The notes under the pieces are model-generated. The model saw nothing but the letters and a program-made list of their open reading frames with translations. It was not told the DNA's origin and searched no databases. The translations under genes and the position numbers were made by a program. Positions 1 through 38,709 of a stretch of DNA of 38,709 bases are shown here, piece after piece (the first letter of the stretch is position 1; every line of letters begins with the position of its first letter). The DNA is from Ilumatobacteraceae bacterium (lineage in GTDB: Bacteria; Actinomycetota; Acidimicrobiia; Acidimicrobiales; Ilumatobacteraceae), in assembly GCA_025451395.1 (NCBI GenBank), contig JANWKM010000052.1, positions 1 to 38,709 of the forward strand, in the 5' to 3' direction.

Positions 1-24
1 GCCATTGCGAGGGCAGCGTAGGCG

Positions 25-2784
25 GTGGTCGATGGCGGTGGCAGACTGCCACCCGTGATATTCGACGGTTACGTCAACCAACTCCCCGACAGCGACCCTG
101 GCGAGACCGAGGAGTGGATGGAAAGCCTCCAGGCCGTCATCGATGTTCGCGGCAAAACTCGGGCCCGATTCCTGCTCGGCAAGTTGCTCGAGCACGCACA
201 CTCCGCGCAGGTGAGTTTCCCAGCAACCGTCAGCACACCGTACGTCAACACCATTCCGCACGAAGCCGAGCCGTGGTTCCCCGGCGACGAGTACATCGAA
301 CGCCGCATCCGCGCGTTCGTGCGTTGGAACGCAGCGATGATGGTGGTGCGCGCCAACAAGCACGCCGAAGGAATCGGCGGGCACCTCAGCACGTACGCGA
401 GTTCGGCGAGCCTGTACGAGATTGGGTTCAACCACTTCTTCCGCGGCAAGGACGACGGCAACGCCGGCGACCACATCTACTTCCAAGGCCACGCGACTCC
501 CGGCATCTACGCACGCGCCTTCCTCGAACGTCGCCTCAACGAACCCGATCTCGAACAGTTCCGCCGCGAGATCGGTCGCGGTGGTGCTGGACTGAGCAGC
601 TATCCGCATCCGCGCCTGATGCCCGACTTCTGGGAGTTCCCGACCGTCAGCATGGGTCTCGGTCCGATCTGCGCGCTGTACCAGGCCCGCTTCAACCGCT
701 ATCTGCTCAACCGCCAACTCGACGACACGACCGGCAGTCGCGTGTGGGCATTCCTCGGCGACGGTGAGTGCGACGAACCGGAAACGCTCGGCGCCATCAC
801 GCTGGCCAGTCGCGAGAAACTCGACAACCTTGTGTTCGTCGTCAACTGCAACTTGCAGCGGCTCGATGGCCCGGTGCGTGGCAACGGCAAGATCATCCAA
901 GAACTGGAAGCTGTCTTTCGCGGCGCCGGCTGGAACTGCATCAAGGTCATCCTTGGAAGCAAGTGGGACGAGCTGCTCGCTAACGACAAAGAGGGCGTCC
1001 TGCTCAACCAGCTCAACACGACAGTCGACGGACAGTTCCAGCGCTACAGCGTCGAGAACGGTGCGTACATCCGCGACGACTTCTTCGGCCCCGACCCGCG
1101 CCTGCGCCAACTGGTCGCGCACCTCAGCGACGAAGATCTGGTCAACCTGCCCCGTGGCGGCCACGACTACCGCAAGCTCTACGCCGCGTACAAGGCGGCC
1201 GTTGAGAACCTGGGCTCCGGCGCACCGACGGTGCTGTTGTGCAAGACGATCAAGGGATGGACGCTTGGCCCCGAGATCGAGGGCCGCAACTCGACGCACC
1301 AGATCAAGAAGATGAACGAGACGCAACTGATGAAGCTGCGCGATCGCCTGCATCTGCACGACGAGATCCCCGACTCGGCCTTTGCTGACGACAAGCTCCC
1401 GTACTTCCGCCCATCGCGCGACAGCGTCGAGTTCCAGTACATGATGGAGCGTCGCCGCGCACTCGGTGGCAGCATCCCCAAACGCATCGTGCGGCCGCGC
1501 AAAGTTGTCGGTCTACCGCTCGACAAAACGTTCGAAGAGTTGCGCAAAGGTTCGGCGAACCAAGCAGTCAGCACAACGATGGGCTTCACTCGCCTACTGC
1601 GCAACCTGGCGCGGGACGAGAACATCGGGCAATACGTCGTGCCGATCATTCCCGATGAGGGCCGCACGTTCGGTATGGACTCGCTGTTCCCCGAACTGAA
1701 GATCTACGCATCGCAAGGGCAGAAGTACGAGCCGGTCGATCACGACATGCTGTTGAGCTACAGCGAGAGCGCGCAGGGGCAAATCCTCGAAGAGGGCATC
1801 ACCGAGGCCGGCTCGCTGGCAAGCTTCATCGCCGCTGGCACGGCGTACGCCACCCGTGGCATTCCGACACTTCCCTTCTACACGTTCTATTCGATGTTCG
1901 GCTTCCAGCGCGTCGGCGACCTGATCTGGCAAGCAGCCGATGCACGCGTGCGCGGGTTTCTGCTCGGCGCCACGGCCGGCCGCACGACGTTGTCGGGCGA
2001 AGGTCTGCAACATCAAGACGGTCACTCGCTGGTGTTGGCCAGCACAGTGCCGCCGTGCCAGGCCTACGACCCGGCTTTCGCGTTCGAAGTCGCGGCGATC
2101 ATTCAGGCCGGCATCACCCGCATGTACGGCACCGACGACGAGCGCACCGCCGGCTTCGATCGCGACGTCTTCTATTACCTCACGCTGTACAACGAGAACT
2201 ATCTCATGCCGGCCATGCCCGCCGACCTCGACCCGGCGCACATCGTGCGCGGCCTCTATCGCTGGAAGGCTGCTCCTGCCGACACAATTCGCCACGCCAC
2301 CATATTGTTCAGCGGCTCCGCGCAAGGCGCCGCACATGCGGCGGCCGACGAGCTTTCCAAGCTCGGTATCGGTGTCGAACTTTGGTCGGCGACGTCGTAC
2401 AAGGCGCTGCGCGAAGACGCACTGGCCGCGGAGCGGTGGAATCGGCTGCACCCCAGCCATCCGACGCGCGTCCCGCTCGTGACCGAACTGCTCGCTGAGT
2501 CGAAAGGGCCAATCGTCGCAGTCACCGACTTCATGAAGATCGTCCCCGAGCAAATCGCACGCTTCCTTCCCGGGCGCACATTCGTGCCACTCGGAACCGA
2601 CGGTATGGGCCGCAGCGATACACGAGAAGCGCTGCGCCACTTCTTCGAGGTCGATACCGGTCACGTGGTGCTCGCCGTGCTCGACGCACTCGCATCGCAG
2701 GGATTGTCAGGACCAGCCGAATTGCACGCTGCAATGGAGCAGTTGGGCATCGACGCGGAAGCGTCGAACCCCGCAGTCGTATGA
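25..2784 (+). CDS. aceE: pyruvate dehydrogenase E1 component, homodimeric type
   Basis: 919-aa ORF with AceE-like sequence (YVNTIPHEAEPWFPGDEYIERRIRAFVRWNAAMMVVRANK, GDGECDEPETLGAITLASREKLDNLVFVVNCNLQRLDGPVRGNGKIIQELE, EGLQHQDGHS). GTG start; true start could be upstream of the window. Confidence 0.96.
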   Translation: MVDGGGRLPPVIFDGYVNQLPDSDPGETEEWMESLQAVIDVRGKTRARFLLGKLLEHAHSAQVSFPATVSTPYVNTIPHEAEPWFPGDEYIERRIRAFVRWNAAMMVVRANKHAEGIGGHLSTYASSASLYEIGFNHFFRGKDDGNAGDHIYFQGHATPGIYARAFLERRLNEPDLEQFRREIGRGGAGLSSYPHPRLMPDFWEFPTVSMGLGPICALYQARFNRYLLNRQLDDTTGSRVWAFLGDGECDEPETLGAITLASREKLDNLVFVVNCNLQRLDGPVRGNGKIIQELEAVFRGAGWNCIKVILGSKWDELLANDKEGVLLNQLNTTVDGQFQRYSVENGAYIRDDFFGPDPRLRQLVAHLSDEDLVNLPRGGHDYRKLYAAYKAAVENLGSGAPTVLLCKTIKGWTLGPEIEGRNSTHQIKKMNETQLMKLRDRLHLHDEIPDSAFADDKLPYFRPSRDSVEFQYMMERRRALGGSIPKRIVRPRKVVGLPLDKTFEELRKGSANQAVSTTMGFTRLLRNLARDENIGQYVVPIIPDEGRTFGMDSLFPELKIYASQGQKYEPVDHDMLLSYSESAQGQILEEGITEAGSLASFIAAGTAYATRGIPTLPFYTFYSMFGFQRVGDLIWQAADARVRGFLLGATAGRTTLSGEGLQHQDGHSLVLASTVPPCQAYDPAFAFEVAAIIQAGITRMYGTDDERTAGFDRDVFYYLTLYNENYLMPAMPADLDPAHIVRGLYRWKAAPADTIRHATILFSGSAQGAAHAAADELSKLGIGVELWSATSYKALREDALAAERWNRLHPSHPTRVPLVTELLAESKGPIVAVTDFMKIVPEQIARFLPGRTFVPLGTDGMGRSDTREALRHFFEVDTGHVVLAVLDALASQGLSGPAELHAAMEQLGIDAEASNPAVV

Positions 2785-4274
2785 CGACATTGTCGCGTCC
2801 GACTGCCGCGACGACGAAGACCGGTGCACTCGCGCTCGGAGTGCTGGTCGCCGGGTTAGTGCTGCGGTGGCTGGTGATGAGATCCGTGTTCGGAGACCTC
2901 AACGGCGACGAGGCCTACACGGGCTTGCAGTCGATCGGCGTGATACGCGACGGCCGCCTGCCGGTAGTGATCGACGGCAGCGTCTACTCCGCCACCATCG
3001 AGGCATATCTGTTCAGCCCTGTGCTCACTTTTGCCGGCGGCAGCGTCGCCATTCTCAAGTGGTTGTTCGTGGGTATGTGGGCTGTCGCTGCTGCCACAAC
3101 GTACGGCGCGACGCGCCAGCTTCTGAACCGGCGAGCGGCAGCGGCGGCCGGTGCGTTCGTGTGGCTCGCACCCGGTGCGCTGCTCGTCCTAAGCACCCGC
3201 GCCTATATGTGCTACGCGATCGGCCTCGCCGTCGTCGCTGGCACGGTGTGGGCAACGGCGGTCGTTGTCGACCAGCAAACACCTGCACCACGCGCTGCAG
3301 CGCTCGCCGGATTCCTCGCCGGTCTCGCGTTCTACATCCACCCGATGTTGGTGACTGTCGTCGGTCCCGTAATCGCGGTTGCGGCAGTCGTCCATCGTCG
3401 CGACTGGCGGCGGTGGTGGCTCCCTGCGGTTGGTGGCGCGATCGTCGCAAACCTTGCGTTCCTGGCTTGGAACGCAGTCAATAGCTGGCCGTCGCTAAAA
3501 GCGCAGGGCTACCAAATCGACGGGTCTCTGGATCGACTCAGCGGTTTCGTCGCGCGACTGTTACCGCGCGCTCTCGGGCTGCGCACGTTCGATGGCCGCT
3601 GGGTCTTGGGCCGGCCGATCGGTCTGCTCCTCTACGCGCTCATCGCCGCGGCAGTAGTTGTCGGGTGCGTCGAACTGCTGCGCACTGGTCGACCGAGCCG
3701 CTGGATAGTCCCCGTGGGTCTGATCTGCTGCTTGCCGTTGATGGCTCTCTTACCGAACTTGGCATACGTCGCCGATGGCAGGTACGGCATCATCCCGTTT
3801 CCGCTGATCGCGATCGCGCTAGGCGCGGCAGCATCAAGGGCGCTGCGCAACTGGAGCGTGGGCCGAGCGGTGGCAATCCTGGGCGTCGCGCTGGCAATCT
3901 GGATCGGGCTCACCTCGGTGGCATTCTTGGATCGCCAGCACGCACTCGAAAGCGCGCAACCGGGTGAGTGGCAGGACCGGACGATCAGCCGTTTGCACGA
4001 ACTCGGGATCGACAGCGTGGCCGGCAACTACTGGCTGGTCCTACCCCTCGAGTACCGCAGCGATCAGTCGATCCGCACGGCCGTTGCTGGCGCATATCCG
4101 ATTCGATTTCCCGAATCGCAGCGTCTCGTGCAAAACGCTCCCGCGGAGGAAGTTGCGTTCGTGTTTACGCCCGACGAGCTCGACCCAGATTTGTTCTACT
4201 TGCCGATCGATTCGTACCGCCGCGAAGATCTCGGTGGCATCATTCTCTACGTTCCGCTTGCAGTGGGCACGTAA
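2781..4274 (+). CDS. polytopic membrane protein, GT39/PMT-like glycosyltransferase
   Basis: 497 aa, many hydrophobic segments, N-terminal GDEAYTG motif typical of GT-C enzymes; ATGA overlap with aceE. Confidence 0.75.
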   Translation: MTTLSRPTAATTKTGALALGVLVAGLVLRWLVMRSVFGDLNGDEAYTGLQSIGVIRDGRLPVVIDGSVYSATIEAYLFSPVLTFAGGSVAILKWLFVGMWAVAAATTYGATRQLLNRRAAAAAGAFVWLAPGALLVLSTRAYMCYAIGLAVVAGTVWATAVVVDQQTPAPRAAALAGFLAGLAFYIHPMLVTVVGPVIAVAAVVHRRDWRRWWLPAVGGAIVANLAFLAWNAVNSWPSLKAQGYQIDGSLDRLSGFVARLLPRALGLRTFDGRWVLGRPIGLLLYALIAAAVVVGCVELLRTGRPSRWIVPVGLICCLPLMALLPNLAYVADGRYGIIPFPLIAIALGAAASRALRNWSVGRAVAILGVALAIWIGLTSVAFLDRQHALESAQPGEWQDRTISRLHELGIDSVAGNYWLVLPLEYRSDQSIRTAVAGAYPIRFPESQRLVQNAPAEEVAFVFTPDELDPDLFYLPIDSYRREDLGGIILYVPLAVGT

Positions 4275-4295
4275 CGTACGGCAGGAGGCGGCACT

Positions 4296-5006
4296 GTGTG
4301 GAACGGAAAGAGGTTGGCAGTGATCCTGCCCACCTATAACGAGGCGGACAGCATCGCGGAGTGCATCAACGCCTTCCACGAATTGGGCATCGTCGACGAC
4401 ATCCTCGTCGTCAACAACAATGCGCACCCCGATACGTCGCCAGCAGTGGCTAGAACGTTCGCGCGCGAAGTGTTCGAACCCACGCAGGGCTACGGCGCCG
4501 CAATCCGACGGGGCTTCAGCGAGACTGCCCTCTCCGATCTGGTGTGCGTGTGCGAGCCCGACGCGACGTTCGACCCGCGCGACATCTTGAAGCTGCTGCC
4601 GTTCACCGAAGACGTCGACCTGGTGCTCGGCTCGCGAACAGTGCAAACGTTCATTTTCAGCGGCGCCAACATGGGCGTCTTCCTACGCTGGGGTAACTGG
4701 GCAGTGGCGAAGTTCACCGAGGTGTTGTTCAACACCGTCTATTTGTCTGATGTTGGTTGCACGTTTCGCGTGATCACTCGCGCGGGGATCGATCGGATGA
4801 CGCCGGAGTTCCGTGGCAACGGCTCGTCGTTCGGTTTCGAGATGATGCTTCACGCTGCGCGCCTGCGTGTCCCGCTAGTGCAAGTGCCGGTCAAGTACCT
4901 TCCTCGCGTTGGCGAGAGTTCGGTGACCGGCGACCGCAAGAAGACATTTCGCTTAGGAATGGCGATGGTCGGTTTGCTCGTCCGCGAGCGTCTGCGTCGC
5001 AAGTAA
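4296..5006 (+). CDS. glycosyltransferase family 2 (dolichyl-phosphate-sugar synthase-like)
   Basis: 236 aa; LAVILPTYNEADSIAECINAF, QGYGAAIRRGF, VLGSRTV; Shine-Dalgarno-like AGGAGG before GTG start. Confidence 0.88.
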   Translation: MWNGKRLAVILPTYNEADSIAECINAFHELGIVDDILVVNNNAHPDTSPAVARTFAREVFEPTQGYGAAIRRGFSETALSDLVCVCEPDATFDPRDILKLLPFTEDVDLVLGSRTVQTFIFSGANMGVFLRWGNWAVAKFTEVLFNTVYLSDVGCTFRVITRAGIDRMTPEFRGNGSSFGFEMMLHAARLRVPLVQVPVKYLPRVGESSVTGDRKKTFRLGMAMVGLLVRERLRRK

Positions 5007-5010
5007 CCGG

Positions 5011-5925
5011 TTAACTGCGGATGCATTCCCACGTGACGAAGTGATACGGCGGTAGCCATCCCATCGCGGTGGCCTCCGCGTCGTCAGCCACAACCGTTAG
5101 GTCGTCGGGGCGGGCGCAGCGCACCATGTCGACGATGTCGAACACGTCGGTATTGAGTGGCATCTCACCTTCGCCGCGAAGCAAGCGGGCGAACGCGGCA
5201 GTGACAAGCACGGTCGTCGTGAAGCCGGCCTGACGCAACATCGCGGTGAGGTCCCATCCGAAGTTCCAATGCACGAGCGTGTTGTCGGCGTGATACTCCG
5301 GTTTCGAAGGCTTTGCGGTGTTGCCGCGCAGCAATGGCACCTGCAGGTACATCCGACCACCCGGCGAGAGGGCACGGTGAATCTCTCCGAGCGCGGCGGC
5401 GGTGTCGGGAACGTGTTCGAGCACGTGGGGCGTGAGCAGCAGGTCGATCGAGGAATCGGGCAGTGCCATGCTCTGCAGATCGATCTGGATGTCGGCTCGA
5501 TGGGCGCCAAGGTCGTAGTCGCTGGCCTGATAACGAAAGTGACGGTGCATCATTGCGCGATAGTCGGTTCCCATTCGAGGGCTGGTCTCGAGCACCCGCG
5601 CCCTGCGGGGCAGGCTCGACTGCGCTCGCGAACTGCACCACAGCAGAAAACGATCGCGTGCACAAGACTCACACACCGGGCAAATTGCAGACTCGGAATG
5701 TTCGATTCCGATAAAAGCTGCTCCCGACCAACCGCAAATGTTGCAGCGCCGTGGACCACCTGTATTCAGTCGGCCAACAGATCCGGTGCCTTGTGATATC
5801 CACCATTTGTCGGTCGGTAGCTCGAGGCCGACGCGACGCGCGATCGGCCTCAATCGCCAACGTATTCCGGCCGGCACCAACCTGCCGACGCGGCGTAGCG
5901 ACCGGACTACGAGGCGGCTCGACAT
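5011..5925 (-). CDS. class I SAM-dependent methyltransferase with N-terminal CxxC/CxxC zinc-ribbon-like segment
   Basis: 304 aa; CNICGWSG...CPVCESCARDR; Methyltransf_11-like LPDSSIDLLLTPHVLEHVPDTAAALGEIHRALSPGGRMYLQVP. Confidence 0.85.
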   Translation of the reverse strand: MSSRLVVRSLRRVGRLVPAGIRWRLRPIARRVGLELPTDKWWISQGTGSVGRLNTGGPRRCNICGWSGAAFIGIEHSESAICPVCESCARDRFLLWCSSRAQSSLPRRARVLETSPRMGTDYRAMMHRHFRYQASDYDLGAHRADIQIDLQSMALPDSSIDLLLTPHVLEHVPDTAAALGEIHRALSPGGRMYLQVPLLRGNTAKPSKPEYHADNTLVHWNFGWDLTAMLRQAGFTTTVLVTAAFARLLRGEGEMPLNTDVFDIVDMVRCARPDDLTVVADDAEATAMGWLPPYHFVTWECIRS

Positions 5926-5933
5926 GTTGAGCG

Positions 5934-5965
5934 AGTATATGTGTGTGCAACCGGCCAGCTAACGT
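5934..5965. promoter_or_regulatory. divergent -10-like boxes for the 5925 (minus) and 5972 (plus) genes
   Basis: Minus TATACT (5934-5939) ends 8 nt before ATG 5925; plus TAACGT (5960-5965) ends 6 nt before GTG 5972. Confidence 0.4.
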
Positions 5966-5971
5966 CGACGT

Positions 5972-6250
5972 GTGGCATCGATTTCCGGATTCGTCCGACG
6001 GTTGCGCGGGTTCAGCTCACTACCAGTCCAGGTTGCAGACTTGCGCGCGAAGGTCGACCAGATGCATAGCGTGCTGATGGCGTTGAACCACGAGGTGCAC
6101 AGTGGGTCCGAGGAAGCTCTCCCATTGTTCCTCGGTCATGCCGAGCGACTCCGGCTCGATGCCGACACCGCGATCGGTGCGGTGCAGGTGATCGAACGAC
6201 AGCTCGCCGAGCTGGAACAAGCGATTGCCGCGCTGCGCAGCAATGGCTGA
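5972..6250 (+). CDS. small coiled-coil-like protein of unknown function
   Basis: 92-aa ORF, GTG start, heptad-rich C-terminus (VIERQLAELEQAIAALR); overlaps the start of the downstream GT4. Confidence 0.6.
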   Translation: MASISGFVRRLRGFSSLPVQVADLRAKVDQMHSVLMALNHEVHSGSEEALPLFLGHAERLRLDADTAIGAVQVIERQLAELEQAIAALRSNG

Positions 6251-7616
6251 TGCACTTAGCCATCTCATCGTCGATGGCCGGACTGTTTGCCATCCCACCG
6301 GAGGGCCGCGCGGTATCGGCCGTTACGTGATCGGGTTGCTCTCCGGTCTTCGCCAAATTCACGCGCCCGTGATCGCGCTGTACGAGACGGAAGAACAGAA
6401 GTCGCTGTTGACCCGAGCCGTTCCCGACTTGGATCTGCGGCAATTGGAACCCGCAGTGATACGCGATCTCAGCGTGCCGGGCAGTTGGTATCTGGCTACA
6501 CAATTGATGCTGCACCCGATACCGCTCGACCCGGTGCCGCGCATCATCACCGACTCCGGATTGCCCGTGGCCGCCATCATGTACGACGTCATCAGGGAGC
6601 GGCACCCGGAGCTGTATCAGGTTCGCGCCGAGTCGCGCGCACAGGTCCTGATTCGCGGCATGCTGGCCCGCACACTCGATGCGCTGCTCGCCATCTCCGA
6701 CTTCGCCGCCGACACGGCCGCGGAGGAACTGCACTTCCCGCGTGATCGCATCACCATGATCGGTGCTGGCGTCGACCCGAAATTTGCACCCGCAGTCGAC
6801 GACCCGTGGCCACGGCTGCAGGGCGTCCTTCGCGCCGACCGGCGCCGCATCGTTGTCACTGTCACGGGCGAGGATCCGCGTAAGAACACCACTCGCCTGG
6901 CGCAGGCCTGGGCAACACTGCCTGCGACGCTGCGCCGTTCGCATCGGTTGGTGGTGATCGGTGATTCGGATGAGGTCGGGACTGCGGATGTCGATTTCAC
7001 TGGCCCGGTCACCGACGAACAGCTAGTAGCGATCTACCAATTCGCCGAGCTGGCGGTAATGCCGTCGACAGACGAGGGGTTCGGGCTGCCCGCGTTAGAA
7101 GCAGCAGCGTGTGGATGCGCAGTGATCACATCCAATGTGTCCGCACTTCCGGAAGTGCTTGCCGAACCCGCAGCACAGTTCGATCCCTACGACGTGACGG
7201 CAATAGCCGCAGCTGTCGAACGAGCGCTGATCGATTCAGCACATCGCGAGCTGCTCCTCGCCGCCGCGCAGCGCGCCTTGACGCGGTGGACGTGGACCAA
7301 CGTTGGGCGCGCCGTCGTGTCTTCGTTGGAAGAACTAGACCCCCGCCGAGTTCGCCAACTGCGCAAAGTTCCCTACCGCGTTGCTGTGACTGGCACGTTC
7401 GACGACTCGGTAATCGGGCGAGCGAACACTTCCCGAGTCCACGAGTTGGCGAAACAGTCACCGCTCGCGGAGATCACACTGCTCGTCGACAACTCCGCCA
7501 ACGACCATTCGACCAACGACCGTGCAACCAACGCGGGTCCACAGCGCTTCCCTGTGCGTGCCCTCGGACGATTCGTGCCGCGCTCACAATTCGATGAAGT
7601 GATCACGCTCGACTGA
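6243..7616 (+). CDS. glycosyltransferase family 4; C-terminus looks like the truncated start of a second domain
   Basis: GT4 signature TDEGFGLPALEAAACGCAVITSNVSALPEVL. The 6225 ORF has an internal ATG at 6243 that overlaps the preceding gene and is the likelier start. Confidence 0.85.
   Translation: MADALSHLIVDGRTVCHPTGGPRGIGRYVIGLLSGLRQIHAPVIALYETEEQKSLLTRAVPDLDLRQLEPAVIRDLSVPGSWYLATQLMLHPIPLDPVPRIITDSGLPVAAIMYDVIRERHPELYQVRAESRAQVLIRGMLARTLDALLAISDFAADTAAEELHFPRDRITMIGAGVDPKFAPAVDDPWPRLQGVLRADRRRIVVTVTGEDPRKNTTRLAQAWATLPATLRRSHRLVVIGDSDEVGTADVDFTGPVTDEQLVAIYQFAELAVMPSTDEGFGLPALEAAACGCAVITSNVSALPEVLAEPAAQFDPYDVTAIAAAVERALIDSAHRELLLAAAQRALTRWTWTNVGRAVVSSLEELDPRRVRQLRKVPYRVAVTGTFDDSVIGRANTSRVHELAKQSPLAEITLLVDNSANDHSTNDRATNAGPQRFPVRALGRFVPRSQFDEVITLD
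7572..7613 (+). repeat. imperfect direct repeat, copy A (3' end of GT4 gene)
   Basis: TTCGTGCCGCGCTCACaaTTCGATGAaGTGAtCA...; 16-bp exact core shared with copy B. Confidence 0.7.
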
Positions 7617-7629
7617 AAACGCGTACGCG

Positions 7630-9693
7630 TCAGATGACGTAACCAAAGACGTCGACAATGACGCCCGCATTTCCCGAGTCGTTATAAATCGAAAGTTGCC
7701 CATTGGCGCCCACTGCAACAATTGCCATATTCGGTACTGTGCGACCGGGGAACCAGTTGAGGGTCGACACGGTTGGCCGTGGTTGACCGGCCGGCCATAG
7801 CGTCAGCCACCCCCCAGCGCTCGGATCGGTGACGGTGATGTTGACGATGACGGCCTTGGCGCCGGAAGGAACGCCACCGAGACCGCCGATCTGGACATTT
7901 CGACTTTCGCCGGGACCGAGCTGCCCGATCGTCGTGTGCAGCCCATTGCGGGTGTCAAACACCCGGACTGGGTCCATGATCGTGGTGAAACCACCACCTG
8001 CACTGTAGTAGCCAAAGATGTCGACGATCAGGTCCATGTCGCTCTCGAACGCAGCCAACCGAATCTTGCCGTTCGTGCCCACCTTGACGACCGCCGAATT
8101 GGCGCGGGTTCCTCCCGCAAAGACGTTCAGGTTCGATGCAATCGGCAACGCCTCGCCGTCTGGATATGCCGTGACATAGCCGCCGAGTGGCGCATACGCG
8201 CTGGTGATGTTCACGACCACCGACTTCGCGTTCGCGGGTATCCCCTTCGTGCCGGCTACGAGCAGCGCCCGATTGTCTCCCGGATGAAAACGGCCGATTG
8301 TGTCACCAATCCCGTTGCGTGTATCCATCAAACGAACCGGTGGGATTCCGGTGAATCCCAATCCGCCGGGGGCCGTGAGTGCAGCACTCGTGTCGAAATA
8401 GCCAGCGACGTCGGCAAGCACGTGCATACCCGCGAAGCCCGAGTAGTTGAAGCGAATGGTGCCGCCAGCACCGACCTTCACCAAAACGAGGTTCGGTGTG
8501 ATCTCACCGAGCGCGAAGTTGAGATTCGACGTCCCCGGAATTACACCGAAGGTTGCTTGATCGGCGAAGATGCCACCCAACGCGTCTGTCGCCGGAGGGC
8601 GCGGATACGCAGAAAGGAACCCGCCGCTGGAAGACGCGATGGCAGTGACGTTGAGCAGCACCGCCGACACGCCGGCCGCTGGGATTCCGGCTACGCCCGT
8701 GACCTTCAATTGGTGGTTGAGCAGCGTTGCACGACGCGTATAACCGTTACCCGAACTCGAGCGACCGTCTCCTGGCGTCATCACCCCGGTGATTCCGATA
8801 TTGCTACGACTGTCGAGAATGCGAGTAGGAGTGAGCGGATGGAAACCACCCGGAGGCGCTGCGCCCGGTGCGCCGGACATGTAAACGCAGAGATACAGGC
8901 CAAAACATGACGCGTCGAGATCTATTGTTTGCACCTGACCTGGGGCAAGCTCCATATAGCCCTGGACCTTGCGGCCAGTTTGAGTGTCCGTTACGAACGC
9001 GAGGTAGTGCCCCGGCCATCCGACGCCGCCAGTCCACTGGTTGCCTTTGCTTTTTGAGTAAGTAAACGCTCCGACCTTTGCGCCCGTGCCCGTGACCTTC
9101 GGTTGGACGCACACGTCGGGAGGAATGCATTCGATTTGAAACAGAATGACTTCCACGCGGTTATTCGGCACCGCGGAGGACGAGACGATGTCGCCTGTTA
9201 TCCGAAATCCACCGTCGACACCGACAGTCGGGAGTGGAACAACTCCAAAGTTCGCGAAGCCAGCGCCGTCCTTGGCCGCTTCTCGCTGCGAGTGGGCCCC
9301 ACCGGCATTGCCAACCCAGGGGTCGTACCAGATGCCTTCCGGGTAGAGCTCGAGGCGGACCAAACTCAGCCCCGCGCCACCACAGCCAAGTCCGGGATTC
9401 GGGACTTGCGTGGGGTTCAACCCCACAAATACCGAAGGGTTCGCATTAGAGAATTGGCCGGCAGAATTCCAGTTGTACGAACCGTCGTATCCTGAACCAT
9501 CGGGCGAATTGCCCCCGCAGCCTCCGTAGTACGCATCGATGTCTGCCAGCCCGCCGGTACCGGGGTTCCCTATCGAGAAAGTGACGTTGGCAACTCCCGC
9601 GGACGCGGTCTGCACCCCAACAAGAGAGACGGTCGTGACGGCGCTCGCAAATAGCGCCAGCACACATGCTCCGCGTCGGATTTGGTGGGTCAT
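7630..9693 (-). CDS. secreted protein with signal peptide and three ~115-130 aa repeats (RxxDTRxG...NVT...YP...NxxxG...VxVGxxGxxxxY...DVxGY type)
   Basis: 687 aa; signal peptide MTHQIRRGACVLALFASAVTTVSLVGVQTASA; three modules at RILDSRSNIG, RLMDTRNGIG, RVFDTRNGLH, each ending DVAGYFD / DIFGYYS / DVFGYVI; AGGAG ribosome-binding site upstream. Confidence 0.85.
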   Translation of the reverse strand: MTHQIRRGACVLALFASAVTTVSLVGVQTASAGVANVTFSIGNPGTGGLADIDAYYGGCGGNSPDGSGYDGSYNWNSAGQFSNANPSVFVGLNPTQVPNPGLGCGGAGLSLVRLELYPEGIWYDPWVGNAGGAHSQREAAKDGAGFANFGVVPLPTVGVDGGFRITGDIVSSSAVPNNRVEVILFQIECIPPDVCVQPKVTGTGAKVGAFTYSKSKGNQWTGGVGWPGHYLAFVTDTQTGRKVQGYMELAPGQVQTIDLDASCFGLYLCVYMSGAPGAAPPGGFHPLTPTRILDSRSNIGITGVMTPGDGRSSSGNGYTRRATLLNHQLKVTGVAGIPAAGVSAVLLNVTAIASSSGGFLSAYPRPPATDALGGIFADQATFGVIPGTSNLNFALGEITPNLVLVKVGAGGTIRFNYSGFAGMHVLADVAGYFDTSAALTAPGGLGFTGIPPVRLMDTRNGIGDTIGRFHPGDNRALLVAGTKGIPANAKSVVVNITSAYAPLGGYVTAYPDGEALPIASNLNVFAGGTRANSAVVKVGTNGKIRLAAFESDMDLIVDIFGYYSAGGGFTTIMDPVRVFDTRNGLHTTIGQLGPGESRNVQIGGLGGVPSGAKAVIVNITVTDPSAGGWLTLWPAGQPRPTVSTLNWFPGRTVPNMAIVAVGANGQLSIYNDSGNAGVIVDVFGYVI

Positions 9694-9820
9694 CTCAGGC
9701 TCCTAGGGGACTTATGTACAGATTCTGTCGCAACATCATCGGCAGGTGGCCGCGGGGTCAACCGTGTGTTTATTGGCAAGATCTCGCAGGGCGAGCACGA
9801 GGCCTTCTGTACAATCCCGG

Positions 9821-9862
9821 TTCGTGCCGCGCTCACCGTTCGATGACGTGACCAGGCGCGAC
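9821..9862 (+). repeat. imperfect direct repeat, copy B (just upstream of GT2 gene)
   Basis: TTCGTGCCGCGCTCACcgTTCGATGAcGTGAcCA..., 2249 bp from copy A. Confidence 0.7.
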
Positions 9863-9864
9863 GG

Positions 9865-11217
9865 TTGAACACTCCCCTCATACGCGTCGTCGTGCTCACC
9901 TTCGACGGCGGCCAAATGACGCTGGACTGCCTGGATTCGTTGCTCGCCACCGATTGGCCGACCGACAAGCTGCAGATAGTCGTCGTCGACAACGGGTCTC
10001 TCGACGATGTGGCCGAGCGGGTGCGTGCCGAATACCCGCAGGTTGAGCTCGTCGAACCACTGGAGAATCTCGGATTCGCGGGTGGCTGCAACCTCGGGAT
10101 GCGCCCGCCGGGAGAGCACGAATTCATTGCGCTCGTCAATAACGACGCCACCGTCGAGCCCACCTGGTTGCGTCCATTGGTAGACGTCGCAAATTCGGCG
10201 CCTGACATCGGCGCGGTGAGTCCGAAGATGGTCTTCGCCGACCGCTTCCTCGGCGTCGATCTGGTCGTCCCCGGTGTCAGCACGTCCAAGAGCGGCAAGC
10301 CTGAAAAGGGTGTTCGAGTCTCTGGCGTACGTATCGATGGTGTGCGCGCCGACAATCGCGTCTCGTTCAATGAGGACTTCTACGGGGCCGACCAGCCCGA
10401 TCTCGAAATTGGCGAGGAGTTGGGACGTTGGACCTGCGGGCGCGGTTCAATCTTCATCTCGCTCGATCCCGGCGAAGCACGGCCACAGACGTTGTCGCTG
10501 CGGCTGAGCAATGTTGAACATCGGACCGTCACGCTCTCCTCTGCGACGGCGCAGCAGACAATCGAAACCGACATCGAGGCACAGTGGTTCGACATCGCCC
10601 TCGATGGCGAACCATTCGATGTCATCAACAACGCGGGGTCCAATCTCTATCGCGGTGGATTCGGCGGAGATCGTGGTTTTCTCGAACGCGACCTCGGCCA
10701 GTACGAACAACCAGCCGAAGTGTTCGCCTGGTGTGGTGGAGCCGTGTTATTGAAACGCGACTACCTCGAGCAGGTTGGCCTGTTCGACGAGCACCTGTTC
10801 CTGTACTACGAGGACACCGACCTCTCATGGCGTGGCCGCTTACGCGGCTGGCGTTACCTGTTCGAACCGACCTCGGTCGTGCGTCACCGTCACGCGCAAT
10901 CATCGGGTGTCGGCTCACCGACATTTCGCTTCTACACCGAACGAAATCGAATGCTGGTCCTGGCCAAAAATGCACCCGCGCGGGTGGCATTGCGCGCCGG
11001 GCTGGGCGAGATTCGCCGCTTCGTTCGCTCGACATTGAGCGGATATGTCGGAAGGCCGATACGACTGCAAATGCCCGAGCGCAGCGTTCCCGCGCACCGG
11101 CGTCGCGTGTTGACCAGTTACCTGCGTCTATTACCCGCCATGTTGCGCGATCGTCGCGCCACCGAGCCGGTGGTGAGCCGTCGAGATCTCATGACGTCGT
11201 GGGAAGTGACGAAGTGA
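9865..11217 (+). CDS. glycosyltransferase family 2 with internal beta-rich insertion
   Basis: 450 aa, TTG start; VVVLTFDGGQMTLDCLDSLL, LVNNDATVEPTWL, CGGAVLLKRDYLEQVGLFDEHLFLYYEDTDLSWRGRLRGW. Confidence 0.9.
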   Translation: MNTPLIRVVVLTFDGGQMTLDCLDSLLATDWPTDKLQIVVVDNGSLDDVAERVRAEYPQVELVEPLENLGFAGGCNLGMRPPGEHEFIALVNNDATVEPTWLRPLVDVANSAPDIGAVSPKMVFADRFLGVDLVVPGVSTSKSGKPEKGVRVSGVRIDGVRADNRVSFNEDFYGADQPDLEIGEELGRWTCGRGSIFISLDPGEARPQTLSLRLSNVEHRTVTLSSATAQQTIETDIEAQWFDIALDGEPFDVINNAGSNLYRGGFGGDRGFLERDLGQYEQPAEVFAWCGGAVLLKRDYLEQVGLFDEHLFLYYEDTDLSWRGRLRGWRYLFEPTSVVRHRHAQSSGVGSPTFRFYTERNRMLVLAKNAPARVALRAGLGEIRRFVRSTLSGYVGRPIRLQMPERSVPAHRRRVLTSYLRLLPAMLRDRRATEPVVSRRDLMTSWEVTK

Positions 11218-12386
11218 TGGCAGCGCGGCCCAGGGTGGCGATCTACAACCTGTACTGGACGACTTACGGCGGCGGCGAGCAGGTCGCGGGTGCCATCGCG
11301 TTGGCGCTCCTCCCCGATCACGATGTCGTCCTACTCGGGCCCGAGCCGATAGACCTCGCAGCAATGCGCGACCGTCTTGGCCTCGACCTCTCGCAATGCG
11401 GTTACGAGCGCGTGATCGATGACGAGACCGCCTCGGCGGCGAGCGCCGGCTACGACTTGTTCGTCAACGCGACCTACCTCAGCTCGGCACCGAATCTCGC
11501 TAAGCGAGGCGGGTTCTACTACGTGTACTTCCCGGGCTCGCCAAGCACCCGTTATCAACGTGTCGGGCAGGCAATGGCGCGTGGGCTGGCCACATCATTG
11601 CGCCCAGTCGGCATCCCTCGGATTAGGCGAGTGCACGACGGTCTCGAGCGACGCGCGGCGCGCACCGACTGGACGCGCAACTACGCCACGTTCTGGTGCA
11701 CCTCGACGTTCACCGCGAAATGGATCGAGCGCCTATGGAAGGTGCGCGCGGAAGTCCTCTATCCGCCGGTCCGACCGGACGTACTGCCGGGGACAAAGGC
11801 GAACACGATTACTTCGGTCGGCCGTTTCTTCGATCCCAAGTTCGGCCATTGCAAGAAACAACTTGATCTCTTGCGCGCGTTCATCGAGCTCGAACATGTC
11901 GGTGCCGATGGATGGCGGCTGGAATTGATCGGCGGTGCCGACGCCCTGAGCCGCGACTACGCCCTCGCTGTTCGTCGCGAGGCTCGCGGTCACGCCGTCG
12001 GCGTTCACTTCAACGCACCCCGATCATTAGTGCGCAGCACTCTCGCCGCGGCAAGCATTTATTGGCACGGAACGGGCTACGGCGAGGGCCCCAACAAGCA
12101 CCCCGACCGCTTCGAACATTTTGGAATCGCAGTCGTGGAAGCGATGGCGGCCGGTGCCGTGCCCGTGGTCTTCGGCGTTGCCGGGCCAGCAGAGATTGTT
12201 CGCCACGGCATCGACGGCTTTCAATGGCGCACGATGGACGAGCTTGTGCACTACACGAGTCAGCTAGTGGCTGATCGAGATCTGCGCGTGAAGATGGCAG
12301 CCAGCGCTCAAGAACGAGCGAAGCACTTCTCGGACGAAGTGTTCGCGGCTCGCGTGCGCTCAGCCGTCGGTTGCTCCGCGCTGTAG
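11217..12386 (+). CDS. glycosyltransferase family 4
   Basis: Within the 10584-12386 ORF the real start is probably ATG 11217 (overlaps the upstream TGA); VAIYNLYWTTYGGGEQVAGAIA, HFGIAVVEAMAAGAVPVVFGVAGPAEIV. Confidence 0.88.
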   Translation: MAARPRVAIYNLYWTTYGGGEQVAGAIALALLPDHDVVLLGPEPIDLAAMRDRLGLDLSQCGYERVIDDETASAASAGYDLFVNATYLSSAPNLAKRGGFYYVYFPGSPSTRYQRVGQAMARGLATSLRPVGIPRIRRVHDGLERRAARTDWTRNYATFWCTSTFTAKWIERLWKVRAEVLYPPVRPDVLPGTKANTITSVGRFFDPKFGHCKKQLDLLRAFIELEHVGADGWRLELIGGADALSRDYALAVRREARGHAVGVHFNAPRSLVRSTLAAASIYWHGTGYGEGPNKHPDRFEHFGIAVVEAMAAGAVPVVFGVAGPAEIVRHGIDGFQWRTMDELVHYTSQLVADRDLRVKMAASAQERAKHFSDEVFAARVRSAVGCSAL

Positions 12387-13712
12387 CAGCGCGCGTGCGC
12401 GGGCTTGCACCTCGCCCCAACGAGCCCGCGGTGTGAGCTGCACGATCACACCAAGCGCGACGATGCCGATCAGGGTTCCGAACAGGATTTGCGAGGCGCC
12501 TGGCCACACCTCCCTGTCCCATGTCGGCGACAGCAGCGATGAGTACTCGCCGGAATACCAACAGAGCGGTACATAGCGGAAATTCTCCAAGCGGCAAAAG
12601 AGATCGGTGCGCGGCGTGATGTAGTACGCCGCACCGACAATCCCGACCCACGCAGTCCACAGCGTCAACAGGACAGCACCGAGCCACGTGCGCAACGACC
12701 GGCCAACCTGGAGTTGCGTGCATAACGCTGTGGCGGCAGGCACCACACCAATGAGGAAGAACCGGGGTCCGAACGACACACCCCCGTACCAAGCCCACCA
12801 CTTCGAGTAAATGGGAATCATCGCCACCACGATCAGCGTGAGGCACCAACGCCATTGGGCCACCGCGTCGTCGGGCTGCGGTGCGCGGCGGAAGAATCCA
12901 GGTTGATACCACAACAACCCGCGCCCGAGTGAGAAGAGAATGCCGACGAGACCGAACAAGAATGGGTAACCGAAACCCGCCACATGACCCCAAGGCAGCA
13001 GTTGAAAGTTGGTCTCATCCCCTGGGTCGCTGCCGTACTTGGACAGGCTGAGGTGGCCAGTCGTGATCGAGGCATCGACAACCATCCACGCCGCGGCAAT
13101 TGCGCACGAGATCAGCAGCGCAGAGTTGCGCCGGCGCCACCACAGCAACACGGCAGCGGCACCACACGCGACCGCGAGCACGGGGATGATGGCGATGCCG
13201 ATGCCGGTGACCACAATGCCCGACACCTTTTGCGCTCGGCTGCGGGCATCGACGATTAGCAGGATCCCCGCCGAAGCGATCATCATCGACAGCGCCTCAG
13301 CGTTGAACGATGTGACGTAGCCAGTGAACATCGAGCCGGTCGCAAGAGCCACCACGCCCACCCCGAAACGTCGACCTCTGAGCCGAGAGAGCCGGCTGCC
13401 GATCCAGAGCGACCACGGAATCCACACAAGGGTGACAAAATTGTCGAGCAGGAAACTTCCCATTCCGACGGCTCGGCCAAGTCGGTAGGGCAAGACGGCG
13501 AGCAGGGGCATGACCAGGGAGTACTTCACCGTGTGCCAATGCCCGGCGGCCAGATCAAGGGTGGCCAAGCTGCGTCGGTTGTCGTCGAAGGAAGGGTGCG
13601 CAGGCAGCCACACCATCAGCGCGGCCACGGCGACGACAGCGATCACGGCGGCTATGCGATTCTGGGTCGTTCGACCCACGATTGAACGACCCTGCCCCCA
13701 GAATTTCCGCAC
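12360..13712 (-). CDS. polytopic integral membrane protein, putative GT-C type glycosyltransferase
   Basis: 450 aa, about 10 hydrophobic segments, GTG start; 27-bp tail-to-tail overlap with the preceding GT4. Confidence 0.7.
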   Translation of the reverse strand: MRKFWGQGRSIVGRTTQNRIAAVIAVVAVAALMVWLPAHPSFDDNRRSLATLDLAAGHWHTVKYSLVMPLLAVLPYRLGRAVGMGSFLLDNFVTLVWIPWSLWIGSRLSRLRGRRFGVGVVALATGSMFTGYVTSFNAEALSMMIASAGILLIVDARSRAQKVSGIVVTGIGIAIIPVLAVACGAAAVLLWWRRRNSALLISCAIAAAWMVVDASITTGHLSLSKYGSDPGDETNFQLLPWGHVAGFGYPFLFGLVGILFSLGRGLLWYQPGFFRRAPQPDDAVAQWRWCLTLIVVAMIPIYSKWWAWYGGVSFGPRFFLIGVVPAATALCTQLQVGRSLRTWLGAVLLTLWTAWVGIVGAAYYITPRTDLFCRLENFRYVPLCWYSGEYSSLLSPTWDREVWPGASQILFGTLIGIVALGVIVQLTPRARWGEVQARARALLQRGATDG

Positions 13713-13931
13713 GAACTGCGAGTGTAATAGCGGGCAGTACTGCCAAAACTCCGTCTGCCCTCTACGGCCCGGTTCGCATCGCGCGGTTTGGAACTAGTCC
13801 GCTGCGAGGCCCGCTTTCTGCCGTTGACAATGAAGTCGCGGCTGTCGTTCGGGCATCGGTTGGTTCCATTGTACCTGCGTCTTCCCTATCGACCGCTCGC
13901 GGGCCAGATGCTGGTAGTTGCGCAACGTCCT

Positions 13932-14174
13932 CTATGAACTCTTCTTGCGGTCCTCGAGCGCGGCAGACTCAAGAGCGGTCAGCCTGCTGCCGATCGATGC
14001 CGACATTTCGGTGATCAGGCGTTGCAGTACCGCGATCGGCTCCTCGAGTCCCCGCATGCGCTTCTCCAGCACTTCGTTGCGCCAATCGAGTTGCGCGTCG
14101 ACCCGCGCGCTGACCATTCTGTTCAGCAAGCCACGAATCGGACCGGTCTTCTTGCTCTCGATCAAGTTGTCCAA
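13932..14174 (-). CDS. small coiled-coil-like protein of unknown function
   Basis: 80-aa ORF, TTG start preceded by AGGAG, overlapping the stop of the upstream glycosyltransferase gene by 13 bp. Confidence 0.55.
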   Translation of the reverse strand: MDNLIESKKTGPIRGLLNRMVSARVDAQLDWRNEVLEKRMRGLEEPIAVLQRLITEMSASIGSRLTALESAALEDRKKSS

Positions 14175-16540
14175 ATCTCCTTTAGGCGATCACGCATCCT
14201 TGCGCCACACCGCTCAAGAGAGTAGTTCTCGCGCAGCCGAGTCTGGCCCGCAATGCCAAGTTGGCGCGCCTTCTGCGGTTCATCGAACATCGCGCGCATC
14301 AGTTCCGACGCGTGCCCCAGGTCGGGTTCCGCCCAAGTCGCTCCTGGCCGATAAGGATGAGCGGTTTTCGGAACGGTCGTCGGCTGCCAGCGCACTAGCC
14401 GGGCAACGTCGGGCGTTGTGAAATCGACGTTGCCGGAGTAGTCGGTAGCGATGACAGGCTTACCCAGCAACATCGCTTCGGCGATCGTCAGGCCGAGGCC
14501 CTCCGAGCGGTGCAGCGACACGTAGCAATCGCTGAGGTTCGTCAACGAGCCAGCGCTCACATTGTCGAACACTTCGTCGATGACGACGATGTCTGCCCGG
14601 TCGCGGCACGCCCATCGCAGACGCTCGACCTTTTCCAAATTTGACCGGCCATTCATCGTCTTCAGCACCAGACACGCGCCATCGGTCGGTGCGAAGGCAT
14701 CGCGGTACGCCGAAACCAGTCCATCGGGATTCTTGCGTTCGAACACACTCCTCATGTCCCAACTGAATAGGAACATGAAACCGTCCGGCAGACCGAACGA
14801 GGCTCGCGTATAGATCGGATCGACGACTGGAGCGGACATCGGGATCGGCATGTGGGTGACCGCAACCCTTCGCGGAGCCACTGCGGCAACGGAATCGCGC
14901 ACGAACATCGACGCCGCCCACACCTCGTCCACACATCTGAAGGCCCCGCGATACGCAGTCGGGAACTCGGCGAGCTCCCAGTACCACTGTGCAATCACAT
15001 AGCGACCATCGATGAACGCCGCACCCAAGTCATCTTGCACGATCGCGATCTGATCGGCGTTGACACCCATCATCACGGTGTCGTACCGCGCAATGTTGTC
15101 CGTCGCAAAAGCGACCTCTTGCCGGTTCAATGTGCGGCGCGTCGTAACGGTTGCAACCGGGACCTCACTCGCGACGAGTGCGGCACACGTCAGCCGGGCT
15201 GACTCGCCGACACCGAGCTCGGCATTCAAGTAGCCAACAAAGTTGACACCGTGCTCGGCGGTACCACCCTCGTGCCATTGCACACCCCCGGCTGGAGTCG
15301 ACGCGGGAAGCCACCCGAGGAATGCCAACATCTCGGACTCCGCACCGCCGAAGCTACGCACCCACGCGTGCAATGTCGAAAGGTCGCCGCTCGCGATTTC
15401 AGGCGTGCACTGCTGCACATCAGCCCGAGTTGACCAAAACGCCGCCAGATAGCGCGGAAGCGGCAGACGCTCGACGGGCGACTGCCCGGTCAGCCATTGC
15501 ATGAAGGCTTGCGTGTTCCCAGGCTTGAACGGCGACGGCGGCATGTCGCCTTTGCCGGCGTCGGCGAGCAGCACTTCGTCGCGGAACATGCGCCGCACTT
15601 CGTCGCTCAACGTTAAGCCCGGGATGACTTGCGACCATCCGTACGGCAGCGGTGAGGTTTCGGACGTGAGCGCAAGCAACTTTGCGCGATAGTTATTGAA
15701 CAATTCGACGAGCAGCGGCTGCTCGCTCAGCAGAACCCTCGGCAGCCACGTCTGGTGTTTGCTGATCCAGTGTGGTCGTTTCGGGTCATAGCCCGAGAAA
15801 TGGAAGAAACGCAGCGGCTCGTCGTCGACCCAATAGCGGCCTTGCTCGCGTCGTAACGTGCGTCGATCGAGGTTCCAGTATGCGACGTTGTAACCCGGGT
15901 TGGTCTCGATGTGCGGGCAGAACAACGGTATCGACAGGTCGATCCAGCGTTGGTCGGTGAATAGGTGATTCGCCGGATCGGTGATCGCGTCGCGTCGCAA
16001 TCGTGTGGACCACCAATCGAGAAACGGCTGGGCGCCCTGCGCGACCCCGATGTAACCCAGGTTGTAGACCCCCGCTGACATGATGCTGGCCTCGTCCGGC
16101 TGACAGCCGTCGCGTTCGATCGGTGCCGCGGTGTGCGGCGTCAACGAAATGCCCGCCTGCATGGTTGCCGCGACAATTGGATCCAACGTGTCGAACACCT
16201 CGATGTCGGGGTCGAGGTACAGCACGCAGTCCGCCGTCCGCAGGAAGTGACGAAGCACGAATGGCTTGCACGCCGTCGCAAGCTCGGTCACCTCGTAATA
16301 CGTCGCCATGTGCTCAAAGCCCTCGTCACCGAAGTCGATGTCGGAGATCGGAACCAGCCGGCAATCGTCGCGCTGTCGCAGTTTCACCTGCAGCGGGTAG
16401 TCGGTGACGACGATGTAAAAGCGAGAATTCGGGTGGTAAGCCAGAAAGGAGTCGGCGACGATGCTGGCTCGCGGGATGTAGTTGTGTGCGACGATCGTCA
16501 ACGCCACCAGGTCAGGTGAGTTGGTCCGACTGTCCGCCAT
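14162..16540 (-). CDS. two-domain glycosyltransferase: N-terminal nucleotide-diphospho-sugar transferase (GT8-like) plus C-terminal GT4
   Basis: 792 aa; N-term VALTIVAHNYIPRASIVADSFLAYHPNSRFYIVVTDYP with DCVLYLDPDIEVF; C-term HRSEGLGLTIAEAMLLGKPVIATDYSGNVDF. Confidence 0.88.
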   Translation of the reverse strand: MADSRTNSPDLVALTIVAHNYIPRASIVADSFLAYHPNSRFYIVVTDYPLQVKLRQRDDCRLVPISDIDFGDEGFEHMATYYEVTELATACKPFVLRHFLRTADCVLYLDPDIEVFDTLDPIVAATMQAGISLTPHTAAPIERDGCQPDEASIMSAGVYNLGYIGVAQGAQPFLDWWSTRLRRDAITDPANHLFTDQRWIDLSIPLFCPHIETNPGYNVAYWNLDRRTLRREQGRYWVDDEPLRFFHFSGYDPKRPHWISKHQTWLPRVLLSEQPLLVELFNNYRAKLLALTSETSPLPYGWSQVIPGLTLSDEVRRMFRDEVLLADAGKGDMPPSPFKPGNTQAFMQWLTGQSPVERLPLPRYLAAFWSTRADVQQCTPEIASGDLSTLHAWVRSFGGAESEMLAFLGWLPASTPAGGVQWHEGGTAEHGVNFVGYLNAELGVGESARLTCAALVASEVPVATVTTRRTLNRQEVAFATDNIARYDTVMMGVNADQIAIVQDDLGAAFIDGRYVIAQWYWELAEFPTAYRGAFRCVDEVWAASMFVRDSVAAVAPRRVAVTHMPIPMSAPVVDPIYTRASFGLPDGFMFLFSWDMRSVFERKNPDGLVSAYRDAFAPTDGACLVLKTMNGRSNLEKVERLRWACRDRADIVVIDEVFDNVSAGSLTNLSDCYVSLHRSEGLGLTIAEAMLLGKPVIATDYSGNVDFTTPDVARLVRWQPTTVPKTAHPYRPGATWAEPDLGHASELMRAMFDEPQKARQLGIAGQTRLRENYSLERCGARMRDRLKEIWTT

Positions 16541-16546
16541 GGCCGA

Positions 16547-16612
16547 ACTCTACCGGCGCCGCGAATGGGCTCCGCTCCTCATCGTCTGAGGCACGGCCTA
16601 CCGAACTACATT
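16547..16612. promoter_or_regulatory. divergent -10-like boxes for the 16540 (minus) and 16620 (plus) genes
   Basis: Minus TAGAGT (16547-16552) 6 nt before ATG 16540; plus TACATT (16607-16612) 7 nt before GTG 16620. Confidence 0.4.
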
Positions 16613-16619
16613 CGGCGCG

Positions 16620-17318
16620 GTGGACAATCCTCGATACTCGTTAGCGGTGCGCAAATGGGATGTCATCGACACACTGCGGCGTCAGCACGGGTTGCACTCA
16701 CTCGCGCAAATTCTCACTCCGTCAACGGGCCGCGACATGCATGGGCGGCCCGAGTTGGCGCGGTTCGGCGCCGTGACCACCCTGATGTACGCGGGCGAAC
16801 CAATTCAACGCGATATCGAGGACACGAGACAACTGCCGACTCTGGACGAATTGATCGCGTGGAGGCGAGCCAACCCGCTCGAAGTTGAACTCGTGTTCAT
16901 CGACTGTTGGCATTCGTACGATGACTCGGTGCGCGTACTAGAACTCGCGCTCTCGATGCTGCCGCGCGGTGGATTCATTGTCATGCACGACTGCGATCCA
17001 CCCGACGCGGAAGTTGCGGGGCCAGCACCCGAACACGGCGGCGGCGAATATTGGTGCGGCGACTCGTGGCGAGCCTTCGTTGATGTCACTGCATCGCTCG
17101 TCGGATGTGAGTGGTTCGTGGTCGAATCCGACTTTGGCATCGGCGTCATCACAGTCGCGCCACCCCGACGCACGCTGCTGAAAAAACGACGTATACGCCG
17201 TAAGAAGCAAGCACCCGAAGGGCACGAGGCCGGGTGGAACTGGCTCGTAGAACATCGCAGCGATGTCTTGCACCCGATGTCGATCGCCGACTGGCAGAGG
17301 CGGGCAACAACCCCATAA
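16620..17318 (+). CDS. class I SAM-dependent methyltransferase (Methyltransf_24-like)
   Basis: 232 aa; LVFIDCWHSYDDSVRVLELALSMLPRGGFIVMHDCDPP. Confidence 0.72.
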   Translation: MDNPRYSLAVRKWDVIDTLRRQHGLHSLAQILTPSTGRDMHGRPELARFGAVTTLMYAGEPIQRDIEDTRQLPTLDELIAWRRANPLEVELVFIDCWHSYDDSVRVLELALSMLPRGGFIVMHDCDPPDAEVAGPAPEHGGGEYWCGDSWRAFVDVTASLVGCEWFVVESDFGIGVITVAPPRRTLLKKRRIRRKKQAPEGHEAGWNWLVEHRSDVLHPMSIADWQRRATTP

Positions 17319-17336
17319 CGGAACAACAGCAGCGAC

Positions 17337-18221
17337 GTGCAGGCTCAGTACAATCCGTGGGCCATGTCTCTTCGCCGTGCGATGGCCCATCGCAACCTCC
17401 TGTACCTGCTATCGCTCAAGGAGCTGCGTACCCGCTACAAGAAATCGGTGTTGGGTTGGGCTTGGAGCCTGTTCAACCCGCTCAGCCAGATGCTGATCTT
17501 CACGATCATCTTCACGTACGTGTTCGTTGCCAAGCCGGCCGCCGGCGACCCCAGCGGACTCACAAACTTCCCGCTGTATTTTCTCGCCGGCCTGCTGCCG
17601 TGGAACTTCTTCTCGATCACGACGAGCGTTGCGATGTCCAATGTGCAGGCCGGGTCTGGACTGATCAAGAAGGTCGCCTTCCCTCACGAGCATTTGGTGT
17701 TTTCGGTTCTGATCGCTCAGTTCGTCACGCTGCTGATCGAGACAGCGATCCTGCTGATCGCTCTGCTGATCGCCAGCCAGAACGTGCTAGTTGGCCACTT
17801 TCAGGGCGAGTCGTCCTCGACTGGCCACAACGTCTTGGTGTGGGTACCCGTCATTCTCCTCATCTATGGACTGTGGGCTTTTTTCACCGCTGGTGTGGCA
17901 TTAGCGCTGAGCGCCTTCAACGTGTTCTTTCACGACGTTCAGTATCTGTGGACGATCCTGTCGCAAATGATTTTCTATGTAACACCGGTGATCTACTTCA
18001 CAAGCCGGCTACCCGACGTGCTCGTCGGTCGCGTGTTGAAGACCGTCGCCAGCTGGGGGCCAACCGGGAGCTTCATCGTGGCATCTCACAATCTCTTTTA
18101 CGACGGCCGTATGCCTCCCGCCTTGCTCTTGTTGTACCTCGCGGGCTTGGCCATCGTTACGTTCACGCTGGGCATGTGGATCTTCGGGCGGCTGTCGCCC
18201 AGGTTCGCGGAGGAGATGTGA
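17337..18221 (+). CDS. ABC transporter permease for polysaccharide export (Wzm/ABC-2 type)
   Basis: 294 aa; LLYLLSLKELRTRYKKSVLGWAWSLFNPLSQMLIFTIIFTYVF. Alternative ATG start at 17364. Confidence 0.92.
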   Translation: MQAQYNPWAMSLRRAMAHRNLLYLLSLKELRTRYKKSVLGWAWSLFNPLSQMLIFTIIFTYVFVAKPAAGDPSGLTNFPLYFLAGLLPWNFFSITTSVAMSNVQAGSGLIKKVAFPHEHLVFSVLIAQFVTLLIETAILLIALLIASQNVLVGHFQGESSSTGHNVLVWVPVILLIYGLWAFFTAGVALALSAFNVFFHDVQYLWTILSQMIFYVTPVIYFTSRLPDVLVGRVLKTVASWGPTGSFIVASHNLFYDGRMPPALLLLYLAGLAIVTFTLGMWIFGRLSPRFAEEM

Positions 18222-19420
18222 TGTCTGATCCAGCGATCATTCTCACCGTCGATCACCTCGTTAAGTCGTTTCGCATCCATCACCAAAAATCGAACTCGCT
18301 GAAATCACTGATCGCCGGCAAAGCTCGCAACAGGTTCGAGGACTTCACCGCCGTCGACGACGTCACGTTCGAGGTGCGTGAAGGCGAGGTCTTCGGCATC
18401 ATCGGGCAGAACGGCTCGGGCAAGAGCACGCTATTGAAATGCATGGCCGGCATCTTGCAGCCGAACTCAGGCAGCGTGCACGTGTTTCGTCGCATGGGCG
18501 CGTTGCTGGAACTCGGCGCAGGTTTTCACCCCGATCTCAGTGGGCGCGAGAACGTGTTCCTCAATGCGGCCATTCTCGGAATGGGCCGCAAAGAAATCAC
18601 GGCCCGCTTCGACGAAATTGTCGACTTCTCCGGGCTGCACACGTTCATCGATCAGCCAGCAAAGACCTACTCATCGGGCATGTACGTGCGACTTGCGTTC
18701 GCAGTTGCTATCAACGTCGATCCGCAACTGCTGATCGTCGACGAAATTCTCGCGGTCGGCGACGTCAGCTTCCAGCGGCGATGTCTCGAGAAGTTCGTCG
18801 AGTTCCGTAACGAGGGCCGAACGATCGTGCTCGTCACGCACGACATGACCGGCGTCAAGAGTTTGTGCGACCGGGCCATCTGGCTGGAACGCGGAAAGGC
18901 CATCGATGAGGGCGACCCCAGTGACCTGGTTGAGGCGTACACCGAGCGCATGCTCGGTGCCGAGGCACCCGCTGCCGATGGAAGCGTGCGCCGGGGTTCG
19001 GGCGAGATCAAGATCGTTCAGATCGAGATGTTCGTCAACGGTGAGACAACCTCGGTGAAGCGCTGTCGTACAAGCGACGACGTTGTCATTCGACTGCACT
19101 ACGAGGCAGAGAAGTCGATCCCGCAACCGGTGGTTGGCATCGAGATCGAAGCACTCGGAGGTGCCACGGTAACCGCACCGAACACACGAGATGTCGGACT
19201 GGTGCCGGCGACGATGTCGGGAACTGGTGTGATCGATATCGCCTTCGCCAACATTTCATTACTGCCGGGCACCTATGACATTCACACGAATATTTCTGAC
19301 TTCACGCGGGCGATCGTCTACGACAATCTGCACGAGGCGCTTCGGTTCGATGTTTTGACCGGAAAGCCATACGAAACCGGTGGCGCCATCACCATGCGCC
19401 CCGACTGGACGCTGCCCTAG
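18221..19420 (+). CDS. ABC transporter ATP-binding protein for polysaccharide export (Wzt-like) with C-terminal substrate-binding-type domain
   Basis: Walker A GQNGSGKSTLLK, signature YSSGMYVRLAF, Walker B LLIVDEILAVGD; about 150-aa C-terminal extension. ATG 18221 overlaps the permease stop; the longer 17234 ORF is readthrough of another frame. Confidence 0.93.
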   Translation: MSDPAIILTVDHLVKSFRIHHQKSNSLKSLIAGKARNRFEDFTAVDDVTFEVREGEVFGIIGQNGSGKSTLLKCMAGILQPNSGSVHVFRRMGALLELGAGFHPDLSGRENVFLNAAILGMGRKEITARFDEIVDFSGLHTFIDQPAKTYSSGMYVRLAFAVAINVDPQLLIVDEILAVGDVSFQRRCLEKFVEFRNEGRTIVLVTHDMTGVKSLCDRAIWLERGKAIDEGDPSDLVEAYTERMLGAEAPAADGSVRRGSGEIKIVQIEMFVNGETTSVKRCRTSDDVVIRLHYEAEKSIPQPVVGIEIEALGGATVTAPNTRDVGLVPATMSGTGVIDIAFANISLLPGTYDIHTNISDFTRAIVYDNLHEALRFDVLTGKPYETGGAITMRPDWTLP

Positions 19421-20733
19421 TCCTTACATTCGTCGTCCTTACATTCGTGCAGCGCGGCCGCCTCAGGGGCAGCCGACGGCTCGCGATCGATGTCGACTTT
19501 TCGGTTCTCAGTCTTTGCAGTTAGCGAAGTCTTCGAAGTCCAACGATCAAGAATGCCCCGGCCGAGCCGGCCGGCTACCTTGCACACGTCGACGACACCA
19601 TTGGCGCTGTAGGCGAGCAACACGAAGGCGGCGGGCGCCACGAGTCGCGCGGCTTGGTAAAAGTACACGCTGGCAATCGCGACGTTGGTGGCGATCAACA
19701 ACGCGGCGAACTGTGCGGCGGCGCTAGATCTTCGGCGCCAGATCGCCCACAACCCGAACAGAGAAAACAGTGGCGGGTAGTAGATCCAATACAAACCCAG
19801 GATGACCGCCGGATAAAAGACGATGTTGCTCGCTTCACCGATTGGTCCGTATTCGTCGCATGGACAGGTCCACGTCATCAGTCGCCCGTCGAGTCGGTCA
19901 TCATGGATGAACTTGCGCTCACTCGGTGGATCGCTGAGCGTCAGGTAGTCCACTGAGACCAGCTTCAGGTCCGGGAAGTAGTAGTCGTAACCGGTCCGAA
20001 GCGGATGACCGAACTCGGTCCACTGGTAGGCGCCGAGAAAGACGAGGACTGGAAGGGCTCCAAGCGACGCGGCGCGGATCAGAGGCCAACGCCGCAGCGC
20101 AATCACGACACATATCAGTGTGAGACCTGCGCTGAACCGAGTGAGGATGGAATATGCGGTAACTAGTCCCGCCGCCGCTGCACACATCGTGCGCAGCCTG
20201 GTTCCGCACCACTCCGCTCGCGCGACAGCGACGGCAGCAAGGATCATTAGTGCGAGAGCGGCTCCAAAGGCGTCCGACATCACGATTTGAGCGGACTTGA
20301 GCGCAAACGGTGACCACGCAGCGACCAGAACCGCAATCGATGCTGCCAGTGGTCCCGCAAGAAACCAGGTCACAGCAAGGAGCATGATGATCAGCGCTAT
20401 CGCGATCATCTGGGAGCCACGTTGTGTGTCCTCGATCTTGTTGTCTCCAAGACGCACGAACGTTGCTAGGGCCAACGAGAAGCCCGGCGGATAACGGGAG
20501 GGATGGCGAACGCCGTCATGTGGCTGCAACTCCCGCCGCAGCGTGTCGTCGATCGAGATCTCGAAACCGTTGCCGTTGGCGATCTGGTATCCGCCGTCCG
20601 CATACGCGAACGCATCCGGAAAAGGTTGCTGGTCAAGGGGAACCAGCGTCGCGGTCCACATCGGCACCACGGCAATGGCAAGCGCGAGAATGGCACAGAC
20701 TGGTGGAACGACGGACCGCCACGACAGACGCAT
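19417..20733 (-). CDS. polytopic membrane protein, GT39/PMT-like
   Basis: 438 aa, multiple TM-like segments, N-terminal DAFAYADGGYQIANG; stop overlaps the convergent Wzt stop within CTAG. Confidence 0.7.
   Translation of the reverse strand: MRLSWRSVVPPVCAILALAIAVVPMWTATLVPLDQQPFPDAFAYADGGYQIANGNGFEISIDDTLRRELQPHDGVRHPSRYPPGFSLALATFVRLGDNKIEDTQRGSQMIAIALIIMLLAVTWFLAGPLAASIAVLVAAWSPFALKSAQIVMSDAFGAALALMILAAVAVARAEWCGTRLRTMCAAAAGLVTAYSILTRFSAGLTLICVVIALRRWPLIRAASLGALPVLVFLGAYQWTEFGHPLRTGYDYYFPDLKLVSVDYLTLSDPPSERKFIHDDRLDGRLMTWTCPCDEYGPIGEASNIVFYPAVILGLYWIYYPPLFSLFGLWAIWRRRSSAAAQFAALLIATNVAIASVYFYQAARLVAPAAFVLLAYSANGVVDVCKVAGRLGRGILDRWTSKTSLTAKTENRKVDIDREPSAAPEAAALHECKDDECKD
19421..19450. repeat. 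tandem 15-bp duplication at 3' end of the 19417-20733 gene
   Basis: TCCTTACATTCGTCG TCCTTACATTCGTGC, giving C-terminal HECKDDECKD. Confidence 0.75.
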
Positions 20734-20746
20734 TGCGCGATTGAAC

Positions 20747-22450
20747 CTATGGAGCCACGAAGAGGCTGAAGTGGGTGCCGTTCACGTCACGTTGACCAAC
20801 GTTTACAAACTCCTCGCCGGAGCTCAGCGACTCCAGAAACGCCGCGCTACCACTGTTCAGAAAGTCGATGAGCGACGTCGGTGCCGGCACGTCTAGCCCG
20901 TTCTCAGCATCGATGACCCTCACCACGAGCACACGCGATGGCTCGCTGACGCTCGACCGGATCGCCGACAAGAAGGAATCGTCTCGCGTCACGAACGCAT
21001 AATCCGCGGCGATCTGGTAGTCAGTTCCCAACGCAGCGCGCAGGGTGTTGCAAACCGAATAGTCGAGGCACACGATTTCGTGTCGACCTGAGGCCTTTAC
21101 CACCTCAGCAATTTCAAAGAGTGCCGGCGACGCCATACCTCGGCCGCCAGCGCGGAGAACATCGCGCTGCGCGACGAACGAACATGCCATCAACGTCAAC
21201 CCCAGGGCCGACCACAAGGTCAACACCGCGGTCGGCACGTGCCTTCCCAATGGACGCACTGCGCGACTCAGCTGAACCACGAAGCACACCATTCCAACGA
21301 AGAGCAACGGCAGCAGCGGCAAGAAATGCCAAGTCTGGTTCAAACCGCCAAACAGCGGAAAAAGTAAATCGGCGCCGACTGGCCACACGACAAAGAGAGC
21401 ACTTGCCGCCGGACGTCGATTGACCAACATCATCGCGACCCACGCCACAACCGACAAGCAGACGAGCCAGAGCACCGCGGTACCCAGTTCGGGCACCCCT
21501 GCCACCCGTCGCGAGGTCACGAAGGCGACCGACTGGGGATCCGTCGTGTTGAACAGGCCGCGGCGCAAGAGCGGGAGGTTGTGGGTCAGGCTTTCGAAGT
21601 ATCCGTGTCGTTCACCTCCATTTTCCGCTGTCATTCTCCGAAACTCACCAGTTCCCTCGCGGAGGAAGTAGATGACGGACGGAATAAGCGGAACAGTCGC
21701 TGCCGCGACACCAAAGCCAATCGGGCGCGGATGCAGGTAGGTCTGGCGTCGAAGCAGGATCAAGAAGCCAACGGCAAAGCAGCCAAACGCGACAATGGGC
21801 ATTGTGGTCAGCTTGTCCGCCGCGGCGAGACCAAGGAAGAACATCGATCCAATCAGCCACCGCTGCCGCGGCGAGCGCCACCCTCTGACGATGCATCCCG
21901 CTGCCATCACTAGGAACAGTGCTCCGAGCAGGAACGGTGCAGCGTCGCCTTGTACCGAGAAGCTGAAGTTTGTGAAGACCAACGGCATCAACAAACAAAC
22001 GCACGCCGCGCGGCGAGACACGACCGGTCTGATCGCCCAGAAACACGCGAGACCGAGTGCTATCCCAGCGACGGCGTTGAACAGCCTCAGAACCGCGGGA
22101 CTGGTACCGAACAGACCTACCCATGGGGCGAGCAGGTATGACTTGATCGCGCCGTGATACGGCCCGCCCACCAACGGCAGCACCCGGCCGAAAATCGAAA
22201 AGGTCCAACTGGACGGAATCGTCGACCCACGATCGAGAATCAACCATGCCTCGGGCACGTTCCACAGCTCGTCGTACGTTGGCGCGTACCTCGGCGCAAG
22301 CAGCAGCGTCGGCACGACAAGGCCGAGCACCAGGCTGCCGAACGCGAACCATTCCAACCGACCCCAGGCTGAAGCGGACCGTTCGATGTCAGAGAGACGC
22401 TCACGCTGCGACCGCATTCGACGGCGGAAAGCGTCGACTGCGGACATCAA
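20747..22450 (-). CDS. polytopic membrane protein, GT39/PMT-like
   Basis: 567 aa, multiple TM-like segments, PTYDELWNVPEAW near the N-terminus. ATG at 22447 is an alternative to the TTG at 22450. Confidence 0.72.
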   Translation of the reverse strand: MMSAVDAFRRRMRSQRERLSDIERSASAWGRLEWFAFGSLVLGLVVPTLLLAPRYAPTYDELWNVPEAWLILDRGSTIPSSWTFSIFGRVLPLVGGPYHGAIKSYLLAPWVGLFGTSPAVLRLFNAVAGIALGLACFWAIRPVVSRRAACVCLLMPLVFTNFSFSVQGDAAPFLLGALFLVMAAGCIVRGWRSPRQRWLIGSMFFLGLAAADKLTTMPIVAFGCFAVGFLILLRRQTYLHPRPIGFGVAAATVPLIPSVIYFLREGTGEFRRMTAENGGERHGYFESLTHNLPLLRRGLFNTTDPQSVAFVTSRRVAGVPELGTAVLWLVCLSVVAWVAMMLVNRRPAASALFVVWPVGADLLFPLFGGLNQTWHFLPLLPLLFVGMVCFVVQLSRAVRPLGRHVPTAVLTLWSALGLTLMACSFVAQRDVLRAGGRGMASPALFEIAEVVKASGRHEIVCLDYSVCNTLRAALGTDYQIAADYAFVTRDDSFLSAIRSSVSEPSRVLVVRVIDAENGLDVPAPTSLIDFLNSGSAAFLESLSSGEEFVNVGQRDVNGTHFSLFVAP

Positions 22451-23196
22451 CGGAGTATGTCAGCCGACCGGCTCTTCAGAAAACAGAAGGCCCGCTGGTC
22501 GCGGTCCATGTTCGATGGATCCGAGTCAGTGTTGCATCCGACGAGGGAGAAGTCGAGAATCTCCCATCCCGTCCTATCGAGAAGCCTGCGCAAGCCCGGC
22601 TGGCTAAATATCCAATAGTTGGTCGGGTCGTTGTTGCACTCATTCGCGGCAAGGAGATATGCGAGGGGGGCAGCGCTGAGGCGGACCGACCCGTCCACCG
22701 TCACCTCTGCAATCTTCGTGCTCAGGAAGGCAAACTGGGTCGAGTCGGCGAGATGGCGCAACGCATAAAAGGGGTTCTGCAGGTGGTAAAGAGTTCCGAG
22801 GAAAAACGCGACCCCGTACTTGCGAGGGAGATGGAACTGCTCGTCAAGGTCCATCTCAAAGACCTCGACACCGCTGCCGACTTCCTCCGCCAATAGCCGC
22901 GCACCGCGCAATCCGTTGCAATTCGTTGAACCATTGTCGATGATGTCGACGTCGTAACCGATTGAGTGGAGCAGAAACGACATGTCGCCGTCCCCGGCTC
23001 CGATGTCGGCAATCGGCCCCAGCCTCAAGTAGTCGCTGAGATGGCGATGCTCGCCGGTAAGGAGAGCATCAAGCGCGAAAAAGTTGTTCAAAGAGTCGTA
23101 CGGATACCACGCCAAGTCTGGCGCGAGTCGATGCTTGCGGTCGAGCAGCTCGGGCTGAAAGTCGCGCGCGCGCTGCGAGAACTCATCGACGTCCAT
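22447..23196 (-). CDS. SAM-dependent methyltransferase
   Basis: ADIGAGDGDMSFLLHSIGYDVDIIDNG is a SAM-binding motif. ATG 23196 (MDVDEFSQRARDFQPEL) is the likelier start than 23316. Confidence 0.82.
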   Translation of the reverse strand: MDVDEFSQRARDFQPELLDRKHRLAPDLAWYPYDSLNNFFALDALLTGEHRHLSDYLRLGPIADIGAGDGDMSFLLHSIGYDVDIIDNGSTNCNGLRGARLLAEEVGSGVEVFEMDLDEQFHLPRKYGVAFFLGTLYHLQNPFYALRHLADSTQFAFLSTKIAEVTVDGSVRLSAAPLAYLLAANECNNDPTNYWIFSQPGLRRLLDRTGWEILDFSLVGCNTDSDPSNMDRDQRAFCFLKSRSADILR

Positions 23197-23203
23197 CCCG
23201 ACA

Positions 23204-23213
23204 AGGGTACAAT
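23204..23213. promoter_or_regulatory. overlapping divergent -10-like boxes for the 23196 (minus) and 23221 (plus) genes
   Basis: AGGGTACAAT: minus TACCCT (23204-23209) 7 nt before ATG 23196; plus TACAAT (23208-23213) 7 nt before GTG 23221. Confidence 0.42.
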
Positions 23214-23220
23214 CGTGACG

Positions 23221-24378
23221 GTGTCCAAGCGTCCTTGGTTGTCGATGGTGGTCATCTTGCACAACATGCATCGGGCGGCGCCACGAACTCTTTACTCGCT
23301 GTCTGCGGCGTATCAACGCGGGCTGCCTGCTGGTAGTTATGAAGTGATCGTGGTCGACAATGGATCAGACCGACCAGTACAGCGTGCAGAGGTCGAGCGT
23401 TTCGGGCCAGAGTTCAGACTCGTGACCATCTCCAGCGCCGAAGTATCACCGGTGAAAGCGGTGAACCAAACCGTCCAGTCGTCGAGCGGTGATCTCGTGG
23501 GAATTCTGTTCGATGGTGCTCGAATGGTCAGCCCAGGGGCACTCGCCGCTCTTCACGAGACCACGCGCTTAGGAGACCGCGGCTTCGTCAGCCTCTTGGG
23601 TTGGCACCTCGGACCTGACCACCAATCAAGATCCATTTCGCGGGGATACAACGAACAGGAAGAGGATCGCCTCCTCGCGTCAGTGGATTGGGAGTCGAAC
23701 GGCTACGGGCTGTTCACGATCTCGAGCCTCGAAACATCCAACCCAGCCGGATGGTTCGGGCCGGTTGCAGAAAGCACTTGCTTCGCGACAACGCGAGCGG
23801 TGTTCGAGGATCTCGGCGGGTTCGATGAACGGTTCATATCACCGGGAGGAGGTCTCGCGAACCATGAACTTCTCCGACGCGTCGCCAACCGTCACGATGT
23901 CCGGCTCGCCATCGCAATCGGCGAAGGAACGTTCCATCAACTGCACGGCGGGGTAACTACGAATAGCGGAACTGATCGATGGAGCGAGTTCGAGGCCGAA
24001 TACTCGCTGATTACTGGGGTGGCTTACTCGTGGCCGCCGATCGAACCTTGGTGGTTCGGCCGCGTAAGCCCAGAGGCAAGCCAATGGATCGGCGCGTCGG
24101 TCGAAGTGCAGCAGCTCGCCCTTGGGAACTCTGAGCTGGCCGCGCACGCGAGAGCACTCGAGTCCGAGGCCTCCCACCAACGTGCGGAACTGGAGAAGAG
24201 TGCTGAGCGCGAAGAGCGAGCTCGCGAGCAGTTGAGGAACACTGAGTCCGAGGTCTCCCGCTACCGTGCCGAGCTGGAGAAGAGTTCAGCGGCATTACGC
24301 GCCGGCGCAGAGCGAGAAGAACGAGCACGTGAGCAACTTGAGCGCGACCGGGTGGAGATCGACCGACTTCGTCAGTAG
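23221..24378 (+). CDS. glycosyltransferase family 2 with C-terminal coiled coil
   Basis: LSMVVILHNMHRAAPRTLYSLSAAYQRGLPAGSYEVIVVDNGSDRP; start GTG 23221 (or GTG 23215) rather than the ORF-track 22966, which is antisense to the neighbour. C-term repeats RAELEKS...EREERAREQL. Confidence 0.8.
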   Translation: MSKRPWLSMVVILHNMHRAAPRTLYSLSAAYQRGLPAGSYEVIVVDNGSDRPVQRAEVERFGPEFRLVTISSAEVSPVKAVNQTVQSSSGDLVGILFDGARMVSPGALAALHETTRLGDRGFVSLLGWHLGPDHQSRSISRGYNEQEEDRLLASVDWESNGYGLFTISSLETSNPAGWFGPVAESTCFATTRAVFEDLGGFDERFISPGGGLANHELLRRVANRHDVRLAIAIGEGTFHQLHGGVTTNSGTDRWSEFEAEYSLITGVAYSWPPIEPWWFGRVSPEASQWIGASVEVQQLALGNSELAAHARALESEASHQRAELEKSAEREERAREQLRNTESEVSRYRAELEKSSAALRAGAEREERAREQLERDRVEIDRLRQ

Positions 24379-24387
24379 GCACGCGAG

Positions 24388-27315
24388 CTACCGGGCAGAG
24401 CTGGCGGCAGCAACCGCTTCGAGCAGTTCGTCAATTCGCGCATTGGTCGCCTCGCGGCCGAATTGTTGATCGATCGCCTGCGCTCCATGCATTCGCAATC
24501 CATCCCAAACCGGCCGCGAGAGATACGCCTCGGCGACACGATCGGCAAACTGTTCTGGAGTGTCGCCGATCAAGATGTCGCGCCCCGGCAGAACATTCAT
24601 GCCCTCGATACCCAGCGTGGTGGTGATCGTGGGTAGGCCGAAGCTGAGTGCCTCGCCGATCTTGCCCTTGACGCCGGCGCCGAAGCGCATCGGCGCAACT
24701 GACACACGGGCGCGGTAGTACAGAGGGCGCAGATCAGGGAGCCAGCCCGTCACCGTGACTCCATCGACTCTCAATTCCGTGATCACAGGTGGAGGCCTAC
24801 TGCCTGCCAGAATGAGTTGCACCCCGCTGATTCGACAACGGATCATCGGCAGCACTTCGTGAACGAGATACAGCGCCGCGTCGACGTTCGGCGGATGCTC
24901 GAAACCGCCAACAAATAACAGCCCAGTCCGACCTTCGAAACCTGGGCCTTGCGATTGAGCGAAGTGAACTGTTGGAATGCAGACCGTCCTCAGCGGAGCT
25001 TTCGCAACCCCGGTGATGAATTCCGTCTCCTCCTGGGACACGGTGACGACAACATCGCTGATGCGCGCAGCTCGCGCCTCAATACGCTGGTATCGGTCGG
25101 CCTCCACTTCCAACTCGGGCCGACCTAGCAAGACAGCGCTGCGTCGCAAACGAAGAGCATGGGCATCGACCATGTCGAAGACCAACGGAACTGTTGGCAA
25201 GAGCGCGAGTGCCGTTGAAACCATCTGGGCAAATACATCCGGGCGTGAGAGCAGTATGAAGTCGGCCATCGTTCCGATGGCTGAAAGGTGCCGCCCGATA
25301 TCCTCGCCCGTCACTACTTCTACGCCGAGCAGTTCCAGATCACGCGCCGCGGGCTCAACCCTGGCGCCGTTCGCCGGCACGAAATGGACTACGTAATCAC
25401 GCTCGATCAGCCCTTCCAGCAAGCGAAACATACGGGCGGAACCTGCGTCGTGGTCGGGCATCGGCAATCGGTGGTCCATAACGATGGCGTGATGCGACCG
25501 GCGGCGTTCTCGAAGGCGGATCAGCGCTGAGCCGTCGTTCGGATCGAGAGGTTTGCTGTGAGACAGCAGAGCCACCTCCCACTTATTCCTGAAGCGCCCT
25601 TTGTTGCGATATTGATAATGCTTTGCGCCGCTTCCATCGGTTCCGTGACTCGTCCCCTCCATGTGGAACACGATCGACGCCGGTTCGACCACCACTGCGT
25701 AGCCACGTTCTCGCGCTGTGAAGCACAGATCAGCGTCTTCGTAGTACGCGGGGCTGAAGCGCTCGTCGAACCCACCCACGTCGTCCCACAACGCGCGCCG
25801 AACAAGCAGCGCCGCTCCAGAGCAGTAGTCGACCTCGCGCCGGAAGTTGTAGCGGAAGTCGAATGGACTTTGGCCCGAGCCGTACTGAAATGCGCTGCCG
25901 TCAGACCACACGATGCAGCCCGCCTCTTGAAGAAGAAGGTCACGCCGGACGATCTTGCAACCGACTACTCCGGTGCGCGGATGGGTATGCATCTCAGCGA
26001 CCAATGCATCGATCCAGCCGGGAAGGACCTCCGTGTCGTTGTTCAACAGCATGACGAACTCGCCAAGTGAACCCGCTAATCCGGCCTCGACGGCGCCGGC
26101 GAAACCACGATTCTTGTCGAGACGGACCGTGCGCGTCCCACGAATCAACGGCAGGCGCGACGCATCTAGATCTTCAGATGCATCGTCGACGATGATGACT
26201 TCGAGCGGCGTCGAGTCGCCTGCCCCGGCGATGCTCTCCATGCAACGAACGACGTCTTCGAAGTGATTGTGCGTCGGCATAACGACGCTCACCAACGGTG
26301 AGTCGCTTTGCGGTACGTCCAATGCCGCCAACCGACGTTCCCATTCGATCGTCGCGACATTGGTTCGCTGACCGACGTGGTCGGCGGTGACTGTTCCCGT
26401 AAAACTCGAACGCGATCGGCGGTCAGCCTGCAGTCGGTGCTTTGCCAAAGCCGCCGCGATCGGGTCCGGGTGGCTGTCCCGGCCGATGTGAGCTCCGGAA
26501 CGGACGAAATGAGTCAACGGATCCATCGAGCTGAGCAATGGATCCTCGGCGGCCCCGACAGAGTACCAAGCGCTGTCGAAGGTCGAAATCGCTACTCGTT
26601 GTTCCGAAAGGCCGTACCGCACGTAGTGCACAAACGAGTTGCGATTGGACTCCTCAATATCGGAGTGTCTGTTTCGATACGCCGACGGAATGAACATCGG
26701 CCCAGGCTCGGAGTTGTGAGACCCGCCGTGCTCGAGGAAGTGCTCATAGGGCGTAAGCGCGCCGAGGACGACGTGTGGGCTGCGCTCGATGTACCACGCA
26801 GAACTGAACAAAGGGTGCGGGTCCAGCCCACTCATCCACCCCAGCGTCATGTAGTGCTCAAGCGGCGTGCAGTGCGCAGGAAGGGCGGCACCGACTTGAC
26901 GCAGATACCACGCCGTGTCGAAGACGGGGCTGGGATCGGCGCCCTGAGCAGCTCCGATAGCGAGATAGTGGTCGATCGCGGATACGTGGCTACCCAAACC
27001 CGGGAACTGCGTGCGATACCACGCCGAGTCGAACAGCATGCAGATGTCGCGCCGTTGCGCGCGGCCGTAGTGCTTGTAGTGCTCGAAGGGCGTTCCAAGC
27101 CACTCAAGGCCGACATCCGGGTAAAGGGCAAGGTACGACGTGGGACGGAAAAGCGCGAGCACGCGAGCCCGAAGCTTTGGGTCGGGCTGCAGCGAAATTG
27201 CGGACAGCACGGTTCGAAGTTGTCGGGCCACCTGTATGGGGTACCGGAATACAGTGGCGCCGAGTTTGATAGTTGATCGCGCGCGGGCACGGATCCTGTG
27301 GATGGAACGTCTCAC
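24388..27315 (-). CDS. multidomain glycosyltransferase: N-terminal FDxxWY/HY repeats, central GT2, C-terminal GT4
   Basis: 975 aa; N-terminal FDSAWY...HYLAIGAAQGADPSPVFDTAWY repeats; GT2 SVVMPTHNHFEDVVRCMESI, LLNNDTEVLPGWIDALV; GT4-like LLFVGGFEHPPNVDAALYLVHEVLP. GGAGG-like RBS before GTG. Confidence 0.9.
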   Translation of the reverse strand: MRRSIHRIRARARSTIKLGATVFRYPIQVARQLRTVLSAISLQPDPKLRARVLALFRPTSYLALYPDVGLEWLGTPFEHYKHYGRAQRRDICMLFDSAWYRTQFPGLGSHVSAIDHYLAIGAAQGADPSPVFDTAWYLRQVGAALPAHCTPLEHYMTLGWMSGLDPHPLFSSAWYIERSPHVVLGALTPYEHFLEHGGSHNSEPGPMFIPSAYRNRHSDIEESNRNSFVHYVRYGLSEQRVAISTFDSAWYSVGAAEDPLLSSMDPLTHFVRSGAHIGRDSHPDPIAAALAKHRLQADRRSRSSFTGTVTADHVGQRTNVATIEWERRLAALDVPQSDSPLVSVVMPTHNHFEDVVRCMESIAGAGDSTPLEVIIVDDASEDLDASRLPLIRGTRTVRLDKNRGFAGAVEAGLAGSLGEFVMLLNNDTEVLPGWIDALVAEMHTHPRTGVVGCKIVRRDLLLQEAGCIVWSDGSAFQYGSGQSPFDFRYNFRREVDYCSGAALLVRRALWDDVGGFDERFSPAYYEDADLCFTARERGYAVVVEPASIVFHMEGTSHGTDGSGAKHYQYRNKGRFRNKWEVALLSHSKPLDPNDGSALIRLRERRRSHHAIVMDHRLPMPDHDAGSARMFRLLEGLIERDYVVHFVPANGARVEPAARDLELLGVEVVTGEDIGRHLSAIGTMADFILLSRPDVFAQMVSTALALLPTVPLVFDMVDAHALRLRRSAVLLGRPELEVEADRYQRIEARAARISDVVVTVSQEETEFITGVAKAPLRTVCIPTVHFAQSQGPGFEGRTGLLFVGGFEHPPNVDAALYLVHEVLPMIRCRISGVQLILAGSRPPPVITELRVDGVTVTGWLPDLRPLYYRARVSVAPMRFGAGVKGKIGEALSFGLPTITTTLGIEGMNVLPGRDILIGDTPEQFADRVAEAYLSRPVWDGLRMHGAQAIDQQFGREATNARIDELLEAVAAASSAR

Positions 27316-27330
27316 TCGTCTCGCCTCCTC

Positions 27331-28317
27331 TCAGAAACCGGCGAAGCCTTCAGGGTGTGCGGAGTGCCAGCGCCACGCCGACCCGATGATGTCGTCGAGC
27401 GTACGCGTGGCTGACCAACCGAGTGTCGACCCTGCCTTGGTCGGGTCGGCGTAGCTGGCTACTGGATCGCCGGCGCGCCGCGGCGCGACTGTGTACGGAA
27501 CCGTCTGTCCGCTCGCACGCTCCGTGGCGTGGATGACCTCGAACACGCTGGTGCCAGTGCCGGTACCGACGTTGAGCGTGGTGCTGGCGCCGCCGTCGTG
27601 CAAGTAGTCGAGTGCACGCATGTGAGCGTCGGCGAGGTCGTCGACATGGATGTAGTCGCGGATGCATGTGCCGTCGGGAGTTGGATAGTCGGTACCGAAC
27701 ACCTGGACCGGCGGACTCTTGCCCAAGGCTGCCTTCATCACGAGTGGCACGAGGTTCTGCGCTCGGCTCCAGTCCTCTCCAATCGCCCCATCCGCGCTGG
27801 CTCCGGCGGCATTGAAGTAGCGCATGCTCACCGCGCGCAGTTCGTGGGTGACGCCGTACCAGTGAAGGATGCGCTCGACCATTGCCTTCGTTTCGGCGTA
27901 CACACTCTCCGGGGCAACCGGCGCACTTTCATCGACTGGCAATTTCGTTGGTGTTCCGTTGACCGAGCAACTGGACGAAAACACAAACTCGCGTACACCA
28001 GCCGCTAACACACCTTCAATCAGGTCGACCGAGCCGGCGACATTGTTGAGCCAGTAGCGATCGGGGTGCTCCATCGATTCGCCGACTGCTTTGTAGGCCG
28101 CAAAATGCACAACCTGCGTGACGTTGTGCGACTTGCAAAGTTCGGTCACCAGCGCTCGATCGCGAACGTTGCCGACCACCAGCTCGGCGTTGCCAACTGC
28201 AGAACGATGCCCGAACTCCATCGAGTCGAGCACCACTACCTTGCGGTCGTTGCTTTGCAAACTGCGAACAGTGTGCGAGCCGATGTAGCCGGCACCACCG
28301 GTGACGAGGATGCTCAT
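27331..28317 (-). CDS. galE: UDP-glucose 4-epimerase
   Basis: MSILVTGGAGYIGSHTVRSL, HFAAYKAVGESMEHPDRYWLNNV, SSSCSVNGTP, YAETKAMVERIL, GTDYPTPDGTCIRDYIHVDDLADAH. ATG 28317 chosen over 28392. Confidence 0.93.
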   Translation of the reverse strand: MSILVTGGAGYIGSHTVRSLQSNDRKVVVLDSMEFGHRSAVGNAELVVGNVRDRALVTELCKSHNVTQVVHFAAYKAVGESMEHPDRYWLNNVAGSVDLIEGVLAAGVREFVFSSSCSVNGTPTKLPVDESAPVAPESVYAETKAMVERILHWYGVTHELRAVSMRYFNAAGASADGAIGEDWSRAQNLVPLVMKAALGKSPPVQVFGTDYPTPDGTCIRDYIHVDDLADAHMRALDYLHDGGASTTLNVGTGTGTSVFEVIHATERASGQTVPYTVAPRRAGDPVASYADPTKAGSTLGWSATRTLDDIIGSAWRWHSAHPEGFAGF

Positions 28318-29276
28318 CCAAGATCTTCCTTCGTCCGGAACCAATCGATCATGCGCGAGAGTCCGTCGCGAAGCGAGATCGTTGGCTCCCATCCATAACT
28401 GTCGCGTACCAGGGAAATATCCGGGCAGCGTTGCAATGGATCTCCCTCGCGCTCGGCAGGAAGCGCCACCCTCGCGATCGAGCTCTTGGAGCCGGTGAGT
28501 TCGATCACCACTTCTGCCAGCTCGCGAATCGTGAACTCGTCGGGGTTACCGACGTTGATCGGCCCGGTCAGGTGGCCGTCGAGTACCGCGGCGAGACCGC
28601 GCACCTCGTCGGCAACGTGACAGAAGCTACGTGTTTGGGAACCATCACCGTGCAATGTCAACGGCTCGTTCCGCAACGCCTGCGTGACGAACGAGTTGCC
28701 CACGCGACCGTCGCGCGGCCGCATGCGTTCGCCATAGGTGTTGAAGATGCGCGCGATTCGAACCGCGACACCGTTGGTGCGGTGGTATGCCATCGCCAAC
28801 GCCTCACTGAAGCGCTTGGCTTCGTCGTAACAGCTACGCGGGCCGATGGGGCTGACGTTGCCCCAGTACGTCTCGGGCTGCGGGTGCACCAGCGGATCTC
28901 CATACACCTCGCTCGTCGACGCCAGAAAGAAGCGCGCGTTTCGCGCCAACGCGAGATCGAGAAGGTTGCGGGTGCCCGTCGAGCCAACAGCGAGTATCTG
29001 CAACGGCATCGTCTTGAAGTCGTTTGGCGAAGCCGGGCTCGCGAGATCGAGCACCACGTCGTACGCATCGTTGGTGATCGAAGTGGGCAGCGGTGTTGTA
29101 ATGTCGTGTTCAACCACCGTGACACTCTTGTTGTCAGCGAGGTGAGCGACGTTGCTGCGCCGCCCCGTCACGAAGTTGTCGACGATGGTGACCTTGTCGC
29201 CGCGACCCACGAGTAGATCGACCAGGTGCGAACCAACAAAACCACCACCGCCCGCAACGAGGTGATGTTGCGTCAT
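28314..29276 (-). CDS. UDP-glucuronate decarboxylase-like (UDP-xylose synthase) SDR
   Basis: 320 aa; VAGGGGFVGSHLVDLLVGRGDKVTIVDNFVTGRRSNV, TSEVYGDPLVHPQPETYWGNVSPIGPRSCYDEAKRFSEAL, RIFNTYGERMRPRDGRVGNSFV. Confidence 0.85.
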   Translation of the reverse strand: MTQHHLVAGGGGFVGSHLVDLLVGRGDKVTIVDNFVTGRRSNVAHLADNKSVTVVEHDITTPLPTSITNDAYDVVLDLASPASPNDFKTMPLQILAVGSTGTRNLLDLALARNARFFLASTSEVYGDPLVHPQPETYWGNVSPIGPRSCYDEAKRFSEALAMAYHRTNGVAVRIARIFNTYGERMRPRDGRVGNSFVTQALRNEPLTLHGDGSQTRSFCHVADEVRGLAAVLDGHLTGPINVGNPDEFTIRELAEVVIELTGSKSSIARVALPAEREGDPLQRCPDISLVRDSYGWEPTISLRDGLSRMIDWFRTKEDLG

Positions 29277-29614
29277 GGTTGGTCCAGCCCGAGAGCGATA
29301 GTCAGTGCGGCATCCAGTTCAGCAAGTTTGAATGGTGGCAGCCGGCCGCGACGCTTCGACAAGACCTCGACCGGAAGTGTGAACACGTTGTCGCAATTCG
29401 CGGCAGATTCATGCGCGAGTCCGTGCTCAGGCCCAACTGACACTTCTGCTACGTGATGGTGATAGGTGCTCGTGACGAGCACGCAAACGAGCGAGGACAA
29501 GATCGGAATTGCTGTGTCCCGAGTGACGATCACGACGGGATGCACCCCGACACCGGGGATCGTCGCATCCCAAATGTCTCCGCGTTGGATCAGCGTTCGT
29601 CGTGAGCGAGGCAA
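29273..29614 (-). CDS. type II toxin, MazF/PemK family
   Basis: IQRGDIWDATIPGVGVHPVVIVTRDTAIPILSSLVCVLVTSTYHHHVAEVSVGPEHGLAHESAANCDNVFTLPVEVL; TTG 29614 is a plausible start within the 29731 ORF; stop overlaps the UXS start. Confidence 0.85.
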   Translation of the reverse strand: MPRSRRTLIQRGDIWDATIPGVGVHPVVIVTRDTAIPILSSLVCVLVTSTYHHHVAEVSVGPEHGLAHESAANCDNVFTLPVEVLSKRRGRLPPFKLAELDAALTIALGLDQP

Positions 29615-29847
29615 GCTGCGGTCGCGAATCGAGAAATGGCCTCGACCAGTTGGTCGTGGTCTGGATCGGGTTGGCCGTAGCGATTTTGGTAGGACATCGC
29701 GATGGAGTCTTCGGAGTGGCGGGCGAGCCACTCGTTGACTGCCGTCGCAATAACGGACCCGCGGTTCGGCGCTAGTCCAGCCGCAACCGCAGAGTCGACC
29801 GCGGTAACGACCGACTCGTCAAGCCTGGTGGTGACAGGAATGCTCAT
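29590..29847 (-). CDS. ribbon-helix-helix-like antitoxin
   Basis: MSIPVTTRLDESVVTAVDSAVAAGLAPNRGSVIATAVNEWLARHSED; immediately upstream of and overlapping mazF-like; ATG 29847 preferred over 29883. Confidence 0.8.
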   Translation of the reverse strand: MSIPVTTRLDESVVTAVDSAVAAGLAPNRGSVIATAVNEWLARHSEDSIAMSYQNRYGQPDPDHDQLVEAISRFATAACLAHDER

Positions 29848-29865
29848 CACTTCAGAATACCACTC

Positions 29866-29882
29866 TGTACACGATTCGTACA
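29866..29882. promoter_or_regulatory. candidate operator of the toxin-antitoxin pair
   Basis: TGTAC-acgattc-GTACA inverted repeat (also a GTACAC direct repeat), 19 bp upstream of antitoxin ATG 29847 and upstream of a TATTCT -10-like box (29854-29859, minus strand). Confidence 0.5.
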
Positions 29883-29907
29883 CACCGCCAACGATCGTGA
29901 TGATGCG

Positions 29908-31188
29908 TCATCGCCCAATTCCGACGAGAGTGAAGCCGGCGTGCTGCCACGCGGTGCGATCGAGCAGGTTGCGACCATCAACCACGCTGCGCCCGGGCAT
30001 TGCAGCGGCAACGTCGGCGGGCGCGATCCATCGGAAGTCGTCCCACTCGGTCAACACAGCCAACACGTCCGCACCAACTATGGCACCTATTGCATCGGGG
30101 CTGATTGTGAGGTCGCCGGGAAGACCGGGCTTGGCAGCGTTGACCGTCGGATCGAATGCCCGAACAGTCGCGCCGGCCGCGATCAGTCTGTTGATAATGG
30201 CGATCGCCGGCGAATCGCGTAGGTCGTCAGTTCGAGCTTTGAAAGTGAGACCCCACACCGCGACGGTCTTACCGCCCAGCGAACCTCCGGCCGCGACGCG
30301 AATCTTGTCGGTGACGCGATCGAACTGTTCGTCGTTGACCGCGATCACGCCCGCGAGCAGATCGAACTCATAACCAGCCTCGGTCGCGATGTTCAACAAC
30401 GCGCGCGAGTCCTTCCCGAAACAGCTGCCACCCCAGCCGGGGCCGGGTCGTAGGTATTCGCTGCCGATGCGCTTGTCGTAACCGATGCCCACCATTACGT
30501 CGTCGACATCGGCGCCGACGCCTTCACAGATTGCAGCGATCGCGTTGACGAAGCTGAGTTTGGTTGCCAGGAACGCGTTGGCCGCGTACTTGATGGTCTC
30601 GGCGGACGCGGGGTCGGTGATGAGGACAGGCGGCCGAATCTCGTCGTACAGCGCAGCAACAGCGATGCCCGCCGCTCGGTCTTCGCAGCCGACCACGACT
30701 CGGTCGGGCCTCAAGAAGTCGTCGACCGCCGAGCCTTCGCGAAGAAACTCAGGATTGCTAACGACTCGCACGTCGGGACGCCGCAACACGCGCTCGACCA
30801 CACGCGTACTTCCGACGGGCACGGTGGACTTGTTGACGACGATGGCTTCGTAGGCAAGTGACTTGGCGATCTCGGCGCACGCTGCTTCCACATAGCTGAG
30901 GTCAGCGGAACCATCTTCGCCCTGAGGTGTGGGAACGCACAGGAAGACGATCTCGGCGTCGGTGACCGCTGCAGCCCCACCGACGACGAAGCGAAGGTTT
31001 CCTTTGTGCAGACCCTCCACCAACAACTCGTCGAGTCGGTGTTCGACGATCGGTACCTCGCCGCGGCTGAGCCGCGCCACCTTGTCGGCATCGGTATCGG
31101 CACACACCACTTCGTGACCGAGGTGCGCGAAGCACACGCCCGTCGTCAGGCCGACGTACCCTGTGCCGATGATTGCGAGACGCGTCAT
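29908..31188 (-). CDS. ugd: UDP-glucose 6-dehydrogenase
   Basis: MTRLAIIGTGYVGLTTGVCFAHLGHEVVCADTD, VNKSTVPVGS, NPEFLREGSAVDDFLRPDRVVVG, GPGWGGSCFGKDSRALL, VWGLTFKARTDDLRDSPAI. ATG 31188. Confidence 0.94.
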   Translation of the reverse strand: MTRLAIIGTGYVGLTTGVCFAHLGHEVVCADTDADKVARLSRGEVPIVEHRLDELLVEGLHKGNLRFVVGGAAAVTDAEIVFLCVPTPQGEDGSADLSYVEAACAEIAKSLAYEAIVVNKSTVPVGSTRVVERVLRRPDVRVVSNPEFLREGSAVDDFLRPDRVVVGCEDRAAGIAVAALYDEIRPPVLITDPASAETIKYAANAFLATKLSFVNAIAAICEGVGADVDDVMVGIGYDKRIGSEYLRPGPGWGGSCFGKDSRALLNIATEAGYEFDLLAGVIAVNDEQFDRVTDKIRVAAGGSLGGKTVAVWGLTFKARTDDLRDSPAIAIINRLIAAGATVRAFDPTVNAAKPGLPGDLTISPDAIGAIVGADVLAVLTEWDDFRWIAPADVAAAMPGRSVVDGRNLLDRTAWQHAGFTLVGIGR

Positions 31189-32087
31189 CGAGACGCGCCC
31201 CTTTCTGCACCGACGGGAGTGAAGCAACGCAGCTCATCGGTGAAGTCGGGGTCGCTCGCGAGCGCCGCCAGCGTGCGGACATCAGGACCCGACAGACGAC
31301 GAACCCTTTCAAGCATCAGCGCCCTACGAGCAAACAACAGCTTGGTGACGACGAGCGAGTGGCCCGCCGACCGATTGAACGGCTCGTCGACATCGAAGTC
31401 GTAAGGATGGGCATACACCCATCGACCGTCGGTGCGGGTGACGCGCTCCGCCAGGTTCACGACCATAGAGGGAACTAAGCGTAGGTACGCACCACCCAGA
31501 ACTGGTAGCCCGAGCGATCCAACAGCGAGAACGGGAGAGGGAAACTCGATCAATCCATTCGACCATTTGAAGGGCCGCTTGGGTGCGCCCCTGTAACCCG
31601 CCTGCGGATTCCACACCGGAAGCACACTCGAGGAATAGGTGAAGCCTGCGTCCTTGATCACATCCGGAGCCCACGGAGTCTTGCGCGTGAGTCCAAAGTA
31701 CGGGGCCCGAAAACCCACGGGCGGAGCGCCGAGTACGTCGGTCAGCACCTTGCGTCCTTGAGCTAGCTGCTCGGCCAAATTCGCTGCGCCCAGATCGCTG
31801 AGGAACTCGTGGGTTTGCCCGTGCAGTCCGATCTCATGGCCGGCGGCGGACAACTCACGCAGTTCATCAGCCCACGAATCAGCGAGTTCGCCTACAACAA
31901 AGAACGTTGCCTTGGTCCCCTGCTGCTCAAGCATCTTCAAAAGAGGTTGCAATGCCTCCCTGAAACGCGAGCTCTCCATCGCGGAGCCGTGATCCTCGAC
32001 ATCGACGGGATCATTGTTGCCACGTCCACGCCCGAGTTGACTGCCCCGGCGACGGCTTGTCTCGTCCAGGACATCATCGGTGCACAT
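31185..32087 (-). CDS. polysaccharide deacetylase (NodB-like); 5' end apparently lost
   Basis: DVEDHGSAMESSRF..., TKATFFVVGELADS, GHEIGLHGQTHEF, PPVGFRAPYFGLT, YAHPYDFD. Conserved sequence stops near 32006; the in-frame ORF beyond it is antisense to the FabH-like gene. Confidence 0.8.
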   Translation of the reverse strand: MCTDDVLDETSRRRGSQLGRGRGNNDPVDVEDHGSAMESSRFREALQPLLKMLEQQGTKATFFVVGELADSWADELRELSAAGHEIGLHGQTHEFLSDLGAANLAEQLAQGRKVLTDVLGAPPVGFRAPYFGLTRKTPWAPDVIKDAGFTYSSSVLPVWNPQAGYRGAPKRPFKWSNGLIEFPSPVLAVGSLGLPVLGGAYLRLVPSMVVNLAERVTRTDGRWVYAHPYDFDVDEPFNRSAGHSLVVTKLLFARRALMLERVRRLSGPDVRTLAALASDPDFTDELRCFTPVGAERGASR

Positions 32088-32726
32088 AACGGCGCGTTTG
32101 CCTTCGATGTGCAGGCCGTGTGCAGTGGGTTCATCTACAGCCTCGGTATCGCGGCCGCGGCGATTACTGCAAGCGCTGCCGATCGAATTCTTGTCATCGG
32201 CGCGGACACTTTCTCAACGATCACGGATTGGAACGATCGATCATGTGTGTTCTTCGGCGACGGAGCTGGTGCGGTCGTGGTCGGTCGCGACGAACTCAGG
32301 ACCGGACTGCTATCCCTCGTACTGCACGCTGACGGCCGCGGTCGGGAGGGATTCTCCGTTCCGAAGGGATCCCCAACCTTCGTGATGAACGCGCAATCGG
32401 TCTACAAGACGGGTATTGATGTTTTGCCTGAAGCCATCGGGGAAGCCCTCGCCCTCGCTGAGCTCGCCATCGACGATGTCGACTGTGTCATTCCCCACCA
32501 ACCATCACGCCGTGTCCTTGATGAGACGGCCTCTCGTCTCGGTATCGCGACCCACATGGTCCGCAAGAATATGGATCGGTTCGCGAACACGGCAGGTGCA
32601 ACAGTGCCTTTGCTTTTGGACGAAACCGTCAGAGGCGGTGAGATCAGCAACGGCGACACCGTCGTTATGGCCGCGGTGGGTAGTGGCTGGACCTGGGGAG
32701 CGGCTGTGTATCGGTGGCAGTCATGA
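31989..32726 (+). CDS. 3-oxoacyl-ACP synthase III (FabH/KAS III-like), N-terminally truncated
   Basis: DIDGIIVATSTPELTAPATACLVQDIIGA...FDVQAVCSGFIYSLG, FGDGAGAVVVG, VIPHQPSRRV, RFANTAGATVPLLL, GSGWTWGAAVYRW. Catalytic C/H/N retained, but about 75 N-terminal residues of the family are missing. GTG at 31989 is a possible start. Confidence 0.82.
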   Translation: MILDIDGIIVATSTPELTAPATACLVQDIIGAHNGAFAFDVQAVCSGFIYSLGIAAAAITASAADRILVIGADTFSTITDWNDRSCVFFGDGAGAVVVGRDELRTGLLSLVLHADGRGREGFSVPKGSPTFVMNAQSVYKTGIDVLPEAIGEALALAELAIDDVDCVIPHQPSRRVLDETASRLGIATHMVRKNMDRFANTAGATVPLLLDETVRGGEISNGDTVVMAAVGSGWTWGAAVYRWQS

Positions 32727-33466
32727 CCGAGCAACGCCGTCGTGTGCTCGTTGCTGCTGGCAACAGCGGTCTGGGCTTGGGCCTTCTCGATCGACTCTTT
32801 GACGACGGCACATACGACTTGTTCGCAACCTACCGCAGAGGGCCAAACGGACTGATCGAGAAGTTCGCCGCTCACGGACTCGATCCCGAGCGCACGGTAT
32901 TGCGAGCCGATCTCATCAACTACGACGATGTTCAGACGGTCGTCGATCAGGCTGCTGCTGGTGGCCCGCTGTGGGGAATCGTGAACATGGCGGGCACCGC
33001 ATCGGCGCAACGCCTCGCCAAGATGGACCCGACGGAAATTCGCACTGTCCTGCTCGACAACTGCCTCTCCGCGATGTATCTCACCAAGGCCGGAGTCAAT
33101 GCGTTCCAGTCGAACGGAATTGGCGGCGGCCGAATCATTCACCTCTCCTCCGTCACCGTGCGTCGCGTCGTTCCAGGCGTCGCTGCGTACAACGCTGCCA
33201 AGGGCGCGGTCGAGGGACTTGTCCGCGGTGCGGCCGAAGAACTTGGGCGGTCGGGCAGCACGATCAACGCGTTGCGACTCGGGTACTTCGACGCGGGGAT
33301 GTCCGCGCATGTTCCACCGGCAATTCTCGAACGGGTCGTTGCTGGAACCGCGTCGCATCGCCTCGGTTCCTCCAACGACTTGGCATCGGCGGTTCGACAT
33401 CTACTGAGTGCCGAGGCGGCATTCATCAACGGCGCCGTCATCGAACTCGACGGTGGACTGATGTGA
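32723..33466 (+). CDS. SDR family oxidoreductase (3-oxoacyl-ACP reductase-like)
   Basis: VLVAAGNSGLGLGLLDRLF, YNAAKGAVEGLVRGAAEELG, AAFINGAVIELDGGLM; ATG 32723 overlaps the KAS III stop. Confidence 0.88.
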   Translation: MTEQRRRVLVAAGNSGLGLGLLDRLFDDGTYDLFATYRRGPNGLIEKFAAHGLDPERTVLRADLINYDDVQTVVDQAAAGGPLWGIVNMAGTASAQRLAKMDPTEIRTVLLDNCLSAMYLTKAGVNAFQSNGIGGGRIIHLSSVTVRRVVPGVAAYNAAKGAVEGLVRGAAEELGRSGSTINALRLGYFDAGMSAHVPPAILERVVAGTASHRLGSSNDLASAVRHLLSAEAAFINGAVIELDGGLM

Positions 33467-34512
33467 CGTTCACTTTTCGGCCGCTTCGACTTCCGGACGA
33501 CGAGAAAATTTTGCTAGATCTGTTGCTGCTCGGTTTTCCGGAACTCGCAGGGACGGTTGCGGGCACGCTCGAACACGTTCGGTGGAAGTTTTCTCGATCG
33601 ACGCAACACGATCTTTGTCTCGTCGGTTTCGACGGCGAGCGCGCCGTGTCGTTCTACGGCGTGATTCCACAGACTTACAAGATCGACGGCAAAGAACGTC
33701 AGATCGGGCTCGTAGTAGACGTGATGTCGCATCCCGAGGTTCGCCGACAGGGTCTGTTCGAGCTAACAGGTCGCGCGGCCATGCACAACCTTGCCGCACG
33801 ACCAATCGAGGGCGTGGAGGGATTTCCCATACGTGACGACGTGATGCCCGGTCACCTCAAGGTCGGCTGGGCAGTTGGGTTCCCGTTGCCGGTCTACGTG
33901 TTGCCCACCGGGTGGCGCCCGGCCACATTCGATGGCGCGCCTCGTTGGTTGGCCGCCTTCGCGCTCTGTGGACTCGCGTACCGGAGCCTCACCAAGCCGT
34001 TGCGCCGGCACAACCTTGGAACAACACGACGACTGACCGTCGAGCAATTTGTCGGCGACTCAGCGGCACAACGCTTGAGCACACTGCAACGCGGCTCCCG
34101 CCTTGTCCGCTCGGCGGACTTCATGCGATGGAGACTCTCGCGACCGGGTGCCGAGTACGCGTGCCTCGTGTGCGAATCCCAGCATGCCGAGGGTTACGCC
34201 ATCATGCGCAATCTTCCCTTGCGAGGAATACCCACCGCCGTCGTGCTGGACATGGTCGTGACCGGAAAACAGGGGATCCGAATGATGGCCGATGCATTGG
34301 TCGAGTATGCACGGGGTGAGCGTCTAACTACGATCGCGATGTGCGCCAATCCGGCACACGCAAAACAGCTACGTCTCGGTCGTGTCGGGTTTCTACGTGC
34401 GCCAATGAAGTTCACGTTGATTCACCGGTCCACATCGGAGCAACCCGTCAGTATGTGGTTTCAGGATGAGTCGAAATGGCAAATGTCGTGGATTGACAGT
34501 GACACCACGTGA
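33463..34512 (+). CDS. GNAT-like acetyl/acyltransferase
   Basis: GTG 33463 overlaps the SDR stop (GTGA); FRPLRLPDDEKILLDLL, GLVVDVMSHPEVRRQGLFELTGRAAMHNLA resembles the GNAT acyl-CoA-binding motif. Confidence 0.75.
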   Translation: MTFTFRPLRLPDDEKILLDLLLLGFPELAGTVAGTLEHVRWKFSRSTQHDLCLVGFDGERAVSFYGVIPQTYKIDGKERQIGLVVDVMSHPEVRRQGLFELTGRAAMHNLAARPIEGVEGFPIRDDVMPGHLKVGWAVGFPLPVYVLPTGWRPATFDGAPRWLAAFALCGLAYRSLTKPLRRHNLGTTRRLTVEQFVGDSAAQRLSTLQRGSRLVRSADFMRWRLSRPGAEYACLVCESQHAEGYAIMRNLPLRGIPTAVVLDMVVTGKQGIRMMADALVEYARGERLTTIAMCANPAHAKQLRLGRVGFLRAPMKFTLIHRSTSEQPVSMWFQDESKWQMSWIDSDTT

Positions 34513-34525
34513 CGGTGCAGTCGCC

Positions 34526-34909
34526 TTATTCACGGCCGCGTCGCGGGGACGGATTGGGATCTGCAGCGCGAAGCGCCTCGATGCGTTGCTCAAGCAACGC
34601 GTTTCGTTCCGCCAGTGTACGGGTCCGCTCGAGGAGGCCCGAGACCGTGATCGATAGTTGCACCGTCAGCGCCAGAAATGCAATCGCGGCTACGGCGATG
34701 ACTAAGGCATTTGACGAGACACCGATGAAGTCGGCGATCGGTCCGACGAGACCGGTAAGCAACCCGCCGATCATGATGCAGACACCAACGAACAACCATC
34801 CAAGCGTGTAGCGCATGGTGAGCCAACCATTACGACTGATCAGGAGAATGCCGGCACAGAAGGAGAGACCACCGACAATCAACACCGCTACCTGCGTGAT
34901 TTGATTCAC
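34526..34909 (-). CDS. DUF2304 family small membrane protein
   Basis: 127 aa, about three TM-like segments then coiled tail (LLERTRTLAERNALLEQRIEALRA), adjacent to a GT2 as usual for DUF2304. Confidence 0.75.
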   Translation of the reverse strand: MNQITQVAVLIVGGLSFCAGILLISRNGWLTMRYTLGWLFVGVCIMIGGLLTGLVGPIADFIGVSSNALVIAVAAIAFLALTVQLSITVSGLLERTRTLAERNALLEQRIEALRAADPNPSPRRGRE

Positions 34910-35625
34910 GACCGAAACTCGCGGTATTGATGGCTCGACCCGATGACCAGCGCCAGTAGCGCCCGAACTAGATAACGCATCGATGCGCTCGTGCCAGCCG
35001 AGGCGGTTCCCCCTGCGCGCTCTCGCATGATGACGGGCATCTCACCGATGCGGTAACCCTGTCGTCCAGCCTGCACCAACACCTCGAAAGTATCGCCGAG
35101 ATAGTGGGTGGGGTATGCCCTGGCAAACTCGGAAAGCAAAGGCTCGCGGATGACCCGAAAGCCCGACGATGCATCAGTCATCCGAGTTCCTGCTGCTTTG
35201 GTAGCAATTCTCGATAGCAACCGCATCGGAATTCGTCGCAAGAACGTCGATCGATATCCGCTGTTCGAGGCGAAGCGACTACCAACGAGCAGGTGGACGT
35301 CGAGTTTCTCCGCTTCGCCGATCATTGCTTGAAGTTCTGCCGGATCATGCTGCCCGTCGGCGTCGCACTGAATTGCCGTGTTGTACCCATTCTCAACGGC
35401 CCAGCGAAAACCGCATCGCAGGGCTCCACCGACACCGAGATTGAACGGCAATTTCAGAGTGGCCGCACCCGCCTCGCGAGCGACTCGCTCCGTTTCATCA
35501 CCCGAGCCATCGTCGACCACGACAACAGGTAGTCCGCCGCTGACAATCGCCCGCACCACAGCGCCGACTGTCGCAACCTCGTTGAACGCCGGAACGATCA
35601 CAACAGACCGTGATTGCGTCGTCAT
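34906..35625 (-). CDS. glycosyltransferase family 2 (DPM1-like)
   Basis: 239 aa; VVIVPAFNEVATVGAVVRAIV, VVDDGSGDETERVAREAGA, NTAIQCDADGQHDPAELQAMI. Confidence 0.92.
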   Translation of the reverse strand: MTTQSRSVVIVPAFNEVATVGAVVRAIVSGGLPVVVVDDGSGDETERVAREAGAATLKLPFNLGVGGALRCGFRWAVENGYNTAIQCDADGQHDPAELQAMIGEAEKLDVHLLVGSRFASNSGYRSTFLRRIPMRLLSRIATKAAGTRMTDASSGFRVIREPLLSEFARAYPTHYLGDTFEVLVQAGRQGYRIGEMPVIMRERAGGTASAGTSASMRYLVRALLALVIGSSHQYREFRS

Positions 35626-36356
35626 CGTTCAGAATCAGCGACAGTTTCGCCGGGCTCGGTCACCGACTTCGTAATTTGAAAGGTGTAGTAGAGGTTGAAA
35701 TTCCAGCTCGGCAACGGTTGCGCCGGGAAACGGTGAACGCGCACCGAATCGTGACGAAATACAGCGTTGATCATCGCGGCAATAGACGCCACATGATTGC
35801 GATGATCACGAGCGTTGAGGTACCGGATGTCGGTCTTGCTCATTCCGAGGCGTTTCGCGGCTCGGAACGTTGTCACCAACCGACCTGCGCGCCAAAGCAC
35901 ACCCGGATCGCACGGCAAGAAAATGGAGAGCACGCCGCCGGGTTTCACAACGGCGCGCCAACGATCCAATGCCTGATCGGGGCCGGGCAGGTGGTGCAAC
36001 AAGCACATTGAGATGAGGCGGTCCACTGAGCTGTCCGCAACGTTCGTCAAGAACTGTGCGTCGCTAACGAGAAACTCCACGGGTCGGTCGGGTCGGCTTG
36101 CCTGGCCCGCCGCGTCACGAGCCGATTGGGAGTCGTTGATATCGAGCATCACGTAGCGCTTGAAGTTGTGGCGTACGTGCTTCAGGTGCTCGGCATTCGT
36201 CGCCCCGAGTTCCAGAACGTTGGCGAAGTAACCGGTAGTCCACGGACGCTCCAGCGAACGATGAAATTGTCGCTGCATCGCACCCCCAGCGCCCTGATAC
36301 ACAACCTCGTCGTAGTGGTCTGCGTAATACGCAGATAGGTCGCTCGGTAGGCTCAC
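35622..36356 (-). CDS. SAM-dependent methyltransferase
   Basis: GTG 36356 (VSLPSDLSAYYADHYDEVVY); NVLELGATNAEHLKHV, SVDRLISMCLLHHLPGPDQALDRWRAVVKPGGVLSIFLPCDPG. Confidence 0.84.
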   Translation of the reverse strand: MSLPSDLSAYYADHYDEVVYQGAGGAMQRQFHRSLERPWTTGYFANVLELGATNAEHLKHVRHNFKRYVMLDINDSQSARDAAGQASRPDRPVEFLVSDAQFLTNVADSSVDRLISMCLLHHLPGPDQALDRWRAVVKPGGVLSIFLPCDPGVLWRAGRLVTTFRAAKRLGMSKTDIRYLNARDHRNHVASIAAMINAVFRHDSVRVHRFPAQPLPSWNFNLYYTFQITKSVTEPGETVADSER

Positions 36357-37963
36357 GGCACGCGCAACTTCTTGAGGAGCAACACAGCCGCGATCAACGC
36401 ACCCGCCGGTACGAGCAGGAAGAGGTAAGCCCACGGTGAGGTTCCGGTCGTTGGCCACCATGCCCACCACATGTCGAGTTCGACAGAACGTCCGTACCAG
36501 TGAATTCGTTCGTCGTACGGCACGGGCAACGGCGTTATGCCACCATCCTGACCCTGCAAGCGATCGATCGTGTTGTTGAACAAGTCGGGAATGCTGCGCA
36601 CGTGCAGTATCAGGGGTGACGATCGTGGTTGAAAGTCCCACGCTACATATTGCTGCACCGGCGTCAGGGTCTCCGTCGAGTCCATGTTGTGCGTTACCGC
36701 GAGCGCCTGGTCCCAATACACACCGTTGAAGTACATCGTGCTACCGAGCAAGGCAGGGACGAGGAACCCGATCGCTGCAGCAACCTTCACTCCACGGAAC
36801 CACTCGCGACCGGAGTCGATGACGGGAGCAAGCAGCGCGACGAATAGGGGCAACACAGGGATGAGGTATCGCGGACCGTACGCGTTCTCGCCCGACCAGA
36901 TCTGGAACCGCGCGTAAACGGCCAGGTGAGCAACCACAATTCCAGCGACGAATAACACGTAACGCCGACTTGCAATGAAAGACCGGCGCAACGCGAAGAA
37001 ACTGACGATGCACACAGGTGCATACCACAGCAAGCCCTTGCCAGGACTGAGGAAGAGTCCGAAGAACCCCTCGTAAATCGGTGTGGCATATGACATGTTG
37101 CTGTAGCCGTTGTCGAGCACACTGCCGAAACGGATGTACGCGTTGACGGCGAAAAGTAACGCCGGGATGATCCCTCCGACGAGGAACGCAATCGTCTGAC
37201 GCACGCGACTTGGCGCACCTTCGGGTTGCGTGAATGCGAGACCCACCACCAAGAAAACGGGAACGAACAGCATCGTGCTACTTCGCGTCAGTACAACCGA
37301 GCCAGCGAGTGCGCCGACGAGCGCCGCTTTTCGCAATGTCGGCGCGCGCCACCAGTGGACGGCCGCGAGCGTTGCTGCCGTCAGCATCAATGCCGTTCCC
37401 GGCTCGCTGAAATCAGTCTGCGAGTGCGGCCACGCCCATGTACCTACTCCGAACGCGAGGGCGAGCAGGGCCGCCGATCGGCGCGATGCTCGCAACGAAC
37501 GACACAGCAGATACAGAAGTCCCCCAGTCAGCGCCGTCATCACCGAATTGGCGGAGAGATAAACAAGCCTCAGCACAGCCTCCCGGCTCTCGGCGGGGAA
37601 TGGAGTTGACACAATTCGACCCGCGACGTATCCCGGGAGGAAGAGAAGCAACGTGCCAATTGGTGCCGCCGTGGTGCCATTCCCGTTCTTGTTCGGAACG
37701 GTGAACACGATGTCGTCCATGTCGGGCTCGGGATCCAAAATCGTCGTACCATGCGCAAGTGCTCGCGTGCCGGCGAGATAGATCTCGCCGTCGACGGAAT
37801 AGGTGTGGCCGCCCATCGTGAGCAGGTATACGCCGAGCAGAAACAGCACGATCATCGTCGCGATTCGACGGTCTCGATGCTCGAATATCGGTAGACGACG
37901 ATTCGCGGTCGACTCGTCAACGTCGTCGTCGATGGAAGCGGTCTGAAGATCCCCGGTCGTCAT
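36353..37963 (-). CDS. polytopic membrane protein, GT39/PMT-like
   Basis: 536 aa, many TM-like segments, YSVDGEIYLAGTRALAHG near the N-terminus. Confidence 0.75.
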   Translation of the reverse strand: MTTGDLQTASIDDDVDESTANRRLPIFEHRDRRIATMIVLFLLGVYLLTMGGHTYSVDGEIYLAGTRALAHGTTILDPEPDMDDIVFTVPNKNGNGTTAAPIGTLLLFLPGYVAGRIVSTPFPAESREAVLRLVYLSANSVMTALTGGLLYLLCRSLRASRRSAALLALAFGVGTWAWPHSQTDFSEPGTALMLTAATLAAVHWWRAPTLRKAALVGALAGSVVLTRSSTMLFVPVFLVVGLAFTQPEGAPSRVRQTIAFLVGGIIPALLFAVNAYIRFGSVLDNGYSNMSYATPIYEGFFGLFLSPGKGLLWYAPVCIVSFFALRRSFIASRRYVLFVAGIVVAHLAVYARFQIWSGENAYGPRYLIPVLPLFVALLAPVIDSGREWFRGVKVAAAIGFLVPALLGSTMYFNGVYWDQALAVTHNMDSTETLTPVQQYVAWDFQPRSSPLILHVRSIPDLFNNTIDRLQGQDGGITPLPVPYDERIHWYGRSVELDMWWAWWPTTGTSPWAYLFLLVPAGALIAAVLLLKKLRVP

Positions 37964-37971
37964 CGGGCCTC

Positions 37972-38010
37972 AGACTAGGTCACCGTTGATCTCGGCCCCC
38001 TGTGTAACCT
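37972..38010. promoter_or_regulatory. divergent -10-like boxes for the 37963 (minus) and 38018 (plus) genes
   Basis: Minus TAGTCT (37972-37977) 8 nt before ATG 37963; plus TAACCT (38005-38010) 7 nt before ATG 38018. Confidence 0.42.
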
Positions 38011-38017
38011 CGGCCGA

Positions 38018-38709
38018 ATGGCTCGCCCCACCCGTCCGCTGACGGTGTTGACGTGCCTGTGCGCCGCTGGCGTGATCCTCGCGCCCGCCCTCGCGCTAAT
38101 TGTCCACGGACCTGGGCACAACACAGAGAATCGCGAGCAGGTGAGCTACCGCGGACTGGACGCGGGCTGGGACTGGTTTGGTTCATTCGGCAACTACATC
38201 GCAGATCGCCTGCCGCTGAAGTCGAGGGCCGTGCGCGCCGACGCATGGGTCGATGAACATTTCTTCCACGAGGACCCAGCGTTTGGAGGCGCGGCCAGCC
38301 CGCGCGTGCTGCGCGGCGAACAAGGCTTTTTGTTCATCGCCGACGCAATAGAGGCTGCGTGTAATCCTCATGCGCCGCCAGCTGCGACTGCCGCCAACCT
38401 GAAGGAATTGGCCCGCGTCATCACGGAGTCGGGACGCGACATGCTCGCGATGGTCGCGCCGGACAAGAGCACGATTCATCCGGAGCTGTTGCCAGCTGGT
38501 CTGGCTCAGCGCGACTGTTTCGACACCTACACCGACGAGCTGTGGTCGGATCTGGACAACGCACAAATCGATGGCTTCGTTGATCTGCGCGCGGCATTGA
38601 CCGCGGAGAGCAGAGCCACTCGCGAACCGCTATACCTGCGCAAGGACAGCCATTGGGATACCGCGGGCTCATTGGTGGCGGTACACGCGATGGTCGACCA
38701 CTTCGCCCC
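38018..38709 (+). CDS. AlgX/AlgJ-like SGNH O-acetyltransferase-type protein (truncated by window end)
   Basis: Open frame from ATG 38018 to the window end, absent from the ORF track (no stop). Reads MARPTRPLTVLTCLCAAG...RLPLKSRAVRADAWVDEHFF...GEQGFLFIADAIEAAC...LRKDSHWDTAGSLVAVHAMVDHFA. Confidence 0.82.
   Translation, partial: MARPTRPLTVLTCLCAAGVILAPALALIVHGPGHNTENREQVSYRGLDAGWDWFGSFGNYIADRLPLKSRAVRADAWVDEHFFHEDPAFGGAASPRVLRGEQGFLFIADAIEAACNPHAPPAATAANLKELARVITESGRDMLAMVAPDKSTIHPELLPAGLAQRDCFDTYTDELWSDLDNAQIDGFVDLRAALTAESRATREPLYLRKDSHWDTAGSLVAVHAMVDHFA

Follow-up and report, generated by a model that had tools for sequence, protein, structure and literature searches.

Spontaneous deletions verified in Salmonella carry microhomologies of about 8 bp or more at their junctions, which exceeds what ligation chimeras would be expected to show (PMC3411829). 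Among MDA chimeras, inverted ones predominate (406 of 475), and direct joins under 10 kb account for only 11 of the 475 (PMC1855051). For the genes at the junction described here, the nearest FabH-SDR-GNAT cassettes are those of Geothrix fuzhouensis (L054) and of a deltaproteobacterial MAG (L055), in which FabH is 56% identical. In both, a full-length FabH diverges from a glycosyltransferase; the ORF starts lie about 195 and 330 bp apart, and FabH has no acyl-carrier-protein gene directly upstream. The cassette (31998-34512 in the window; also L054, L055, L059, L062, and L065) recurs in polysaccharide loci of distant phyla, and some of these loci have a related deacetylase nearby. Its role may be to form an acyl group or to attach one to the polysaccharide; a literature search on the cassette returned nothing relevant and no description of it.

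The window, i.e., the whole stretch of DNA analysed, is one entire contig (C52) of 38,709 bp from a draft genome of 177 contigs and 1.80 Mb (completeness 63%, contamination 0.03%). The contig carries a surface-polysaccharide locus with glycosyltransferases, methyltransferases, a Wzt-type ABC transporter, GalE, a UDP-glucuronate-decarboxylase-like gene, and UGD. The names GalE, Uxs, and UGD were assigned from their own sequence and from relatives. The features around the junction are the following:

29908..31191, minus strand: UDP-glucose dehydrogenase (UGD), the left-flank anchor, 87% identical to that of G007 and syntenic with Uxs and GalE in relatives.
31185..32006, minus strand: polysaccharide deacetylase (CE4/NodB and DUF3473; Pfam PF01522, 2.8e-20, and PF11959, 8.3e-18) with its 5' end lost.
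32007..32087, minus strand: continuation of the deacetylase frame as far as an ATG, running antisense to FabH; none of this sequence occurs in deacetylase relatives.
31809..31997, plus strand: open frame upstream of FabH, which is antisense of the deacetylase and not FabH sequence.
31998-32006, no strand assigned: GACATCGAC, the stretch under both the deacetylase and the FabH homologies and the putative breakpoint microhomology.
31998..32726, plus strand: FabH-like KAS III without about 75 N-terminal residues (PF08545, PF08541; PRK09352, 1.4e-75; PDB 4dfe and others from residue 64).
32714..33466, plus strand: SDR reductase, second cassette gene, intact (PF13561, 6.5e-35; same order in L054, L055, L059, and L062).
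33454..34512, plus strand: GNAT-like acyltransferase, third cassette gene (PF13527, 1.9e-9).
34526..35625, minus strand: DUF2304 protein and glycosyltransferase 2 (GT2), the right-flank anchor (PF10066), near UGD in G031 and G064 and in the same locus in G007 and G006.

UGD overlaps the stop of the deacetylase gene, and a possible start of the SDR reductase (ATG 32723) overlaps the FabH stop. Uxs and UGD are directly adjacent in related genomes; in the window, they are separated by a PemK/MazF-like toxin gene (29273-29883, minus strand; PF02452), upstream of which lies a small ORF, a possible antitoxin. The window UGD is without an insertion seen in relatives. In G014 (L183:1892-4525), this in-frame insertion of about 1.3 kb at residue ~258, beside the catalytic GGSCFGKD motif, has intein splicing and LAGLIDADG domains (Pfam); it is also present in G008 (L184) and, by frame length only, in G049, G087, and G035.

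The deacetylase homology on the minus strand ends at 32006 and the FabH homology on the plus strand starts at 31998, giving an overlap of 9 bp, GACATCGAC. The original prediction had both frames reading through a 12-mer at 31995-32006; a shared stretch was indeed found, but both homologies cover only these 9 bp. As a word, GACATCGAC is unremarkable, with 2 occurrences in the window vs 0.9 expected by chance; the notable point is its position, at the end of both homologies. A join without homology would seldom leave 9 bp of overlap; template switching, single-strand annealing, slipped-strand deletion, and a false join based on overlap all would. Neither reading frame is interrupted at the junction, and the remaining coding sequence has no stops, no frameshifts, and no further decay. 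By codon-usage scoring, the antisense extensions were not distinguishable from the coding frame.

Alignments with deacetylase homologues of the same order start at V28 (VDVEDHG) in the 300-aa ORF, i.e., at base 32006, which is where the homology had been predicted to end. The protein has the NodB domain of CE4 enzymes with the D.ED motif 1 and an H..TH-type metal site (VDVED and HGQTH, read in the sequence); its native start and the first strand before motif 1 are replaced by antisense FabH sequence. Membership in the XrtA system deacetylases (TIGR03006) was rejected, as the match (5e-44, 150.5 bits) is under the equivalog cut-off of 276. In 12 relatives from the same family or order, the start lies 4-11 codons ahead of (L/I/V)D(V/L)ED, and the residues before this motif usually end in FT (M..FT-(L/I/V)D(V/L)ED, e.g., MSFT-IDVED). 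The window deacetylase reads NDP-VDVED, with antisense FabH from that point outward. Judged by these relatives, the loss is small, namely the start codon and about 4-9 codons, and the proposed loss of both 5' ends holds for FabH and, to this extent, for the deacetylase, without a heavy truncation of the latter. It had also been claimed that no ATG, GTG, or TTG start is near, but an in-frame ATG exists at 32085-32087, 27 codons upstream and inside antisense FabH. It gives the 300-aa ORF, and the protein from it is a deacetylase with a 27-residue foreign N-terminus. A search of viral contigs for the deacetylase gave no match. In G038 and G055 (L134:6915-8703 and L135:756-2316), a GNAT-like gene directly follows the deacetylase on the same strand, a pair which may suggest deacetylation and then re-acylation of one sugar.

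For FabH, the homology of relatives starts at D, position 31998, and the best PDB chains align to the 305-aa ORF only from query residues 62-64, equal to chain residues 71-86. We found 117 FabH relatives, of which 3 are cut by the locus edge and were excluded. A start codon lies 60-100 codons upstream of the homology start in all of the remaining 114, in which the upstream sequence is readable. Where relatives were listed individually, the start lies 70-79 codons upstream, and the residues in between form a conserved N-terminal block (GTGSY..P, W...LGI.ER, SDLA..A) that is wholly absent from the window FabH. The prediction that FabH homology begins at about 31998, with roughly the first 75 residues missing, is borne out by both the relatives and the PDB chains. 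The catalytic residues Cys (AVCSG), His (IPHQPS), and Asn (NTAG) are present and align with the PDB chains; the N-terminal lobe that a functional KAS III has in full (~75 residues at its start, G-T-G-S...W...GI.ER) is absent here. Translation from the in-frame GTG at 31989-31991 would give a product still without this lobe. As part of the thiolase fold is gone with these residues, activity appears very unlikely.

The open frames through the junction would suit natural short or overlapping forms of both genes. Such forms were refuted within the sampled relatives, since all 114 readable FabH relatives have a longer N-terminus and none is short; in addition, FabH would be without the first part of the thiolase fold, and the extensions of both ORFs have no homology. 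Natural short forms of orthologues had been named as the finding that would overturn the original prediction, and the comparison of N-termini excludes them; we give this explanation next to no chance. Whatever the mechanism, we are confident that sequence is missing at 31998-32006 and that the genes are not naturally short.

Among the 397 genomes of the order searched, no FabH orthologue was found at E below 1e-54 besides the window itself (no match in the other 396), and the best matches fall in other phyla. This is what a contig chimera of two metagenome organisms might produce. However, the cassette, rare in the order, was probably acquired by transfer, which accounts for this evidence, and the DUF2304 and GT2 genes beyond it share the locus of UGD in related genomes. 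In two genomes of the same family, G031 and G064, UGD-Uxs-GalE lies close to GT2-DUF2304, and the two are oriented to each other as they are in the window. G007 and G006 belong to the same genus and have a UGD with 86-87% identity; here UGD-Uxs-GalE and GT2/DUF2304 share a single locus at a distance of 6-9 kb, and GT2 is reversed. No shift in GC content is seen at the junction, and the tetranucleotide profile to its right differs from the left by no more than left segments differ among themselves. With flanks that share one polysaccharide locus in related genomes and a composition that runs on unchanged, a two-organism contig is unlikely, and the hybrid locus or chimera that had been considered finds no support; its chance seems very slim.

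The reversed GT2/DUF2304 of G007 and G006, opposite in orientation to UGD, would fit an inversion or rearrangement. Under this reading, the divergent arrangement of the deacetylase and fabH is not the original one: one flank would have been flipped, either in the cell or through template switching during MDA. Several FabH relatives have a deacetylase on the strand of FabH, and MDA chimeras are typically inverted (PMC1855051). Against this, the orientation in G031 and G064 agrees with the window, polysaccharide loci of such type shuffle genes anyway, and the FabH cassettes of L054 and L055 show that divergence from the upstream gene occurs naturally. We consider an inversion improbable.

Together, the spacer (195-330 bp), the FabH part (about 225 bp), and the deacetylase part (12-27 bp) give an estimate of about 0.4-0.6 kb for the missing sequence. 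As to the relative with an intact intergenic region that had been sought, L054 and L055 have an intact FabH with a spacer to a divergent glycosyltransferase; an intact copy of this same locus was not found in the 397 genomes of the order searched for FabH, and because of this we infer the parental sequence and both 9-mer copies. In the intact ancestor, a deacetylase-UGD operon would have pointed left and a FabH-SDR-GNAT operon right, with an intergenic promoter region between them. Judging from conserved codons, one parental copy of GACATCGAC would have been in the VDV codons of the deacetylase and one in the DID codons of FabH. Between the copies, the start of each gene (4-9 codons of the deacetylase and ~75 of FabH) would have been lost together with the promoters, most likely by slipped replication or single-strand annealing at this short direct repeat, in the cell. 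As a result, FabH would be inactivated, the deacetylase damaged or silenced, and UGD without its usual promoter.

Between this deletion, taken as a real event in the cell, and a local artefact, we lean slightly to the deletion and give it about an even chance. In its favour, the junction appears to be a direct join with a short microhomology in the range of the Salmonella deletions and fits poorly to typical MDA chimeras. The relatives and the homology overlap support the original proposal that both 5' ends and the promoter region were lost at a short shared sequence. Counting against it, there are no stops or frameshifts in the remaining coding sequence, so that a real deletion would have to be recent; the promoter of the otherwise conserved UGD operon would go too, an intact copy of the locus was not found among the genomes searched, and the draft genome is fragmented. 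The state of the draft (177 contigs, 63% complete) fits a local artefact, in which the cell's intergenic region is intact and a chimeric read, an assembly step, or a scaffolding step collapsed the region at the short shared sequence. An artefact also suits the loss affecting two genes and the promoter region (two promoters) in a single event with no other decay, and false overlap joining or template switching likewise leaves a short shared word at the breakpoint. On the other hand, an overlap of about 9-12 bp is under the word length that short-read assemblers need. A literature search on scaffolder joining by short overlaps found no usable source. The FabH N-terminus did not turn up as a separate piece in the own genome, as expected if the sequence is gone. 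This carries little weight, as completeness of the draft is 63%, and the contigs in a sample of 20 were all above 5 kb, so that short pieces may have been discarded. We give a local artefact somewhat less than an even chance.

A further reading takes the deletion as real and also selected: removal of the shared promoter region would have switched off an acquired lipid/acyl-decoration cassette and changed the surface polysaccharide, with the deacetylase and UGD expressed from a new promoter inside the fabH remnant. We hold this to be highly improbable. The event is of an ordinary kind, either a small deletion or a local sequencing/assembly error, and no new kind of gene arrangement. If real, it would be one more case of small deletions switching off polysaccharide cassettes. 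In any case, the locus calls for caution in annotation, as both genes are callable as proteins of about 300 aa, a plausible length, while about 60 residues of the FabH call and 27 of the deacetylase call are the antisense strand of the neighbour.

Compared with known systems, the deacetylase is 39-43% identical, from the VDVED motif onward, to the DUF3473-type polysaccharide deacetylases of G038, G055, G177, and G210, which have their own start codon and a few residues (e.g., MSFT) ahead of the motif, whereas the window protein is without both. The cassettes of L054 and L055 have the same three genes in the same order and on the same strand, with glycosyltransferases alongside; they differ by a full-length FabH of 316-318 aa and a spacer of 195-330 bp to the divergent gene, both absent from the window. 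Unlike the spontaneous deletions of Salmonella (PMC3411829), the junction is known from an assembled contig alone and is set against an inferred parental sequence. Like them, it would be a direct join, in which the breakpoint shares about 9 bp and a short segment in between has gone.
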